NCBI RefSeq assembly: GCF_020251205.1
Contig: NZ_JAIWYX010000008.1
Location: 124,001-188,000, forward strand
Source of the DNA: Arthrobacter sp. M4
GTDB taxonomy: Bacteria > Actinomycetota > Actinomycetes > Actinomycetales > Micrococcaceae
Direction: 5' to 3'
Length of the DNA: 64,000 bases
In this document: positions 1 through 64,000 of the stretch, one piece after another
Numbering within the stretch: the stretch's first letter is position 1
Layout of the letters: each line of letters starts with the position of its first letter
The notes under the pieces: generated by a model
Databases searched by the model: none
Told to the model about the DNA's origin: nothing
Seen by the model: the letters and a program-made list of their open reading frames with translations, nothing else
Made by a program: the position numbers and the translations under genes

Positions 1-2
1 GC

Positions 3-944
3 ATGACAGTCGACGACGCCGCCCCTGGCCGCGCCTACGAGGCGCCCTCGGAGGACGGGATTTTTGGCATGGAACCCCTCATCGGCCGCCCCAAGGTGTA
101 TGCGCACCGCGGCTCCAGCGCGGCCTTCGCTGAGCACACTCGCGCTGCCTATCTGCGGGCGTTGGCAGATGGCGCGGATGGGGTTGAGTGCGACGTCCAC
201 CTGACCAGGGACCAACACGTCGTCCTGCTGCATGATGCCAACCTGGACCGCACATCCAACGGAACCGGTCCGGTCGGAGAGCGCTCACTGGCAGAGCTGC
301 GCGAGTTGGATTTCAGCTCCTGGAAAGGCGTCCGAATCCCGGACGCGTACGGCGCAATCTCGGAACAGTTCCTGACGCTCCCTGAACTCATCGACATCCT
401 GCGGGGAGCGGGCCGCGAAATCGGCCTGGCCATTGAGTTCAAGCATCCCAGCCCGTACCAGCTGAAGCTGGAGGATCGGGTGTTGGCGCTTCTCACGGAG
501 CGTGGGTGGACGCCGGAGGAATCGCGACTGGACAACATCCAGATCAGCTTCATGAGCTTTAATCCCGACTCGGTGCACCACCTGCTGCAGGTGGTTCCCG
601 CCGAGCACATTTGCCAGTTGGTGGATGACGTGAATGTGCAGGAAGTCCGCCAGGAGTTGGGGCTCGGCGCACTGACAGGCAGCGCCGTGGCCAACGTTAT
701 GCGGCAAGCGCAACTAGAAGGCGAAGAACTGCTCGACGAAAGCAAAGTGGGCATCGCGGGTCCCGGCATCACGTACGTGCGCCGGCACGCCCTCAAGGTG
801 CAGCGCTGGATGGAGTCCGGCCGGCGATTCCGGGTGTGGACCGTGGACAGCGAAGCCGACGTGGCACTGTGCCAGGGGCTCGGTGTCCACGAGATCACTA
901 CCAACAAGCCCGCGCAGGTTTTGGCACAGCTCGCCACTCAGTAG
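3..944 (+). CDS. Glycerophosphodiester phosphodiesterase (GDPD family)
   Basis: Hydrolyses glycerophosphodiesters to glycerol-3-phosphate and an alcohol, part of phospholipid turnover and phosphate/glycerol salvage. The GDPD catalytic signature is visible: HRGSS at residues 35-39, GVECDVHLTRD with the metal-binding Glu62/Asp64, and the second catalytic His in LLHD near 77-78. No signal peptide is seen, so it is probably cytoplasmic. The 313-residue length suits the single-domain actinobacterial family. The start is uncertain: ATG at position 3 lies at the window edge, and an in-frame ATG at 69 begins just ahead of the conserved core. The gene could also begin before the window. It appears to be transcribed alone. 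Confidence 0.88.
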   Translation: MTVDDAAPGRAYEAPSEDGIFGMEPLIGRPKVYAHRGSSAAFAEHTRAAYLRALADGADGVECDVHLTRDQHVVLLHDANLDRTSNGTGPVGERSLAELRELDFSSWKGVRIPDAYGAISEQFLTLPELIDILRGAGREIGLAIEFKHPSPYQLKLEDRVLALLTERGWTPEESRLDNIQISFMSFNPDSVHHLLQVVPAEHICQLVDDVNVQEVRQELGLGALTGSAVANVMRQAQLEGEELLDESKVGIAGPGITYVRRHALKVQRWMESGRRFRVWTVDSEADVALCQGLGVHEITTNKPAQVLAQLATQ

Positions 945-982
945 CACCTACTCCATTTGCGAGAGCCGTGCCGCAGTTGTGA

Positions 983-1789
983 TTGCATGGAGGCGTGAAG
1001 CTGCTCGAATCGCCTGCTGTCCGGGTGGGTCTGTCCATCAGCATCGCCACCGGACTTTACGGAGTTTCCTTCGGCGCCTTGTCAGTCGCGTCCGGCCTGG
1101 ACTTCTGGCAAACGATGGCCTTGAGCCTTCTGCTGTTCAGCGGGGGATCGCAGTTTGCGTTCATCGGCGTGGTGGCCGGCGGCGGTTCCGGCTTGGCCGC
1201 AACAACCGCCGCCGCCCTTCTGGGCGTGCGCAACGGGATCTATGGCATGCAGATGAATGCGATGCTGCAACCGGCGGGGCGGCTTAAGTATGCCGCGGCT
1301 CAGTTCACCATAGATGAGTCCACCGCCACCGCATCCGGCCAGGAGATAATCAGCGAACAGCGACGCGGGTTCTGGACCGCCGGACTTGGCATTTATGTGT
1401 TGTGGAATTTGTTTACGGCCGTCGGAGCCCTGGCTGGCGACGCAATGGGTGACCCAAAACAGTGGGGCTTGGACGGCGCTGCCGTGGCAGCTTTCCTGGG
1501 GCTGCTCTGGCCTCGACTCAAAGGCAAGGAACCATGGGCGATCGCCGCGGCGTGCGCTGTTGCCACGGTGATGGCTGTACCGTGGGTTCCGAGCGGCATG
1601 CCGATCCTTATCGCCGCGCTGGTCGCCGCCGTGGTCGGCTGGTTCAGCCACGGCCGCAGCGACGAAGGGCTGGAGCCCGACGTCGAACCTTACCACCGCG
1701 CGGGCCGCATAAGCGGCCCCGTCGACGGCGACCCCACCGGTGGCTCTAGCGACGGCGGCTCCTCCGGTGGAGAAGGGGAGCGGAATTGA
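983..1789 (+). CDS. azlC: AzlC family branched-chain amino acid exporter, large subunit
   Basis: Large subunit of a two-component AzlC/AzlD amino-acid permease of the LIV-E class, placed in the cytoplasmic membrane. The sequence is strongly hydrophobic, opening with GLSISIATGLYGVSFGALS and the conserved FSGGSQFAFIGV stretch. The C-terminus is a hydrophilic Gly/Ser-rich tail that is probably not functional. The start is unclear: a TTG at 983 is listed, but the GGAGG at 989-993 lies inside the ORF and suggests initiation slightly downstream. The stop overlaps the next gene (TTGA), so azlC and azlD are translationally coupled. Confidence 0.87.
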   Translation: MHGGVKLLESPAVRVGLSISIATGLYGVSFGALSVASGLDFWQTMALSLLLFSGGSQFAFIGVVAGGGSGLAATTAAALLGVRNGIYGMQMNAMLQPAGRLKYAAAQFTIDESTATASGQEIISEQRRGFWTAGLGIYVLWNLFTAVGALAGDAMGDPKQWGLDGAAVAAFLGLLWPRLKGKEPWAIAAACAVATVMAVPWVPSGMPILIAALVAAVVGWFSHGRSDEGLEPDVEPYHRAGRISGPVDGDPTGGSSDGGSSGGEGERN

Positions 1790-2097
1790 GTCTCTGGTGG
1801 TGGATCCTCGCCGCATGCATCCTGGCCTATGCCACCAAGTTGGCAGGGTATTTTGTGCCAGCCAAACTGCTGCGTAGCCCTAGAATGATGCGAATCGCGG
1901 GCACCATGACCATTGGCCTGCTGGCCTCGCTCACCACGGTGAACGCCGTCGCGGCCGGCCAGTCCCTGGTCTTGGACGCCAGGCTGGGCGCTTTGGCTGC
2001 CGCAGGCGTCGCCTTGTGGCTGCGTGCCCCCTTCCTTGTGGTAGTGCTGGTGGGTGCCGGCTCCGCCGCCGCGCTGAGGCTGCTTGGCTGGAACTAG
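1786..2097 (+). CDS. azlD: AzlD family branched-chain amino acid transport protein, small subunit
   Basis: Small (103-residue) hydrophobic partner of AzlC with about three to four membrane segments, which is the usual AzlD length. It starts with TTG overlapping the azlC stop by four bases. The final codons (LLGWN and the TAG stop) form the first copy of a 26-bp tandem repeat that continues into the intergenic region. Confidence 0.85.
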   Translation: MSLWWWILAACILAYATKLAGYFVPAKLLRSPRMMRIAGTMTIGLLASLTTVNAVAAGQSLVLDARLGALAAAGVALWLRAPFLVVVLVGAGSAAALRLLGWN

Positions 2098-2160
2098 CTC
2101 TCAGGCCCTCCGGCTGGAACTGGTTCGGAGGCCTTCCGGCTGGAACTGGCTTTGAAGCCT
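2086..2160 (+). repeat. 26-bp tandem repeat starting in the last codons of azlD
   Basis: GGCTGGAACT recurs at 2086, 2112 and 2138, exactly 26 bases apart. The first copy is the end of the azlD reading frame, including its TAG. The later copies have TGG in place of the stop and lie outside the gene. The third copy decays after about 20 bases. Confidence 0.85.
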
Positions 2161-2263
2161 GGAACCGCCGCCCATTTCGCCGTTCCGGTGGCTTAGCGGC
2201 ATCTGCCAGCCTTGATTTTCGCCAGTCAAATCACCCTTCATCGGGACCTTGTGCCGCCGCTAT

Positions 2264-2299
2264 TCAGTGTTACTATGTAGTGGTAGTTAGTATCACTGA
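2264..2299 (+). promoter_or_regulatory. Probable PadR operator and promoter
   Basis: A dyad with 12-bp arms, TCAGTGTTACTA (2264-2275) and TAGTATCACTGA (2288-2299), has one mismatch and a 12-base spacer. It lies just ahead of the AAGGAGG ribosome site (2307-2313) of the padR-like gene. Possible -10 hexamers (TACTAT, TAGTAT) lie inside the dyad, as expected for autorepression. Confidence 0.6.
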
Positions 2300-2319
2300 G
2301 TAGTCCAAGGAGGTGTTCC

Positions 2320-2652
2320 GTGGGCAAACAAATGACCGAGATGCTCAAGGGCACGCTGGAAGGAATCGTCTTAGCGATCCTGTCCGTGCAGGCAGCGTAT
2401 GGCTACGAGATCACGGCCCGATTGCGGGAGCAGGGCTTCACTGAAATCGCCGAAGGCACTGTCTATGCGTTGCTCATCAGGATCGAGCAAAAGGGCTTCG
2501 TTGATGTGGAGAAGGTCCCCTCCGAGAAGGGACCCCCGCGCAAGGTGTATTCGCTCAATGTCCAGGGACGGGAATTTCTCGAAGAGTTCTGGAGCACGTG
2601 GAGCTTCCTCGCAGAACGGCTCGAACAGCTCCACAAAGAAGGAGGTAATTGA
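2320..2652 (+). CDS. PadR family transcriptional regulator
   Basis: A 110-residue winged-helix repressor of the short PadR-s2 type. It begins MGKQMTEMLKGTLEGIVLAI, continues with the typical YGYEITARLREQGF and EGTVYALLIRIEQKG winged-helix motifs, and ends in a short dimerisation helix. The GTG start has a strong AAGGAGG 6 bases upstream. It is the first gene of an operon with a DUF1048 protein and a two-gene ABC exporter, a well-known arrangement in Actinobacteria and Firmicutes in which PadR represses the exporter until an inducer binds. The inducer cannot be read from the sequence. Confidence 0.92.
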   Translation: MGKQMTEMLKGTLEGIVLAILSVQAAYGYEITARLREQGFTEIAEGTVYALLIRIEQKGFVDVEKVPSEKGPPRKVYSLNVQGREFLEEFWSTWSFLAERLEQLHKEGGN

Positions 2653-2653
2653 A

Positions 2654-3016
2654 ATGGCAGCGAAATGGATCGAGCTGGTCACCGGGTCGCTCGAGCAGAA
2701 GAAGCAATACAGGCAGTACAAGGCACGCATCGAGGCCCTTCCTGAGCCTTACGGCGCCGTGGCGAAGGCACTGCAGCGGTACTTCATGTACTACGGAGGC
2801 ATCACAGACGGCGAGACCGCCATCAAGATGTTCGACGACTTCGCGGATCTCTGGGAGCGTGCCGCGGCCGACGGCACGCCAGTGCGGGCGATCGTCGGTG
2901 AAGACCCTGTTGAGTTCGCCGAAACGTTCGCCCAGGCCTACGTAGGCACGCGGTGGATCGACAAGGAACGCGCCCGCCTGACCAAGGCTATCGAGGACGC
3001 GGAGCGGGGAGAGTAG
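2654..3016 (+). CDS. DUF1048 domain-containing protein
   Basis: A 120-residue helical protein of the DUF1048 family, which is found next to PadR genes. The ATG start follows GGAGG at 2641-2645. The reading frame stays open further upstream inside padR, but that extension has no coding character. It shows the family signature of charged helices with YFMYYGG in the centre. The exact function of this family is not established; it may act as a partner or co-regulator of PadR. The stop is within a few bases of the ABC ATPase start, so it is part of the operon. Confidence 0.85.
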   Translation: MAAKWIELVTGSLEQKKQYRQYKARIEALPEPYGAVAKALQRYFMYYGGITDGETAIKMFDDFADLWERAAADGTPVRAIVGEDPVEFAETFAQAYVGTRWIDKERARLTKAIEDAERGE

Positions 3017-3018
3017 TG

Positions 3019-3891
3019 ATGGCCACAGATGCAGCCATCTCCGTTAGGGACCTGCAGAAGTCCTACAAGGCCCTGCATGTCCTGCGCGGCGTGGACTTCG
3101 ACGTGGCGCGGGGCAGCATTTTCGCCCTGCTCGGCTCGAACGGGGCGGGCAAAACCACGGTGGTAAATATCCTGTCCACGCTGCTCAAGGGCGACGCCGG
3201 GACTGCCAGCGTCAACGGCTTCGATGTGGCCACGGAGGCTGCGCATGTGCGGGAATCCATCAGCCTCACCGGACAGTTCGCCGCCGTTGACGAAATCCTC
3301 AGCGGGCGGGAGAACCTTGTCCTGGTGGCCCGTTTGCGGCACCTCAAGAACCCGGGTTCCGTCGCAGACGATCTGCTGGATCGGTTCTCGCTGACCGAGG
3401 CCGCCGGGCGGAAGGTCTCAACCTATTCGGGAGGCATGCGCCGCCGTCTGGACATTGCGATGAGCCTGATCGGGAATCCGCCCCTCATTTTCCTCGACGA
3501 ACCGACTACCGGGCTGGACCCGGAGGCTCGCATCGAGGTGTGGCAGGCCATCAAAGAACTCGCCAGGAGCGGTACCACGGTGCTCCTCACCACGCAGTAT
3601 TTGGACGAGGCCGAACAGCTCGCAGACCGGATCGCGATCCTCCACGAGGGCAGGATCATCGTGAACGGCAGCTTGGCCGAGCTCAAGCAGCTGCTTCCGC
3701 CGGTTGAGGTGGAATACGTCGAAAAGCAGCCGACCCTCGAGGATGTGTTCCTCGCTTTGGTTGGCCGCAACGGCAAGGATGCAAAGCCGGCTATGGCCAC
3801 GGTGGCGGCACAGACCCCTCCGGCACAGACCCCTTCGGCACAGACCCCTTCCGCAACCCCTCCGGCACAGACCACCAAGGAATTCCGATGA
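3019..3891 (+). CDS. ABC transporter ATP-binding protein, DrrA-like
   Basis: ATPase subunit of a drug-type ABC exporter. It has Walker A GSNGAGKTT at residues 39-47, signature YSGGM at 136-140 and Walker B LIFLDEP at 156-162, followed by the D-loop GLD and the H-loop region. The C-terminal extension typical of DrrA proteins is present, but the last 30 residues are a Pro/Thr/Ala/Gln low-complexity tail coded by a 15-bp repeat. ATG at 3019 is chosen; a GTG at 3016 overlaps the upstream stop. The stop overlaps the permease start (ATGA). Confidence 0.93.
   Translation: MATDAAISVRDLQKSYKALHVLRGVDFDVARGSIFALLGSNGAGKTTVVNILSTLLKGDAGTASVNGFDVATEAAHVRESISLTGQFAAVDEILSGRENLVLVARLRHLKNPGSVADDLLDRFSLTEAAGRKVSTYSGGMRRRLDIAMSLIGNPPLIFLDEPTTGLDPEARIEVWQAIKELARSGTTVLLTTQYLDEAEQLADRIAILHEGRIIVNGSLAELKQLLPPVEVEYVEKQPTLEDVFLALVGRNGKDAKPAMATVAAQTPPAQTPSAQTPSATPPAQTTKEFR
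3811..3872 (+). repeat. 15-bp in-frame repeat in the C-terminus of the ABC ATPase
   Basis: Imperfect 15-base units like CAGACCCCTTCGGCA recur about four times and code for QTPSA/QTPPA-type pentapeptides. They form a flexible tail after the nucleotide-binding domain. Confidence 0.75.
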
Positions 3892-4649
3892 AAACGCATT
3901 TCTTCGGTGATACAGCTGTCCTGCTGGGACGGTCCCTGCGCCACATTACGCGCAGCATGGACACCATCATCACCACCACGATCATGCCGATCGCCTTCAT
4001 GTTGCTGTTCGTTTACGTATTCGGTGGCGCGATCAACTCAGGGTCGGACTCTTATGTGAAGTATCTGTTGCCTGGCATCTTGCTCATCACGATCGCCTCG
4101 GGCATCTCCTACACCGCGTACCGGCTCTTCCTGGATATGCAGAGCGGCATCTTCGAGCGATTCCAGTCCATGCCGATAGCCCGGTCCTCCGTACTGTGGG
4201 CGCACGTGCTGACCTCGCTGGTCGCTAATCTGATCTCGCTCGGAGTGGTGGTGCTAGTCGCGCTCCTTATGGGCTTCCGCTCGGGGGCGGGAGTGCTCGA
4301 GTGGCTGGCTGTGACCGGCATCCTGACCCTGTTCACCCTGGCACTGACGTGGATGGCCGTCATCCCCGGTCTCACGGCGAAGTCCATAGACGGCGCGAGC
4401 GCGTTCTCCTACCCGCTCATCCTCTTGCCGTTCATCAGCTCGGCCTTTGTGCCCACCGGCACCATGCCCGGCCCGGTGCGCGCCTTCGCCGAGAATCAGC
4501 CGGTGACGTCCATCGTCAACGCTATTCGCGGCCTCTTCACGCAGCAGCCGGTCGGGAGCGATATTTGGATGGCCCTTGCCTGGTGCGTCGGAATCTTGGT
4601 TGTCGCGTACTTCTTCGCGATGGTCACATACCGCCGCAGGATCTCTTAA
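3888..4649 (+). CDS. ABC transporter permease, DrrB-like (ABC-2 type)
   Basis: Membrane subunit that pairs with the ATPase just upstream, overlapping it by four bases. At 253 residues with about six membrane helices, it matches the ABC-2/DrrB family. Conserved stretches include DTIITTTIMPIAFMLLFVYV near the N-terminus and the central LDMQSGIFERFQSMPIARSS coupling loop. The operon probably exports an amphiphilic drug or natural product. A strong stem-loop terminator follows. Confidence 0.92.
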   Translation: MKTHFFGDTAVLLGRSLRHITRSMDTIITTTIMPIAFMLLFVYVFGGAINSGSDSYVKYLLPGILLITIASGISYTAYRLFLDMQSGIFERFQSMPIARSSVLWAHVLTSLVANLISLGVVVLVALLMGFRSGAGVLEWLAVTGILTLFTLALTWMAVIPGLTAKSIDGASAFSYPLILLPFISSAFVPTGTMPGPVRAFAENQPVTSIVNAIRGLFTQQPVGSDIWMALAWCVGILVVAYFFAMVTYRRRIS

Positions 4650-4666
4650 TGGAACTTGCCTCGGGA

Positions 4667-4699
4667 GCCTCAAGCGGTCATGGGAAATCCGCTTGAGGC
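4667..4699 (+). terminator. Rho-independent terminator of the PadR/ABC operon
   Basis: GCCTCAAGCGG (4667-4677) and CCGCTTGAGGC (4689-4699) form an 11-bp stem, followed by a short T-rich stretch (TTCTTC). An overlapping alternative hairpin (GAGGCTT/AAGCCTC) lies directly downstream. Confidence 0.75.
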
Positions 4700-4736
4700 T
4701 TCTTCGGCTTAAGCCTCTGCTACTCTCTGTATTAGA

Positions 4737-4757
4737 ACGATTGTTTGAAACAATCGT
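4737..4757 (+). promoter_or_regulatory. TetR-type operator 1
   Basis: A 21-base palindrome: ACGATTGTTT, a central G, and AAACAATCGT. It lies about 80 bases ahead of the tetR-like gene, in keeping with autoregulation. Confidence 0.65.
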
Positions 4758-4785
4758 TTGAAGTCGATGCTGATACGAACATTCA

Positions 4786-4797
4786 GAACGATCGTTC
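4786..4797 (+). promoter_or_regulatory. TetR-type operator 2
   Basis: A perfect 12-bp palindrome GAACGATCGTTC, sharing the ACGAT/ATCGT half-site with the palindrome at 4737-4757. Two spaced related sites suggest cooperative binding of the adjacent TetR protein. Confidence 0.6.
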
Positions 4798-4836
4798 CAA
4801 TTGGGTGAAAGATGGACAAGCGAGTTGGGGGAAGGC

Positions 4837-5715
4837 ATGACACAGGGACAGGACCAGCGGGTACGCGGATTCGAATCGAGGGAGAGGCTGCTGGCAGCCG
4901 CGCGGGAACTCATCCCGGAATTGGGCTGGAGTGGAGTGAGTGCCCGGCTTCTCGGGGATAGGGCCCGAGTTGCTGCTAGCGCGGCGCATTACCACTTTGG
5001 TTCGGTGCAGGGGGTGCTCGCCGAGGCAGCGATCGAGTCTCTTCGGGAAGCTGGGGCCGGCCTCGTCAAGCTCCTGGAATCATACGACGACCCCGCCGAC
5101 GGCCTGGCCGCGATGCTCTCTGCCCTGGACGCCCAGGACACGCTGGATGCCCATGAGGCCCAGGACCCACTGGACGCCCATGACGCCCAAGCCGCACTGG
5201 ACGCCCAAGCCGCACTGGACGCCCAAGCCGCACTGGACGCCCAAGCCGCACTGGACGCCCAAGCCGCCCTGGACGCCCATGACGCACTGGACGACCATGA
5301 CGCCCAAGCCGCACTGGACGACCATGACGCCCAAGCCGCATCGGACGCCCAAGACGCACACGCGCAAAGCAGTGTCGTCGCGGTGGAGCTCTATCTCGCG
5401 GCAGCCCGCGACCCCGCCCTTCGTGACAGGGTGGTTGCTCTGCTGGAAGAGTTCCGCGGCTGGCTAGCTGCGTGGCTCGCTGACAGGGGCCAACCCAACG
5501 CTGAGGTGGTCGCAGCGGTCCTTGCCGCGGCACTCGATGGCATCATGCTGCACCGGACCCTCGACTCGCGGGATCGAATTACAAGCTCTCCTGATGCAGC
5601 CGAAGTAAGAGGTACGGCACATGAAACCAGAAAGGGACCACTCAGTGCGGTATCCATCATCCCCATCCTCAATCGGCTGCTTGTTCCCGCGACAGGAATG
5701 GAGAAGGCGAAATGA
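4837..5715 (+). CDS. TetR/AcrR family regulator with an internal repeat insertion
   Basis: Repressor with a normal TetR DNA-binding domain (residues about 14-60, with the recognition helix around RARVAASAAHYHFGSVQGVL). Residues about 97-177 are an insertion of LDAQAA/LDAHDA-type six-residue repeats, after which a TetR-like C-terminal ligand domain resumes (VAVELYLAAARDPALRDRV). The protein is 292 residues against about 190-220 for the family; the insertion explains the excess. ATG at 4837 with GGGGGAAGG upstream is preferred to the TTG at 4801. Its stop overlaps the FAD monooxygenase start (ATGA), so it probably controls that gene. Confidence 0.85.
   Translation: MTQGQDQRVRGFESRERLLAAARELIPELGWSGVSARLLGDRARVAASAAHYHFGSVQGVLAEAAIESLREAGAGLVKLLESYDDPADGLAAMLSALDAQDTLDAHEAQDPLDAHDAQAALDAQAALDAQAALDAQAALDAQAALDAHDALDDHDAQAALDDHDAQAASDAQDAHAQSSVVAVELYLAAARDPALRDRVVALLEEFRGWLAAWLADRGQPNAEVVAAVLAAALDGIMLHRTLDSRDRITSSPDAAEVRGTAHETRKGPLSAVSIIPILNRLLVPATGMEKAK
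5124..5367 (+). repeat. 18-bp-based in-frame tandem repeat inside tetR
   Basis: Units of 18 bases such as GCCGCACTGGACGCCCAA are repeated, with nearly identical copies at the centre (about 5195-5270) and diverged copies on both sides. Some units carry GACCATGACGCC in place of GACGCCCAA. The frame is kept throughout. Confidence 0.92.
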
Positions 5716-6911
5716 GGGCGATCGTCGTCGGGGCCGGCATCGCGGGACTGGTGGCCGCCCGCCAGCTGGGGCTCGCCGGCTGGGAGGTGGACGTCGTGGA
5801 GCGCTCGCAGGCGCCGCGCCCCGACGGCTACATGATGGATTTCTTTGGCCCGGGCTACGCCGCGGCGGACACGATCGGCCTGCTTCCGCGGCTTCTGGAA
5901 ACGGCGTACCGAGTTGACTCAGCGGATTACATCGACTCCGAGGGACGGACAACAGCCCGTTTCGGCTACGAACAGTTCGCTCGTATAGCGGGAGGCAAGC
6001 TGCTCAGCCTGCTCCGCCCCGACGTCGAACTCGCCTGCGTTGCGGCGCTCGACGACGTCCCGTCCGGTCGTGTCAGGCTCCACTACGGCGCCACACCGGT
6101 GAGGATATGGGCCGACGACGGCGGTCCCGGCGTCGAGTTTTCAACGTCCCGGAACGGGCAGCAAGCCAAAATGACGCTGGAGGCGGACCTCCTGGTGGGA
6201 GCCGACGGAATCCACTCGGCGGTTAGGGCTGCGATTTTCGGCGCCGAGGAGCAATTTCTGCGGCCGCTCGGCATGCGGACGGCCGCGTACATCGTGCGGG
6301 ATCCTGACTTGGGGGAGCGTTTCGAGGGTCGCTTTATCCTCACGGACACCATCGATCGTCAGGTAGGGCTGTACACCTTGCGGGACGGGCGAACGGCGGC
6401 GTTCCTGGTGTATCGGGATTCCGACGGCGCCGCTGCGAACGGAACGCGCCAAAGGCTCCAGGACACCTTTGCCGGGATCGGGCCGATTGGCGAGGGACTG
6501 CTGGAGCTGTGTCCGGAGGACCCTTATGACGATGTAGTGGCGCAGGTTGCCATGCCCCAATGGCACAAGGGCCGGGCAGTGCTCATCGGCGATGCGTGCC
6601 AGGCGGTATCCCTGCTCGCGGGCCAGGGCGCTTCCCTCGCCGTCGCGGGGGCGGCACTGTTGGCCGACGTCCTCCAACCCCTGCCGGAAGGCGCGTCCAG
6701 CCGCGAGATCGAAGCGGCCCTCGACGACTACCAGCAACAGTGGCGGCCCATCGTGGAGGAAACCCAGGCGGTGGGACGGCGTGCGGCGTCGTCGTTCCTT
6801 CCCGCCAGCCGGATCCAGCTTCTTGCGCGGCGCTGGACGCTCCGACTCTCCGGGCTGCCCGGCATAGACCGCATCCTGGCGCGCCAGATCGTCGGCCGGC
6901 TGGTTAAATAG
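5712..6911 (+). CDS. FAD-dependent monooxygenase (PHBH/TetX-like)
   Basis: Aromatic or antibiotic hydroxylase of the group A flavoprotein family, 399 residues. The N-terminal Rossmann motif is GAGIAG (residues 7-12). The middle DG motif reads LLVGADGIHS, and the FAD-binding GD motif reads LIGDACQAVSLLAGQGAS. It overlaps tetR by four bases, so the two form an operon. Its position beside a drug-type ABC exporter suggests a role in modifying a xenobiotic or antibiotic, but the substrate cannot be told from sequence. A long perfect hairpin follows the stop. Confidence 0.9.
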   Translation: MRAIVVGAGIAGLVAARQLGLAGWEVDVVERSQAPRPDGYMMDFFGPGYAAADTIGLLPRLLETAYRVDSADYIDSEGRTTARFGYEQFARIAGGKLLSLLRPDVELACVAALDDVPSGRVRLHYGATPVRIWADDGGPGVEFSTSRNGQQAKMTLEADLLVGADGIHSAVRAAIFGAEEQFLRPLGMRTAAYIVRDPDLGERFEGRFILTDTIDRQVGLYTLRDGRTAAFLVYRDSDGAAANGTRQRLQDTFAGIGPIGEGLLELCPEDPYDDVVAQVAMPQWHKGRAVLIGDACQAVSLLAGQGASLAVAGAALLADVLQPLPEGASSREIEAALDDYQQQWRPIVEETQAVGRRAASSFLPASRIQLLARRWTLRLSGLPGIDRILARQIVGRLVK

Positions 6912-6915
6912 TGCG

Positions 6916-6946
6916 GCCGTCGTCGGGCTCTGAGCCCGACGACGGC
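6916..6946 (+). terminator. Perfect 13-15-bp hairpin after the monooxygenase gene
   Basis: GCCGTCGTCGGGC (6916-6928) pairs with GCCCGACGACGGC (6934-6946). It lacks a clear T-run (TTGCGTT follows) but lies immediately after the stop, so it is a likely terminator. Confidence 0.6.
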
Positions 6947-7109
6947 TTGCGTTAGGTACGACGTCGGCGCGCCCGGGCGGCGGCTAGCTCGACGGCGGCT
7001 TGCGTTAGGTACGACGTCCGCGGGGCCGGGAGGCCGCTAGCTCGACGGCGGCGGGCCCGGGCGGCGGCTAGCTCGACGGCGTGCCGGGGCGGCGGCTAGC
7101 TCGACGGCG
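6945..7109 (+). repeat. Tandem repeats anchored on the stop codon of the DUF5684 gene
   Basis: CTAGCTCGACGGCG occurs at 6984, 7037, 7068 and 7096. The copy at 7096 is the reverse complement of the real 3' end of the minus-strand gene, including its TAG. A larger 53-bp unit (starting TTGCGTTAGGTACGACGTC) is duplicated at 6948 and 7001. Spacings are 53, 31 and 28 bases. Confidence 0.88.
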
Positions 7110-7695
7110 GCGTGGGGTTATGCGGGTTGTTGCTGTACGGCTGCTGGCCATACGGCTGCTGGGGCTGCTGCCCGTAGGGCTGGGGCGGGTACGGCTGCTG
7201 GGGCTGCTGCCCGTAGGGCTGGGGAGGGTAGGGCTGCTGATAAGGCTGCTGTGGGTATGGTGCGTTGCCGTAGCCAGGCCCATATTGAGGCTGCTGCCAG
7301 GCCGCGGCCGGGCCCAGGTAACGCGCGGAGCCGTAGGACAGCATGGGGACGAAGACGATGGGGAGCAGGACCAGGCCTACCGTGTAGCCCGAATCCTTGC
7401 CGAAAGATTTGGCGAGGTCGTTCAAAACGATGATGGCAAACACGATGTTGACGAACGGAATCAACAAAAAGAGGAACCAGTATCCGGGCCGTCCCGCGAT
7501 CTGCACCAGTCGGAAACCGTTATAGAACGGGACGAATGCTTCCCACGCCGGGCGGCCCGCTTTGGTGAAGATGCCCATGTAGAGAAGGCCGACGATTCCG
7601 AAGATCACCACAAAGTAGATCAGCATAAAGCCGAAGACCGCGGCAGCCGTGGCGCCGCTGTCGTAGTAGTCGTACCTGCCCAGAAGAATGTCCAT
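7096..7695 (-). CDS. DUF5684 domain-containing membrane protein with a PQQPY-rich tail
   Basis: A 199-residue protein with about four membrane helices (residues about 18-115) and the DUF5684 signature FTKAGRPAWEAFVPFYNGF then LVQIAGRPGYWFLFL. The last 70 residues are a Pro/Gln/Tyr-rich tail with repeated PYPPQPYGQQPQQ units, as in many actinobacterial envelope proteins. Function is unknown; family members are often annotated as signal-peptidase-like neighbours or plain membrane proteins. The coding end is duplicated downstream in the repeat block. Confidence 0.8.
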   Translation of the reverse strand: MDILLGRYDYYDSGATAAAVFGFMLIYFVVIFGIVGLLYMGIFTKAGRPAWEAFVPFYNGFRLVQIAGRPGYWFLFLLIPFVNIVFAIIVLNDLAKSFGKDSGYTVGLVLLPIVFVPMLSYGSARYLGPAAAWQQPQYGPGYGNAPYPQQPYQQPYPPQPYGQQPQQPYPPQPYGQQPQQPYGQQPYSNNPHNPTPPSS

Positions 7696-7776
7696 GGTGC
7701 CGAGGTTACTGCCGGCGGCGGGTTGGGTCGATGGGGAGAACTCCCAGTTGCGGCGGCACGTATTTCCTGCACTACG

Positions 7777-8247
7777 TCATCGGGCTTGGATGTGGAGCAT
7801 CAGCGCATCGAGGATCGGCAGCTGGCCTTTGACCAGCTTGTTGATGGCCTCGGATGCAGATACCCATTCAGCATGGTCGATCTCCGGGAAATCCTGGATG
7901 GTTCCGGAACCTTTGGGCCACTCCAGGGGGAAGGTGTTGCTGACGATCCGTTCCGGCTGGAAGTCGGTTTCAGCAGTGAACACGGTGATGACTTTGCCGG
8001 AGGGCTGCCTGAAAGCTCCCAGTTCGTGGTAATCCGCTGGAGGCACGGGGTTGCCCATCTCTTCGGCAAACTCGCGTTGCGCAGCCAGGAAGGCGTCCTC
8101 GTCGTCGAGGTATTCACCCTTGGGGATGGACCAGGAGTGGCTTTCCTTGTGCTCCCAGAACGGTCCGCCCATGTGGGCGATCCACACCTCTACCTCGGAG
8201 TTCTCCGTTCGCCTGTACAGCAGGATTCCAGCGCTTCGAACAGTCAT
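7777..8247 (-). CDS. NUDIX hydrolase
   Basis: A 156-residue cytoplasmic hydrolase of nucleoside-diphosphate-linked compounds. The Nudix box fits the consensus: Gly44, five residues, Glu50, seven residues, then REFAEEMG at 58-65. The early part (RSAGILLYRR then EVWIAHMGGPFW) is typical of the short actinobacterial subgroup often annotated as DNA mismatch repair or NTP hydrolases. Substrate unknown. Confidence 0.88.
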   Translation of the reverse strand: MTVRSAGILLYRRTENSEVEVWIAHMGGPFWEHKESHSWSIPKGEYLDDEDAFLAAQREFAEEMGNPVPPADYHELGAFRQPSGKVITVFTAETDFQPERIVSNTFPLEWPKGSGTIQDFPEIDHAEWVSASEAINKLVKGQLPILDALMLHIQAR

Positions 8248-8368
8248 GGATGTGCGTCCTTCCCCGGAAATCGTACTGCAGCGGCGTCGCTCTCAGTACG
8301 CCTGCCGAAGACGCGCCGGGCCGGGATAGCTCATGCGAGACCCTGGGACTACTCGGCTTCCGGGAAGA

Positions 8369-10096
8369 CTACTTGGCTTTGAAGCTCACCGTCGTGGATG
8401 ACTTGGCATTGCCGAAGGGGTCTTTGACCACGATCCGGTAGCTGTGGGTGGACCCCGGTGCCACGATATCCAGGAACTCCAGTGTGGGGCGGTTCCAGAA
8501 GGTTGTTGACTTTGCCTGGGTGTTGACAACTACGCCATCCCGGAAGACCTGATACGTCAAGTTGGCGTTGTCGCGGTCCCAGTTGGACTGCCAGCGCACG
8601 CGGATCTGTCCAGTTGCGGGGGAAGAGGGCGACGGATTGATGGAGTCCGCCGAGGACCGTGGGCCTTCCTTGTTGGGTGCGATCGAGGACAGCGCAAAGC
8701 GCACCAAGCCCTGCTGGCCTTTGAAATTGACGTTCAGGAACTCGCCGCCCATCACCACATATTGGCTATTCCCTGTGACAGTCCACGGGCCCTGGCCTTG
8801 ACCTGTGGCCGTGCCCGTGTCCAGGTCCGGGAACCACACCAATAGTTCCGGCGAAGGTTGTCCCGTGAAGCTGGGGTAGCCGTGGGTGTCCTTGATCAAG
8901 GTACGGGTGGGTTCCCGACCAAATGCGAGGGCTCGATGCCAGCTTTGAGGGTTTGTGTCCGGGAATCCGCCAAGGTTGCCGCAATAGTGCGGATGGCCCA
9001 CTAGGTAGTTGGCAGTGCTGCCGGCGAAGATGCTGTAGGAGTCGCCGTGGCAGTCCTCCAGCCATTTGATGCCCAGAGTGGTCCACAGCCCCGAGAATGA
9101 ACCCTCGAAATTGCCCGTTCCGCCGAAGTCGTAGCCGGTTCCGTACCAATTGGTACCGTCGGTGGTCAGTGAGGTGATGGCCGAACTGTCTCCGGCGTTC
9201 CGCACGACGTCGTTAACTGGCGTGGCGAGGTTGGCGCCGGTCACGGCGTCCAAGCCGCCAAGCCCATATCCGGGCTTGGCGGAACCGTTGAGCGAGGTGA
9301 AGTGTCCCCCGGCCACGATCTTCTTGTTGTCCGGGGACAGGACCAAAGCGTTGACTTTGCCGCCCTGGGCGTTCGGTTTCCAATCCGACAACACGCCGTT
9401 GGTGGAGTTCATGGCTGCCAAGCGGTTTCGGGCGGTGGTCCCCACAGTGGTGAAGTTGCCGCCCACGTACACCGTGGTGCCGGATGTCACGATGGCCCTG
9501 ACTGAGCCGTTCACCTTTGGCGCGAAACCGGCGATCACCGCGCCGGTGCCGGGGTCAAGCGCCACGATGCGATTGCGTGTCTGGCCGCTGACGGAAGTGA
9601 AATCCCCACCCACGTAGAGCCGGGACTTATCCGGTGACGGTGTGACCGTGAGTCCCTGTGCATTCAGCGTCGGCGCAAAACCGGGGATCAGGGCACCAGT
9701 CTGCAGATTGAAAGCCAGGATATTTTTCCGGGGCACGGTCTGCGCCCCCGGAGCGGCACCGGCCGGGCGGGCAGTGCCAAAACTGCCCACCGCGTACACG
9801 GTGTTGCCGATGATGGCCTGTTGCCACACCACGCCGTCGACTTGCACCGTCGGCAGGGCATCGGCCGTCACGGTGACGGGCGTCCTTGGGTCGTTCGGGT
9901 TGACGGGCTTGGAGTCTGCTGAAGCGCGCGGCATGGATCCCAGAATGAGGAAACTGAGTATCAGTGCGGCCGTGAGGACAGCTGCGACAGCCGCAACCGG
10001 GCCTTCCGCCGCCGTCGGACCTCCAGCCGTCGGACTTCCCGCCACCGGAACTGGGACCGTTGCGGCACGTGCGGTGCCGTTACGCAGTTTGCGCAT
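8369..10096 (-). CDS. Secreted or membrane-anchored delta-60/beta-propeller-type repeat protein with a C-terminal Fn3-like domain
   Basis: A 575-residue protein with a single N-terminal hydrophobic segment (residues about 33-55), most likely an uncleaved anchor or signal peptide ending near ASA. The central part has repeated LYVGGDFTSVSG, VYVGGNFTTVG and IVAGGHFTSLNG blades separated by about 45 residues, typical of delta-60-like or quinoprotein-like propellers. The C-terminal 90 residues (QIRVRWQSNWDRDNANLTYQ) resemble a fibronectin type III domain. A surface-binding or sugar-interacting role is plausible, but no enzyme active site can be seen. Confidence 0.75.
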   Translation of the reverse strand: MRKLRNGTARAATVPVPVAGSPTAGGPTAAEGPVAAVAAVLTAALILSFLILGSMPRASADSKPVNPNDPRTPVTVTADALPTVQVDGVVWQQAIIGNTVYAVGSFGTARPAGAAPGAQTVPRKNILAFNLQTGALIPGFAPTLNAQGLTVTPSPDKSRLYVGGDFTSVSGQTRNRIVALDPGTGAVIAGFAPKVNGSVRAIVTSGTTVYVGGNFTTVGTTARNRLAAMNSTNGVLSDWKPNAQGGKVNALVLSPDNKKIVAGGHFTSLNGSAKPGYGLGGLDAVTGANLATPVNDVVRNAGDSSAITSLTTDGTNWYGTGYDFGGTGNFEGSFSGLWTTLGIKWLEDCHGDSYSIFAGSTANYLVGHPHYCGNLGGFPDTNPQSWHRALAFGREPTRTLIKDTHGYPSFTGQPSPELLVWFPDLDTGTATGQGQGPWTVTGNSQYVVMGGEFLNVNFKGQQGLVRFALSSIAPNKEGPRSSADSINPSPSSPATGQIRVRWQSNWDRDNANLTYQVFRDGVVVNTQAKSTTFWNRPTLEFLDIVAPGSTHSYRIVVKDPFGNAKSSTTVSFKAK

Positions 10097-10210
10097 ACAT
10101 CCCAGTACAACGCCCTTGTGTCGCCTTGGACACGAGTAACTGGTACTCGATTCCTGTCGCAGCAGTTGCGCATCCGGACACGGCAGCCCCGGGAGGTACT
10201 CCCGCTGAAG

Positions 10211-10828
10211 CTAAAGTGCGAGGCCCGGGATGGGGGTCTGCGGCGGCAGTTCCCGGTCGGGACGCACCGCGCGAATCGCGTCCTCCATGAGTGCCACGGG
10301 GCGGTCCCAGGACCGGGAACCCGGCTCCATGGTGTCCACGGCACCGATCAGCATGGCGACGATGCGGACCATGTCCTCCAGGGTGATGTCCCGGCGAAGC
10401 GAACCCTGGCCCTGCCCGCGGACCAGCAGCACGCCGATCCCATCAATCAAGCCGCCCGTGATACCGGTGAGCAGGCCGCGGCGGCCAGCGACGGCGTCGA
10501 GCAGGTTGGCGTCCTCGCTGGCGACCTTCATCACGGCGTCGATTACCTTAAACAGCCCTTCCGCGGCGTCCATCCCGCCAAGGGCTTCCTCCACCACGGG
10601 GTCGACGTGGAGGCGGAGCTGGCGCGACAGCGCCGCGAGGACCAACTGTTCCTTGTCCGCGAAGTTCCGGAAAAGCGTTGCCGGACCGACGCCGGCGGTC
10701 GCAGCGATGGTCTGCAAAGGTACGTCGGGGCCCTGCTCGCGGAAGCACTGCCGCGCTGCCGTGATGATCTTGTCCACGTTGCGGGCCGCGTCCGCGCGCA
10801 GCGGTCTGCGTTCAAGGGGACGGTCCAT
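10211..10828 (-). CDS. TetR/AcrR family transcriptional regulator
   Basis: A 205-residue regulator with an N-terminal helix-turn-helix (residues about 16-62: AARNVDKIITAARQCFREQG then TIAATAGVGPATLFRNFADK). The variable C-terminal domain is of the SACE_7040/TetR_C type. It is divergent from the thiamine-binding protein gene and upstream of the secreted propeller gene. A loose dyad (GTTACT....AGTAGC near 10865-10880) in the divergent region is a possible binding site. Target unknown. Confidence 0.88.
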   Translation of the reverse strand: MDRPLERRPLRADAARNVDKIITAARQCFREQGPDVPLQTIAATAGVGPATLFRNFADKEQLVLAALSRQLRLHVDPVVEEALGGMDAAEGLFKVIDAVMKVASEDANLLDAVAGRRGLLTGITGGLIDGIGVLLVRGQGQGSLRRDITLEDMVRIVAMLIGAVDTMEPGSRSWDRPVALMEDAIRAVRPDRELPPQTPIPGLAL

Positions 10829-10916
10829 GCTGTCAGAGTAGCAACGCCGACGGCTGGTCCTCGGGTTACTTTTTAGTAGCGGCTATTGTGACACGGCCCC
10901 ATGAAACACTGGGCTC

Positions 10917-11246
10917 ATGTTGCTTGCATTTTCTGTTGCTCCCTCGGGCCGCCCTGCCTCCGCTGAAGGCGCAGGCTACTCGGAAGATGGATCTGTCCAC
11001 GACGCAGTGGCCGCCGCAGTCAAGATCGTGCGGGATTCGGGCCTGCCCAACCGGACGGACGCCATGTTCACCACCATCGAAGGCGAATGGGATGAGGTGT
11101 TCGATGTCGTCAAGCGGGCCACTGAAGCTGTGGGCAAGTACGGCAGCCGAGTCTCCCTAGTGATCAAAGCGGACATCCGCCCCGGTTACACCGGCGAGCT
11201 CACGGGAAAGGTCGAACGGCTGGAAAATGCTATCGCCGAGTCGTAG
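10917..11246 (+). CDS. Thiamine-binding protein (MTH1187/YkoF-like)
   Basis: A 109-residue protein of the DUF77/Thiamine_BP family. It begins MLLAFSVAPSG and has the family features GSVHDAVAAAVKIVRDSGL and NRTDAMFTTIEGEWDEVFDV. Related proteins bind thiamine or hydroxymethylpyrimidine. No TPP riboswitch is visible upstream. It is followed after 20 bases by the O-methyltransferase, so the two may be co-transcribed. Confidence 0.85.
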   Translation: MLLAFSVAPSGRPASAEGAGYSEDGSVHDAVAAAVKIVRDSGLPNRTDAMFTTIEGEWDEVFDVVKRATEAVGKYGSRVSLVIKADIRPGYTGELTGKVERLENAIAES

Positions 11247-11266
11247 CTAGGTGCCAGACTGGGCGC

Positions 11267-11950
11267 ATGATCGAACATGTGGCCCAGCCAGGCTGGGTGG
11301 CCGTTGAGCGGTACTTGTCCGACGTCGTCGTTCATCCGGACGCCTCGCTCAAGCGGGCGGTCCAGTCCGCCGTCGACGCCGGGATGCCACCTATCGAAGT
11401 GGCGCCCAACGCAGGCAAGCTGCTCAAGATGCTGGTCCAGCTGTCAGGCGCCCGCAGGGTTTTGGAGATTGGAACCTTGGCCGGGTTCAGCACCATTTGG
11501 ATGGCCCAGGGACTTCCCGACGACGGCAGGTTGGTCACGTGCGAATACTTGCCTTTCCATGCTGGCGTGGCCCGGGCGAATGTGGACGCAGCCGGTTTGG
11601 GCGACAAAGTGGACATCCGGGTTGGTGCGGCCCTGGACACCCTGCCTACCTTGGTGTCCGAGGTGGAGCGCGAAGGGCCATTCGACTTTGTGTTCATCGA
11701 CGCGGACAAGGAAAACGACGCCAATTACCTGGACTGGGCGATCCGGCTTGGCAGGTCCGGGACCGCGATCGTGATGGACAACGTCATTTGGGACGGTGCC
11801 ATCCTTGAGCCGTCCAGGGACGAGGTGAACGCGCCGGGAATCGTCTCCGCGCTCCAAATGATGGGCCGGGACGAGCGACTCGACGCCACTGCCATCCAGA
11901 CCGTCGGCAGCAAAGGCTGGGACGGCTTCGCCCTGGCGCGGGTGCGCTAA
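11267..11950 (+). CDS. SAM-dependent O-methyltransferase (family 3)
   Basis: A 227-residue class I methyltransferase related to catechol/caffeoyl-CoA O-methyltransferases. SAM-binding motif I is VLEIGTLAGFST (residues 65-76). Later come DFVFIDADKEND, which carries metal-ligand acids, and MDNVIWDG. The substrate is not identifiable; such genes are common in Micrococcaceae. Confidence 0.9.
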   Translation: MIEHVAQPGWVAVERYLSDVVVHPDASLKRAVQSAVDAGMPPIEVAPNAGKLLKMLVQLSGARRVLEIGTLAGFSTIWMAQGLPDDGRLVTCEYLPFHAGVARANVDAAGLGDKVDIRVGAALDTLPTLVSEVEREGPFDFVFIDADKENDANYLDWAIRLGRSGTAIVMDNVIWDGAILEPSRDEVNAPGIVSALQMMGRDERLDATAIQTVGSKGWDGFALARVR

Positions 11951-12000
11951 GGCGGGGACAGTTAGCGTCGCCTAGTCGATGCCGCCGTCGCGCTTGCCGC

Positions 12001-12192
12001 CGTTTAGTACCTGCCGCCGTCGGGCCTGCCGCCGTTTAGTCCCTGCCGCGGTCACGCCTGCCGCCGTCGTGCCGGCAGCCGTTTACTCCTTGCCGCCGTC
12101 GCGCCGGCCGCCGTTTAGTCCCCGCCGCGGTCACACCTGCCGCCGTCGTGCAGGCAGCCGTTTACTCCTTGCCGCCGTCGCGCCGGCCGTCC
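12001..12192 (+). repeat. 79-bp tandem duplication spanning the stop of the YihY gene
   Basis: TTTAGTCC recurs at 12035 and 12114, and TTTACTCC at 12083 and 12162, both exactly 79 bases apart. The second copy overlaps the last coding bases of the minus-strand YihY gene, whose TAA is the complement of TTA at 12162-12164. A partial third copy begins at 12003. Sub-units of TGCCGCCGT recur inside the repeat. Confidence 0.88.
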
Positions 12193-13313
12193 CGGCCGTC
12201 CTGGCTGGTTTCATTGTCTCGGCTGTACTGCTCGCGGAGGTCGCGCCCGTAGGCAATGTCCTCCTCCTCGCGATCCTGGAGCTTTTTGCTGAGTTTTGTG
12301 TCCCTTGGCGGCAACTGAAGTGTTTCCTCCGCCTCGATGCCAGCCTGCAACTGTCGGCCCCTTTCCATCTCGGCGTCGAGTTCGGCACCGAATAGCAGGG
12401 ACATATTCGTGATCCAAAGCCACAGCAACAGTACGATCACGCCAGCGATCGCGCCGTAGGTTTTGTTGTAGTTGCTGAAATTCGCCACATAAAAACCGAA
12501 GCCCAGCGACGACAACATGAAAATGACCAGTGCAATGAATGAACCGATGCTCATCCAACGGAATTTGGGCTGCTTCACATTAGGCGTCGCGTAGTAAAGG
12601 ATGGCGATCAACATGATCGCGAGCACTATGACCACGGGTAACTTTGCCAGGTCCCACGCGCTTTGGAATGCTTTGCCGAGCCCTATGAGATTGCCAACAG
12701 CCTCTGCAATAGGTCCGGTCACAACCAACAGGCTGGCCAGGATTGCCACCATAACCACGGTGACGACCGTGACCGCGAGCATTGTGCCGCGAAGCTTGAT
12801 GAAACCGCGCCCCTCGTCCACTTCGTAAATCCGGTTCATTGCCCGCGCAAAGGCGCCAACATATCCAGACGCCGACCACAAAGCCACGGCTAGACCAATG
12901 AAGAACGTCAGTCCGGCCGTGGTTGATTTGGTCAATTCCTCCACCGGTTGGCGTATGAGTTCCATCGAGGATCCTGGCGCAATTCCCTGGGCCAAATCCA
13001 GAATGGCGGCCGTGGTCCTTTCGGCTTGCCCAAAAACTCCCAGAAGCGATACCAGCGCCAGCAGGGCAGGGAACATCGACAACACGCCGTAGTAAGTAAG
13101 GGAAGCGGCAAGGTCCGGACATTGATCGCTGGAGAATTCCCGCAAAGTCTTCTTGAGGATGTACATCCACCAAGGTTTGGTGATGTCCGTTGGGCTATCC
13201 GGCTTCCGCGCGTCGTCGGGTTCGGGCGCGACGTCAGCTTTGGCTGTACTGGTCTCGGCAGTCGGGGTGTCCTTGACTGCTTCCCGTTGGGATACGTCTC
13301 CGTGCTTTGCCAT
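12162..13313 (-). CDS. YihY/virulence factor BrkB family membrane protein
   Basis: A 383-residue integral membrane protein with about six helices. It carries the family signature AASLTYYGVLSMFPALLALVSL and the later SASGYVGAFARAMNRIYEVDEGR. The N-terminus (residues 1-55) and the C-terminal 60 residues are charged and cytoplasmic; the tail ends DGRDGRRDGGKE. No transport substrate is established for this family. It reads away from the spermidine-synthase-like gene, with a shared AT-rich promoter region at 13314-13456. Confidence 0.88.
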   Translation of the reverse strand: MAKHGDVSQREAVKDTPTAETSTAKADVAPEPDDARKPDSPTDITKPWWMYILKKTLREFSSDQCPDLAASLTYYGVLSMFPALLALVSLLGVFGQAERTTAAILDLAQGIAPGSSMELIRQPVEELTKSTTAGLTFFIGLAVALWSASGYVGAFARAMNRIYEVDEGRGFIKLRGTMLAVTVVTVVMVAILASLLVVTGPIAEAVGNLIGLGKAFQSAWDLAKLPVVIVLAIMLIAILYYATPNVKQPKFRWMSIGSFIALVIFMLSSLGFGFYVANFSNYNKTYGAIAGVIVLLLWLWITNMSLLFGAELDAEMERGRQLQAGIEAEETLQLPPRDTKLSKKLQDREEEDIAYGRDLREQYSRDNETSQDGRDGRRDGGKE

Positions 13314-13456
13314 CGGAACCCTCCTTGGCCAACTGATGGGCGTTTATGGTTAACATCCAATAATAAGTACCCTTAGTTTCTAGTATGAATCAGCGGCCCG
13401 TGCCTGGGTGCGCACAGTCTCCACTAGGGTTGAGGGGAGACGAGGAGGCTGCTGCA

Positions 13457-14389
13457 ATGGCTAAGCGTGGCAGGAGCGGCAAGAGCTCCGGGAGGCCCAT
13501 CGGAAGGACGACGGCGGCACTCAGCGATGCGCCCGCCAGCGCCAATGCGGCGGGGCCGGTTCAGGGCATTTACTACATCGATACCGGTGACTGCGAGTTG
13601 CTCCAGGACCCGGACAATTCAAACGGTTGGCTGTTGAAGATCAACGGCGTGATGAGCTCGCACATCGACCTCGCCGACCCCCTGTTCCTGGATTTTGAGT
13701 ACATGCGCTGGATCGCGGCGCTGGTGGAATCCCGCTGGCCGCAGCTGGATAAGCCCAAACTTCGGGCCCTGCACCTGGGTGGTGGCGCCTGCTCCATGGC
13801 ACGTTATGTGCACGCGGCCTATCCCGATGCTCGCCAGGTGGTCGTTGAACTGGACGGCAAACTGGCCGGGTATGTCCGTGACTGGTTCGAGCTCCCGAAG
13901 GCGCCGCTGCTGCGGATCCGGGTGGGCGAGGCTCGTCAGGTCACCGAGTCGCTCACTCCGGAAACGCGCGACCTGATTATTCGTGATGTCTTCTCTGGTG
14001 CGTTTACTCCCCGCGCCCTGACCACGCGCGAATTCGTTGAGCACGCTGATCGCGTCTTGGCGCCTGGAGGAGTGTATGTGGTCAACTCGGGGGATTCTCC
14101 GGACCTGAAGAGCGCCAGGGAGGATGCCGCCACCATTGCCGACGTGTTCGAACACACGGTGATCATCGCCGACCCCGCGATGCTTAAGGGGCGCAGGTAC
14201 GGGAACATCATCATCGCCGGTAGCCATCAACCGTTGCCGGATGATCCCGCTTTGGTTCGGACTCTCCTGGGCGGCGCCGTTCCGGCGCATCTGTGGCAGG
14301 ACCACCAGGTGCGTGCCTTCGCTGTTGGCGCCAAGGTCCGGCACGATCCGCAGCTCCCGGAAGATCCGGCACCCGGGGAGGCGTCATAG
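13457..14389 (+). CDS. Spermidine synthase-like methyltransferase-fold protein
   Basis: A 310-residue protein with a spermine/spermidine synthase-like Rossmann domain. LRALHLGGGACSMARYVHA is the SAM-like binding loop, followed by QVVVELDGKLAGYVRDWF and the DLIIRDVFSGAFTP region. The N-terminal membrane domain of fused MFS-type relatives is absent. ATG at 13457 is chosen because GAGGAGG sits at 13442-13448; an upstream in-frame ATG (13385) has none. A true aminopropyltransferase activity is uncertain. Confidence 0.78.
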   Translation: MAKRGRSGKSSGRPIGRTTAALSDAPASANAAGPVQGIYYIDTGDCELLQDPDNSNGWLLKINGVMSSHIDLADPLFLDFEYMRWIAALVESRWPQLDKPKLRALHLGGGACSMARYVHAAYPDARQVVVELDGKLAGYVRDWFELPKAPLLRIRVGEARQVTESLTPETRDLIIRDVFSGAFTPRALTTREFVEHADRVLAPGGVYVVNSGDSPDLKSAREDAATIADVFEHTVIIADPAMLKGRRYGNIIIAGSHQPLPDDPALVRTLLGGAVPAHLWQDHQVRAFAVGAKVRHDPQLPEDPAPGEAS

Positions 14390-14457
14390 CCGAGCCTGGA
14401 AAGGCGGCATTCACCCGACTCTGCTTACAATCAACCGAGTCGACTATCGAGGAAATA

Positions 14458-14805
14458 ATGAAAAAACTCGCCATTACCGTGCTTGCCGCGGGCCTTGCCC
14501 TCTCCGCTACGGCCTGCTCGCCCACCAAACTTAGCAACCAGGAAACCTGCGAACGGGTCAACCTTGTGGTGTCCACTCCGGCAGGTTCCAATACCGGCAA
14601 GGCAGGAACCACGCGCCTGGCCAACGCCATCCGTCCCGTTGAGGCTGTTGCATCGGACGACCTTAAGCCGGCACTACGGGGCATCCTCAAGTTCTTGGAC
14701 GAGTCCATCAAGAAAGAAACGGACCAGGCCAAACTTGAGGAACTGCGGCCCGAATACGAGAAGGGCGTATCCACGTACAACCAGTTCTGCTCGCAGGCAG
14801 GCTAG
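14458..14805 (+). CDS. Small putative lipoprotein
   Basis: A 115-residue exported protein. The signal sequence MKKLAITVLAAGLALSATAC ends in a lipobox with Cys20 as the lipidated residue. The mature part is helical and charged (LKFLDESIKKETDQAKLEEL), with a Cys near each end (CERVN and FCSQ) that could form a disulfide. Function unknown. ATG follows a GAGGAAATA leader. A 12-bp terminator lies right after it. Confidence 0.8.
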   Translation: MKKLAITVLAAGLALSATACSPTKLSNQETCERVNLVVSTPAGSNTGKAGTTRLANAIRPVEAVASDDLKPALRGILKFLDESIKKETDQAKLEELRPEYEKGVSTYNQFCSQAG

Positions 14806-14823
14806 CGGGCCCACAATGCGCTG

Positions 14824-14853
14824 GCTTCGCCCGGCTAATCGGCCGGGCGAAGC
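14824..14853 (+). terminator. Hairpin terminator between lipoprotein and LysR genes
   Basis: GCTTCGCCCGGC (14824-14835) and GCCGGGCGAAGC (14842-14853) form a perfect 12-bp stem with a TAATCG loop. It lies between two convergent genes and could serve both. Confidence 0.75.
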
Positions 14854-14864
14854 AGTGGGTTCCC

Positions 14865-15779
14865 TTACCCACCCCTAGCCTCACGGCCACGGCCCATCAA
14901 CGCCTCCTTATGGACCGCCATTTGCTCACGGATGGCCCGCACGACGGCGGCCACAGCGGGGCGGCGCATGGCGTCCGGGCGGAGGACCATCCAGTAGGGG
15001 AGCAGCTCCGCGAAGGTCTCGGGGAGCAACCGCACCAGATCATGGTGTAGATCGGCCATAAAGCACGGCAGGAAGCCAACCCCGGCTCCAGCGCGCGTAG
15101 CCTCGACGTGGACTAACACGTTCGTGGAGCTCAGGCCGTCGCGCATGGAGGGGACCAGCCGCCGCGGCGCATCAAGGTCGTCCACTTGCAGCATTGAATC
15201 CACGAAGTACACCAGCTGGTGTTCCGTGAGCTCCTTGATGCTCCGTGGATTGCCACGGTCCGCCAGGTACGCCCGGGACGCATACATGCCCAGCATGTAC
15301 TCGCCCAACTCAAAGGCCTCCGCCCGGTGGACCTGCGGCGCACCCACCACCACTTCGATGTCCAGGCCGGACCTTTGCTGGAGGGCGCGTCGCGTCACCG
15401 TGATGATTTCCACGCTGAGTCCAGGATGGTCCCGCCGCAGCCGGGCGACCGCGGGTGCCGCGATATAGGCGCTGAACCCATCGGTCGCCGTCATGCGTAC
15501 GACGCCGGTAATCGGGTCGGGTGTCTCATCGGAACCTCCCAGCGTGCCCACCGCCGCTTCCACCCGCTCGGCGACGGCTACGGCCTCCGCACCTAGTTCC
15601 GTCACCTCCCATCCTCCCGCCGCGCGGGCCAGGACCCTGCCGCCGAGCGCCTTCTCAAGGGCCGCTATCCTGCGCGACACCGTGGTGTGGTTCAAGCCCA
15701 AGGCCTGCGCCGCCGTCGTAAATTTGCCGGAGCGGGAGACGGCAAGGAGGACCAGCAGGTCGTCTGGATTTGGGTTCAT
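14865..15779 (-). CDS. LysR family transcriptional regulator
   Basis: A 304-residue LysR regulator with the N-terminal winged helix (MNPNPDDLLVLLAVSRSGKF, then GLNHTTVSRRIAALEKALGG) and a periplasmic-binding-like effector domain. ATG at 15779 (MNPNPDD) is preferred over the upstream in-frame start. It is divergent from the MHS transporter, so it is the likely activator of that gene; the effector is probably the transported organic acid or a metabolite. Confidence 0.9.
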   Translation of the reverse strand: MNPNPDDLLVLLAVSRSGKFTTAAQALGLNHTTVSRRIAALEKALGGRVLARAAGGWEVTELGAEAVAVAERVEAAVGTLGGSDETPDPITGVVRMTATDGFSAYIAAPAVARLRRDHPGLSVEIITVTRRALQQRSGLDIEVVVGAPQVHRAEAFELGEYMLGMYASRAYLADRGNPRSIKELTEHQLVYFVDSMLQVDDLDAPRRLVPSMRDGLSSTNVLVHVEATRAGAGVGFLPCFMADLHHDLVRLLPETFAELLPYWMVLRPDAMRRPAVAAVVRAIREQMAVHKEALMGRGREARGG

Positions 15780-15787
15780 ATCTGCAA

Positions 15788-15841
15788 TTCTGCACAGGCT
15801 TGGTGCCTTTTTGGCCATTGAGGACCAGTGAATATGCAGAA
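15788..15841 (+). promoter_or_regulatory. Divergent LysR/MHS control region
   Basis: TTCTGCA (15788-15794) and TGCAGAA (15835-15841) are inverted 7-bp arms. A close TCTGCAATTCTGCA direct pair lies at 15781-15794. Such spaced dyads are typical LysR recognition and activation sites. It lies between the lysR start and the transporter ribosome site. Confidence 0.45.
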
Positions 15842-15909
15842 ATACTCAGTGGAGCATTCCGTGTTGTGGATCACAGCACGTGTCGACGGAGACACCCAAG
15901 GAGATGGAC

Positions 15910-17280
15910 ATGAGCGTAGGACAACGCTCCGCAACAAATGCCGGGTCCGCCGGGAAAGGTGCCGGACTCAAAAAGATCGTCGCCGCTTCCATGGTGGGCA
16001 CGGTGGTCGAATGGTACGAATTCTTCCTTTACGCAACGGCCGCCACGCTGGTGTTCGGCAAGTACTTCTTCCCCAGCACAGGCAACGAGCTGGATGGAGT
16101 GATCCAGGCGTTCCTAACCTATGCCGTTGGATTCGTGGCCCGCCCGCTGGGTGGCATCGTGTTCGGCCAAATCGGCGACAAGCTGGGCCGTAAGCCCACG
16201 CTGCAGCTAACCATCGTCATTGTGGGAGTTTCCACGTTCCTGATGGGCTGCCTGCCCGGTTTCGCTGAACTTGGCTATCTGGCGCCGGCACTCTTGGTGG
16301 CCCTGCGCTTTATCCAGGGCTTCGCACTCGGCGGCGAGTGGGGCGGCGCCGTGCTCCTTGTCGCAGAACACAGCCCTAACCGTTCGCGTGCGTTCTGGTC
16401 CAGCTGGCCACAGGCTGCCGTTCCGGTTGGCAACCTGCTGGCAACACTCGTCCTGTTCATCATGTCCAAGGTCCTCAGCAACGCCGACTTCCTTGGCTGG
16501 GGATGGCGCGTGGCCTTCTGGCTTTCCGCGGTCATCGTATTTGTTGGCTACTACATCCGCACCCACGTCACCGAGGCGCCGATCTTCCTCGAGGCCAAGG
16601 CCCAGGTTGAGCAGGAAAAGGCCGTTAGCTACGGCGTTGGCGAGGTGATTCGCAAATATCCCAAGGGAATCCTGCAGGCCATGGGGCTCCGTTTCGCGGA
16701 GAACATCATGTACTACCTGGTGGTCAGCTTCGCCATTGTCTACCTCAAGAGCGTCCACAAGTACGACACGTCGTCGTTGTTGCTTGCACTCCTGATCGCC
16801 CACGTCATCCACTTCATTGTGATTCCGCAGGTGGGCCGCTTGGTGGATTCCTGGGGCCGGAAGCCGGTGTACCTGGTGGGCGCCGTTGCCGGTGCGGTGT
16901 GGCCATTCATCGCGTTCCCGATGTTCGACACCCAGAACGCCGTGGTGATCGTACTGGCGGTGACCATCGGCCTGGTCCTCCACGCCTTCATGTATGCGGG
17001 CCAGCCGGCCATTATGTCCGAACTGTTCCCCACGCGGATGCGCTACTCCGGTGTTTCCCTGGGCTCGCAGGTCACCTCGATCTTCGCCGGTTCGCTGGCC
17101 CCGCTGCTGGCAACGCAGTGGCTCAAGGACACCAACTCCTGGCTTCCAACCGCGATCTACCTAGTGGTCGCCTGCGCGATCACGGCCGTGGTGGTACTAA
17201 CCCTTCGCGAGACCAAGGGCATTGCCTTGGAGGACGTGGACACGGCAGACGCCCAGCGCCATGGGCTGGTGACCCGGTAG
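15910..17280 (+). CDS. MFS transporter, metabolite:H+ symporter (MHS) family
   Basis: A 456-residue 12-helix proton symporter. It has the MHS N-terminal signature GTVVEWYEFFLYATAATLVF, the loop motif GQIGDKLGRKP and the central GGEWGGAVLLVAEHSP. Family members carry dicarboxylates, shikimate, alpha-ketoglutarate or betaine-like compounds. The start at 15910 has AAGGAG 6 bases upstream; the in-frame ATG at 15904 abuts that site. The next gene is a 3-hydroxybutyrate dehydrogenase-like SDR, which hints at a short-chain hydroxy acid as substrate. Confidence 0.9.
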   Translation: MSVGQRSATNAGSAGKGAGLKKIVAASMVGTVVEWYEFFLYATAATLVFGKYFFPSTGNELDGVIQAFLTYAVGFVARPLGGIVFGQIGDKLGRKPTLQLTIVIVGVSTFLMGCLPGFAELGYLAPALLVALRFIQGFALGGEWGGAVLLVAEHSPNRSRAFWSSWPQAAVPVGNLLATLVLFIMSKVLSNADFLGWGWRVAFWLSAVIVFVGYYIRTHVTEAPIFLEAKAQVEQEKAVSYGVGEVIRKYPKGILQAMGLRFAENIMYYLVVSFAIVYLKSVHKYDTSSLLLALLIAHVIHFIVIPQVGRLVDSWGRKPVYLVGAVAGAVWPFIAFPMFDTQNAVVIVLAVTIGLVLHAFMYAGQPAIMSELFPTRMRYSGVSLGSQVTSIFAGSLAPLLATQWLKDTNSWLPTAIYLVVACAITAVVVLTLRETKGIALEDVDTADAQRHGLVTR

Positions 17281-17295
17281 CTAGCTGGGGAAAAC

Positions 17296-17367
17296 TGGCC
17301 CAACTTTGAGGCCCTCCACGGGTCCTCACGCGGGGAATTCGGTAGCCAGCCGTCCAAAGTTGGGCCA
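17296..17367 (+). repeat. 13-bp inverted repeat between transporter and SDR genes
   Basis: TGGCCCAACTTTG (17296-17308) and CAAAGTTGGGCCA (17355-17367) are perfect inverted arms 46 bases apart. A related TTGCCCAACTTTG string is found once more near 32048. It could be an operator, an mRNA structure or a remnant of a dispersed repeat. Confidence 0.7.
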
Positions 17368-17419
17368 ATCCGGCAGCGTATACCTCGCGTGCCGCAGACA
17401 GAGACAGGACAAAGGTTTG

Positions 17420-18169
17420 ATGGACAACACCCTGAACGGCCGCAAGGCCCTGGTCACTGGTGGCGCAAGCGGCATTGGGGCCGCTTGCGCCCGAACGCTC
17501 GCTGCCCGGGGCGCCAAGGTAGTAGTGGCCGACGTCGATGCCTCTGGAGCGGCGGCCCTCGCCGACGAGTTGGGCGGCACGGCCTGGACGGTGGACCTGC
17601 TGGACACCGATTCCCTGGCTGCACTGAGCCTGGACTGCGACATCCTGGTCAACAACGCGGGCATCCAAAAGGTGTCACCCATCGAGGAGTTCGAGCCTCA
17701 GGACTTCAGGAGGATCCTGGGCCTGATGCTCGAAGCTCCGTTCCTCTTGATCCGGGCCTGCCTGCCGCACATGTATGCGAACGGATTTGGCCGCATCATC
17801 AACATCTCCTCGGTCCACGGTCTCCGCGCTTCCGCCTTCAAGAGTGCATATGTCTCGGCGAAGCATGGCTTGGAGGGGCTCAGCAAGGTGACGGCGTTGG
17901 AAGGCGGACCACACGGGGTGACATCCAACTGCATCAACCCCGGGTATGTGCGTACGCCGTTGGTGGAGAAGCAAATCGCCGATCAGGCCCGGCTTCACGG
18001 GATCCCGGAGTCCGAAGTATTGGCCAAGGTCATGTTGACCGAGTCCGCCGTCAAGCGGTTGGTGGAGCCGGAAGAAGTTGCGTCGCTTGCAGCCTGGCTG
18101 GCCTCCGACGACGCCGGCATGGTCACCGGCGCCAGCTACACGATGGACGGCGGCTGGTCCGCCCGTTAA
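17420..18169 (+). CDS. Short-chain dehydrogenase, 3-hydroxybutyrate dehydrogenase-like
   Basis: A 249-residue NAD(P)-dependent SDR. It shows the cofactor loop TGGASGIG (residues 13-20), NNAG (78-81), the catalytic Ser in NISS (128-131), Tyr144 and Lys148 in SAYVSAKHG, and the C-terminal SYTMDGGW. The sequence is closest to the 3-hydroxybutyrate dehydrogenases (acetoacetate from 3-hydroxybutyrate), but the exact substrate is inferred. ATG at 17420 is chosen over upstream in-frame options because the SDR core begins there. Probably in one unit with the MHS transporter. Confidence 0.85.
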   Translation: MDNTLNGRKALVTGGASGIGAACARTLAARGAKVVVADVDASGAAALADELGGTAWTVDLLDTDSLAALSLDCDILVNNAGIQKVSPIEEFEPQDFRRILGLMLEAPFLLIRACLPHMYANGFGRIINISSVHGLRASAFKSAYVSAKHGLEGLSKVTALEGGPHGVTSNCINPGYVRTPLVEKQIADQARLHGIPESEVLAKVMLTESAVKRLVEPEEVASLAAWLASDDAGMVTGASYTMDGGWSAR

Positions 18170-18175
18170 AACACC

Positions 18176-18238
18176 CCGCGAGATGGCATTTGATGCCAAT
18201 GTTTTGCGTAAACATTGGCATCAAATGCCATCTCGCGG
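18176..18238. repeat. 63-bp palindromic element, copy A (perfect)
   Basis: A perfect 29-bp inverted repeat with a 5-base TGCGT loop. The arms begin CCGCGAGATGGCATTTGATG. It lies between the convergent bdh-like and permease genes. Diverged copies lie at 24861-24922 and 33833-33896. No T-run follows. Confidence 0.92.
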
Positions 18239-18275
18239 AGGTTGAGGCGGGGGTGCGACTAGGGGGGTGGCGGGG

Positions 18276-19760
18276 CTAGGCGCGCTCGGTGACCACTGGA
18301 ATGGTGCCCGTTTCGTCCACAAGTTCGGCCCGGCGTCGGCCGTTACCGCGGACCCACAAGCGGTAAGCCACAACCAAGAGCCCCAACCAGGTGCCACCAA
18401 CATACAAGGCCACGCGGGTGTCCTCGAAGAAGCCCAGAACGGCGATCACCATGGCCATAAAGGCGATGGTCAGCACAGAAGACAACGGCCAGAGCGGGGA
18501 CGGGAACTCCGACGCCGGCAGGCCCTTCCGAGCGATCTCGCGCTTCATGGCAACGTGGGACGCCAGGATCATGACCCACACCCACACCGTGGCGAAGGTT
18601 GCGATGGAGGCGATGACCAGGAACACATCCTCCGGGATCACCGCGTTGAGGACCACGCCTACCAGCAGGATCACGCCCATCATCACCACGGTCATCCACG
18701 GCACGCCGTTCCGCGACACCTTGCCGAACGACGCCGGCGCGTGGCCTTGCTGGGCGAGACCGAACAGAATGCGGCCCGCGCCGAAAATGTCCGAGTTGAT
18801 CGCCGACAGGGCCGCGGTGATTACCACTGCGTTGAGGATGTGCGGCGCGGCGGGGATGCCCAGGCCGTCGAAGATCTGCACGAATGGGCTTCCGTTGGTG
18901 CCAATCTCGTTCCACGGGAACAGGGACATCAGCACGCCCAGGGTCAGCACGTAGAACAGCAGCACACGTACGGGGACGGTGTTGACGGCCTGCGGGATGA
19001 CCTTCTTGGGGTCGGCGGCCTCGCCTGCCGTGATGCCGATCGTCTCGATCCCGCCGAACGCAAACATTACGACGGCGAACGCGGCCAGGAGCCCGCCGAA
19101 GCCATTGGGGAACAGGCCACCGTGCTCCACCAGGTTCCCCAGGCCAGGCGCAACGCTTGCCGCAGCACCGGCGTCGGCCGTTTGGAAGCCAAAGGCGACG
19201 ATTGCAGCTCCGCCGATGATCATGGCGATAATCGCGGCCACTTTGATGAGGGAGAACCAGAATTCAAGTTCGCCGAACACTTTGACGCTCAGCAGGTTGA
19301 TGGCGCCAAGGAAGAAGATGATGGCTAATACCCAGATCCAGCGGTCTACCTGCGGGAACCAGAAACCCATGTAAATGCTGAAGGCAGTGACGTCGGCAAT
19401 GGCTACGATTGCCATTTCGAAGACGTATGTCCAGCCGGTCACGAAGCCGGCCAGCGGGCCGAGGTAGCGGCTGGCGTACTGCCCGAACGAACCGGAGACG
19501 GGGTGTCGGACGGCCATCTCGCCCAGTGCCCGCATCACCATAAAGACGGCGGCGCCGCCGATCATGTACGCGAGGAGGACTGCCGGACCAGCCTTCTGGA
19601 TGGCTGAAGCCGATCCATAAAACAGGCCGGTGCCAATCGCGGATCCGAGCGCCATGAAGCGGATGTGCCGGACGTTCAGGCCGCGGTTGAGGACGCCGGC
19701 GGCGGAGCTTGATGCCGTTTCCTTTGATGTTTGCTGTGGGGACAGCGTTGTTTGTTGCAT
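18276..19760 (-). CDS. Amino acid permease (APC superfamily, AAT-like)
   Basis: A 494-residue transporter with about 12 helices. The early [20 protein letters not shown] motif and the later [17 protein letters not shown] are hallmarks of the AAT family (proline, GABA, aromatic or histidine permeases). ATG at 19760 with AGAAGG upstream is preferred over an extended in-frame start. The specific amino acid cannot be told. It lies some 5 kb from the hut genes; linkage to histidine is possible but unproven. Confidence 0.88.
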
Positions 19761-19919
19761 GCCAAATACCTTCTCGTCATTGGGAGGGATCGCTTTCCAG
19801 CACATCATTTTCGGAAGGGTTGTGATTGGCCTCACGACGTCTTGGTGTCTTCCATGTCAGACAGTCGGAGAATTAAGAGTGATGGACTTTCCGGGTATCG
19901 GCACGAACGGAGCGGCGCC

Positions 19920-20309
19920 ATGGGTGATTTCATCGCATACCTCGACACTTCAGAGGTCCTCCCCGGGCGGTTGGAGGAACTAAAAACCGCCATGGCGAAG
20001 CTGGCCGAATTCGTGGAAGAAAACGAGCCCAGGATCATTAGCTATTCCGTCCATTTCGCGGAGGACGGATCGGAAATGAGCGTCCTGCATTTTCATAAAG
20101 ACGTGGAATCACTGAAGTTCCACATGGACGTGGCTGGTGCAAAGTTCCCGCCCATTGCCCCCCTCATTCGGATGAAGAGCATCGAGATCTTTGGCCACCC
20201 CAGCGAGGAAGTGCTGGCCCAATCCAAGGCGAAGGCCAAGCTCCTTGGCAGTGCGACGGTCATTGTCCGCGAACTGCACGCCGGCTTTGCCCGATTCGGA
20301 CGCGACTAG
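19920..20309 (+). CDS. Hypothetical protein, possible antibiotic biosynthesis monooxygenase-like fold
   Basis: A 129-residue soluble protein beginning MGDFIAYLDTSEVLPGRLEE. The alternation of strand and helix (IISYSVHFAEDGSEMSVLHF, then DVESLKFHMDVAGAKF) resembles the ABM/EthD-like dimeric alpha-beta barrel, but no catalytic motif is certain. It lies alone between the permease and an XRE operon. Function not assigned. Confidence 0.6.
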   Translation: MGDFIAYLDTSEVLPGRLEELKTAMAKLAEFVEENEPRIISYSVHFAEDGSEMSVLHFHKDVESLKFHMDVAGAKFPPIAPLIRMKSIEIFGHPSEEVLAQSKAKAKLLGSATVIVRELHAGFARFGRD

Positions 20310-20371
20310 GCGTTCCGCGCGGCGTTGAGCTCCTGGGAGGGTAGCGCCAGCCTTCTTGAAGTCAAAGACTC

Positions 20372-20400
20372 TTGACCTAATGTAAGGAAAGTTTTACATT
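20372..20400 (+). promoter_or_regulatory. Promoter and operator of the XRE operon
   Basis: TTGACC (20372-20377), a 17-base spacer and TACATT (20395-20400) form a good -35/-10 pair. The perfect dyad AATGTAA (20379-20385) / TTACATT (20394-20400) overlaps it. This is the layout expected for autorepression by the XRE protein coded in the operon. Confidence 0.65.
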
Positions 20401-20464
20401 GATCGTGTCAGGTTTTTTTGACATCACGAAGACTGCAGCCCCGATGCCGGGCGGAGGAGCGGAG

Positions 20465-20902
20465 ATGCCGTTCGAAGAGAAAAGCGCGTGGATCATGGGC
20501 TTCACCGCGGTGGGAGGTTATGCGGCCTACCTCATCGCGGTCCTGAGCATCGCAGGCACCACGCCTGGACAGGCGCTCGCAAAGGTTCCGTATATTGCGC
20601 CGATGCTATGGTCGATCGGTGGGGCGATCCTGGCGTCGATCGTGCTGCATGCCGTCGTCGGAATCGCTTCGCCCAAGGAAGCGGGCAAGAAGGACCAGCG
20701 GGACCGCGAGATATACCGCTTTGGTGAATACATCGGCCAGTCGTTCGTGGTGATCGGCGGTGTGGCAGCCCTGCTGATGGCGATGGCGGAATGGGATTAC
20801 TTCTGGATTTCCAACGCCATTTACTTGGCGTTTGTTCTCTCGGCTATCCTCAGCTCCGTTGCCAAGATCGTCGCCTACCGTCGGGGCTTCCAGCCATGGT
20901 GA
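20465..20902 (+). CDS. Four-helix membrane protein in an XRE-regulated operon
   Basis: A 145-residue protein with four predicted membrane helices (around WIMGFTAVGGYAAYLIAVLS, MLWSIGGAILASIVLHAVVG, FVVIGGVAALLMAMAE and FWISNAIYLAFVLSAILSSV). GGAGGAG at 20453-20459 precedes ATG 20465; an upstream ATG at 20444 is less well placed. Members of this type sit with small XRE regulators in many Actinobacteria and Firmicutes (DUF2178-like pairs). Function unknown. Confidence 0.72.
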   Translation: MPFEEKSAWIMGFTAVGGYAAYLIAVLSIAGTTPGQALAKVPYIAPMLWSIGGAILASIVLHAVVGIASPKEAGKKDQRDREIYRFGEYIGQSFVVIGGVAALLMAMAEWDYFWISNAIYLAFVLSAILSSVAKIVAYRRGFQPW

Positions 20903-21120
20903 AGCCCACCCGTGTGACCAACTCCATTCGATCCCTGCGATTCGCCCGCGGCGAGATGACGCAGGCCCAATTGGCGGACGCCGTCGGGGTGACCCGCCAA
21001 ACAATCATCGCCATCGAGCAAGGCCGTTATTCCCCGTCACTGGAAGTGGCCTTCCAGATCGCCCGAGTTTTCGCGGTGCCGCTCGATGACGTCTTCCACT
21101 ACCCGGACAGCGAGGAGTGA
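20896..21120 (+). CDS. XRE family transcriptional regulator
   Basis: A short HTH_3 regulator (74 residues from ATG 20896; a GTG at 20899 would also serve). The helix-turn-helix is MTQAQLADAVGVTRQTIIAI followed by EQGRYSPSL. This is the YozG/PH1519-like small regulator subgroup that partners small membrane proteins. It overlaps the upstream gene by a few bases and is followed after 6 bases by an oxidoreductase, so the three form an operon. Confidence 0.88.
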   Translation: MVKPTRVTNSIRSLRFARGEMTQAQLADAVGVTRQTIIAIEQGRYSPSLEVAFQIARVFAVPLDDVFHYPDSEE

Positions 21121-21126
21121 AAAACA

Positions 21127-22098
21127 ATGAAAGCGATCATCCAGGACATTTATGGCACGGCAGACGTTTTGAAGTTTGCTGATATCGACGAACCGGTTCC
21201 CGGTGAAAACCAGGTGAAGATTCGCGTGCGTGCGGCCGGCGTTGACATGGGCGTCTGGCATTTGATGACAGGGGAGCCGTACCTGGTCCGCGCAGTCGGC
21301 TACGGGCTCCGCAAGCCGTCCGTGCCCATCCGCGGCCGCGACGTGGCCGGCGTAGTGGAATCCGTCGGCGCCAAAGTCACGCAATTCAAGCCCGGCGACG
21401 AGGTCTTCGGAACGTGCGAGGGCTCATTCGCTGAGTTTGCCGTCGCCCGCCAGGACCGCATTGCGCCGAAGCCTGCCGAACTGTCGTTCGAGGAGGCCGC
21501 AGCGGCGCCCATTTCCGGTGTTACGGCGCTGCAGGCGCTCCGCGACATAGCCGGTGTCCAAGCGGGTCAGTCCGTGCTGGTAATCGGCGCGGCAGGGGGT
21601 GTTGGGTCCTACGCGGTGCAGCTTGCCAAGGCTTTGGGTGCCCACGTCACCGGGGTCTGCAGTACGGGCAAGGTCGAGCTGGTCCGCTCGCTCGGAGCGG
21701 ACGATGTGCTTGATTACACCCGAACAGACGTCACTGACGGCTCGCGTCAGTTCGACGTCATTATCGACACTGCCGGAAACCGACCCCTGTCCGCGCTCCG
21801 GCGGACGTTGGTGCCGCGGGGGACCGTGGTGCTGGTAGGTGGTGAAGGCGGAGGCAAGTTGTTTGGATTGATGGGACGGATCCTGCGGGCGGGCCTGTTG
21901 AATCCGTTTGTCGCTCAGCGGCTGCGTCCCTTTGTGTCCACGGAGGGGCAGCAGCACTTGCAGGCCTTGTCCAAGTTCCTGGCGGACGGGTCGGTCCGCC
22001 CGGCCATCGACCGGACCTTCGCGCTCGCCGAGGCGGCCGAAGCCATTCGGTACATCCATGCCGGGAAGGCACGCGGCAAGGTGGTAGTTACAGTCTGA
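21127..22098 (+). CDS. NAD(P)H:quinone oxidoreductase-like MDR dehydrogenase
   Basis: A 323-residue medium-chain dehydrogenase of the zinc-free quinone reductase branch. The nucleotide-binding loop GAAGGVGSYAVQLAKALGA lies near residue 155. The N-terminal GroES-like domain holds the GRDVAGVVESVGAKVTQFKPG motif. No Zn-ligand set is visible. Its place behind an XRE regulator and a membrane protein suggests a stress- or electrophile-responsive unit. Confidence 0.9.
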   Translation: MKAIIQDIYGTADVLKFADIDEPVPGENQVKIRVRAAGVDMGVWHLMTGEPYLVRAVGYGLRKPSVPIRGRDVAGVVESVGAKVTQFKPGDEVFGTCEGSFAEFAVARQDRIAPKPAELSFEEAAAAPISGVTALQALRDIAGVQAGQSVLVIGAAGGVGSYAVQLAKALGAHVTGVCSTGKVELVRSLGADDVLDYTRTDVTDGSRQFDVIIDTAGNRPLSALRRTLVPRGTVVLVGGEGGGKLFGLMGRILRAGLLNPFVAQRLRPFVSTEGQQHLQALSKFLADGSVRPAIDRTFALAEAAEAIRYIHAGKARGKVVVTV

Positions 22099-22176
22099 CG
22101 GCTGTTGGCGCCCGCAAGGTTTCGACGGCGGCTGGTGGGCTCCGCTGCTCGGTTTGCCGAGCGGGTCGGTCTGTCC

Positions 22177-22336
22177 GGCTGGTGAGCGGACTGCGGAGGA
22201 TCTACCGGTTTCTACCGGCTGGTGAGCGGACTGCGGAGGATCTACCGGTTTCTACCGGCTGGTGAGCGGACCGCGGATGATCTACCGGTTTCTACCGGCT
22301 GGTGAGCGGACTGCGGATGATCTACCGGTTTCTACC
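22177..22336 (+). repeat. 40-bp tandem repeat, four copies, at the 3' end of the sulfurtransferase gene
   Basis: GGCTGGTGAGCGGA recurs at 22177, 22217, 22257 and 22297, exactly 40 bases apart. Units differ by single bases only. Each holds a small hairpin CCGGT-TTCT-ACCGG. The last 1.3 units are inside the coding region of the minus-strand gene, whose TAG (22282-22284) is within the repeat. Because 40 is not a multiple of 3, each unit is read in a different frame. Confidence 0.95.
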
Positions 22337-23172
22337 GGCCGATCCAGTGCGTGGCCATACTGCGACCAGCCGCCGACATACAACAGGCCGCGGCCCAGGC
22401 CGACATGTTCCATGGTCAGCAGGTTGTGGCATGCCGTGACCCCGGAACCGCAATAGGAGATGACCTTTTCAGCGGAGTCGATTCCCGCGGCCGCGAAGGC
22501 CTGGAGGATCTCCTCGGTGTTCTTGATTCGTCCAGAGGGCTCCAAGTTGGCGCGGCATGGCACGTTCACCGCGCCCGGGATGTGGCCTGGACGCGGATCG
22601 ATTGGGTCCTGACGACCCTCAAAGCGGTCCGCGTTCCGGGCATCAGCAACTGTGACTCCCGGGAGGGCTAGTTCGTCGATGCCGGCCAGCATGGAATCCG
22701 GCCAAGGGGCAGCTTTGAACATGGCTGGCTGTGTGGCTGGTTCGACCGCTGGCTCGGCCAACGGTCCAGGGCCGGATTCCAACGGGCCCGCCCAAGCTGC
22801 CATGCCGCCGTCGAGCACTGCCGCCTGGTGGCCGGTGACGCGGAGCATCCATACCAAGCGGGCGGCGATAACGCCGCCGGCGTCGTCGTAGGCGACCACC
22901 GGGGTGTGGTTGGAAATGCCCAGGGACGTCATGCCTTCGGCGAAAACGCCTGGAGCGGGCAGGGGGTTGCGGCCCGTTTCGGGGCTGCCGGGTCCGGAGA
23001 GCCACTGGTCGAGGTCCACAAACACAGCGCCGGGCAGGTGACCGGCTTCGAAGGCTTCGCGGCCGGAACTGCCGTCCAAGTACCAACGGGCGTCGGCGAC
23101 GACCACCTCGGAGTGGTGGGCAGCGAGCCACTGTGCGCTGACGAACGGGGGAAGGGTCACGACGTCATTCAT
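22282..23172 (-). CDS. sseA: Sulfurtransferase (thiosulfate/3-mercaptopyruvate sulfurtransferase)
   Basis: A 296-residue tandem-rhodanese protein that transfers sulfane sulfur. The N-terminal inactive domain carries VVVADARWYLDGSSG. The C-terminal domain has the active loop SYCGSGVTACH with Cys241; CGSGVTA is the 3-mercaptopyruvate-type loop. The final ~19 residues (RPVETGRSSAVRSPAGRNR) are coded by the 40-bp repeat and are likely non-conserved. The start MNDVVTLPPF is well placed. Confidence 0.9.
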   Translation of the reverse strand: MNDVVTLPPFVSAQWLAAHHSEVVVADARWYLDGSSGREAFEAGHLPGAVFVDLDQWLSGPGSPETGRNPLPAPGVFAEGMTSLGISNHTPVVAYDDAGGVIAARLVWMLRVTGHQAAVLDGGMAAWAGPLESGPGPLAEPAVEPATQPAMFKAAPWPDSMLAGIDELALPGVTVADARNADRFEGRQDPIDPRPGHIPGAVNVPCRANLEPSGRIKNTEEILQAFAAAGIDSAEKVISYCGSGVTACHNLLTMEHVGLGRGLLYVGGWSQYGHALDRPVETGRSSAVRSPAGRNR

Positions 23173-23415
23173 GGCAAGAGTCTAGGCATGCAGACCACAT
23201 TGCGAGACACTTTGTATCAATATATGGACATTCCTGAATGTTGGTCCGAACCTGTAATAGTCTGTCTGACATACAAGACACGCGCTTCTGGGTACTGCTT
23301 CCGAGCTGGCCGCCGCGGGTCCACGATTAAGTACGGGATACCGGACACTTGGGGAGTCTGCCTTTTGCGGTGCTGCCTGGTCGGCGCTGCCAGAACTGCG
23401 ATTCGAAGAGGAACC

Positions 23416-24249
23416 ATGACCACTGAGCCGTCCATCGCGAATAAGCCAAGCCCGGGTGCGAAACCAACATCTAAGGTCCCCGCGGCCGAAAACACGTTGC
23501 GCATCCTTAAGTTGCTTGCCTCGCGTCGGGGACCGATGGCGGCTGCGCAGATCGCGGCCACCCTGGGACTTCCGCGTTCCAGCGTGTACCACCTTCTTGC
23601 CGTGATGGAAGCGAACGGCTTTGTACTGCATCTTCATGAGGAACAGCGGTATGGCTTGGGCATTGGTGCCTTCGAACTCAGCTCGGCTTACTCGCGGCAG
23701 GAACCGCTGTCCAGGCTGGGACGACCCGTTCTAGCCAATCTGGTGGATGCAATCGGGGAGAGCGCCCACCTTGCCGTGTTGCACGGCCGGGACGTGTTGT
23801 ACATCGTGGAGGAACGGGCCAAGAACCGCCCGTCGTTGGTGACCGACGTCGGCGTCCGGCTGCCCAGCCACCTCACGGCAAGCGGTCGCGCGATCCTGGC
23901 CGCGCTGCCCAAGTCCCAGGTTCGGGCCCTGTACCCCAACGCAGCGGCATTTACGTTCCGCCACGAGACCGAGTATCCGATCATGAAGTATTCCACGCTG
24001 TCCTCGCACCTGGACCAGGTTCGGATGCGCGGTTACGCCACGGAACATGGCGAAGTAACGCCCGGATTCGGCTCCGTCGCCGCCGCTGTGACGGACCACC
24101 TGGGATGGCCAACCGCGGCAGTCGCCGTGACATTCCTGGAAGAGAAAATACCGCCTGAGCAATGGCCGGCCCTCGCGGCCCGAATCCAAAAAACTGCGGA
24201 CGAACTGTCCATTAGGCTGCACGGGCGGCCGAGCTCTTCCGCAGGCTGA
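23416..24249 (+). CDS. IclR family regulator, probable hut operon regulator
   Basis: A 277-residue IclR repressor/activator. The winged helix is residues about 30-70 (ENTLRILKLLASRRGPMAAA, then TLGLPRSSVYHLLAVMEANG). The effector domain ends with GFGSVAAAVTDHLG. ATG 23416 follows GAGGAACC. The frame is open much further upstream, but that part overlaps the sulfurtransferase on the other strand and is not coding. IclR regulators control histidine use in several Actinobacteria, and hutU/hutH lie 900 bases downstream, so this is a likely but unproven hut regulator. Confidence 0.85.
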   Translation: MTTEPSIANKPSPGAKPTSKVPAAENTLRILKLLASRRGPMAAAQIAATLGLPRSSVYHLLAVMEANGFVLHLHEEQRYGLGIGAFELSSAYSRQEPLSRLGRPVLANLVDAIGESAHLAVLHGRDVLYIVEERAKNRPSLVTDVGVRLPSHLTASGRAILAALPKSQVRALYPNAAAFTFRHETEYPIMKYSTLSSHLDQVRMRGYATEHGEVTPGFGSVAAAVTDHLGWPTAAVAVTFLEEKIPPEQWPALAARIQKTADELSIRLHGRPSSSAG

Positions 24250-24375
24250 TTGTCATTCAGGGGCCTTTGGTAACCTTTCCTTGTCCGTTTCCGCGCGGAG
24301 TCATAGCGTGTAGTTAAGGCCATTTTAGGCCCGGAAATTTCAGGGCCAGCCGGTATCTGAAGGAGTGTTTCCGCC

Positions 24376-24840
24376 ATGGCCAACGTACAGGAATCAATCG
24401 AAGTCAGCGTGCCATTGAGCCAGGCTTATAACCAGTGGACGCAATTCAAGGAATTTCCCCGGTTCATGTCAGGCGTGGAATCCGTGACGCAAATTGACGA
24501 TACCACCGTGCATTTCACAATGGACATTGGTGGCGTTCGGCGCGAATTTGACGCAAAGATCGTGGAGCAGATTCCCGATGAGAAGATCACCTGGCAAAGC
24601 GTCGAGGGACCCCAGAATTCCGGAACAGTCACGTTCGTGGCTTTGAGCGCCACGGAAACCAAAGTGACCGTCGATCTGACGTGGGAACCGGAATCAATGC
24701 TGGAGAAGTTGGGAGCTTCCCTGCGCCTCGATGACCGCCAAATCCAGCACGATCTGCGCCGCTTCAAGGAGTTCATCGAGGGCCAGGAAGTCGAGACCGG
24801 TGGCTGGCGGGGGACGGTCACCGAAGGCGAAGTGGAGTAG
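24376..24840 (+). CDS. SRPBCC family protein (polyketide cyclase/START-like)
   Basis: A 154-residue lipid-binding-fold protein of the SRPBCC superfamily. The start MANVQESIEVSVPLSQAYNQ and the strand pattern of SRPBCC proteins (VHFTMDIGGVRREFDAKIVE, then KITWQSVEGPQNSGTVTFVA) are clear. Family roles range from hydrophobic-ligand carriage to ring cyclisation; none can be singled out. AAGGAG precedes the ATG by about 10 bases. Confidence 0.85.
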   Translation: MANVQESIEVSVPLSQAYNQWTQFKEFPRFMSGVESVTQIDDTTVHFTMDIGGVRREFDAKIVEQIPDEKITWQSVEGPQNSGTVTFVALSATETKVTVDLTWEPESMLEKLGASLRLDDRQIQHDLRRFKEFIEGQEVETGGWRGTVTEGEVE

Positions 24841-24860
24841 CTCCCAGCCGTCCCACGCCC

Positions 24861-24922
24861 CCGCGAGATGGCATTTAACGCCAATGTTGGGCAAAAACAT
24901 GGGCATTAAATGCCATCTCGCG
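24861..24922. repeat. 62-bp palindromic element, copy B
   Basis: Same element as at 18176: left arm begins CCGCGAGATGGCATTTAACG, right arm ends AAATGCCATCTCGCG. Two mismatches between arms and a slightly longer loop. It lies after the SRPBCC gene and before the hutU promoter. Confidence 0.9.
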
Positions 24923-24954
24923 CGGGAGGCAACTGGACGCACCCGGATCGCGCC

Positions 24955-25008
24955 GGTGGATTTGCGCCCAGTGGATCGCGCCGGTGGATTTGCGTCGGTG
25001 GATTTGCG
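24955..25008 (+). repeat. Short direct repeats upstream of hutU
   Basis: GGTGGATTTGCG occurs at 24955, 24983 and 24997 (spacings 28 and 14). The unit lies in a stretch rich in GGATCGCGCCGGTGGATTTG. They precede the operator-like dyad at 25081-25117. No function evident. Confidence 0.8.
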
Positions 25009-25080
25009 CGGGTGCCCTTGTCTCTAATCCCGGACAGCACCCTTCAGAAACCCGTTCCTCGCCCGGAAAAATGGGGCTTT

Positions 25081-25117
25081 AGTGGATACAGAAGATCTTT
25101 GCACCATCTGATCCACT
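25081..25117 (+). promoter_or_regulatory. Candidate operator upstream of hutU
   Basis: AGTGGAT (25081-25087) and ATCCACT (25111-25117) form an inverted repeat with extra partly paired bases inside (ACAGAAG / CATCTG). It ends 7 bases before the hutU ribosome site AAGGAG (25124-25129). A binding site for the IclR protein coded at 23416 is plausible. Confidence 0.5.
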
Positions 25118-25134
25118 GACATGAAGGAGCCATC

Positions 25135-26865
25135 ATGGCACCCGCTGATTTCACTACTGGAGCCCGCCCGGTCAAGGCTGCCCGGGGCACGGAGCTGACG
25201 GCTAAGTCCTGGCAGACCGAGGCGCCGTTGCGCATGTTGATGAACAACCTGGATCCGGAGGTCGCTGAGCGTCCGGATGATCTGGTGGTTTATGGCGGTA
25301 CCGGCCGCGCGGCCCGGAGCTGGGCTGCGTTTGACGCGATCACCCGCACGTTGGAGACCATGGAGAAGGACGAGACCCTCCTGGTGCAGTCGGGCAAGCC
25401 GGTGGGTGTTTTCCGGACCAACGAGTGGGCGCCGCGGGTTTTGTTGGCGAACTCGAACCTGGTGGGTGACTGGGCGACGTGGCCGGAGTTCCGGCGCCTG
25501 GAGGCCGAGGGTCTGATGATGTACGGCCAGATGACGGCCGGTTCGTGGATCTATATCGGCACGCAGGGCATCCTGCAGGGCACCTATGAGACGTTCGCCG
25601 CGGTGGGAAACAAGCTCAGGGCCGAGGGCCGCCACCCCGCTCCTGCGGTGGAGGGTTCCACCGAAGGCCCGCTGGCCGGGACGCTGACCCTGACGGGTGG
25701 TTGCGGCGGGATGGGCGGCGCGCAGCCGCTGGCGGTGACGCTGAACGACGGCGCCTGCCTGATCGTCGACGTCGATGAGTCCCGGCTGCGTCGCCGCGCC
25801 GGCAAGCGTTACCTGGACGAGGTGGAGACCGATCTGGACGCCGCGATTGCCAAGGTCCAGAAGGCCAAGGCCGAGCGCCGCGGCTGGTCGGTAGGGTACG
25901 TGGGCAACGCCGCGGAGGTGTTCCCGGAGCTGCTGCGTCGGCACCGTGCCGGGGAGCTGACCGTGGATGTGGTCACGGACCAGACCAGTGCGCATGATCC
26001 GCTGTCCTACCTGCCCGAGGGCATAACCGTGGCGGAGTGGCACCGCGAGGCCGAGGCCGATCCGGAGGGTTTCACGAAGAAGGCCCAGACGTCCATGGCC
26101 AAGCACGTGCAGGCGATGGTGGAGTTCCAGGACGCCGGCGCGGAGGTGTTCGACTACGGCAACTCCATCCGCGATGAAGCGCGCAAGGGCGGCTACGAGC
26201 GCGCGTTCGAGTTCCCGGGCTTCGTCCCGGCGTATATCCGTCCGTTGTTCTGCGAGGGCCTGGGCCCGTTCCGCTGGGTGGCGCTGTCCGGGGACCCGGA
26301 GGACATCCGCGTCACGGACGAGGCGATCAAGGAGCTGTTCCCGGAGAACACGCACCTGCACAAGTGGATCGACGCCGCCGCCGAGCGGGTGGAGTTCGAG
26401 GGCCTGCCGGCGCGGATCTGCTGGCTGGGCTACGGTGAGCGCCACAAGGCCGGGCTGCTGTTCAACCAGCTGGTGAAGGAGGGCAAGGTCAAGGCCCCGA
26501 TCGTGATCGGCCGGGACCACCTGGACTCGGGCTCGGTGGCCTCCCCGTACCGTGAGACCGAGGCCATGAAGGACGGCTCGGACGCGATCGCGGACTGGCC
26601 GCTGCTGAACGCCCTGACCGCCGCGTCCTCGGGCGCCACCTGGGTTTCCATCCACCACGGAGGCGGCGTTGGCATCGGCCGTTCCATCCACACCGGCCAA
26701 GTCTCCGTGGCCGACGGCACCGACCTCGCCGCGCAGAAGCTCGAACGGCTGCTGACCAACGACCCCGGCATGGGCGTCATCCGCCACGTCGACGCCGGCT
26801 ACGACCGAGCCATCGAGGTCGCGAAGGAACGCGGCGTCCGCATCCCCATGGCAGAAGGCAAGTGA
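25135..26865 (+). CDS. hutU: Urocanate hydratase
   Basis: Second enzyme of histidine breakdown: urocanate to 4-imidazolone-5-propionate, using tightly bound NAD+. At 576 residues it is slightly longer than the usual 550-560. The NAD-binding stretch [20 protein letters not shown] and the conserved [16 protein letters not shown] are present. ATG 25135 has AAGGAG 5 bases upstream. It overlaps hutH by four bases, so the pair is co-translated. Confidence 0.95.
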
Positions 26866-28463
26866 GAACTGTGACACTAACAACCCACGAACAAGGAACC
26901 GTCACCCTCGGCTCCAGTGGCGTCACGCCTGAGGACGTTGTCGCCGTCGCGCGCCACAACGCCAAGGTGACCATCTCACAGGAAGCCCTCGACACCGTCG
27001 CCAAGGTCCGTGCCCACATTGACGGCCTGGCCCACAGCGACATTCCGGCGTACGGCATCTCCACCGGCTTCGGTGCCCTGGCCAACCGCCACATCCCCGG
27101 TGAACTCCGTACGCAGCTGCAGAAGTCGCTGATCCGGAGCCACGCCGCAGGCATGGGCCCCGCCGTAGAGCGTGAAGTGGTGCGCGGCATCATGTTCCTG
27201 CGTGCCAAGACCCTCGCGTCCGGCCGTACCGGCGTTCGTCCGGTGGTCCTGCAGACCATGGTGGATGTCCTCAACGCCGGAATCACCCCGGTGGTTCGCG
27301 AGTTCGGCTCCCTGGGCTGCTCCGGCGACCTCGCACCACTGTCCCACTGCGCGCTGGTGCTGATGGGCGAGGGCGAGGCGACCGGCCCGGACGGTACCCT
27401 GTACGGCGCCGCAGACACTCCGCCGGTGTCCCAGTTGCTCGCCGAGCACGGCATCGAACCGGTGACCCTGGCCGAAAAGGAAGGCCTCGCCCTGGTCAAC
27501 GGCACCGAGGGCATGCTGGGGATGCTCCTTATGGCCATCGCCGACCTGCGTGAATTGACCACGACGGCGGACATCACCGCCGCGCTCAGTGTCGAGGCGC
27601 TGCTTGGCACCGACCAGGTGTTCCTGCCCGAACTGCACGCAGCCCTTCGCCCCCACCCGGGGCAGGCTGCCAGCGCGGACAACATGCTGCGCGTCCTGTC
27701 CAACTCCGCGATCGTCGCTTCGCACAAGGAAGGCGACTCCCGAGTACAGGATGCCTACTCGCTGCGCTGCGCGCCCCAGGTGGCCGGAGCTGTCCGTGAC
27801 ACCTTGGACCATGCCGCCCTCGTGGCGTCACGGGAACTGGCAGCCGCCATCGACAACCCGGTGGTCCTGCCGGACGGGCGGGTGTCCTCCAACGGAAACT
27901 TCCACGGCGCTCCGGTGGCCTATGTCCTGGATTACCTGGCCATCGCCGTCGCGGACCTGTCCTCCATTGCGGAGCGCCGCACGGACCGCATGTTGGATCC
28001 CGCGCGCTCCCACGGCCTGCCGGCGTTCCTCGCTGACGACCCTGGCGTGGACTCGGGCATGATGATCGCCCAGTACACGCAGGCCGGGTTGGTTTCGGAC
28101 AACAAGCGCCTTGCGGTGCCCGCCTCGGTGGACTCGATCCCCAGCTCTGCAATGCAGGAGGACCATGTGTCCATGGGTTGGCACGCTGCCCGCAAGCTCC
28201 GCAAAGCTGTTGACAACCTGCGCCGGGTCCTGGCCATCGAACTCGTCACGGCGTGCCGGGCGCTGGACATCCGCACAGCCAGCTCGGGTGGGAAGCTCAC
28301 GCCGGGTCCTGCGGGTGCCGCCGTCCTCGCGGTGCTACGTGACGTCGTCGACGGACCCGGGACAGACCGGTTCCTGTCCCCGGAGCTGGAGGCCGCGGAC
28401 CGGCTCCTGGCCGGCGATCGGGTGCGTACCGCCGTCGAATCCGCTGTTGGAATCCTTGCCTGA
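26862..28463 (+). CDS. hutH: Histidine ammonia-lyase
   Basis: First enzyme of histidine breakdown: histidine to urocanate and ammonia, with a self-made MIO cofactor. The loop [14 protein letters not shown] has Cys153-Ser154-Gly155, the Cys variant of the usual Ala-Ser-Gly triad. Tyr64 of YGISTGFG is conserved. At 533 residues it is somewhat longer than the usual 510. The GTG start overlaps the hutU stop. A 13-bp stem-loop at 28498-28543 follows. Confidence 0.95.
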
Positions 28464-28497
28464 CGCCGAATAAAGGCATCGGAGAGGTTAACATTTT

Positions 28498-28543
28498 GGG
28501 CCTCCCGGGAAATAGTGTGCGACAACTCACTCCCGGGTGGCCC
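28498..28543 (+). terminator. Stem-loop after hutH
   Basis: GGGCCTCCCGGGA (28498-28510) and TCCCGGGTGGCCC (28531-28543) pair over 13 bases with one mismatch and a 20-base loop. There is no clear T-run, so it may be a terminator or an mRNA stabiliser. Confidence 0.5.
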
Positions 28544-28657
28544 GAGTGTAGTAGAACTAAGAGGGTACGGCCTGTCCATGCCAATGACGTCATGGGCATG
28601 CCGGTTGAAATTCACGAATATAGATACAGAGAACATCCACAAAGGGGTAGAGGTTCA

Positions 28658-28906
28658 ATGAAGGCACGCGGGACTGTTATGTCCAAGCGCATCGCACACG
28701 CCGCAACGGTTTCCGACTGGGGATCGCTCAAGGTGGGGGAGCACATCGAGATCGTCAAACACGCGCATGTGATCGCGGCGGGAGAAGTGGAAGAGGTGTC
28801 GCTGAGCGGAAACGTGCTTTGGCTGGAGCCTTCGGGACATGGCGCCGATGAAGCCGCCAAGCTCCTCTTTATGAAGTCGGACGGCGTCCAGGTCCGCAGG
28901 ACCTGA
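28658..28906 (+). CDS. Hypothetical small protein
   Basis: An 82-residue soluble protein (MKARGTVMSKRIAHAATVSD, ending SDGVQVRRT). I do not recognise the family. It has a strand-rich pattern with conserved-looking GEHIEIVKHAHVIAAGEVEE. A second in-frame ATG lies at 28679 (MSKRIAHA). It has its own promoter region after the hutH hairpin and a very strong terminator after its stop. Confidence 0.65.
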   Translation: MKARGTVMSKRIAHAATVSDWGSLKVGEHIEIVKHAHVIAAGEVEEVSLSGNVLWLEPSGHGADEAAKLLFMKSDGVQVRRT

Positions 28907-28954
28907 CCCAAGACCTCGCCGCCCTGACAGCGGGGCAGTAAGCAACAATGGCAG

Positions 28955-29001
28955 CGGCCGCAGCCTTCCTACTTTGGAAGGCTGCGGCCGATGTCTTTTT
29001 G
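28955..29001 (+). terminator. Strong Rho-independent terminator
   Basis: CGGCCGCAGCCTTCC (28955-28969) and GGAAGGCTGCGGCCG (28976-28990) form a perfect 15-bp stem with a TACTTT loop, followed by ATGTCTTTTTG. Confidence 0.92.
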
Positions 29002-29063
29002 TTCTGAAATGCGCCCGGCGCTAGAAGTGTCCGGTTCTCATGGGCCCGGTGGGGCGGCCGTTG

Positions 29064-29285
29064 CTAGGCGGTGATTGCCTCGTGGGTCTGGCCAAACGGG
29101 ACGCTCTGGTCCAGTGCAACCGTGTAGGTCCCCGGCTCGTGGCGGGTGACCAATATGCCGCAATCGCCGGATTCGGCTGCGGTTTCGATGAGCGTTTCCA
29201 CTGCGCGATCCAGTCCTTCGTGTACCTCGTCGGCTCGCTCGAAAGAGAGGCGGATCGACGTGGCTTCGGCGGTGGTAATGCTCAT
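29064..29285 (-). CDS. Hypothetical small protein
   Basis: A 73-residue acidic soluble protein starting MSITTAEATSIRLSFERADE. It has the look of many uncharacterised small proteins kept in Arthrobacter, with a strand-helix-strand pattern (IRLSFERADEVHEGLDRAVE, then CGILVTRHEPGTYTVAL). It is divergent from the apionate-lactonase-like gene, sharing an AT-rich 240-base promoter region. No function assigned. Confidence 0.65.
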   Translation of the reverse strand: MSITTAEATSIRLSFERADEVHEGLDRAVETLIETAAESGDCGILVTRHEPGTYTVALDQSVPFGQTHEAITA

Positions 29286-29443
29286 AGTGGGACTTTCTCG
29301 TTGGGGATACCGCAGGATTGCGGTTCAATCATCATAAGCGCACTGTCAATGAATTGGTTAGATGTCTGGCATTTCGTATTCGGGATCACAGACGCTTGCT
29401 AGAGCGAACTTGGTCAATTTGCGGGGAAGCGAGAGTCAAATTG

Positions 29444-29457
29444 GTCAACCGGTTGAC
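29444..29457 (+). promoter_or_regulatory. Palindromic operator in the 29.4-kb promoter region
   Basis: GTCAACCGGTTGAC is a perfect 14-bp palindrome with a central CG, as in LacI-family sites (GntR-type sites also fit TGGTCAACCGG). TTGACT at 29453-29458 is a possible -35. A half-site TTGGTCAA also lies at 29410. No regulator gene of this type is adjacent, so the controlling protein is coded elsewhere. Confidence 0.6.
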
Positions 29458-29528
29458 TTATAAAGTGATACATCCCACAATTAATTCCATTCATTTCTTG
29501 TTCACTTACTGCTGCAAGGGGCCCTGCC

Positions 29529-31286
29529 GTGACCAATGAAGCTAACGATGCCCGGCTTTTTGCCCCCGCGGAACCAATCGAGGTGCGAGGCTGGAAGGCA
29601 GAACTCCGGAACGACGAATTGGCCGACATCAGCTTCAACGGCATACCGGTGCTGCGAGCCATCCGTTCCGTGGTGCGTGACCAGGACTGGAACACGCTGG
29701 CGCCCACAGTGCACCGAACAGCCAGCCGCGACAGCGAGAACGGTACCACCGTCCTGTTGGACATCGACTTTGAAGGCTACGGTTCCCGCTACACCGGGGA
29801 ACTCGCCATCCACCTCGCGGCGGACAGCCTGAAGGTGACGTTCGACGGCGTCGCTCCCGCCGACTTCCGGAGCAACCGCATCGGCTTGGTTGTCCTGCAC
29901 CGCCCTGACGACGCCGGCCGCGCGGTGGCCATCGGCAGCCCTGGCGGCGACAGCACGCCGTCGAACTTTCCCACGAATATCAGCCCCCACCAGCCCTTCC
30001 TGGATATCGCATCCATGGAATGGGAGCGCGACGGGACCCGGTTCGCACTGGGCTTCAGCGGCGACGTCTTTGAGACGGAGGACCAGCGCAATTGGACGGA
30101 CGCTTCATTCAAGACGTACAGCACCCCGCTCTCCAAGCCCTTCCCGGTCAACGTGGCGGCCGGCTCGCGGGTTCACCAATCTGTGCTGCTGACGGCAGTT
30201 GGGTCTGCTGCCGATGCCGCCGACCCTGGCCGTGCCACCGCGGCGGGCCCGCTTAAGGTGACAGTGCTCGACGACGTAGCCGCCCAGGTGCCCGGGCTTT
30301 CGGTTTCGAGCGGGTCGGGTTCCGTGGCTGACATTACCGGGCTCGACTCGCTGGTCCTGGAGGTCCAGGCTGGGACGTCCGCCGACGCCGCAGTCCGGGA
30401 CGGAATTCGGCAGGCAGGGGAGCTCGGTGTCCCGCTGGATGTGCGGCTGATAGTTGCCTCGGCGGAGCAGATTGCCGGGCTCCTCGAATTGCTTCCACTG
30501 GAGAACGTAGTGAGGTTGGCCGTATTTGACGCCGCCAGCCATGTGACGGAGCCGCCGCTATGGGCGGGATTGAAAGCTGAAGCGGAACAACGGGGATTTG
30601 CGGGGACTCTTCTGGCCGGTGCCCGTTCCCACTTCACGGAGCTCAACCGAAATGCCGATCGGCTGCCCGCCGAGTCACCCGCGCTGGCCTACAGCATCAC
30701 GCCGCAGATGCATGCCACGGAGGTTCCGCACATCGTCGAAACCCTGCCGATCCAGCGACTTACCGCCCTGAATGCGCTCAGGATTTCCGACGGCCGGCCC
30801 TTGCATGTGGGCCCTGTGACGCTGAAGGCGCGGTTCAACGCCGTCTCTACGTCCGGATCGCTTGGTGACGACGAATCCTTCAACGATCCGCTGCAAAATG
30901 AGCCATTCACTGCCGCTTGGCTGCTTGGCAGCGTCGCGGCGCTCAGTGTCCCCGGCGTCGAAACTGTCAGCTACTTCGAGATGTCCGGACCCCGCGGCAT
31001 CAGCGACTTTGAAGGATTGACGCCCGCCGGGGAATTGCTGGCAGCCTTGGCCCCGCTGCGCGGTGCGGACGTCCTCGCAATCGACGGTAGCGTTCCCGGA
31101 CTGGCGTTGTATCCAGTGCGCGACGGCGTCGAGACAGTTGTTTTCGCGGCGAACCTCACGCCCAAGCCGCTTGCCGCCGTCGTGCTTTTGCCTGGCGGCG
31201 AGGACGCCGCTGGTGAGCTGACCCTGGATCTTGAGCCGTGGACGCACACAATCCGTCGCGTGGCATCACAGTGGGCGGCGGCCTGA
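29529..31286 (+). CDS. Probable D-apionate lactonase-like protein (hypothetical)
   Basis: A 585-residue soluble protein without signal peptide. An N-terminal beta-rich part (residues 1-180, ending ISPHQPFLDIASMEWERDG) is followed by a TIM-barrel-like middle (repeated VRLIVASAEQIAGLLELLPL, then YSITPQMHATEVPHIVETLP) and a small beta-rich end. This order resembles the D-apionate lactonase (ApnL) family, which opens a lactone in D-apiose use. The assignment rests on recognition of domain order and the ITPQMHATE stretch and is not certain. GTG start with GCAAGGGG upstream. No other apiose genes are near. Confidence 0.55.
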   Translation: MTNEANDARLFAPAEPIEVRGWKAELRNDELADISFNGIPVLRAIRSVVRDQDWNTLAPTVHRTASRDSENGTTVLLDIDFEGYGSRYTGELAIHLAADSLKVTFDGVAPADFRSNRIGLVVLHRPDDAGRAVAIGSPGGDSTPSNFPTNISPHQPFLDIASMEWERDGTRFALGFSGDVFETEDQRNWTDASFKTYSTPLSKPFPVNVAAGSRVHQSVLLTAVGSAADAADPGRATAAGPLKVTVLDDVAAQVPGLSVSSGSGSVADITGLDSLVLEVQAGTSADAAVRDGIRQAGELGVPLDVRLIVASAEQIAGLLELLPLENVVRLAVFDAASHVTEPPLWAGLKAEAEQRGFAGTLLAGARSHFTELNRNADRLPAESPALAYSITPQMHATEVPHIVETLPIQRLTALNALRISDGRPLHVGPVTLKARFNAVSTSGSLGDDESFNDPLQNEPFTAAWLLGSVAALSVPGVETVSYFEMSGPRGISDFEGLTPAGELLAALAPLRGADVLAIDGSVPGLALYPVRDGVETVVFAANLTPKPLAAVVLLPGGEDAAGELTLDLEPWTHTIRRVASQWAAA

Positions 31287-31364
31287 CGGCGCTGTAGCCA
31301 TGATGGCCCTTGGCGTCTTAATCTTGGTTGTCTCCGCTGGGCATCGACGGGATAACTATCAACG

Positions 31365-31559
31365 CTAATTAGGTGCGCCGTCCACCACCACCACATCGTC
31401 GCTCGCCCGGAAGCCCAGCCGCCAGGCACCGACCCAAATCTTTTCTGCCCGGGAGGCAACCGGCCCGGTGTAGAGATGCCAGCGGCGGCCGTCGTCGTCA
31501 GGGACCCCAGTCGCCAGCTCCAGGGGAGATTTCTCCCGCACCGGCCCCGGTGGATCCAA
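31365..31559 (-). pseudogene. Coding-like fragment, no family recognised
   Basis: A 64-codon minus-strand frame whose end (RAEKIWVGAWRLGFRASDDV, then VVVDGAPN) has the character of a real C-terminus. No start with a ribosome site is visible, and the upstream context is non-coding. It may be the remaining end of a lost gene in a debris region. Confidence 0.25.
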
Positions 31560-31573
31560 TGTCCACGCGATAG

Positions 31574-31714
31574 AAGAACCTCTCCATCCACAACAGCTAT
31601 GCCTTCTACGACTACTCCCGGCCGTGGGTCACGCACTGCAGCATCCAGCGGCAGGATGTCCACAAGACCGCCGAGTTCACCGGCGGATGGCGCCAACGCT
31701 GGGGCCACGCTTGA
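31574..31714 (+). pseudogene. 46-codon C-terminal gene fragment
   Basis: Reading from the codon after a stop at 31571, the frame gives [20 protein letters not shown] and ends [10 protein letters not shown] before TGA. Aromatic-rich, well-formed protein sequence without a start codon points to the remnant end of a once longer gene. The family was not recognised. Confidence 0.4.
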
Positions 31715-31791
31715 CCTCTCCGACGGCAGTTCATGGCGGTGAGGCTCAGGGCCGTCTAGCGGCGAGCTGGGTAGTGTTCAAAGATCCAGCA

Positions 31792-31828
31792 GATCAAGCG
31801 GGCTAGGTGGCCCGAAACCCACTTGATC
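31792..31828 (-). terminator. Hairpin downstream of tRNA-Cys
   Basis: GATCAAGCGGG (31792-31802) and CCCACTTGATC (31818-31828) pair with one mismatch. It lies 24 bases downstream of the minus-strand tRNA-Cys and could be its terminator. The T-run is absent. Confidence 0.4.
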
Positions 31829-31851
31829 CGCTGACCTATTCAGCACGGAAG

Positions 31852-31922
31852 ACGTGGTGGCGGGATTCGAACCCGCGTGCGCTGCTTTGCAGGCAGCTCC
31901 CTGGCCCCTCGGGTACACCACG
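31852..31922 (-). tRNA. tRNA-Cys (GCA)
   Basis: On the minus strand the sequence folds into a full cloverleaf: acceptor CGTGGTG/CACCACG (7 bp), D-arm CCC/GGG, anticodon stem GCTGC/GCAGC with loop CTGCAAA (anticodon GCA), short 4-base variable loop, and T-arm GCGGG/CCCGC with loop TTCGAAT. The discriminator is U73, as expected for tRNA-Cys. The first pair is C-G, unusual for tRNA-Cys. No CCA is encoded. Confidence 0.88.
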
Positions 31923-32090
31923 TGCTTAGAGGCTAGGACTGCCCGCAGGCACACGCCAAACATGGTTTCGTCGCCTTTCGCCCCGTTGCGCGGGCTTACG
32001 TTGTGTTGCCCGAGTACAGCACAAACATTGCCCAGCGTTGCGTAGAGTTGCCCAACTTTGCGCCCCGCTCTCCCGCTTCCGGGTGGGAGC

Positions 32091-32621
32091 CTACGACGGC
32101 GTGCGGCGGGGGAGGAGCCGCGCCACGACGGTGAGCAGGACCACCGTCAAGAGCGCCGCCGCGGCGTGGGTATAGAGGAGCAGCTCGCTGGTGTGAATAT
32201 GAGCGACGGCGGCCGCGTTGGGGGCGGCCGCCGTCGCCTGCTCCTGGGTAACCGATAACGATGCCGCAGTTACGTGGTGGCCGAACCACCCACTCAGGCC
32301 GTCGGTCCCCGCAAAGGCCGTGAAGGCAAGGTGTAGTAGCTGCTGGACCGCGGCGGAGGCCACAAGCAAGGCCCAGCCGGGCGCTCCCCATCGGACCAGC
32401 ACGGTGGCGATGAGGCCTGTGAGCGCCGCAATCGCCAGCACAACGATGACCGCAGGCGCGGACGCCCCAGCTACTAAGTGCGCAAGCAGTCCCAGCCCCA
32501 CCGCTACTGGCCCGCCCAGCCACGCAACCTTCCCCCACGCAGCATGGCCCTGAGCGGAGGTGCGGGAGGTGGCTCCCTTCGGGCTTGTTGTCCGGTGCGC
32601 GGGCAAATCGGGAATTGCCAT
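32091..32621 (-). CDS. Hypothetical membrane protein
   Basis: A 176-residue protein with four to five hydrophobic helices and a hydrophilic N-terminus (residues 1-28). A His-containing loop (VAHIHTSELLLYTHAAA) lies before the last helix, which might bind metal, but this is a guess. It is upstream of hutG on the same strand; no role in histidine use is known. Family not recognised. Confidence 0.6.
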   Translation of the reverse strand: MAIPDLPAHRTTSPKGATSRTSAQGHAAWGKVAWLGGPVAVGLGLLAHLVAGASAPAVIVVLAIAALTGLIATVLVRWGAPGWALLVASAAVQQLLHLAFTAFAGTDGLSGWFGHHVTAASLSVTQEQATAAAPNAAAVAHIHTSELLLYTHAAAALLTVVLLTVVARLLPRRTPS

Positions 32622-32770
32622 GCGGGCCCTCCTTCAGGGTCAGGCATACCGCAATGCAGGCGGCGATGCCATACCCCTACTCCTCTGAGCCAAGGAAAGC
32701 CAGGCCCGCCGCCATTGCTCGCGCCGGCCCTGCCGCATGCTAGCCCCAGCGGCACTTCCCAGGAGGAGGC

Positions 32771-33754
32771 CTAGCGCAGCAGCGTGTCCACCAATCGCGC
32801 TGCCACGCGCGCGGTCCGCGAGTCGACGTCGAACTGCGGGTTCAGCTCAGCCACGTCGCAATGCAGGAGTTTGCCACTCGAGGCCACCTGCCGGCACACG
32901 GCGGCGATCACCGATAGCGGGACGCCGTAGGCGGCCGGAGCGCTGACGCCCGGAGCGGTTTCGGCGGGCAGGACATCCAGGTCGATGGTCAGGTACAGGA
33001 CGTCAACGTCGGCTAAGAAGTCCGAGACGAAACGGTCAACGGCCTCGGCCGAGGAGTCCTCGTCGAGCAGGTACCTCACGCCCAGCCGACGGGCAGTGTC
33101 GAAGAGCGCCCTCGTGTTATTGACCTCGGATACCCCCACCACGCCATACCGGAACTCGCGTCCGGCTGCCTTCTCCGCCTGCGCCATCTGCAGGAACGGT
33201 GTCCCGGAACTCGGTTGCAGCTCGTCGCGCAGGTCGAAGTGTGCATCCAAGTTGAGAATCCCCAGCCGGGCACCGTTACGGACAGCGGCGGACCCCGCAA
33301 CGCCTAGGTAGCTGGCATACGCAGTCTCATGGCCGCCGCCCAGCATCACTGTGAGGTTTCCGTCGTCGAGCAGTCCGGACAGCACTTGGCCCGCACGTTG
33401 CTGCCCGGCTTCAAGGACACCGGGGGCATCACCCTCAACGGTGACGTTGCCGGCGTCGAACACGGCACGGTGACCATGAAACGCCAGCGGCCCCAGGGCT
33501 GTGCGGATGGCGGCAGGCGCCGCAGCGGCTCCAACGCGCCCCTTGTTGCGCCGCACCCCTTCGTCACTGCAAAACCCAACGACGACGGCGGGCCGGCCCG
33601 CGCTGCCAGCAGAAGCCGGGGTGGGGATCTCCTGAGTACTGGGTGCGTAGGGTTTCACAGCCTGCCACCAGCGGCGATGCCACGAGGTGTCGCCGTCGAA
33701 CCGCCCAGTCCAGGGCTGAGGGGGAACATCGATGGCAGGCAACACGGAGTACAT
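32771..33754 (-). CDS. hutG: Formimidoylglutamase
   Basis: Arginase-family (ureohydrolase) enzyme that removes formamide from N-formimidoyl-glutamate in the last step of histidine breakdown. The di-manganese motifs are present: GGGHETAYAS, NLDAHFDLR and TIDLDVLPAETAPG. The length, 327 residues, fits HutG. It lies on the opposite strand from hutUH and 4.3 kb away. hutI (imidazolonepropionase) is not in this window. Agmatinase is the alternative; the hut context favours HutG. Confidence 0.9.
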   Translation of the reverse strand: MYSVLPAIDVPPQPWTGRFDGDTSWHRRWWQAVKPYAPSTQEIPTPASAGSAGRPAVVVGFCSDEGVRRNKGRVGAAAAPAAIRTALGPLAFHGHRAVFDAGNVTVEGDAPGVLEAGQQRAGQVLSGLLDDGNLTVMLGGGHETAYASYLGVAGSAAVRNGARLGILNLDAHFDLRDELQPSSGTPFLQMAQAEKAAGREFRYGVVGVSEVNNTRALFDTARRLGVRYLLDEDSSAEAVDRFVSDFLADVDVLYLTIDLDVLPAETAPGVSAPAAYGVPLSVIAAVCRQVASSGKLLHCDVAELNPQFDVDSRTARVAARLVDTLLR

Positions 33755-33832
33755 GTTCCAAGCTCACCGTATGGCTACAGCGAAAGCGAGCCTATCCGCC
33801 GTCGGAGTGTCCGGAATCCCAGACCCACCGCC

Positions 33833-33896
33833 GCGCGAGATGGCATTTAACGGCAATGTTGCCGCCAAACATTGCCATCTAATGCCAACTCGCGGG
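33833..33896. repeat. 64-bp palindromic element, copy C
   Basis: Third copy of the element seen at 18176 and 24861. The left arm has CGCGAGATGGCATTT, the right arm TAATGCCAACTCGCG. Several mismatches between arms make it the most decayed copy. It lies between hutG and the NCS2 permease gene. Confidence 0.85.
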
Positions 33897-33913
33897 GGGC
33901 GAAAGGGTGGGAC

Positions 33914-35359
33914 CTACTTGATGCCGAGCAACTGCTCCACCGGTCCGATGCCAAAGAACAGCAGGAACGCCGCGGCCACGGCCCACATCAGCGGATGGAT
34001 TTCCTTGGTGCGACCCTGGAACGTGCGGATCAGGGTGTACGCGATGAAGCCCGCGCCCAAGCCGTTGGCGATGGAGTAAGTGAACGGCATCAGCGCGATG
34101 GTGAGGAACGCCGGGATGCCGATACCCCAGTCCGACCACTCGATCTTCCCCACTTGGGACACCATCATGAAGCCGACCACCACAAGCGCGGGGGCCACGG
34201 CCTCGAAGGGAACCAGGTTGATGAGCGGCGTGAAGAACATGGCCCCCAGGAACAGCAGCCCGGTGACGATCGAGGCGAGGCCTGTGCGCGCGCCCTCGCC
34301 GATGCCGGCACCTGACTCGACAAAGATCTGGTTGGAGGAGATGGACGAGCCGCCGCCCACGATCGCGCCCAGCGCATCCACCTGCAGCACCCGGTCTACG
34401 TTGGGGATGTTGCCGTGCCTGTCCACGGTGCCTGCTTCGTTCGCGAGGCCCACCATGGTGCCCATGGCGTCAAAGAAGATGCTCAGGAGGATAACGAACG
34501 CCAGCAGGATCGCCGCCACAACACCCAAGTGCTCAAACGCGCCAATAGGGTTGGCCTTCCCAATCAGGGACAGGTCCGGGGCGCCCCATTCGGTCAGGGT
34601 GGGTGCCACCAGCGACCAGCCCTGGGGGTTGTAGGGCTTTCCCGGTTGAACGCTCGGCCCGATATGAAGTGTGAATTCGAGGATTGCTGCCAGGGCGGTG
34701 GACGCGATGATGCCAATAAGGATGGCGCCGCGGACCTTGCGGACCACAAGTCCAATGGTCAGGAGCAGCCCGACCACGAAAACCAATGTGGGCCAGCCAA
34801 GCAGCTTCCCGTCTGCTCCAAGGCTGACCGGGACGGTGGTGCCAGCGGCGTCCGGAATGCGGCGCACGAATCCCGCATTCACCAGGCCGATCAGCGCGAT
34901 GAACAGGCCAATGCCCACCACGATCGCTGTTTTCAGTCCTTCCGGCACGGCCTTGAAAACCGCCGTGCGGAACCCGGTGAGGACAAGAATCATCATGGTG
35001 ATGCCGGAAAGCATCACCAGCCCCATCATGTCCGGCCAAGTCAGGCCGGGGTGCGAGGCTACTGTGACGGCCACGAACGCGTTGACGCCCAACCCCGTGG
35101 CCATCGCGAACGGGTGCTTGGCCCAAGCGCCCATAAGGATGGTGAGGATGCCCGCCACGAAGGCTGTGACAGCGGCTACGGCCGTGAATCCCAGGGCCTT
35201 GCCGGACGAGTCGCTGCCGGACAGGATCAGGGGGTTGAGCACCACGATGTAGCTCATGGCGAAGAACGTGGCGAAGCCTCCGCGGATCTCGCGGGAGAAG
35301 TTGGATCCTCGTTCCGAAATCTTGAAGTACCGGTCGATGGCAGAGCCCTGTTTGAGCAT
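33914..35359 (-). CDS. NCS2 family permease (purine type)
   Basis: A 481-residue proton-linked nucleobase importer of the AzgA/PbuG branch (adenine, guanine or hypoxanthine). Signatures include REIRGGFATFFAMSYIVVLN near the N-terminus and the later FDAMGTMVGLANEAG and GGGSSISSNQIFVESGAGIG. ATG 35359 with GGAG six bases upstream is preferred over an earlier in-frame start. It is divergent from copC. Confidence 0.9.
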   Translation of the reverse strand: MLKQGSAIDRYFKISERGSNFSREIRGGFATFFAMSYIVVLNPLILSGSDSSGKALGFTAVAAVTAFVAGILTILMGAWAKHPFAMATGLGVNAFVAVTVASHPGLTWPDMMGLVMLSGITMMILVLTGFRTAVFKAVPEGLKTAIVVGIGLFIALIGLVNAGFVRRIPDAAGTTVPVSLGADGKLLGWPTLVFVVGLLLTIGLVVRKVRGAILIGIIASTALAAILEFTLHIGPSVQPGKPYNPQGWSLVAPTLTEWGAPDLSLIGKANPIGAFEHLGVVAAILLAFVILLSIFFDAMGTMVGLANEAGTVDRHGNIPNVDRVLQVDALGAIVGGGSSISSNQIFVESGAGIGEGARTGLASIVTGLLFLGAMFFTPLINLVPFEAVAPALVVVGFMMVSQVGKIEWSDWGIGIPAFLTIALMPFTYSIANGLGAGFIAYTLIRTFQGRTKEIHPLMWAVAAAFLLFFGIGPVEQLLGIK

Positions 35360-35471
35360 GGGAGTCTCCAGGTTGGGGTAGCTGGCTCTCAAATCCTATG
35401 ACGGCGGTTCGGGTTGACCTGTGGAAATCGCCTACTCTGTAAGGAAGCCAACACGAAGGAAGCCACCTCTC

Positions 35472-36143
35472 ATGCGCGCAATCCGAACGCTGTCCGCTAC
35501 CCTGACGGGTGCCCTCGCCTTGGTTGCGGGCCTGTTGTTCTCCGGTCCGGCCGCTTCCGCCCACGACGCCGCCGAGTCGAGCTCCCCGGCAAATGGATCC
35601 ACGGTTGCCGCTGTTCCGGACAAAGTCTCCGTCACTTTCAACAACCGTCCTTTGTCCCTCGGAGCGCAGATCGCCGTCAATGACGAGCAGGGGCGCAACT
35701 GGGCAGACGGAGCCGTTGAGATCGTGGACAACACAGCCTCCCAGAAGGTCAAGCCGGGCGCTCCGGCAGGTGCCTTCACCGTAGTATGGCGCGTGGTGAG
35801 CTCGGATTCCCACCCCATCGAGGGAACCTTCCGCTTTACGGCTTCTGGTCAGGGTTCGACGGCGGCTGCCGCTTCCGGTGGAGCGTCACCTGCACAGACT
35901 GCCCCGGTGGCGTCGGCCGGAAGTGCGCCCGCCACAGCCGGCACAGGCCAGCCGCAGGCGGCTCCGGACGCTTCCCAGCCGTTCCCTTGGAGCATCGTGG
36001 GCTTCGCGGCCGTGGCGCTGGTTTTGCTGGTGATCCTCGCGGTGACTGCCCGGCGCCGGCTGGCGGGCGGCGACGAGGCCGCTGCGGATGAGGTCAGCTC
36101 CGATCGCCCCGAATCCTCGGATCACACCAGCGCCGAAGGCTAG
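35472..36143 (+). CDS. CopC domain-containing protein
   Basis: A 223-residue cell-surface copper-binding protein. The signal peptide ends GPAASA, so His31 becomes the N-terminal residue of the mature protein, the usual CopC copper ligand. The CopC beta-barrel spans residues about 31-125 (SSPANGSTVAAVPDKVSVTF, then VVWRVVSSDSHPIEGTFRF, a second His ligand). A Gln/Ala/Pro linker and one C-terminal helix anchor it in the membrane. No CopD partner is next to it. TTGACC at 35414-35419 is a possible -35. Confidence 0.88.
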   Translation: MRAIRTLSATLTGALALVAGLLFSGPAASAHDAAESSSPANGSTVAAVPDKVSVTFNNRPLSLGAQIAVNDEQGRNWADGAVEIVDNTASQKVKPGAPAGAFTVVWRVVSSDSHPIEGTFRFTASGQGSTAAAASGGASPAQTAPVASAGSAPATAGTGQPQAAPDASQPFPWSIVGFAAVALVLLVILAVTARRRLAGGDEAAADEVSSDRPESSDHTSAEG

Positions 36144-36788
36144 CTACCCAATCGCGAGCTGCGGCATTCCCAAGGGAGACGGAAGCGTGGACGGCCGCGC
36201 CTTGGCGGAAATCGTCTGACCCACTGCTTTGGCTTGCCGCAGGAGTTCCTTTGGTGTGGGCGTGATGAGTTCGCCCACGCCCACAAGGTAGATCCCAATG
36301 GCTCGCATCGCGGCAACCACGTTTTGCCCTACGGCAATGCCCAGCTCAGCGACGATCCTGCGCAACTGCCCCTGTGCGCAGCGCGTTACCACGATGTGGT
36401 CGGCAATGAGGATGCCCTCCGCGGTGTGCACAGCCCATTGCCGGTGCATGGCAGCGGTGGTGCTGCTGCCTTCAGGTGCTGCATCGACGGGGTTGAGCTG
36501 GACTGCGCGGGTGGTGTTGCGGACGTCCAAGCCGTGGCTTGCTGCGTAGTTGCGCAGGTGCCGGATGATTTCGTTGCGTTCCTGGTACGTGGCAAGGTCG
36601 GCCGCGTCGCAACGCTGCAGTGACAGCGTGTGCGTGCTGACGGCGCTCCCCACCAGGTCGAGGCCATCCACCACGATCGAGTCGATGCCGTGCCGGCTGA
36701 GTTCGCTGGCTACGGCCAGCCCGGACAAGCCCGTCCCAATGACCACCGTGGTGGTTCGTTCCATGCCGCTGGCAGGCGTGGTTGACAC
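36144..36788 (-). CDS. Short FAD/NAD(P)-binding protein
   Basis: A 214-residue protein with an N-terminal Rossmann motif (TTVVIGTGLSGLAVASELSR, GxGxxG near residues 18-23) and a short IRHLRNYAASHGL region like thioredoxin-reductase-type flavoproteins. It is about half the length of usual flavoprotein oxidoreductases and lacks the second nucleotide-binding half, so it may be a shortened or specialised form. Its stop abuts the copC stop with no base between. Function not assigned. Confidence 0.6.
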   Translation of the reverse strand: MSTTPASGMERTTTVVIGTGLSGLAVASELSRHGIDSIVVDGLDLVGSAVSTHTLSLQRCDAADLATYQERNEIIRHLRNYAASHGLDVRNTTRAVQLNPVDAAPEGSSTTAAMHRQWAVHTAEGILIADHIVVTRCAQGQLRRIVAELGIAVGQNVVAAMRAIGIYLVGVGELITPTPKELLRQAKAVGQTISAKARPSTLPSPLGMPQLAIG

Positions 36789-37239
36789 AGCTGGTTCCTC
36801 CTTGAGGGCTTGTTGCCGGAAGCGTCATCGCTGGTGCGCGTCCTGGCTCTCCCCCCAAGAATTGCGGTCGCTGCCGACCCGTCAAAAGGCGCGGCTGGCC
36901 GGCTGACAAACGTTCTGTCATGTGGCCCAGCGCACACACTCCGAGGACTCGGTGCATCGAACACTACAGAATTTTTTGGGCGCTGGATAGCCTTTGCTGC
37001 CCATTCGCCAACAGCAGAAATACAAGGCTGTGATTTGACGCGGAAGACCCGGAGAACCTGCCGAAAAGCCACCAGTTTCAAACGCTTTTTGTGACGCGCT
37101 GCGGCGGTAGCGGAACAATCCGGAATCGTAACGGAGCCAAGGCGAATTGGCCCGCGGAAACTGTTGTGGTGATGGCCTTCAGTGGCAACGATGATAGTGC
37201 GGTCCAATCCGGCCGACCGGCGCAACTGAGGAGCACATC
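36789..37239. other. Gene-free stretch between the flavoprotein and the first usp gene
   Basis: About 450 bases without a convincing gene on either strand. It holds the start regions of the two divergent genes and an AT-richer segment with ATTTTTTGGG near 36970. No repeat or RNA gene was seen. Confidence 0.6.
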
Positions 37240-37668
37240 TTGGCAGAGAACATTGTTGTTGTTGGTGTTGATGGAAGCGAAACCGCACGTCTGGCGGCGG
37301 ATGCCGCTCGGGACATCGCCGCGGCGCTGGGGGCAAGGCTCCACATCGTAACCGCCTTTGACAGCGATCGGATGGAGGTCTACACCGACGGCGATGACAC
37401 GTGGGTGGACTCCGCTGCGGATACCGCTGAGCGGACCGCCGGCCGCGTGGCCGAGGAACTGGAGTCCTCGGAGATGCACGTGAGCTACACCGGTGCCCGC
37501 GGCAAGCCGGCCGAGGCTTTGATCGAGGAAGCCCAGCGTCTTGACGCCCGAATGATCGTGGTCGGAAACAAGCGCATGTCCGGCGTCAGCCGTGTGCTGG
37601 GAAGCGTGGCCAACAGTGTGGCGCATCATGCTCCCTGTGATGTGTACATCGTCAAAACTGACGTCTAG
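37240..37668 (+). CDS. Universal stress protein, single domain
   Basis: A 142-residue UspA-fold protein with the ATP-binding motif GNKRMSGVSRVLGSVANSV (G-2X-G-9X-G(S/T)) near residues 112-130. TTG start preceded by GGAGCACATC. It is followed by a tandem-domain Usp gene and a PEP-synthase-like gene, making a stress cluster. Regulation cannot be read from the sequence. Confidence 0.9.
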   Translation: MAENIVVVGVDGSETARLAADAARDIAAALGARLHIVTAFDSDRMEVYTDGDDTWVDSAADTAERTAGRVAEELESSEMHVSYTGARGKPAEALIEEAQRLDARMIVVGNKRMSGVSRVLGSVANSVAHHAPCDVYIVKTDV

Positions 37669-37843
37669 GGTGGCAGCCACGCAGCGCCCGCCAGCCCGCT
37701 TGATAAGGCCCGGGCAACCGAGAATAGTGGGCTTAGGACTAATTTGACAATTGCCCGCCTTGCGCCCGTGGGGGTCGGGAAAGCTGGGCGGGCCTCTGGC
37801 AGAATAGCCGCAAAGATCGCTGACAATGCGAGGAGGCTGAGCC

Positions 37844-38881
37844 ATGGACCAGCACGACAGGCCAATGGACCGGGAGGAACCCGGCGAGGACGAAGGCGTG
37901 GCGCCCGAGGGCATCGTTGTAGGGGTTGACGGTTCGGACCACGGCCAGTGCGCCTTGGTATGGGCTGCCAGGGAAGCCCAGCGGCGACGGCGCCCATTGC
38001 ACATCGTGACCGCTTATTCCGTACCCATTTTTGCCGCGTCCGGCCTCGACGGCGGATACGCAACCGTTGACGACTCCGTGATCCGTGAGGGCGCCGAGGC
38101 GATTGTCCGCCAGGCCCTGGACAAGGTCTCCACCTACGACATCGACGTGGACGCCTCCGTGGAGAACGGCGATGCGTCCGGCGTCCTGCTGGAGATGTCG
38201 GAAACGGCGGAACTCCTGGTGTTTGGCACGCGCGGACGCGGCGGCTTCGTGGGCCGGCTCCTCGGCTCCGTCAGCAGTGCGCTCCCGGCCCACTCAAAAT
38301 GCCCCACGGTAACGGTGCCCCTCATCTGCGCACCCCGGCTCGGCGAGACCACCGAAGACAGGCACGTCAAAGCAGAACAGGCCAAGGCCGGCAAGCGCGA
38401 CGTCGAGCAAGTGGTCGTGGTGGGAGTAGACGGTTCCGAGCAGGCCCGCGTCGCCGTACTCGAGGCGGCGGAACAGGCCCAGCGAATGGGACTGCCACTC
38501 CGGGTCCTATGTGCGGTCCCGCAGTACAGCGGCTCCCTGGCCTGGGTGCCCGCACCGCTTGACCGCGAGGCGCTCTTCGCCGACATCAAGGTCCAAATGG
38601 ATGCCGGCCTTGCCTGGATCAAGAGCCATTTCCCGGGCCTGCCGATCGAAACGCGGCTGGTGGACGGATCACCCGTGGAGGTCCTCATCGAGGCAAGCCG
38701 CAATGTGGAACTCGTTGTCCTGGGCACGCGCGGCCACGGCGGTTTCGCCGGCATGCTTCTCGGCTCCACCTCGGACGGCGTGCTGCACCACGCCAAAGGA
38801 CCCATCTTGGTGGTCCCGGACCGGGACGACCCCCGCCTGGCGGACCGGGCCAAATTTGGCCCGATGCTCGGCGCAGCCTAG
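37844..38881 (+). CDS. Universal stress protein, tandem domain
   Basis: A 345-residue protein with two UspA domains. Both carry the nucleotide-binding end motif: GTRGRGGFVGRLLGSVSSAL in the first half and GTRGHGGFAGMLLGSTSDGV in the second. Such tandem proteins bind ATP and are linked to hypoxia, starvation or persistence in Actinobacteria. AGGAGG lies just ahead of ATG 37844. Only 21 bases separate it from the next gene. Confidence 0.9.
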   Translation: MDQHDRPMDREEPGEDEGVAPEGIVVGVDGSDHGQCALVWAAREAQRRRRPLHIVTAYSVPIFAASGLDGGYATVDDSVIREGAEAIVRQALDKVSTYDIDVDASVENGDASGVLLEMSETAELLVFGTRGRGGFVGRLLGSVSSALPAHSKCPTVTVPLICAPRLGETTEDRHVKAEQAKAGKRDVEQVVVVGVDGSEQARVAVLEAAEQAQRMGLPLRVLCAVPQYSGSLAWVPAPLDREALFADIKVQMDAGLAWIKSHFPGLPIETRLVDGSPVEVLIEASRNVELVVLGTRGHGGFAGMLLGSTSDGVLHHAKGPILVVPDRDDPRLADRAKFGPMLGAA

Positions 38882-38902
38882 AGCCGAACCGGATAGACGA
38901 CC

Positions 38903-41632
38903 ATGGCGGGCCCCCAGCCGTCGCCGGCAATAGCCGAACCCCTGATTCTGGATTTCGACCAGATCCGCGTTGGCATGCTGCCCGTTGTTGGCGGCAAGGC
39001 CGCGAACCTTGGCGAGCTCACGGTGGGCGGCCTGCCCGTGCCGCACGGCTTCTGCCTCACGACGGCGGCCTACCGCCGCGCGGTCGATTCGCCGGAGCTC
39101 GCGGCGATAGCGGAAGAGCTTGCGTCTAAAGACCCCACTGACATGGCGGCACTGACCTCCCTCGCTGCCCGTGCTCGACACGCAGTGTTCGACGCCGGTA
39201 TGCCAGAGGACGTGGCCACGGCAGTTCGCGACGCCTACGCCGGTTTGGGCAACACCACTCCGGTTGCCGTCCGATCCTCGGCTACAGCGGAAGACCTTCC
39301 CTTCGCGAGCTTCGCCGGCCAGCAGGATACGTACCTCAACGTCATCGGGCCGGACGCCGTCCTTGAGGCCGTCCGCAGCTGCTGGGCTTCGCTCTGGACT
39401 GACCGCGCAGTCACCTACCGGGCCGCCAACGGCATCGACCCGTCTACAGTGGCGCTCGCCGTCGTCGTGCAGTCCATGGTTGACGCAGCCGCCGCGGGCG
39501 TGATGTTCACCGCCAACCCCGTGACCGGCCGCCGCAACGAGGCAGTCATCGACGCGAGTCCCGGCCTCGGAGAGGCCGTGGTGTCCGGGGCAGTGAACCC
39601 GGACCATTTCGTCGTCGACGGCGTCCTGGGCGCCATCCGGGAACGGCGGCTGGGCGACAAGAAGGTTTTGATCCGGCCCAAAGCCGGCGGCGGCACGGAA
39701 CGCCTGGAAGGTGACATCATCCACGGCGACGGTCAAGCCTGCCTGGACGACCGGACCGTGCTGGCGCTCGCAGCCTTGGGCCGCCGGGTCGAGGCGCATT
39801 ATGGGGCGCCGCAGGATACCGAGTGGGCCATCGACGCCGGTGGCAGGGTTTGGCTGACCCAGGCCCGTCCTATCACTACGCTTTATCCACTGCCGCGACG
39901 CGCTGCCCCTGTGGGTGGTGACCGTCTTTACCTTTGCTTCAGCCTGGCGCAGGGGCTGACACGGCCCATCACGCCCATGGGCATGGCTGGAATCCGGTTG
40001 ATGGGCTCCTCGGTGGCCAAAGCAGCGCATTTCAGCGTTCCGCATCCGCGCAAAGGCCCTCCGCCGTTCGCCGAGGCTGGGCAACGGATCTACATCGACC
40101 TCACCACGGTCCTCCGCAGCTCAACCGGACGGAAGATCGTCCCGCGCATCTTCGATGTCATGGAGTCGCGCTCCGCCACACTGATGCGGAGATTCTTCGA
40201 CGATCCCCGGTTCTCCGTGGAACACGTCGGACCGTGGCGGCTCCTGCGCCACGTCATGCCCGTAGCCGCCAAATACCGGCTGCCCGAAACCATTCTGCGT
40301 GCTGTCTTCCGGCCTGCCGCGGCCATGGAACGAATCCGCGATTTTGAGCGGCGGCTCGATGCTGCTCTGGTGGTCCCGGATAGGATTAGTGCCCGCCAAC
40401 GGCTTGACCACGTGGAACGGATCCTCAGCAAGGAACTGTTCGCCATCCTCCCGAACACGCTGCCCACAGCGGTTGTTGGCTTCGCCATGTTCGCTCTGGT
40501 CCGCAAGATCATGGGCAAGGCGGCGCCGTTCGATGAGCTCCAGGCCATACTGCGCGGGCTCCCAAACAACGTCACCACGGAGATGGACCTGGAACTTTGG
40601 GGCCTGGCCGGGAGGCTCCGCGCTGACGCAGAATCGAAGTCCGCACTGACGAACCGCAGCCCGGAGGACCTCGCTGCCAGCTATCGGCGCGGCACGTTGC
40701 CGCCCGCCGCGCAGTTCGGGCTGCGGAATTTCCTGGAAACCTACGGTCACCGAGCCGTCGCGGAGATTGACCTCGGCATGCCTCGCTGGAGCGAGGATCC
40801 CACCCACATCATCGGCGTCTTGGCCAACTACTTAAGGCTCGACGACGACCGGCTGGCTCCCGATCGACAGTTCCGTACCGCGGTTCAGGAGGCCGAGGAA
40901 TACCGTCGCACGCTCGAGGCCAAGGCTGGCCGGGGGCCGTGGGGACGGCTGCGCGGCCGCGTGGTCAGGGCGGCTCTTGACCGCACGCGCATGTTCGCAG
41001 GGTTGCGGGAGTTGCCCAAGTACAACCTCGTCAAGGGCTTTGCCGCAGCCCGCCACCACATCGGCCTGATCGGCCAGCGTCTAATGGCACTGGGGTCCAT
41101 CGAATCTGCTGACGATGTCTTCTTCCTGGACCTGGACGAGGCACGGCGTGGCCTTGATGGAACGGACCTGCGGCGGCTTGTCGCCCGACGCAAGCAGGAC
41201 TACGAATCGGAGCTGGCACGGCGCCACATTCCGCGCATGCTGATGTCCGATGGCACTGAGCCGGAGGCGCTGCAGGCCGCCGGCGGTCGTGGACCCGCGG
41301 GGGAGGACTATCCGGAGGGGACGCTGCTGGGGACGCCGGCATCGGCCGGCACCGTCACCGCCGTCGCACGCGTCATCCTTGATCCAACCGGCGCAAGGTT
41401 GGAACCGGGGGAGATCCTGGTGGCGCCTTCTACCGATCCGGGCTGGACCCCGCTGTTCCTGACGGCCGGCGGACTGGTGATGGAGATGGGCGGCGCCAAC
41501 TCCCACGGTGCCGTGGTGGCGCGTGAGTACGGGATTCCCGCGGTGGTGGGAGTACCGGATGCCACCGGCCTGATCACAACAGGCCAGGAGATCACAGTGG
41601 ATGGAGCCTCCGGCACGGTGACGCCTGCCTGA
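38903..41632 (+). CDS. PEP synthase/rifampin phosphotransferase-like enzyme
   Basis: A 909-residue enzyme. The N-terminal half is the pyruvate-phosphate-dikinase ATP-grasp domain (VGGKAANLGELTVGGLPVPH; FTANPVTGRRNEAVIDASPG). A helical middle domain (residues about 380-800) follows. The C-terminus is a swivelling phosphohistidine domain with the catalytic His in MGGANSHGAVVAREYG. The three-part layout and length resemble rifampin phosphotransferases and atypical PEP synthases; a classical PEP-synthase C-terminal TIM barrel is lacking. The true acceptor (rifamycin-like drug or pyruvate) is open. Confidence 0.8.
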   Translation: MAGPQPSPAIAEPLILDFDQIRVGMLPVVGGKAANLGELTVGGLPVPHGFCLTTAAYRRAVDSPELAAIAEELASKDPTDMAALTSLAARARHAVFDAGMPEDVATAVRDAYAGLGNTTPVAVRSSATAEDLPFASFAGQQDTYLNVIGPDAVLEAVRSCWASLWTDRAVTYRAANGIDPSTVALAVVVQSMVDAAAAGVMFTANPVTGRRNEAVIDASPGLGEAVVSGAVNPDHFVVDGVLGAIRERRLGDKKVLIRPKAGGGTERLEGDIIHGDGQACLDDRTVLALAALGRRVEAHYGAPQDTEWAIDAGGRVWLTQARPITTLYPLPRRAAPVGGDRLYLCFSLAQGLTRPITPMGMAGIRLMGSSVAKAAHFSVPHPRKGPPPFAEAGQRIYIDLTTVLRSSTGRKIVPRIFDVMESRSATLMRRFFDDPRFSVEHVGPWRLLRHVMPVAAKYRLPETILRAVFRPAAAMERIRDFERRLDAALVVPDRISARQRLDHVERILSKELFAILPNTLPTAVVGFAMFALVRKIMGKAAPFDELQAILRGLPNNVTTEMDLELWGLAGRLRADAESKSALTNRSPEDLAASYRRGTLPPAAQFGLRNFLETYGHRAVAEIDLGMPRWSEDPTHIIGVLANYLRLDDDRLAPDRQFRTAVQEAEEYRRTLEAKAGRGPWGRLRGRVVRAALDRTRMFAGLRELPKYNLVKGFAAARHHIGLIGQRLMALGSIESADDVFFLDLDEARRGLDGTDLRRLVARRKQDYESELARRHIPRMLMSDGTEPEALQAAGGRGPAGEDYPEGTLLGTPASAGTVTAVARVILDPTGARLEPGEILVAPSTDPGWTPLFLTAGGLVMEMGGANSHGAVVAREYGIPAVVGVPDATGLITTGQEITVDGASGTVTPA

Positions 41633-41713
41633 GCCTCGGCGGATCCGTGGAGGCCGAAGGCGTTCTTACCACGCGGCAGTCGAGGCCGGAACGTGTGTCC
41701 CGCGTGAACTGTT

Positions 41714-42256
41714 TCAGGGCTGCAACGTGCTCCTTATCCATGAGATGGCGCGATCCCGACGAACCTCGTCTTCAGAAACGGTCAGTAACCGCTCAGCGAT
41801 TATTTCTGGGCGCACAATCCCGTGCCTAAGAAGTGCACCGACGAAAAGATGATCCTTCGTTCTGCCTGCAATGAGCTTGGCGACGCATAGGTCGTGAGGC
41901 TCGAGGCACAGCCCGGTGCGGCCTAAGGTGTTCTCATTGCTTAGGATGACTAATCGCTCAGTCCATCCGGCAGGGAGCACGGCTGTGCTCCGGCCAACGC
42001 CCTGGACATAGAAGCCGTGAGTTTCGTGAAAGTAGGACATTTCTCCAATCGCGGCATCCAGCTCGGTTGCTAGTGATTGGGCGTCGTCATCGTTTATCGG
42101 CGCAATATCAACCTCTTCAGAGAATGTTGCTTCGGCGGGCAACTCGTTTTCTGTGAAGGAGCCGAGAATAGATTGGCTTCCGATAACAAAGACCGATTCC
42201 TGCCTGATTATTTCTGTTGCCGCTCGGATCGCGTGTTCCAGTTCACCGCGCTGCAC
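41714..42256 (-). CDS. Putative nucleotidyltransferase-fold protein, possible toxin
   Basis: A 180-residue soluble protein. FVIGSQSILGSF (Gly-Ser at 26-27) and SEEVDIAPI (Glu48-x-Asp50) resemble the GS...(D/E)xD core of DUF6036/AbiEii-like nucleotidyltransferases. Similar proteins act as toxins paired with an antitoxin; that role here is inferred. It overlaps the upstream HTH gene by 14 bases. The base composition is visibly lower in GC than the neighbours, suggesting transfer. Confidence 0.65.
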   Translation of the reverse strand: MQRGELEHAIRAATEIIRQESVFVIGSQSILGSFTENELPAEATFSEEVDIAPINDDDAQSLATELDAAIGEMSYFHETHGFYVQGVGRSTAVLPAGWTERLVILSNENTLGRTGLCLEPHDLCVAKLIAGRTKDHLFVGALLRHGIVRPEIIAERLLTVSEDEVRRDRAISWIRSTLQP

Positions 42257-42794
42257 GTGTGGCCTTATGAATGGCTAGAAGCCGCTCTTCCTGCGAGAGT
42301 ACACCGGCGAATGGTGTCATCTGGCGGAGATCGATTCCCTTTTCGTCGGCGCTGAGCATTGTGGCCACAAGCTGTCCGATGTCCCCTGCATTGATGAGTG
42401 TGATCCAATCTGTCACCCAACCCTGGGCGTGGCCACCGCGGATTCGCGAACTCATTGCCTGTAGGTTGGTTCGGGCCTTGCCGAGCACACCCTGAGGGTC
42501 TTTTGTGATCTTCTCAGCTACTGCCCGATGGAGTTCGTAGGAGACTCGCTCTTCACGACGCATCAGCTGCGGGCGACTTTCTCTGGCCTTTTCCAGTAGG
42601 CGCTGTGTGACGGCAGGACTAACGCCGGTGAGCCCAGCGATCCTGCGAACTGATAGGCCCTCGGCCCAGAGCGCGAAGACAGCCTCAGCACGCCGCTCGG
42701 AGGCCGCGTTCATCTCGAGACGGGCTTTCTCAGCAGCTTCTGCAGCTATTTTCGCCCTTTGGATTAGCTCATCCGTTAGCGGAATGGGGGACAT
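42243..42794 (-). CDS. HTH protein, possible antitoxin of the nucleotidyltransferase pair
   Basis: A 183-residue protein. An N-terminal helical stretch is followed by a helix-turn-helix around residues 45-68 (AEGLSVRRIAGLTGVSPAVT). The rest is helical and unrecognised. It is the promoter-proximal gene, with a perfect GTATCC-5-GGATAC dyad 10 bases ahead of its start, the layout of an autoregulated antitoxin. The next gene overlaps by 14 bases. Confidence 0.65.
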   Translation of the reverse strand: MSPIPLTDELIQRAKIAAEAAEKARLEMNAASERRAEAVFALWAEGLSVRRIAGLTGVSPAVTQRLLEKARESRPQLMRREERVSYELHRAVAEKITKDPQGVLGKARTNLQAMSSRIRGGHAQGWVTDWITLINAGDIGQLVATMLSADEKGIDLRQMTPFAGVLSQEERLLAIHKATRAAR

Positions 42795-42803
42795 GAATAA
42801 AGT

Positions 42804-42820
42804 GTATCCTACCCGGATAC
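42804..42820 (-). promoter_or_regulatory. Operator of the HTH/nucleotidyltransferase pair
   Basis: GTATCC (42804-42809), five bases, GGATAC (42815-42820): a perfect 6-bp dyad just upstream of the minus-strand start at 42794. AT-rich bases on both sides may hold the promoter. Confidence 0.6.
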
Positions 42821-42859
42821 GGTTTATTAAAGAATATGGATTATGCCCTCTCTGGAGCC

Positions 42860-43012
42860 CTATTCCAGGAGGTCCAGCAAGTGCTTAATGGCGTCGTACG
42901 TGCGCACCGTCATGCTTCGGTATACGGGGCGCGGGAGGTTGCCGAGAGCGTACTTGCCTGCCGCGCGGCGGACGGGAGTTCCCACTCCTTCCCACTCAAC
43001 CCCACAATGCCT
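42860..43012 (-). pseudogene. Possible C-terminal gene remnant
   Basis: A minus-strand frame ends VGTPVRRAAGKYALGNLPRP, then VRTYDAIKHLLDLLE, before a stop at 42860. The helix-like end looks like real protein, but nothing upstream in frame looks coding. It may be the tail of a gene cut off when the adjacent island arrived. The surrounding 42795-43163 gap holds nothing else I can support. Confidence 0.3.
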
Positions 43013-43163
43013 GATCCGGCAGTAGGTGGGTAGAACCGCTGTTTTCCCGATGCTGGCCGGCGAGCCACACCGTGTCGGATCCGTAACCGTTGACGCCTGT
43101 GTGCCGCAGGGCCGTGAGGCGTACTGTGGATTCATAAAGGTTCCTCGAGGGGGCTGATGGTCC

Positions 43164-44420
43164 ATGAAGCGTCCATGGTTGCGGTGGATGCCCGCCGTCG
43201 CTGTCCCGGCCGTCATCGCCGGGGCTGTCCTGATTGCACCGTTGCAGGCAGGCGCCAGTGCCCCGCTCCCTGACAGAACCCCCGCGGACGTCATCGCAAT
43301 GCTGGCCAAGCACCAAGTCAAAGCGCTTTCCGGCACCGTAGAGCAAAGTGCCGATTTGGGCCTGCCGCAATTGCCCACCGCACCGCCGAGCTCCGGTGGA
43401 ACCCCTTCGCAGGGTCTGGACATAGCCTCCGTCCTGGAACTCTTCACCACGCCGCACACGGCCCGAATCTATACGGATGGAGCGGGTAGCGTCCGGCTTC
43501 AAGTCATGGACCCCATGGCTGAACGCGACCTGGTCCGCAGCGGCAACGATGTGTGGTTCTACAGCTCACGCGACAACACCGCTACGCACCTAACCGTGCC
43601 CGCGAACATGGCTCCGGGCATGCCAACCAAGCCCTCCGCCTCGGCACGCACCGCCATGCCTACCCCGGAAGACATCGCGAAAAAGCTGCTCGCTGCAGCC
43701 GACCCCACCACGGCGGTAACGCTTGGTGCTGACACGCAGGTAGCGGGCCGTGCCGCCTACAACCTGCTCTTCACGCCAAAGACCACGGAGACACTCGTTG
43801 AGTCCGCAGCCGTTTACGTCGACGGCGAGACCGGCCTGCCGCTCGGCGCCGAAGTGAGGGCGCGCGGCCAGCAGAATCCCGCCTTCCGGGTAGCGTTCTC
43901 CCAGCTCACCCTGGGTGCCCCGGACGCCTCGATCTTCAAGTTCACACCTCCTGCGGGCGCAACCGTCAAGGAGTTGCCATTGACCGGTATGCCGCTACCA
44001 CTTCCGCCATTTGCAGGAGGCCAGGCCGCAACCCCTTCATGCGCAAGGGAAATGCCCCCCAAATCGCCAACGGTGACTCCGGACGGACCGACCACGCCGG
44101 GACCCCAACCGATCCCATGGCGTACGGCGCCCTATATGCCGGTCCCCGTACCATGCGGTACCGTCGCCCCAGTCCCCATGCCGGCTCCCACCAAGCCGCA
44201 CGTCACGGGCAGCGGCTGGGACGCCGTCGTCGAACTTCCTGGTGCTGGACTGCAACAGCTCATGGCGTCCACACCGCTGTTGGCGCAGCTGGCACGGCCC
44301 GTTCAGGGCGGGCGGCTGTTCTCCACCACCCTTGCCAATGTCCTCCTGACCGATGACGGTCGCGTTTTCGCGGGGATGGTGACGCCGGAGCGGCTACAGG
44401 CCGTTGCCGCTGTCCGGTGA
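43164..44420 (+). CDS. LolA-like/outer-membrane lipoprotein-sorting-type exported protein
   Basis: A 418-residue exported protein with an N-terminal signal/anchor (MKRPWLRWMPAVAVPAVIAG). Residues about 40-280 show the LolA/RseB-like half-barrel pattern (VQLxVMDPMAERDLVRSGNDVWFYSSRD; later GRAAYNLLFTPKT). A Pro-rich loop (residues about 290-345) separates a second small domain. Actinobacteria have no LolB; these proteins bind lipids or sense envelope state. The stop overlaps the ABC ATPase start (GTGA), tying it to that exporter. Confidence 0.75.
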   Translation: MKRPWLRWMPAVAVPAVIAGAVLIAPLQAGASAPLPDRTPADVIAMLAKHQVKALSGTVEQSADLGLPQLPTAPPSSGGTPSQGLDIASVLELFTTPHTARIYTDGAGSVRLQVMDPMAERDLVRSGNDVWFYSSRDNTATHLTVPANMAPGMPTKPSASARTAMPTPEDIAKKLLAAADPTTAVTLGADTQVAGRAAYNLLFTPKTTETLVESAAVYVDGETGLPLGAEVRARGQQNPAFRVAFSQLTLGAPDASIFKFTPPAGATVKELPLTGMPLPLPPFAGGQAATPSCAREMPPKSPTVTPDGPTTPGPQPIPWRTAPYMPVPVPCGTVAPVPMPAPTKPHVTGSGWDAVVELPGAGLQQLMASTPLLAQLARPVQGGRLFSTTLANVLLTDDGRVFAGMVTPERLQAVAAVR

Positions 44421-45517
44421 CGGGCGAAACCGCGATCCACACCACGGGGCTGAGCAAGCGCTTCGGCCACCAACTGGCCGTGGACGGGCTCAACCTCAGC
44501 GTTCCGGTGGGGTCGGTGTTCGGCTTCCTGGGTCCCAACGGCTCTGGAAAAACCACCACTATCCGCATGCTCTTGGGCCTTGCCTCTGCGAGCTCGGGGT
44601 CGATTTCCGTGCTTGGCCGGGAGATGCCTAATGGATTGCACGACGTCCTTCCGCGCGTGGGTGCCCTCGTGGAAGGGCCGGCTTTCTATCCCTTCCTCTC
44701 AGGGGCCGCCAATCTTCACAGGCTGGACACCGCCAACCGGCTCGCTTCCGCCAGAACACGCCGCGACAGAGTCAACCATGCACTGGAGCGCGTGGGCCTC
44801 TCCCATGCGGCGCACAAGAAGGTCAAGGCGTATTCGCTGGGCATGAAGCAGCGGCTGGGCATCGCAAACGCCTTGCTAAGCCCTCGCGAGCTGCTGGTCC
44901 TCGACGAGCCCACCAACGGCCTGGACCCGCAAGGAACGCGCGAGGTCCGCCACCTCATCCGCTCGCTCGCGGCCGGCGGCACCACGGTGTTCGTTTCCAG
45001 CCACTTGCTGGCGGAGGTCGAGCAGATTTGCTCCCACGTTGCCGTGATGCGCACCGGCCGATTGGTGGCCCAGGGGACGCTTGCGGAACTGCGGCGCAAC
45101 GGCGCCAGGCGTGTGCGGATTGTCACCCCGGACCCGGGCATCGCCGCGGAAGTTCTTATTCGGCTGGGTCTGCTGCCCACCCCGGAACCCCCGGAAGGCA
45201 CCGACGCCGTCCTCACCGCAATGCTCCCGGCTGAGAGTCCCGTTGGCGGCAACTACGACGGCGGCAACGGCGCAGTTTCCGGTGACCGGGATGCCAATGA
45301 CAGGGGATCCAGCGGCCCGGTGAGCGACGACTCCATCACCGGCGGCTCGAGCACAAAAGACACAGCGGGCTGGGGGGCTTCAACCATGTTGCCGGAGTCC
45401 GTGGCGGAGGCTTTGGTTCGCTCGGACGTTCGGCTTCGTGGCTTCGCTGTGGTTGTGGGGAGCCTGGAGGATCGTTTCGTAGCACTTACGGGGGAGGGGT
45501 TCGACGTTGACCAGTGA
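44417..45517 (+). CDS. ABC transporter ATP-binding protein
   Basis: A 366-residue ATPase of the ABC-2 exporter class. Walker A GPNGSGKTT (residues 39-47), signature YSLGMKQRLGIA and Walker B LLVLDEPTNGLD are clear. The 130 residues after the domain are a Gly/Ser/Asp-rich, poorly ordered stretch (GGNYDGGNGAVSGDRDANDR), ending in a folded end piece (RGFAVVVGSLEDRFVALTG). GTG start overlaps the upstream gene; the stop region overlaps the permease start. Confidence 0.9.
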   Translation: MTGETAIHTTGLSKRFGHQLAVDGLNLSVPVGSVFGFLGPNGSGKTTTIRMLLGLASASSGSISVLGREMPNGLHDVLPRVGALVEGPAFYPFLSGAANLHRLDTANRLASARTRRDRVNHALERVGLSHAAHKKVKAYSLGMKQRLGIANALLSPRELLVLDEPTNGLDPQGTREVRHLIRSLAAGGTTVFVSSHLLAEVEQICSHVAVMRTGRLVAQGTLAELRRNGARRVRIVTPDPGIAAEVLIRLGLLPTPEPPEGTDAVLTAMLPAESPVGGNYDGGNGAVSGDRDANDRGSSGPVSDDSITGGSSTKDTAGWGASTMLPESVAEALVRSDVRLRGFAVVVGSLEDRFVALTGEGFDVDQ

Positions 45518-46889
45518 CGTCACGCAACCAGACGGCGCGGCTGCCGCTGTTCCAGGACCGCCTGCAATGCCCAAGCGGCCCGCCATTCCCGGGCGCCTAT
45601 TGCGGCCCGCTCGCGATAAACAGCTTGCCAGGACTGAATCTCTTGCCGGGACCGAATCTCTTGCGGGGTCGGAACAGTTCGCCCGAACGGAGCCGGCCAC
45701 CCCGACTGAACCGACAACCCGGACTGAACCGACAACCCCGACTGAACCGACAACGCGGACTGAACCGACAACCCCGACTGAATCGACAACCCGGACTGAA
45801 CCGACAACCCGGACTGAACCGACAACGCGGACTGAACCGACAACGCGGACTGAACCGACAACGCGGACTGAACCGACAACCCGGACTGAACCGACAACCC
45901 GGACTGAACCGACAACCCGGCCGGAGTCCGCAGCCAAGGTCGAGCCGCCGTCGTTGGCTTTTTCGGTCCCTTTGGCAGCAGCGGGTGCGGCGGCCGCCGG
46001 CACGGGTACAACTGGCATCCCGGCACCAGTCACTGCGGGAACCAAGGTCCCCGGCCGCTCTGCATCCGCCACCGGGGCAGGGTGGGACCTCATGTGGTCC
46101 GAGCTCGGCGTGCTGTTCCGCCGCCGTCGGACCTGGGCCATGCTGGTCGCCCTCGCGATGATCCCAATCCTGATTGCGCTCGCCGTAAAACTCACATCCA
46201 GGGTTCCCAGTGGTCGCGGACCCGCCTTCCTGGACCGCATTGCAGAGAACGGGCTTTTCGCCGCGGTCACGGGCCTGATTGTGTCGATCCCGTTGTTCCT
46301 CCCCTTGACCGTGGGGGTGGTCGCCGGCGATACGGTGGCTGGCGAAGCCGGGCTCGGCACGCTGAGGTACCTGCTGGCCGCGCCCGCCGGTCGAGTTCGA
46401 TTGCTGCTGGTGAAGTACACCGGGGCCGTGGTCTTTTGCATCACGGCTACGTTGACTGTGGCCGCCGCGGGCATGGCGATCGGGGCGGTGCTGTTCCGGG
46501 TGGGTCCTGTCACGCTCCTCTCCGGCGACACCATCGGCGTCCCAGAGTCGATACTGCGCGTCCTCTCTATCGCCGCTTACGTCACCGTGTCGCTGCTAGG
46601 GCTGTCCGCCGTCGGGCTTTTCCTGTCGACGCTCACCGACGTGCCGGTTGGCGCGATGGCCGCAACGGTGGTGACCGCCGTCGTCTCTGAGGTGATGGAC
46701 GCTATTCCGCAACTCGACTGGCTGCATCCCTGGTTGCTGAGCCACTTCTGGCTGGACTTCGCCGACCTGCTTCGGCAGCCGCTGTCGTGGGAGTCTTTCG
46801 GCAATAACGCGTTGCTGCAGGCCGCGTATGTCGCAGTGTTTGGCGCCTTGGCCTACGGCCGCTTCGCCACCAAGGACGTCCTGGCCTGA
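45507..46889 (+). CDS. ABC-2 type permease with a TEPTTR-repeat N-terminus
   Basis: A 460-residue permease. The C-terminal 270 residues hold six helices of an ABC-2 permease (RRRRTWAMLVALAMIPILIA; VTGLIVSIPLFLPLTVGVVA). Residues about 60-140 are a run of TEPTTR/TEPTTP hexapeptides coded by an 18-bp repeat, placed before the first helix and so most likely cytoplasmic. TTG at 45507 overlaps the ATPase gene by 11 bases. It works with the ATPase and perhaps the LolA-like protein. Confidence 0.88.
   Translation: MTSDVTQPDGAAAAVPGPPAMPKRPAIPGRLLRPARDKQLARTESLAGTESLAGSEQFARTEPATPTEPTTRTEPTTPTEPTTRTEPTTPTESTTRTEPTTRTEPTTRTEPTTRTEPTTRTEPTTRTEPTTRTEPTTRPESAAKVEPPSLAFSVPLAAAGAAAAGTGTTGIPAPVTAGTKVPGRSASATGAGWDLMWSELGVLFRRRRTWAMLVALAMIPILIALAVKLTSRVPSGRGPAFLDRIAENGLFAAVTGLIVSIPLFLPLTVGVVAGDTVAGEAGLGTLRYLLAAPAGRVRLLLVKYTGAVVFCITATLTVAAAGMAIGAVLFRVGPVTLLSGDTIGVPESILRVLSIAAYVTVSLLGLSAVGLFLSTLTDVPVGAMAATVVTAVVSEVMDAIPQLDWLHPWLLSHFWLDFADLLRQPLSWESFGNNALLQAAYVAVFGALAYGRFATKDVLA
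45687..45925 (+). repeat. 18-bp in-frame tandem repeat in the permease gene
   Basis: About 13 copies of units like ACTGAACCGACAACCCGG, coding TEPTTR with TEPTTP/TESTTR variants. The inner copies are nearly identical. On the other strand the same DNA would read VVGSVR, but that frame has no gene context. Confidence 0.93.
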
Positions 46890-46899
46890 GCTCGCAGGG

Positions 46900-47820
46900 T
46901 CAGGCGTGCTGGTGGGACTCGTGAGCCGAGTGGCTGACGGGCTCCAGCTGGAACGTGCAGTGGTCTGTGTCGAAGTGCTTGCCGAGGCAACTGCCGAGCC
47001 TGTCCAGGAGCCGGTCCGCGCCGGTGGCACTGAGCACGTCATCCTCCACCACAACGTGAGCGGAAAATACCGGCACGCCGGAGGTAATGGTCCAGATATG
47101 GATGTCGTGAACGGCCACCACCCCGGGAACTGACATGATGTGCTCCCGGATCATCTGCACCTCCACGCCCTTGGGCGTGGCCTCCAGCAAAACGTCGACG
47201 ACGTCGCGGAGCAGGTGCCACGCGCGGGGGAGGATCATAACCGCGATCAGGATGGAAGCGATCGGGTCCGCGGCCTCGAAGCCGGTCACCAGGATGACGA
47301 CGGCGGCAGCGATCACAGCGAGCGAGCCCAGCAGGTCGCCCAGCACTTCGAGATACGCGCCGCGGACATTGAGGCTTTCATGTTGGCCCTCGCGGAGGAT
47401 CACCAGGGACACGAGATTGGCTATGGCGCCAAGGATCGCGGCGAAGAGCATGATATCCGTATGGATCTCCGGCGAATCTCCAAAGCGCCGGATGGCTTCA
47501 ATGAAGATGACCACGGAAATGACGATCAGGATCAGCGCGTTGGCCAGCGCCGCAAGGACCTCGGCCCGCTGGTACCCGTAGGTGCGTTGGTCGCTGGCGG
47601 GGCGGGTTGCGATCCACGCGGCCAACAGGGCGATGAACACACCTGCGGCATCGGAGAGCATGTGTCCCGCGTCTGCCAGCAGGGCCAGCGAACCGGAGAG
47701 GATCGCGCCCACTATCTGGATAAGGACAACAGACAGCGTGATGGCAAGGACGGCGATCAGCCGCTTGCGGTGCTTTCCGGTTGCGGTGATCCCGTGGGTG
47801 TGGCTGTGGTTGTGCCCCAT
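46900..47820 (-). CDS. Cation diffusion facilitator family transporter
   Basis: A 306-residue metal/proton antiporter, probably for Zn2+, Cd2+ or Co2+. His-rich start (MGHNHSHTHG), the metal site in LLADAGHMLSDAAG (HxxxD), a second site LEVLGDLLGS, and a cytoplasmic C-terminal domain with HDIHIWTITSG and a His-rich end. It is convergent with the permease gene, ten bases apart. Confidence 0.92.
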   Translation of the reverse strand: MGHNHSHTHGITATGKHRKRLIAVLAITLSVVLIQIVGAILSGSLALLADAGHMLSDAAGVFIALLAAWIATRPASDQRTYGYQRAEVLAALANALILIVISVVIFIEAIRRFGDSPEIHTDIMLFAAILGAIANLVSLVILREGQHESLNVRGAYLEVLGDLLGSLAVIAAAVVILVTGFEAADPIASILIAVMILPRAWHLLRDVVDVLLEATPKGVEVQMIREHIMSVPGVVAVHDIHIWTITSGVPVFSAHVVVEDDVLSATGADRLLDRLGSCLGKHFDTDHCTFQLEPVSHSAHESHQHA

Positions 47821-47829
47821 AAGTAGAGA

Positions 47830-48297
47830 TTAGCCCCAGCCGAGTTCGTGCAGCCTGTCGTCGCTGATGCCGAAGTGGTGGGCGATCTCGTGAACTACCG
47901 TGACGGCGACCTCGTGGATGACCTCATCACGGCTCTCACAGATGTCCAGGATCGGCTGCCGGAAGATCGTGATCCGGTCCGGCAAGGAGCCTGCATCCCA
48001 CCAGGAGTCCCTTTCCGTCAGCGGAACTCCCTCATAGAGGCCAAGCAGCACGGTGTCCGGATCTTCGCCTGGGCCCGGCACGTAGTCGTCCTCGATGAAG
48101 ATGGCTACGTTGTCCATGGCACGGGCGACTTTGGGTGGAATGAGCTCCAAGGCGTCCTCGACCGCCGTTTCGAACTCCTCCTCCGACATGTCGAAGGGGA
48201 CGTGTTGCGGCTGGCTGACCGAAGCCTGTGGGAGGGGAGTGGATGCCCGTTCGCCGTCGGGAAGGATCGGCAGACCGGGAGGGAGGTTCGCGGGCAT
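47830..48297 (-). CDS. Zinc metallopeptidase family protein (zincin-like)
   Basis: A 155-residue protein of the PF06262 minigluzincin family. The zinc motif HEIAHHFGISDDRLHELGW (HExxH with a downstream Glu) lies at the C-terminus. The N-terminal part holds FEDVALELIPPKVARAMDN-like helix content. Cytoplasmic; substrate unknown. Confidence 0.88.
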   Translation of the reverse strand: MPANLPPGLPILPDGERASTPLPQASVSQPQHVPFDMSEEEFETAVEDALELIPPKVARAMDNVAIFIEDDYVPGPGEDPDTVLLGLYEGVPLTERDSWWDAGSLPDRITIFRQPILDICESRDEVIHEVAVTVVHEIAHHFGISDDRLHELGWG

Positions 48298-48442
48298 AGT
48301 TCGACTCTATTTCTGCCGGGACTGCGATGACAGCCTTTGTGACAGGAAAAGGACCCCGATGACTTCTATTGGGGGTTGGGAAAGATGCTGTAGTCAGGCG
48401 CCCTGCGCCGGAAGTGTTTCTTTCACGATGTGGATGACAACG

Positions 48443-48519
48443 TTGACAGCCCTTGTGACGCGGGATACAGTTTCGCTCGCGAGGTTATACGAATAACCCA
48501 TCGCATCGGTAACCTCGCG
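48443..48519 (+). promoter_or_regulatory. Promoter and operator of the LacI/PfkB operon
   Basis: TTGACA (48443-48448), 17 bases, TACAGT (48466-48471) is a strong promoter. GGTTATACGAATAACC (48483-48498) is a LacI-type dyad with a central CG. A wider perfect 10-bp inverted repeat CGCGAGGTTA/TAACCTCGCG encloses it (48478-48487 and 48510-48519). The layout fits autorepression by the adjacent LacI protein. Confidence 0.75.
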
Positions 48520-48552
48520 CAAGCCCGACCGCACTGCAACAACCAGGAACCC

Positions 48553-49626
48553 ATGCCACGCACCAGGCCCCGCAGGTCCGGCCCGACCATGAATGACGTC
48601 GCGGCCGCTGCTGGCGTGTCCCAGGCCACCGTGTCCCTGGTGATCAATGATGCCGAGGGTACCCGGTTCTCCGAAGCCACCCGCCGCAAGGTGCAGGATG
48701 CCGTCAGGACCCTTGGTTACAGAACCAACGCTCACGCCAAGGTGCTCCGGGACGGTGTGGCGGGCATGATCGGGTTCATCGGCGACACCGTAGCCACGGC
48801 GCCATTTGCAGGGAAGATCATCGAGGGTGCCCAGGAGCGGGCCTGGGAAGCTGGCCTCCTGCTCCTCACCATCAACACGGGCGGGGACAAATCCCTGGAG
48901 GCTACGTCCCTTGAAACCATGCTGTCGTACAAAGTGGCCGGGGTTGTTTATGCAGGGATGTACCACCGGATGCTTGAGGTTCCGGACGTCCTGACCGAGG
49001 TTCCCGCCGTCGTCCTCAACTCACGGGACAAAGCCGGGCGTTTCCCGAGCATCGCCCCGGACGAGGAGGAGGGTGGTTACGTTGCCACGCGCCGACTCCT
49101 GGACGCGGGGCACCGGCGGATTGCCATGATCAACATCGAAGCCGCGGATAGCGGCCTTCCGGCCGTCACAGGGCGATTGGCCGGTTACCGCAGGGCGATG
49201 GCAGAGGCCGGGATCGACGTCGACCCTTCCCTGATCCGCTTCGGCGACGGCCACGAAGAAGGCGGCTATCTCAACACTTTGAACCTGCTCGAAGTTCCCG
49301 AGCCTCCCACCGCGATCTTCTGTGCCAACGACCGCACCGCCTGGGGTGCCTACCAGGCGCTCGCGGCGCGAGGCTGGTCCATTCCCTCCGACATGTCGAT
49401 TGTCGGTTTCGACAACCAGGAGGCGCTTGCGGCACACCTGCGGCCCGGGCTGACCACGCTTGAATTGCCGTTCATCGACATGGGCCGCCGGGCGGTGGAT
49501 GCGATTCTCGCCGGTGCCCAGCGGGACGGCCACACTGAATTCGTGGCATGCCCATTGGTCGAGCGGGCGTCCGTGGCGCCACCCAGGATCAACAGGCCCA
49601 GGACATTGAACCCCAGGGCCGCCTGA
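48553..49626 (+). CDS. LacI family transcriptional regulator
   Basis: A 357-residue sugar-responsive repressor. The DNA-binding headpiece is TMNDVAAAAGVSQATVSLVI, followed by the hinge region; the rest is the periplasmic-binding-protein-like effector domain ending FVACPLVERASVAPP. ATG 48553 is preferred; the longer in-frame start lies inside the promoter region. The next gene is a sugar kinase, so the effector is likely a sugar or its phosphate. Confidence 0.92.
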   Translation: MPRTRPRRSGPTMNDVAAAAGVSQATVSLVINDAEGTRFSEATRRKVQDAVRTLGYRTNAHAKVLRDGVAGMIGFIGDTVATAPFAGKIIEGAQERAWEAGLLLLTINTGGDKSLEATSLETMLSYKVAGVVYAGMYHRMLEVPDVLTEVPAVVLNSRDKAGRFPSIAPDEEEGGYVATRRLLDAGHRRIAMINIEAADSGLPAVTGRLAGYRRAMAEAGIDVDPSLIRFGDGHEEGGYLNTLNLLEVPEPPTAIFCANDRTAWGAYQALAARGWSIPSDMSIVGFDNQEALAAHLRPGLTTLELPFIDMGRRAVDAILAGAQRDGHTEFVACPLVERASVAPPRINRPRTLNPRAA

Positions 49627-49706
49627 CAGCTCTCCACTACGGTCCATCAATTACGTTCCATCAGAAAATCCGAAGGCAATCCCTACACAGATATAGGAAG
49701 ACCCGT

Positions 49707-50627
49707 ATGAACCCACCCCTGCAGGAGTCGGAGCAGCTAGACGTTGTAGTTGTCGGCGAGGCACTGATTGACATTGTCAATACACCGGAAGGATCCATCG
49801 AATACCCTGGCGGCTCGCCGGCGAACGTCGCCTACGGGCTTGGCCGCCTGGGCGTCAACACCGGGCTGCTGACGGCCATCGGTCGCGATGACCGCGGCCG
49901 GGCAATTGCAGAGCACTTGGCGAGTGCCGGCGTCGTACTCTTGCCGGGCTCCCAGTCGCTGAACAAGACGGCGACAGCGACGGCGACCCTCGCCGAAGAC
50001 GGTTCTGCTGAGTATGCCTTCGACATCGAATGGGCGCTGCCGCCGGCGTCGCTGCCCTATGCACCCAAGGTTCTGCACACGGGCTCCATCGCCGCGTTCC
50101 TGGAACCGGGCGCGGAGTCGGTCCGTAGCCTCCTTCGGCAGGCGCAGGGCGGCTGCATGGTGACGTTCGACCCCAACATCCGGCCCGATCTGCTTGGCAC
50201 CCACGCCCAGGCCGTGGAGCTGTTTGAGGACATGGTGCCGCTGTCCAATGTGGTGAAGCTCAGTGATGACGACGCCCGGTGGCTGTACCCTGGCAACACT
50301 GTGAAGGAGACTGCGTCCCGAGTGCTCGGCCTTGGAGCGGACCTTGCGGTTGTGACCGAAGGCGCGCAGGGATCGCTGATGGCCACGTCCCACACCCAGC
50401 TCCGGGTTGAATCCGTACGCACGGTTGTGGCTGACACCATCGGGGCGGGGGACTCCTACATGTCCGCCCTGATCCTGGGCCTGCTCACGCGTGGCAGCGA
50501 GGGCATGGCTCCGTCCGTGCTGGAACTCATTGGCCGGACAGCATCCGTGGCGGCTGCCATCACTGTCCGCAGGGCCGGAGCCAACCCGCCAACCCACCAG
50601 GAACTCGTTCTGGGCCTCGCTAACTAG
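49707..50627 (+). CDS. PfkB family carbohydrate kinase (fructokinase-like)
   Basis: A 306-residue ribokinase-fold sugar kinase. It has the N-terminal PfkB signature GGSPANVAYGLGRLG and the C-terminal signature DTIGAGDSYMSALILG, with catalytic Asp in GAGD. The likely substrate is fructose or a related ketose, given a LacI partner; ribose or 2-keto-3-deoxygluconate cannot be excluded. The stop codon starts a 16-bp repeat shared with the convergent gene. Confidence 0.88.
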   Translation: MNPPLQESEQLDVVVVGEALIDIVNTPEGSIEYPGGSPANVAYGLGRLGVNTGLLTAIGRDDRGRAIAEHLASAGVVLLPGSQSLNKTATATATLAEDGSAEYAFDIEWALPPASLPYAPKVLHTGSIAAFLEPGAESVRSLLRQAQGGCMVTFDPNIRPDLLGTHAQAVELFEDMVPLSNVVKLSDDDARWLYPGNTVKETASRVLGLGADLAVVTEGAQGSLMATSHTQLRVESVRTVVADTIGAGDSYMSALILGLLTRGSEGMAPSVLELIGRTASVAAAITVRRAGANPPTHQELVLGLAN

Positions 50628-50671
50628 GGTCGGGGCGAACTAGGGTCGGGGCGCTAACTAGGCCGGGGCGG
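50619..50671 (+). repeat. 16-18-bp repeat spanning the stops of two convergent genes
   Basis: AACTAGGGTCGGGGCG occurs at 50622 and 50638, with a third, altered unit (AACTAGGCCGGGGCGG) at 50657. The TAG of the kinase gene is in the first unit. The stop of the opposite-strand transporter gene (50654-50656) is also inside the repeat. Confidence 0.85.
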
Positions 50672-51664
50672 CTCGTCGAGGTCGCCGGAACCTGCCCCGG
50701 TAGCCGGAACTATCCGGCTACCGGGCACCGTTCCGGCGGTTTTGACGTCGGAGCGCGAGCGGCGACGCGTGAGGCCAACGCCGATGAGGCACACAACGCC
50801 GCCCACCAATCCCCAGACCGTGGGGACTTCGCTGAGGAGCAACCACGAGATCAGGATTGTGGTTCCCGGAACCAGGTAGGTGGTGGCCGCTAGCTTCCCC
50901 GCCTCGATGAGCGAAAGCGCATAGGCCCACGTGGTGAACGCCACAGCCGTGGGGAAGATGCCCAGGTAGGCGAGTCCAAGCGTGGCTTGCAGCGGTGCCG
51001 CTTGTACTTCCGCGAGCAATTGCCCAGCCCACGGCAGGCAACAGATGGCACCCACCACGATTCCGAACCACGTGGCCTGGCCAGCCGAGAATTTCTTGAG
51101 CACCGGCTTCTGGACGATCACGCTGACCGCGGCGAGAACCGCCGCCAGGAGGCAGAGCAGCACGCCCGCCACGTCCGCCGTCGAACGCTGACCGGAACCC
51201 AAGGCGATCATCGCCACGCCGCCGAAAGCCACCAAGCTGCCGATAATCAGCCAACGTGGGAACCCCTCCTTGAGGACCACGCCGGCCAGCGCGGCGATCA
51301 GGATTGGCGAGACATTGATCAGCATGGCGCTTGTGCCGGCATCCAAGGTGTGCTCGGCCGCATTCAACGCCACGTTGTAACCGCCGAACCACATCACGCC
51401 GTAGGCCAGTATGGGCCACCACTCCCGCCCCTTCGGGAGCCGGCGAAGTCCGGGCACCACCACTGCGCCCAGCACAACCGCGGCAACGGCCAAACGGCCG
51501 AGAGTCAGTGGGCCGGGGGAGAAGCTGGGGCCGATGGCCCTGATCCCCACGAACGCTGAGGCCCAAAGGACCACCGTAACGACGACGGCGGCAACGCCGA
51601 GCGTGTTGATGCCGGTTTGCGTTGTGGTCGCTGGAGCGGGGATGGCTGGTGTAGTTCGCGACAT
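50654..51664 (-). CDS. EamA/DMT family transporter
   Basis: A 336-residue membrane protein with ten predicted helices in two EamA halves (VAAVVVTVVLWASAFVGIRA and LLCLLAAVLAAVSVIVQKPV). Members export metabolites or drugs; the substrate is unknown. N- and C-terminal 20-30 residues are hydrophilic. Confidence 0.9.
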   Translation of the reverse strand: MSRTTPAIPAPATTTQTGINTLGVAAVVVTVVLWASAFVGIRAIGPSFSPGPLTLGRLAVAAVVLGAVVVPGLRRLPKGREWWPILAYGVMWFGGYNVALNAAEHTLDAGTSAMLINVSPILIAALAGVVLKEGFPRWLIIGSLVAFGGVAMIALGSGQRSTADVAGVLLCLLAAVLAAVSVIVQKPVLKKFSAGQATWFGIVVGAICCLPWAGQLLAEVQAAPLQATLGLAYLGIFPTAVAFTTWAYALSLIEAGKLAATTYLVPGTTILISWLLLSEVPTVWGLVGGVVCLIGVGLTRRRSRSDVKTAGTVPGSRIVPATGAGSGDLDEPPRPS

Positions 51665-51978
51665 GCTGCCAATCTAATCCCGGAGCCCGCCCAGTGACTG
51701 GCGGAAATCGGACGCGTATGGCCAAGAAACTGCCAACTTCTCCGTGCCTGCGTGGGCCAGGCGATAGCCGCCGAGTTCGCCTGAAACGTGCCCGGCCCCA
51801 CGAAGCTCTGGAGTTCGCCTGACGCTCGCAGCGGCTCGGAGAGTTTGGGGCGAATTCGTGCATTTCGCCGATTTTGGAATCTGGCGGACTACCCTCTATA
51901 GTTTTAGAGGTCCAGTTCGGAGGAATGAAACCGGGAATGCGCTGAGCGCATGATCGTCGTGAATTCGGATTGATCCTA
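51665..51978. other. Gene-free stretch upstream of the tRNA cluster
   Basis: No gene of its own. GAGTTCGCCTGA is repeated at about 51773 and 51811. The right part holds the promoter of the tRNA cluster. Confidence 0.6.
51874..51902 (+). promoter_or_regulatory. Promoter of the tRNA cluster
   Basis: TTGGAA (51874-51879), 17 bases, TATAGT (51897-51902): a near-consensus promoter about 75 bases before tRNA-Glu. Confidence 0.7.
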
Positions 51979-52051
51979 GCCCCCATCGTCTAGCGGCCTA
52001 GGACACCGCCCTTTCACGGCGGCGGCACGGGTTCGAATCCCGTTGGGGGTA
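51979..52051 (+). tRNA. tRNA-Glu (TTC)
   Basis: A 73-base cloverleaf: acceptor GCCCCCA/TGGGGGT, anticodon stem CCGCC/GGCGG with loop CTTTCAC (anticodon TTC), T-arm ACGGG/CCCGT with TTCGAAT. Discriminator A. CCA not encoded. Confidence 0.97.
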
Positions 52052-52148
52052 CTCAAGGAAGTGGTCAAACCGGCCTGAAAAGTCTGGTAGGCTGGAAGCC
52101 TTGAAAAAAGCGAGAAATCGCAAATGCGGTTGAAATACTGCACAGCAA

Positions 52149-52222
52149 GGCCCTGTAGCGCAGTTGGTTAGCGCGCCGCCCTGTCACGGCGGAGGTCGCG
52201 GGTTCAAGTCCCGTCAGGGTCG
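52149..52222 (+). tRNA. tRNA-Asp (GTC)
   Basis: A 74-base cloverleaf: acceptor GGCCCTG/CAGGGTC, D-arm GCGC/GCGC, anticodon loop CTGTCAC (GTC), T-arm GCGGG/CCCGT with TTCAAGT. Discriminator G73, the Asp identity base. CCA not encoded. Confidence 0.97.
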
Positions 52223-52270
52223 CTTTGATCGCCAGAAGGAATTCCGGCGGTCACGGTGACATGTCACCAC

Positions 52271-52346
52271 GGCTCTGTAGCTCAGTTGGTAGAGCGTTCG
52301 ACTGAAAATCGAAAGGTCACCGGATCGACGCCGGTCGGAGCCACCA
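52271..52346 (+). tRNA. tRNA-Phe (GAA)
   Basis: A 76-base gene including an encoded CCA: acceptor GGCTCTG/CGGAGCC, anticodon stem TTCGA/TCGAA with loop CTGAAAA (GAA), T-arm ACCGG/CCGGT. The T-loop reads ATCGACG, so position 54 is A in place of T. Confidence 0.95.
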
Positions 52347-52349
52347 GCT

Positions 52350-52375
52350 AGAACCCCTTAGAGATAAGGGGTTCT
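52350..52375 (+). terminator. Terminator of the tRNA cluster
   Basis: AGAACCCCTTA (52350-52360) and TAAGGGGTTCT (52365-52375) form an 11-bp stem with a GAGA loop, followed by TTTCTTTTCCC. Confidence 0.93.
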
Positions 52376-52508
52376 TTTCTTTTCCCGCCCTATTCACAGC
52401 CTTTGCCCGGGAGTACTCTGACCTCGACAAGCTCGAAGGAGCCTGGCCGCGGGTGTCCATAATGTGTCGAAGCGGCGAATGTGGCTCCACGGTTCATGGG
52501 GGAATTAA

Positions 52509-53078
52509 ATGAGCACTACCCTCAGCCGGCAGGGACGTCGGTCGGTATTTGTATCCTCAGCAACGCTTGCTTTGGCCATGTTGCTCACCTCCTGCGTTTT
52601 TTCCGTCCCCACCGGAAGTGCCGCAAAAACCAGCGCGCCTACCCAAAGCCAATCAACGCCGTCGCAAGCCCCGCCCAGCACCAGCGTGAAGCCAAGCACC
52701 AGCCAGCCGCCCAGCTCAGCCCCGCCGTCGTCGGGCGCGTCCGCGAGCCCAAGCCCACAGGCGACTTCCGGCACCGGCGGTCTTTACGGCGCCTTCGGAA
52801 CCAAAACCGAAGCGTGCCTCGCCGTCAGCGCCACGCTGCTCAGTCTGAGCATCCTGCCGCTTGCCGGAGCGTTCGGCGGCAAGCCGGAAGACGTAGCGAA
52901 GGCACAAGAGGAACTGGCCACGCTCCGTGACAAGGTCCCGGACGAACTGAAACCGCATTTTGCCAAGCTCGAGGCATTCACCAAGGAAGCCGGAACAGAC
53001 TTCAGCAAATACGGCACGGGTGAATACGAGGCGCTCATCAAACCGATCCAGGACTGGATGGACAAGAACTGCTCCTGA
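52509..53078 (+). CDS. Putative lipoprotein with a Ser/Pro-rich linker
   Basis: A 189-residue exported lipoprotein: signal peptide with lipobox LLTSC (Cys29), a Ser/Pro/Thr/Gln-rich linker (residues 35-85), and a helical C-terminal domain (AKAQEELATLRDKVPDELKP) with two Cys. It is directly upstream of the Asp23 operon but has its own spacing of about 100 bases. Function unknown. Confidence 0.75.
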   Translation: MSTTLSRQGRRSVFVSSATLALAMLLTSCVFSVPTGSAAKTSAPTQSQSTPSQAPPSTSVKPSTSQPPSSAPPSSGASASPSPQATSGTGGLYGAFGTKTEACLAVSATLLSLSILPLAGAFGGKPEDVAKAQEELATLRDKVPDELKPHFAKLEAFTKEAGTDFSKYGTGEYEALIKPIQDWMDKNCS

Positions 53079-53182
53079 GCAGGCTCCCAACCCGTTCGGC
53101 GCTTGCCAGCGTTCGGCGCCCGCGCGTAGCCAACGCGGCCGCCCGGCAAGCGCTAGGGTGGAAGCAAGAGAGGGGAGCGCTG

Positions 53183-53734
53183 ATGGAAAACCAGAACACC
53201 GACGCCCTGCCCGGGAACGGCCACCACACTGCGCCCGTTGAACCCGCGTTGAATGAACCTGTGCCGGTTCCGCCATCGGTCTACACAGACCTCGACACTG
53301 GTCAGCTCGCCGATGCGGGGGACGGCGTCGAGGTTGATGCCGGCGGACGAACCATCATTTCGGAGTCGGCCGTTGCCAAGGTTGCTGGAATCGCGGCGCG
53401 GTCCGTACCTGGCGTTTACTCCCTCGGCTCCGGCCCTTCGCGCGCACTTGGCGCGATTCGCGACGCCGTGGGAAGTTCGGACCACGCAGCCGGCGTTCGG
53501 GCAGAAGTGGGCGAAACCCAGGTAGCCGTCGATATCAACCTGGTGGCCGTCTACGGCAAACCCCTGCACCGCATCGCCGACGAGGTCCGCGCTGCCGTTT
53601 ACCGGGCTGTCGAGGAATTAGTGGGCCTTGAGGTCATCGAAGTGAACGTGGAAATCAATGACGTCTACGTGGCTCCGGTGCCTAAGGCCGCACCGGCCAG
53701 GCCCGCGACGTCGGAACGGGAGCCGCTGCAATGA
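53183..53734 (+). CDS. Asp23/Gls24 family envelope stress response protein
   Basis: A 183-residue protein with the Asp23 core at residues about 52-150 (GGRTIISESAVAKVAGIAARS; GETQVAVDINLVAVYGKPLH). Asp23 proteins are anchored at the membrane by AmaP and respond to alkaline or cell-wall stress. First gene of a tight five-gene operon, each overlapping the next by about 4 bases or lying close. Confidence 0.92.
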   Translation: MENQNTDALPGNGHHTAPVEPALNEPVPVPPSVYTDLDTGQLADAGDGVEVDAGGRTIISESAVAKVAGIAARSVPGVYSLGSGPSRALGAIRDAVGSSDHAAGVRAEVGETQVAVDINLVAVYGKPLHRIADEVRAAVYRAVEELVGLEVIEVNVEINDVYVAPVPKAAPARPATSEREPLQ

Positions 53735-53922
53735 ACATGACGGTTGTTGGCATATGGATGGGCGCCTTTGTGGCGTTTATGTCCTTCCGCTTTGGTTGGT
53801 GGGGATTCCTGGTTTCCCTACTTTTTATGGGCATTGGCGCACTCTTGGGCCGCGCTGCCGACGGAAAGCTGGATTTGCGCAGCGTCCTTGACGCGCTGAC
53901 GGGCCGGCGCTCTTCGTCATGA
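53731..53922 (+). CDS. Small membrane protein (DUF2273-like)
   Basis: A 63-residue protein with two membrane helices (WMGAFVAFMSFRFGWWGFLV and SLLFMGIGALLG). DUF2273 proteins accompany Asp23/AmaP and are needed for membrane anchoring in some Firmicutes. ATGA overlaps on both sides show translational coupling. Confidence 0.82.
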   Translation: MNMTVVGIWMGAFVAFMSFRFGWWGFLVSLLFMGIGALLGRAADGKLDLRSVLDALTGRRSSS

Positions 53923-54302
53923 CCGGAACAGCTGAGGCCGCTACTGGGGGTCCGGTCCTGGCTGGGCACAACAGGATCAGCACGCAGGCCCTCACATCCC
54001 TGGCACAAACTGTGGCTGCCGAGGCGCTGGGCGTCCTTCCGCATGACGTCCGTGCAGACTGGTCTGATGACAATGGGCTCCTGGCACTGTCCATCGCAGC
54101 CCCCATCCGCGTCCCGTCGCTGACCGCCGTGCTCCGTGATCCTGCCCGCGCACACGCATTCGGCGGATCCGTATGGGATCGAGCCGTGGCCGCGAAGTCC
54201 GTCATCCTCAAGCGGGTAACAGAACTCAGCGGTTCCCAGCTGAGCCGCGTGGATATCCGCATCAGTGGTGCCCGCGTCACCGAAGGAGGCCGTGTGTTAT
54301 GA
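53919..54302 (+). CDS. Asp23-operon protein, hypothetical
   Basis: A 127-residue soluble protein with an Asp23-like pattern of two short strands and helices (STQALTSLAQTVAAEALGVL; SQLSRVDIRISGARVTEGG). It may be a second, diverged Asp23-type unit. Overlaps the gene before it by 4 bases. Confidence 0.65.
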   Translation: MTGTAEAATGGPVLAGHNRISTQALTSLAQTVAAEALGVLPHDVRADWSDDNGLLALSIAAPIRVPSLTAVLRDPARAHAFGGSVWDRAVAAKSVILKRVTELSGSQLSRVDIRISGARVTEGGRVL

Positions 54303-54315
54303 GCGAGGGCGCCCC

Positions 54316-54993
54316 ATGAACAGGCATACCGCCGATCCTGTTTCCAACGATTTCTCTGACAGTCCGGCAGGGTACAGTGCCCCCGAACTCTCGCCGGACG
54401 CTGGCGAGTTCCGCCCCGATGCCCCCCGTATGAGTCGAATCCTCCACCGCGAGACTCATTCCTCGCGCGCAGGCATCGCAGCCCTCGCGGCGATCCTGGT
54501 CATTGGTTTTTGCGTCTACGCCCTGCTCGAGTCCGGCGTCCATGCCGTCGGCCAGCCGGCCTGGCTGATTGATCCCCAGACCGCTGCCGAGCGGATTACC
54601 GCGTTGCCGCAGGGCATTCCGCCGCTCCTGCTCGGAGCCGCAGGCGCAGTAGTGGCAATGGTTGGGTTGTTCTTTTTCCTCAACGCCATATTGCCTGGCC
54701 GCCGCGCCCGCCATGTCCTAAGGAACGCGCGGGTGGCGGTAGTGGTTGATGACGAAGTCATTGCCGCGTCGTTGGCACGGAGGGCCCGAGTGGCCGCCAA
54801 CGTCACGCAGGAACAGGTCATGGTTGTGGTGTCTCAAAACCTGGTTGTGGTGAACGTGCGCCCAACGTCCGGCATTCCAATCCGTAGTGAACTGATCCGG
54901 GCGGCAGTGGAAGATGAATTGGAGTCGATGGACCTGACGCCCCGACCTGAAGTCCGCGTCAACCTTGCCGAGACGGGGGTGATCGGCGCATGA
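54316..54993 (+). CDS. DUF6286 domain-containing membrane protein
   Basis: A 225-residue protein with two membrane helices (residues about 47-67 and 105-130). The cytoplasmic C-terminal half (NARVAVVVDDEVIAASLARRA, then ARVAANVTQEQVMVVVSQNL) matches DUF6286. ATG 54316 is chosen; an upstream GTG is possible. It overlaps the next gene by 4 bases. Confidence 0.8.
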   Translation: MNRHTADPVSNDFSDSPAGYSAPELSPDAGEFRPDAPRMSRILHRETHSSRAGIAALAAILVIGFCVYALLESGVHAVGQPAWLIDPQTAAERITALPQGIPPLLLGAAGAVVAMVGLFFFLNAILPGRRARHVLRNARVAVVVDDEVIAASLARRARVAANVTQEQVMVVVSQNLVVVNVRPTSGIPIRSELIRAAVEDELESMDLTPRPEVRVNLAETGVIGA

Positions 54994-55601
54994 ACGGCAC
55001 TCCGCGCCTGCTCAACAGGATCCTGATCGGCATCCTGGGCCTGAAGCTCCTGGCCATTGGAGTCCTGCTGGCACTGCTGGCCACGGTTCCCGCTGTTGGC
55101 ACGTGGTGGCACGGGTGGTCCGGAGCCGCGTGGTCCGCGATGCAGGGTGCGTTTGACCGCACCCGCTTCCCTGGCCGTTCGGAAAGCTGGCTGTGGATTG
55201 TGGCGGCCGCTGTGTTGGTGCTGCTGATCGTACTGATGATCGCCTGGGTGGCACAGCAGGGCAAAGGACGCGTGAGTGTCCTTGTGGCGGATGACGACGA
55301 CGGCGACGTGCCTGGCGACGTGCGCATCGGCGGGATGCTTGCCGAGCAGGCGCTGCGGAGCGCCCTGGCGGAGCGAACGGACCTGATGGGCTCTGCCGTG
55401 TGGACTTATGAGGTCAAGGGAACCCCCGGCCTCCGCGTGCGTATTGAGCCTCGCCAAGGCGTGGCCCCCCACGCGCTGGCTGACGACGTCGGACGGTTGG
55501 TTGAAGCGCTTGACGCTGTCACCGGCAAGCGGACGCCGGTTTTGCTGCACATAGCCTCCGGCACGCGTGCACGGTTCACCCGGGCGGAGCGGGTTCGCTG
55601 A
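54990..55601 (+). CDS. AmaP-like membrane anchor of the Asp23 operon
   Basis: A 203-residue protein with two helices (RILIGILGLKLLAIGVLLAL and SWLWIVAAAVLVLLIVLMIA) followed by a cytoplasmic domain. The layout resembles AmaP, which tethers Asp23 to the membrane. Last gene of the operon, before a 19-bp terminator. Confidence 0.8.
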   Translation: MNGTPRLLNRILIGILGLKLLAIGVLLALLATVPAVGTWWHGWSGAAWSAMQGAFDRTRFPGRSESWLWIVAAAVLVLLIVLMIAWVAQQGKGRVSVLVADDDDGDVPGDVRIGGMLAEQALRSALAERTDLMGSAVWTYEVKGTPGLRVRIEPRQGVAPHALADDVGRLVEALDAVTGKRTPVLLHIASGTRARFTRAERVR

Positions 55602-55614
55602 ATTCCCAAAAAAC

Positions 55615-55658
55615 ATAAAGGTATGGCTCGGGCTTGAGGGCCCGAGCCATACCTTTAT
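55615..55658. terminator. 19-bp bidirectional terminator
   Basis: ATAAAGGTATGGCTCGGGC (55615-55633) and its exact inverse (55640-55658) with a 6-base loop. A-rich before and T-rich after (TTTCTT) allow it to end both the Asp23 operon and the convergent glucosidase gene. Confidence 0.95.
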
Positions 55659-55677
55659 TTCTTATCAAGCGTTGTGA

Positions 55678-57609
55678 TTAGTGTCCCTGCACCAAATACG
55701 CCGATGCGTCCGGGGCCAACCAGGCGACGCCGTCCATTTCGACTACCGCATCCGGGCTGCTGGCCAGCGCCACATCGTATCCGTCCGGAAGGACAGCGGC
55801 CTCGGCGCCCGTGTTGGCGAGCACCAGCACGTCGCCGTTGAGGAATGCCAGCACGCCGTGTGAGGGGTTGTGGCCTTCGGCCCACTCGAAAGTGCCGGAT
55901 CCGAGTTGATGGGCCCGGCGGAACTTGAGTGCCGCGCGGTACAGCTCCAGCGTGGAACCAGCCACGCCCGCCTGCCGGTCCTCTGCGTAGTCGCCGAAAG
56001 ACGCCGGTTGCGGCAGCCACGGTTCCGATGCAGCCCGACCAACGGTGCCGGCGTCGAAGGTCTCCGCGAAACCGAAACCGGGCGCGTCAGCATTCCACGG
56101 GAGGGGCACGCGGCAGCCGTCCCGGCCACGCTCTACGCCCTTGGTACGGAAGAATGTGGGGTCCTGGCGCACCTCGTTGGGGAGTGTGGTGTGCTCGGGG
56201 AGGCCCAGTTCCTCGCCTTGGTATACGTAGGCCGAACCGGGCAGCGCCAGGGAAACCATGCTGGCGGCCCGAGCCCTGGCCAGGCCTAGTGCCTCGTCCG
56301 GTTGCTCATCTTCGGAACCGATGCCCTTGGGGAAGGTGGTGGGGTCCTTGAGCCCAAAGCGGCTCGCGTGCCGGACCGTGTCGTGGTTGCTGAGCACCCA
56401 CGTGCAGGGCGCGCCGACCGTCGCCGCAGCCAGGAGGGACTCCTCGATGGCGTCGGAGAGCCGCTGCGCATCCCAACCCGCCAGAAGGAAGTCGAAGTTG
56501 AAGGCCTGCTGCATCTCGTCCTCGCGGACGTAGCGAGCCAGCCGTTCCGCCGGCTCAACCCAGGCCTCGGCAACCAACATTCTGTCGCCGTCGTACCCGG
56601 ACAGCAGGCGGTTCCAGTCCCGGTAAATCTCGTGGACGCCGTCCTGGTCGAAGAACGGCGACGGCGGATCCAGCGGCGGCTTGCTCCGGTGCTTTTCCTC
56701 GTTTGAGTCCGCGGAGTCGGCTGACTCGGCTGATCCGGACGTGGCAGCGAAGGCGGGCTGGCCGCCGTCGGGCATTTCTGCCGAGTCGCCCTCAAGTACA
56801 AGACCGTGCTCGTGGGCGGTGTGGGGCTCCTGCGCCTCAGTGTGCGCGCCCGGAGGGGGCACATGGGTGTCGCCCTCCACCATGGCGGCGGCGCCCTCCC
56901 AGTCCGGGAGGCCTTCCTCCTTGATCATGCCGTGGGCTACGTCCACGCGGAATCCGTCCACGCCGCGGTCCAGCCAGAAGCGCATCACTGAGCGCATCTC
57001 CTCCCAAACCTCCGGATTTTCCCAGTTGAGGTCCGGTTGTTTGGTGTCGAAGAGGTGCAAGTACCACTCGCCCTGCGTACCGTCGGCTTCGGTCACGCGA
57101 GTCCAGCCTGCACCGCCAAAGATGGACTTCCAGTTGTTCGGCGGCAGGGCGCCGTCTCCAGCTCCCGGCGAGGAGTCCTTGCCGGGACGGAACATATAAC
57201 GGGCCCGTGCCGCGGAGCCGCGTTCTGCGCCGAGGGCTTCCTGGAACCAGGCATGCTCATCGGACGTGTGGTTGGGCACCAGGTCCACGATGACTTTCAG
57301 TCCAAGTTCGTGAGCTTTCTGCAACATTGCGTCGAAGTCTTCCAGGGCGCCAAAACGCGGGTCCACGGAACGGTAATCCGCCACGTCGTAGCCGGCATCA
57401 GCCTGGGGCGAGGTGTAGAAGGGGGAGAGCCAGACGGCGTCGACGCCCAGCGCCCGCAAGTAGTGGAGGCGGGCTGTGATGCCTTTCAAATCACCCATTC
57501 CGTCGCCATTTCCGTCCGCGAAGCTGCGGGGATAAATCTGGTAAACGACGGCGTGTGCCCACCATGCAGGGTTGCTGGAACCAGGGGTTGGAAGTGGGGA
57601 AGGAGCCAC
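55678..57609 (-). CDS. Alpha-glucosidase/alpha-amylase family GH13 with an internal insertion
   Basis: A 643-residue GH13 enzyme. The barrel starts WWAHAVVYQIYPRSFADGNG. The catalytic Asp223 is in GFRVDVAHG, the acid/base Glu348 in VAEAWVEP, and the transition-state Asp410 in SNHDTVRH. Residues about 238-318 hold an 80-residue acidic, Ser/Asp-rich insertion (GSAESADSADSNEEKHR) not typical of the family. Likely cytoplasmic; probably splits maltose, trehalose or isomaltose-type sugars brought in by the adjacent importer. GTG start with AAAGGA. Divergent from the importer. Confidence 0.9.
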   Translation of the reverse strand: MAPSPLPTPGSSNPAWWAHAVVYQIYPRSFADGNGDGMGDLKGITARLHYLRALGVDAVWLSPFYTSPQADAGYDVADYRSVDPRFGALEDFDAMLQKAHELGLKVIVDLVPNHTSDEHAWFQEALGAERGSAARARYMFRPGKDSSPGAGDGALPPNNWKSIFGGAGWTRVTEADGTQGEWYLHLFDTKQPDLNWENPEVWEEMRSVMRFWLDRGVDGFRVDVAHGMIKEEGLPDWEGAAAMVEGDTHVPPPGAHTEAQEPHTAHEHGLVLEGDSAEMPDGGQPAFAATSGSAESADSADSNEEKHRSKPPLDPPSPFFDQDGVHEIYRDWNRLLSGYDGDRMLVAEAWVEPAERLARYVREDEMQQAFNFDFLLAGWDAQRLSDAIEESLLAAATVGAPCTWVLSNHDTVRHASRFGLKDPTTFPKGIGSEDEQPDEALGLARARAASMVSLALPGSAYVYQGEELGLPEHTTLPNEVRQDPTFFRTKGVERGRDGCRVPLPWNADAPGFGFAETFDAGTVGRAASEPWLPQPASFGDYAEDRQAGVAGSTLELYRAALKFRRAHQLGSGTFEWAEGHNPSHGVLAFLNGDVLVLANTGAEAAVLPDGYDVALASSPDAVVEMDGVAWLAPDASAYLVQGH

Positions 57610-57634
57610 CGTGATCCTTTCGGTTACATTTTGA

Positions 57635-57648
57635 TGTAAACGCTTGCA
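57635..57648. promoter_or_regulatory. CRE/LacI-type operator in the divergent promoter
   Basis: TGTAAACGCTTGCA fits the LacI/CcpA consensus TGWAANCGNTTNCA. It lies between the glucosidase and the binding-protein gene, where the LacI regulator at 61453 would control both. The single copy suggests one main operator. Confidence 0.75.
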
Positions 57649-57737
57649 TTCTCGCCCGCAACGTTACTAGTGTGAGGCTCACCACATCAACCGCATCGCG
57701 GAATTTTCTGCTTTTCGCTCATCGAGGAGTTTCCAGC

Positions 57738-59021
57738 ATGAAATCCAACAAGTTCCTTCTTCCGGCCGCTGTTGCCGGGGTTCTTGCTATGACGCTGTCC
57801 GCCTGTGGCGGCGGCGGTGGTGGCAGCACCGCCACTGGAGGAGGTGACGCCGCAGCCAACCTCGACGGACGCGGCCCCATCACCTACGTGCAGGGCAAGG
57901 ACAACTCCAACGTCGTACGTCCGCTCATCGAAAAGTGGAACGCGGCGCACCCGAACGAGAAGGTGACCTTCAAGGAGCAATCGGACAAGGCAGACCAGCA
58001 GCACGATGACCTCGTGCAGAACCTCCAGGCAAAGAACCCGAACTACGACGTCATGAGCGTGGACCTGATTTGGGTTGCCGAATTCGCAGCCAAGGGCTGG
58101 CTGCAGCCACTCAAGGACAAGACGGCAGTTCCGACCACCGGCATGCTGGAATCGACGGTCAAGAGCTCCACCTACAACGGCACACTCTACGCAGTCCCGC
58201 AGAGCTCTGACGGCGGCATCCTTTACTACCGCAAGGACCTCGTCCAGACGCCCCCCAAGACGTGGGACGAAATGATGAGCATGTGCTCCATCGCCAAGCA
58301 GAACAACATCGGCTGCTACGCCGGCCAATACCAGAAGTACGAGGGCCTCACGGTTAACGTCGCGGAGGCCATCAACTCCTTCGGCGGCAAGATCGTAGAC
58401 GATTCCGGCAAGGCAGTGGTCAAGTCCGACGCGGCAAAGACGGGCCTCAGCAAGCTTGTTGACGCCTACAAGGCTGGGAACATTCCCACCGAGGCCATCA
58501 CTTTCCAGGAAGAACAGGGCCGCATGGCGTTTGAAGACGGCAAGCTCCTCTTCCACCGGAACTGGCCATACGTGTACAACCTGGCCAAGACTGACGGTTC
58601 CTCCAAGGTGAAGGACACCTTCGCAATGGCTCCGCTTCCGGGCCAGAGCGGACCGGGTGCTTCTTCGCTTGGTGGCCACAACATCGCCATGAGCGTGTAC
58701 TCGAAGAACAAGGCAACGGTCACGGACTTCATCAAGTTCATCGCCAGCGAAGAGACCCAGCGCTTCTACGCCACCCAGGGCTCCCTTGCACCGGTGCTGA
58801 GCAAGCTGTATGACGACCAGGAACTCGTTTCCAAGCTCCCCTACCTGCCAGTCCTGAAGACGTCCATCCAGAACGCAGTGCCGCGCCCCGTGACCCCGTT
58901 CTACCCGGCCGTCACCAAGGCAATCCAGGATAACGGCTACGCAGCGATCAAGGGCGAGAAGACGGTGGACGCCGCACTGAACGATATGCAGTCGGCAATG
59001 GAAGCCGCCGGAGCAAAGTAG
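57738..59021 (+). CDS. Extracellular solute-binding protein of a disaccharide ABC importer
   Basis: A 427-residue lipoprotein (lipobox LSAC, Cys23) of the SBP family 1. Mature part with the ligand-lobes ITYVQGKDNSNVVRPLIEKW and FHRNWPYVYNLAK. Context with an alpha-glucosidase points to trehalose, maltose or a related alpha-glucoside. ATG 57738 has GAGGAG at 57724. A hairpin separates it from the permease genes, typical for higher binding-protein levels. Confidence 0.92.
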   Translation: MKSNKFLLPAAVAGVLAMTLSACGGGGGGSTATGGGDAAANLDGRGPITYVQGKDNSNVVRPLIEKWNAAHPNEKVTFKEQSDKADQQHDDLVQNLQAKNPNYDVMSVDLIWVAEFAAKGWLQPLKDKTAVPTTGMLESTVKSSTYNGTLYAVPQSSDGGILYYRKDLVQTPPKTWDEMMSMCSIAKQNNIGCYAGQYQKYEGLTVNVAEAINSFGGKIVDDSGKAVVKSDAAKTGLSKLVDAYKAGNIPTEAITFQEEQGRMAFEDGKLLFHRNWPYVYNLAKTDGSSKVKDTFAMAPLPGQSGPGASSLGGHNIAMSVYSKNKATVTDFIKFIASEETQRFYATQGSLAPVLSKLYDDQELVSKLPYLPVLKTSIQNAVPRPVTPFYPAVTKAIQDNGYAAIKGEKTVDAALNDMQSAMEAAGAK

Positions 59022-59030
59022 CAGGAGCCT

Positions 59031-59091
59031 GGCCGTGGCCCGGTACCCCTTTCCCAGGAATGGATAGGGGGCTGGGACCGCGGCCACGGCC
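59031..59091 (+). other. Intergenic mRNA hairpin after the binding-protein gene
   Basis: GGCCGTGGCC (59031-59040) and GGCCACGGCC (59082-59091) pair over 10 bases. An inner pairing (CCCCT/AGGGG, CGGT/ACCG) extends the stem. No T-run. Likely stabilises the upstream mRNA to raise binding-protein output. Confidence 0.6.
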
Positions 59092-59109
59092 CGGCTGACA
59101 GGAGTCACC

Positions 59110-60117
59110 ATGTCAACAGAACTTCAAAAACCCCAGACCGCAGTGACCGCCCCCAGCGGCCACCGTATGCCGGGCCGCGAGAGTGCGGACCGGAAGCAGG
59201 TGACGCAAGGGAGATGGGCCTACACGCTCCTCACGCCGACGCTGGTCCTGCTGGCGGTCGTCATTATCTACCCCGTGGTCAATGCCATCATCATGTCCTT
59301 CCAGAAGGACTCCGGCCTTGACCCTGCCACGGGCTTCTTCTCCGAAGGCGGTCCCGCAGGCGTCGACAACTACACGCACTGGATCCTGCAGCAGTGTGGC
59401 GGCGCGGCCTGCCCGCCGGGCACCCTGGGTGCGCAGTTCTGGAACTCCATGGCCACCACGTTCTTCTTCACCATCGTCACGGTGGCGCTGGAGACGGTGC
59501 TCGGCTTCTGGATGGCCGTGATCATGGCCCGCACGTTCCGTGGCCGGAGCCTGATCCGTGCAGCCGTGCTGGTGCCGTGGGCCATCCCCACCGCCGTTAC
59601 GGCCAAGCTCTGGTTCTTCATCTTCGCTTTTGAAGGCATCGCCAACAAGCTGTTCAATACCCAGATCCTCTGGACCGGTTCCGAATGGCCGGCCAAGTGG
59701 GCCATCGTAATTTCGGACGTTTGGAAGACCACGCCGTTCATGGCGCTGCTGATCCTTGCGGGCCTCCAGCTCATTCCTGACGAGGTCTACGAGGCAGCCA
59801 AGGTGGACGGCGCGTCCGCGTGGCAGCGCTTCACGCAGATCACCCTCCCGTTGGTGAAGCCCGCCCTCATGGTTGCCATCCTGTTCCGCGTCCTGGACGC
59901 ACTGCGTATGTACGACCTTCCCGCCATCATGACGGCCGGCGCCAACAACACGTCGACGCTGTCCATCCTGGTGGTCGACCAGATCAGGCAAGGCTTCAAT
60001 ACGGCGGCAGCGTTGTCGACTATCACATTCATAGTCATCTTCCTGGTGGCATTCATCTTCGTCCGCTTCCTCGGCGCCAATGCCGTAGCGGCGGCCGGCA
60101 CCGGAAAGGCCAAGTGA
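59110..60117 (+). CDS. Carbohydrate ABC transporter permease (MalF-like)
   Basis: A 335-residue permease with six helices. The cytoplasmic EAA loop EVYEAAKVDGASAWQRFTQI lies near residue 220. It pairs with the next permease. No ATPase is in the cluster, so it must use a shared MsiK-type ATPase coded elsewhere, as is common in Actinobacteria (inference). Confidence 0.93.
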   Translation: MSTELQKPQTAVTAPSGHRMPGRESADRKQVTQGRWAYTLLTPTLVLLAVVIIYPVVNAIIMSFQKDSGLDPATGFFSEGGPAGVDNYTHWILQQCGGAACPPGTLGAQFWNSMATTFFFTIVTVALETVLGFWMAVIMARTFRGRSLIRAAVLVPWAIPTAVTAKLWFFIFAFEGIANKLFNTQILWTGSEWPAKWAIVISDVWKTTPFMALLILAGLQLIPDEVYEAAKVDGASAWQRFTQITLPLVKPALMVAILFRVLDALRMYDLPAIMTAGANNTSTLSILVVDQIRQGFNTAAALSTITFIVIFLVAFIFVRFLGANAVAAAGTGKAK

Positions 60118-60118
60118 C

Positions 60119-61006
60119 ATGGCTACTGCAACCGCTACCCCTACGCGCCACACCGCTGAACCTGCCGTGCGCAAGAGGCCTTATGACTGGGGCCAGTTCC
60201 GCACCTACATCAGCGCCGCCATCATCCTGATCTGGTGCCTCGCTCCGTTCTACTGGATGATCGTCACAGCGTTCCGAGACGTCGGCTATACCTTCGACAA
60301 CACACCTTTCTTCAACCACGTGAGCCTGGACAACTTCAGGACGGTGTTCGATGAGAGCCTTGGCAACCACTTTGGACTGAACCTGGTCAACAGCCTCTTT
60401 GTCGCGGCGGTGACAACCATCGTGGCCTTGGTTGTGGGTGTGTTCGCAGCCTACGCACTGGCACGGCTCAACTTCCGCTTCAAGTTCGCCGTGATGGGCT
60501 TTATCCTGGGCGCCTCCATGTTCCCGGGCGTTGCCTTGGTGACCCCGCTGTTCCAGCTCTTCACCAACATCGGCTGGATGGGTACCTACCAGGCCCTGAT
60601 CATTCCGAACATTTCCTTTGTGCTGCCGCTGACGGTTTACACGCTGACCTCCTTCTTCCGCGAGATGCCGTGGGAGCTTGAGGAATCCGCCCGTATTGAC
60701 GGCTGCACCCAGGGACAGGCGTTCCGGAAGGTCATCCTGCCCCTCGCGGCACCGGCCACCTTCACCACGGCCATCCTGGCGTTCATCGCGGCTTGGAACG
60801 AATTCCTTATCGCGAGCCAGCTGTCCAACGACGCAACCCGTACGGTCACCGTGGCCATCGCGTACTTCGCAGGTGCCCAGGCCCACCAGGAGCCGTACAC
60901 GGCAGTTATGGCTGCGGGCACCATCGTCACCATCCCGTTGGTGATCCTGGTGCTGGTGTTCCAGCGCAAGATCGTTGCCGGTCTCACTGCGGGTGCCGTC
61001 AAGTGA
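60119..61006 (+). CDS. Carbohydrate ABC transporter permease (MalG-like)
   Basis: A 295-residue second permease with six helices and EAA motif ELEESARIDGCTQGQAFRKV near residue 190. One base after the first permease. Its stop overlaps the next small gene (GTGA). Confidence 0.93.
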   Translation: MATATATPTRHTAEPAVRKRPYDWGQFRTYISAAIILIWCLAPFYWMIVTAFRDVGYTFDNTPFFNHVSLDNFRTVFDESLGNHFGLNLVNSLFVAAVTTIVALVVGVFAAYALARLNFRFKFAVMGFILGASMFPGVALVTPLFQLFTNIGWMGTYQALIIPNISFVLPLTVYTLTSFFREMPWELEESARIDGCTQGQAFRKVILPLAAPATFTTAILAFIAAWNEFLIASQLSNDATRTVTVAIAYFAGAQAHQEPYTAVMAAGTIVTIPLVILVLVFQRKIVAGLTAGAVK

Positions 61007-61275
61007 CCCCAGCAGCGCACTCCGGCCGGGATCACGGCGGCAATGAGGTACATCCGGACCCGAAGCGCGTGCGCATCGGGGAGGACTTCGATCTCATCAT
61101 CGGATTCCTCGCCTTCTGGGCACTCGTGCTGTTGGTGGTGACGGTCTATATGGAGCTCACGGCGCAGTCCGCTGTGGCTTGGGCCGTGGGACTCCTGGTT
61201 GTAGTCCTGATGATCTGGGGAATGGTAGTCCTGCGGCGGCGCTTACCCGCCAGGACAGGACGGCGACACTCCTAA
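61003..61275 (+). CDS. Small two-helix membrane protein in the sugar importer operon
   Basis: A 90-residue protein with two membrane helices (DLIIGFLAFWALVLLVVTVY and AVGLLVVVLMIWGMVVL). GTG 61003 overlaps the upstream stop. It is a common but unnamed companion in actinobacterial sugar-importer operons; role unknown. Confidence 0.7.
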   Translation: MTPAAHSGRDHGGNEVHPDPKRVRIGEDFDLIIGFLAFWALVLLVVTVYMELTAQSAVAWAVGLLVVVLMIWGMVVLRRRLPARTGRRHS

Positions 61276-61452
61276 GGAATCGTCAAGACCCGCACAATGC
61301 AGCGGGCGGTGGCCGGCCGTGCCGCCGCCCGCTGCGCACACTCGTAGCAATTCAAGAAAGGACAGCCCGGCGGATAGGGTGGATATTTGCCGCACGGGCA
61401 TGTCAACGGCCACCGGCACACGCCGGAGAACGAGGCCGCTGAGGAGGGCACT

Positions 61453-62514
61453 GTGGCACGCACCGAAAGGGCCCAGAGGGGAGGACACCCCGGGGTCAGC
61501 ATCGAAGATGTAGCCGCCGCAGCGGGTGTCTCCACTGCCACGGTTTCCAGGGCCGTCCGTGGCCTGCCGCGGGTTTCGCCCGCCACCAGGGAAAAAATCC
61601 TGCGCATCGCCGGGGAACTCGGCTACGTCGCATCATCATCGGCGTCCGGACTCGCTACCGGACGCACCCGAACCGTCGGTGTGCTGGCCCCCTACGTGGA
61701 TCGCTGGTTCTTCTTCAAGGCCATTGAGGGCGTTGACCGGGAACTGCATGCCCGTGGCTACAACCTGTCCCTTTTTAACTTGGGCGGCCAGCGCGGTGCC
61801 CGGGAGCGGCTCTTCAGCAAGACCATGGTGTACAAGCAGATCGACGCTCTCCTAGTGCTCTGCATGTCCCTGACCCATGAAGAGATCGATGACCTCCAGC
61901 GCATCGACATCCCGCTGATAGTAGTCGGCGGTCCGGTGGAGGATTGTCCCAGCATAGGCATCGACGATTACGCGGCGTCCGCTTTGGCGACCTCCCACCT
62001 GATCAAGCTCGGCCACCGCGACATCGCGCTCCTCCACGGGCAGGACGACTCGGACTTGAACTTCGCCGTACCCCGGCTACGTGTGGAGGGCTTCACGGAC
62101 ACCATGGCAAAGGCCGGCTGTGCGATGCCCGCCCACTGGGACATTTACGGGAACTTCACCGTAGGGAGCGGCCAGGAGGGCTTTGACGAACTCTGGTCCA
62201 AGCCGGGCCGCAAACCCACCGCACTTTTCTGCGCCTCCGATGAAATGGCGATTGGTGCCATACTGCAGGCGCGCCGCCGGGGAGTCCGCGTGCCGGAAGA
62301 CCTTTCCGTCGTCGGAATCGACAACCATGAGTTTTCTGAGGCCCTTGGCCTCACCACCGTGGCGCAGGACCCCGTGGACCAGGGGCGTTTGGGCACACGG
62401 ATGCTGCTGGATGAACTGGCCGGCGCCACCGGCTCCGTCCGCACTACCGTGGCGTCCCATAAGCTGATCGTCCGGGAGACGACGGCGCCGCCGCGGTTGG
62501 ACAAGCAAGGCTAA
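61453..62514 (+). CDS. LacI family regulator of the disaccharide importer
   Basis: A 353-residue repressor. The headpiece is VSIEDVAAAAGVSTATVSRA, followed by VSPATREKILRIAGELGYV. The rest is the sugar-binding domain. GTG 61453 has GAGGAGG five bases upstream; an in-frame ATG further upstream lacks one. Likely binds the CRE-like operator at 57635-57648. Confidence 0.9.
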   Translation: MARTERAQRGGHPGVSIEDVAAAAGVSTATVSRAVRGLPRVSPATREKILRIAGELGYVASSSASGLATGRTRTVGVLAPYVDRWFFFKAIEGVDRELHARGYNLSLFNLGGQRGARERLFSKTMVYKQIDALLVLCMSLTHEEIDDLQRIDIPLIVVGGPVEDCPSIGIDDYAASALATSHLIKLGHRDIALLHGQDDSDLNFAVPRLRVEGFTDTMAKAGCAMPAHWDIYGNFTVGSGQEGFDELWSKPGRKPTALFCASDEMAIGAILQARRRGVRVPEDLSVVGIDNHEFSEALGLTTVAQDPVDQGRLGTRMLLDELAGATGSVRTTVASHKLIVRETTAPPRLDKQG

Positions 62515-62553
62515 AGCCCGACGACGGCACGTGGCAGGGCGCCAAGTCTTGCG

Positions 62554-63432
62554 TTAGGACGCCCTGGCCAGTTGCCGGATGGGGATCCAGCGGGAAGCGA
62601 GTCGGCGATAGGCTGCCGCAGCTCCCGTCATGTCGCCTTCTGCCAGGCACTCAATGCCCAGCCGCACATCCATGGGAGATTCGTCCGGGTACACCTTGTC
62701 AGCCACCGCACCATAGTCCAGCTCAACCATGGACTGCACATGGAACAGCTCTAGCCACTCCGTCAGCTGCGTCAAGTCGTCCAACATGTCCAAGTCCGGG
62801 GCGGCCAGTGCCAAGTTCGCCACGGCGAAGCGGGCCCGCTCCAACGCATCGGTGAGCGGCGCCCACACACGGACCGTGACAATCCGGCCGGCAGATTCAA
62901 CAACGTCCGTCCGGTCGGATTCCTGGAACAGGGAGAACCAGCTGAAGGGAATGCCCCAAGTGGAAGCCCGGGTGTGGACCGTCTTGGACCCACGCGCGGC
63001 ATTGACCCTGTTGATGCGTTCCTGGTGCCGGTCTCGTTGTTCCTCGGGAATGAGGAGCTCGGCCAGCGGCCCGTGAATGCCCTCCATGAGCGCATTGGCT
63101 GCCAAGCCAGCCCGAATGACCAGCTGGCTGGGGCAGTACAGGAGGCGATCGGCGTCGTTCTCGTCCCGAATCCGGGTGACCCGCACCAAATCGGTGCGGC
63201 CTGTGGGGAAGGGGTCGCCACCCTCCCGAGTGATCCGGCCCAGCGAGGCCAGCAGCTCCGCATACTCGACCGCGTCCCTTGACCCCAGCTGCGATCCAGC
63301 GTCCGCCAGTTGCTCCTGCTCGTCGACCGGAAAGGCTTCAAGGGGCTCGTACACACGCAGCGACGAGGAGAACGGCAGGCCTGCCTGCCCGCGGTAAAGA
63401 TTGCCCGTCAACGCCGGCTCCTCCTTCATCAT
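62554..63432 (-). CDS. Hypothetical protein
   Basis: A 292-residue soluble protein (MMKEEPALTGNLYRGQAGLP), without a recognised domain. It has a helical, mid-length look and ends CLAEGDMTGAAAAYRRLASRW, a TPR-like end. It is conserved-looking in codon use and reads toward the LacI gene. Function not assigned. Confidence 0.6.
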   Translation of the reverse strand: MMKEEPALTGNLYRGQAGLPFSSSLRVYEPLEAFPVDEQEQLADAGSQLGSRDAVEYAELLASLGRITREGGDPFPTGRTDLVRVTRIRDENDADRLLYCPSQLVIRAGLAANALMEGIHGPLAELLIPEEQRDRHQERINRVNAARGSKTVHTRASTWGIPFSWFSLFQESDRTDVVESAGRIVTVRVWAPLTDALERARFAVANLALAAPDLDMLDDLTQLTEWLELFHVQSMVELDYGAVADKVYPDESPMDVRLGIECLAEGDMTGAAAAYRRLASRWIPIRQLARAS

Positions 63433-63456
63433 GCCGTGAGAGTGGTCAGGGAGTGA

Positions 63457-64000
63457 CTAATCCGCAAGTTCTACGATGACCGGAGCGTGGTCCGAGGCAC
63501 CCTTGCCCTTGCGCTCTTCCCGGTCGATCATCGCACCGGTGGCCCGTGCCGCCAGGGCCGGGGAACCCAGGACAAAGTCGATCCGCATCCCTTCCTTCTT
63601 GGGGAAGCGGAGCTGCGTGTAGTCCCAGTAGGTGTAGACGCCCGGTCCTGGAGTGTAGGCACGGGCCAAGTCCGTGAACCCGGCCTCTTCGAAGGCGTGG
63701 AAGGCTTCTCGCTCGGGCTCGCTGACGTGCGTCATGAGGTTGGTGCGGAAATATTCGATGTCCCACACGTCGTCGTCGAAGGGCGCGATGTTCCAGTCAC
63801 CCATCAGCGCCACCTGGGCCTCGGGTTCCTTCTCAAGAAGGGTGGCCGCGTGGCCCTTCAGGGCGCTGAGCCAGAGCAGCTTATACGGCATGTGCTCGTC
63901 GTCCAGGGACCGGCCGTTGGGCACGTACAGGCTCCACACCCTAATGCCGCCGCAGGTGGCGCCAATCGCGCGGGCCTCCTGCGTGGGGTTCTTGCCGCCC
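63457..64000 (-). CDS. xth: Exodeoxyribonuclease III, partial
   Basis: C-terminal part of an AP endonuclease/3'-5' exonuclease of the Xth family, DNA base-excision repair. GDWNIAP and the C-terminal GASDHAPVIVEL (catalytic Asp-His pair) are present. The N-terminus lies beyond the end of the window (frame stays open to base 63999). Confidence 0.92.
   Translation of the reverse strand, partial: GGKNPTQEARAIGATCGGIRVWSLYVPNGRSLDDEHMPYKLLWLSALKGHAATLLEKEPEAQVALMGDWNIAPFDDDVWDIEYFRTNLMTHVSEPEREAFHAFEEAGFTDLARAYTPGPGVYTYWDYTQLRFPKKEGMRIDFVLGSPALAARATGAMIDREERKGKGASDHAPVIVELAD

Follow-up and report, generated by a model that had tools for sequence, protein, structure and literature searches.

Genes and regulatory features of the locus

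The analyzed stretch of DNA (64,000 nucleotides, hereafter the window) corresponds to C88:124001-188000, contig C88 of Arthrobacter sp. M4 having a length of 318159 bases. Positions 4837-5715 (+) encode a TetR-family regulator of 292 aa, whose start codon at 4837 is supported by the collinear N-termini of homologous proteins. Two Pfam domains were identified above their gathering scores: TetR_N (PF00440; residues 18-63, 29.1 bits versus a cut-off of 24), which constitutes the N-terminal helix-turn-helix, and TetR_C_31 (PF17940; residues 170-258, 50.3 versus 27.4), matching from profile position 16 on. The latter match, the helical predicted model and the Foldseek matches to TetR structures (see below) all indicate an all-helical C-terminal ligand/dimerisation domain.

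The stop codon of the regulator gene overlaps by 4 bp (ATGA) the start of a gene for a 399-aa FAD-dependent monooxygenase (5712-6911, +; FAD_binding_3). The downstream monooxygenase proposed in an earlier note on this DNA is supported. The best NCBIfam model of the enzyme is PRK07588, with a score below cut-off. Its identification as a tetracycline destructase was rejected (NF033476, 117.3 bits versus a cut-off of 550). Upstream of the regulator lie genes of an ABC transporter, whose best models are DrrA/DrrB-like (also below the NCBIfam cut-offs), and the permease gene is followed on its 3' side by an inverted repeat with perfect 12-bp arms (4666-4700, +), a possible terminator. A scan for consensus promoters and terminators found none.

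The two palindromes previously noticed upstream of tetR were both found to be perfect. The first (4736-4758, 23 bp) has 11-bp arms separated by a 1-bp spacer, the second (4786-4797) is 12 bp long, and they have in common the half-sites AACGAT/ATCGTT. Allowing up to one mismatch, 0.05 matches to the 23-bp pattern and 0.14 to the 12-bp pattern would be expected by chance in the window. In the whole genome the 23-bp palindrome has no second copy at up to 2 mismatches, while the 12-bp palindrome, extended by one flanking base on each side, has no second exact copy and two copies at 1 mismatch. The lack of another exact genomic copy of either palindrome fits local autoregulation by TetR through these putative operators.

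An in-frame minisatellite in the regulator gene

The regulator gene contains a tandem array (5125-5358, +) of 234 bp, i.e. 13 units of 18 bp or 78 codons, which encodes LDAQAA-type (DAQAAL-type) hexapeptides and displays a 9-bp substructure. TRF reported it as two overlapping calls: 5125-5359 (period 36, score 218) and 5182-5359 (period 18, score 209). The identity of the array with itself is 0.78 at offset 18, 0.73 at offset 27 and 0.60 at offset 9; when the same codons were shuffled 2000 times, the best offset between 9 and 39 never gave more than 0.58. The repeat is therefore genuine, and its head-to-tail units, above chance and in a reading frame uninterrupted across the whole array, identify it as a coding minisatellite.

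Three identical 18-bp units are present at 5197, 5215 and 5233, and the next one differs by a single base, as expected from the earlier observation of near-identical inner copies. A 27-bp unit occurs in two identical consecutive copies (5287-5313 and 5314-5340), and the longest exact self-repeat within the array is 68 bp. Recent growth of the array, as judged from the near-identical inner units, is plausible. Differences at offset 18 are distributed over codon positions 1, 2 and 3 as 4, 18 and 25, respectively, which indicates that many of the changes are not silent. Two further long open frames overlie the array (5066-5533, -, and 4940-5467, +); they are probably by-products of the repeat periodicity and not genes.

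Repeat-free homologues define the empty site

Searches for related regulators were performed in 395 genomes of the family, a sample of a larger group, and identified three genomes from a different genus (G382, G344 and G394) with clear homologues. In each case the match was interrupted at the array (query residues up to 99, then from 180). When the N-terminal part of TetR was used as a protein query, no relative was detected in the named genomes; an alignment query then gave five, in a Chloroflexota MAG, Mycolicibacterium xanthum, Saccharopolyspora elongata, Arthrobacter sp. SF27 and VKM Ac-2550. The last two were counted as G344 and G394, which brings the number of distinct homologues to six (three Arthrobacter-type, one each from Mycolicibacterium, Saccharopolyspora and the Chloroflexota MAG). 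All six lack the array, as do the more distant TetRs of G231 and G028.

The homologues align on either side of the array, and in both alignments (A1 and A2) each shows a net gap of 72 aa relative to the array-bearing protein, a length of exactly 12 units; the exact position of the gap shifts by a few residues between the two. In the predicted structure, this gap corresponds to the loop that joins helices 5 and 6. The expansion by an 18-bp unit reported earlier thus proved correct and in frame, although its size, given as about 80 residues, has to be corrected to a net insertion of 72 aa within an array of 78 aa. Its placement between the DNA-binding and ligand domains was not upheld, since the alignment, the model and the TetR_C_31 match locate the array inside the ligand domain.

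The helix 5-6 loop of two homologues reads SALDAITGTDAASLLF and SRLDAYDGMDAASLLF, which suggests that the array grew from a single native unit of LDA type. The corresponding loop at locus L117 is similar to the edges of the array.

Within the genus, the TetR matches from a protein search of the other 205 genomes were all distant and partial, with E 1.5e-7 at best, and a DNA search of the same genomes detected no orthologous array. The array DNA had matches at E 0.001 in 16 of the 206 genus genomes, its own included. The best of these outside the own genome (G089) falls within an amidohydrolase-like ORF that is unrelated and has 9-bp repeats of DAR type. This ORF (L076, 1414-3117) carries a DARDARDAR...DAENPQDAGDAQ repeat, in which a similar DAx motif has apparently expanded in frame independently. 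The possibility of a mobile or dispersed repeat was rejected, since in its own genome the unit matched the array and five further stretches, all of them weak and 17-29 bp long.

Pairing of the regulator and the monooxygenase

A homologous monooxygenase gene lies directly downstream of the tetR homologue in all three Arthrobacter-type loci L110-L112 and in four of the five loci L117-L121 (L117 being the exception); L120 and L121 were treated as genomes of L111 and L112. In Arthrobacter sp. SF27, VKM Ac-2550, M. xanthum and S. elongata, the gene order and the homologous proteins are the same as here but the regulator is free of the repeat, and the 4-bp overlap is found in the Arthrobacter and Mycolicibacterium loci as well. 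The palindrome upstream of tetR in L110-L112 differs from those described above. Relatives of the monooxygenase (E 1e-60 or better) were detected in 37 of the other 205 genus genomes, the best with 64% identity. In contrast to the loci L110-L112 and L118-L121, none of 29 congener monooxygenase loci (of 41 congener matches) had a relative of the array-bearing TetR within approximately 1.5 kb. The pair thus recurs across genera and not in the congener loci examined, and its arrangement is an ordinary one, recurrent in other genera.

Predicted structure and properties of the insert

An AlphaFold2 model of the regulator, built on alignment A2 (6 sequences; mean pLDDT 77.5, pTM 0.63), retains the TetR helices. 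The insert is modelled as a helix (residues 115-147) followed by a second one (155-191) that continues into native helix 6. Block pLDDT values over the insert range from 43 to 84, with residues 102-112 and 149-154 below 50; with a value of 84 for residues 121-140, some of the insert may adopt an ordered structure. Ala-rich repeats are readily predicted as helical, and for this reason little weight is placed on the predicted helical hairpin.

The best Foldseek matches of the model are TetR structures, the first being 2dg8 (four chains; TM-scores 0.46-0.50 by query and 0.74-0.80 by target). This chain, SCO7518, is the nearest solved structure, and the regulator has both Pfam domains and the predicted fold in common with TetR_C_31-type repressors. 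It differs from them in the 72-aa low-complexity expansion of the helix 5-6 loop and in a shorter extra stretch on the C-terminal side, which the homologue alignment identifies as approximately 23 non-repetitive residues near the C-terminus.

The array segment (residues 99-176) has a net charge of -20, and the pI of the protein is 4.57 versus 4.94-8.88 among the A2 homologues. An amphipathic face is absent from the regular units, whose hydrophobic moment is 0.00; this speaks against a surface evolved for packing. Given this value, and at most 0.25 elsewhere (0.25 and 0.18 in two windows of the second half), a coiled-coil arm was rejected.

Repeat content of the contig and the genome

TRF was used to compare tandem repeats between the own genome (864 kb sampled) and five congeners (1.2 Mb). 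The overall density of distinct arrays was about equal: 115 in the own genome (13.3 per 100 kb) versus 149 in the congeners (12.4). In tests that ignore the non-random sampling, and with the window excluded, the own genome had more arrays scoring at least 100 (32 in 800 kb versus 23 in 1.2 Mb, p = 0.008), a larger share of period-18 arrays (22 of 103 versus 16 of 149, p = 0.03) and three long arrays, defined by 4 or more copies, a score of 130 or more and a period of no more than 60 (one of the three has period 8), versus none in the congeners (p = 0.06). Within the own genome, and under the same conditions, C88 carried 20 arrays with scores of 100 or above in 240 kb, versus 12 in the other 560 kb sampled (binomial p = 0.00015). 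Array density reached 18.8 per 100 kb over 304 kb of C88 versus 10.4 in the 560 kb of other contigs. Outside C88 the sampled part of the genome is not richer than the congeners, either in all arrays (10.4 versus 12.4 per 100 kb) or in those scoring at least 100 (12 in 560 kb versus 23 in 1.2 Mb). The view of the whole genome as minisatellite-rich was therefore rejected, the enrichment in the sampled DNA being confined to C88.

Several further arrays were observed in the window. The one at 45699-45920 is an 18-bp in-frame array of 12.3 copies (94% identical, RTEPTT-type), more regular than that in tetR, and occupies an N-terminal portion of an ORF resembling ABC-2 permeases (45507-46889, +). 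At 22175-22339 there is a 40-bp array of 4.1 copies (97% identical), over the full length of which no frame is open, and GC-rich arrays with periods of approximately 79 bp and 53/31 bp occur at 11980-12189 and 6933-7112, respectively. The presence of arrays in open frames of unrelated ORFs of the same genome favours a mutational cause.

Origin of the array

The most probable explanation (approximately 0.72) is that an 18-bp minisatellite was expanded by slippage from a native loop within an ordinary TetR-monooxygenase regulator, and has been tolerated. The starting state would have been a conventional local regulator of a co-transcribed FAD monooxygenase, the helix 5-6 loop of which already contained one LDA-type unit, as in the two repeat-free homologues. 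This unit may have been duplicated by slipped-strand replication or unequal crossing-over in steps of 9, 18 and 27 bp, which, as multiples of three, keep the reading frame. The product would be an acidic, Ala-rich, predicted-helical segment within a ligand domain whose flanking halves are both still homologous to normal TetRs. Such a protein would presumably repress the tetR-monooxygenase transcript and respond to a substrate-like inducer. Slippage is the mechanism of growth that we infer, together with near-neutral tolerance of the array by the protein. Most likely, the array reflects a repeat-rich stretch of the genome rather than a tuning device. Against this reading, the sampled genome outside C88 has no more arrays than the congeners, the pLDDT of 84 may point to partial order in the insert, two windows of the second half of the array have moments of 0.25 and 0.18, and the segment retains an acidic composition that favours helices. 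Since the repeat richness is a property of C88 and not of the genome, we give tolerance slightly less weight, and decay of the regulator slightly more.

Under such decay, which we consider unlikely, the array and the C-terminal-side stretch of approximately 23 aa would be signs of relaxed selection, the repressor having lost its ability to fold or bind, with the monooxygenase expressed constitutively or driven otherwise. The second extra stretch near the C-terminus would agree with this, as would the recognition-helix region, which reads RVAASAA versus GVxP in four of the five A2 homologues, and the 29 congener loci indicate that the enzyme manages without this TetR. However, the frame is fully open, both Pfam domains score above gathering thresholds, the overlap with the monooxygenase gene is intact and the upstream palindromes are perfect.

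There is still less reason to regard the array as a contingency element, in which cells with changed unit numbers would come to differ in repressor affinity or induction, and hence in monooxygenase expression. The near-identical inner units and the 68-bp exact self-repeat do make length change likely, and the insert adds 20 net negative charges per monomer within the ligand domain. Nevertheless, no orthologue was found in the other 205 genus genomes and no length variation was seen, the unit steps are all in frame and would give no on/off switching, and similar arrays occur in unrelated ORFs of the same genome.

It is very improbable that the insert acts as an acidic helical arm of adjustable length (net -20 per monomer), lowering operator affinity proportionally to the number of units through electrostatics or docking onto the DNA-binding domains; if it did, slippage would set the level of monooxygenase expression in 6-residue steps. 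Tuning by repeat length is conceivable, but it is not favoured. A contribution of assembly error to the array length, which a draft genome of 96 contigs might suggest, is scarcely credible, as the longest exact self-repeat (68 bp) is below ordinary short-read length and many units are told apart by diagnostic substitutions.

The array resembles other bacterial coding minisatellites (period a multiple of three), in which tandem units encode amino-acid repeats, and differs from them in its host, a small TetR regulator. A limited search of the literature, covering its sources in part, found no report of a TetR with a coding minisatellite. The locus provides a clean example of a coding minisatellite grown from an apparent native loop in a small, tightly folded regulator, with the empty site defined by repeat-free homologues. 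If array length affected induction, this would be a graded contingency mechanism and not an on/off one. At present the array serves chiefly to exemplify a contig rich in repeats, and it offers a test of the amount of extra sequence that can be accommodated in a TetR ligand domain.
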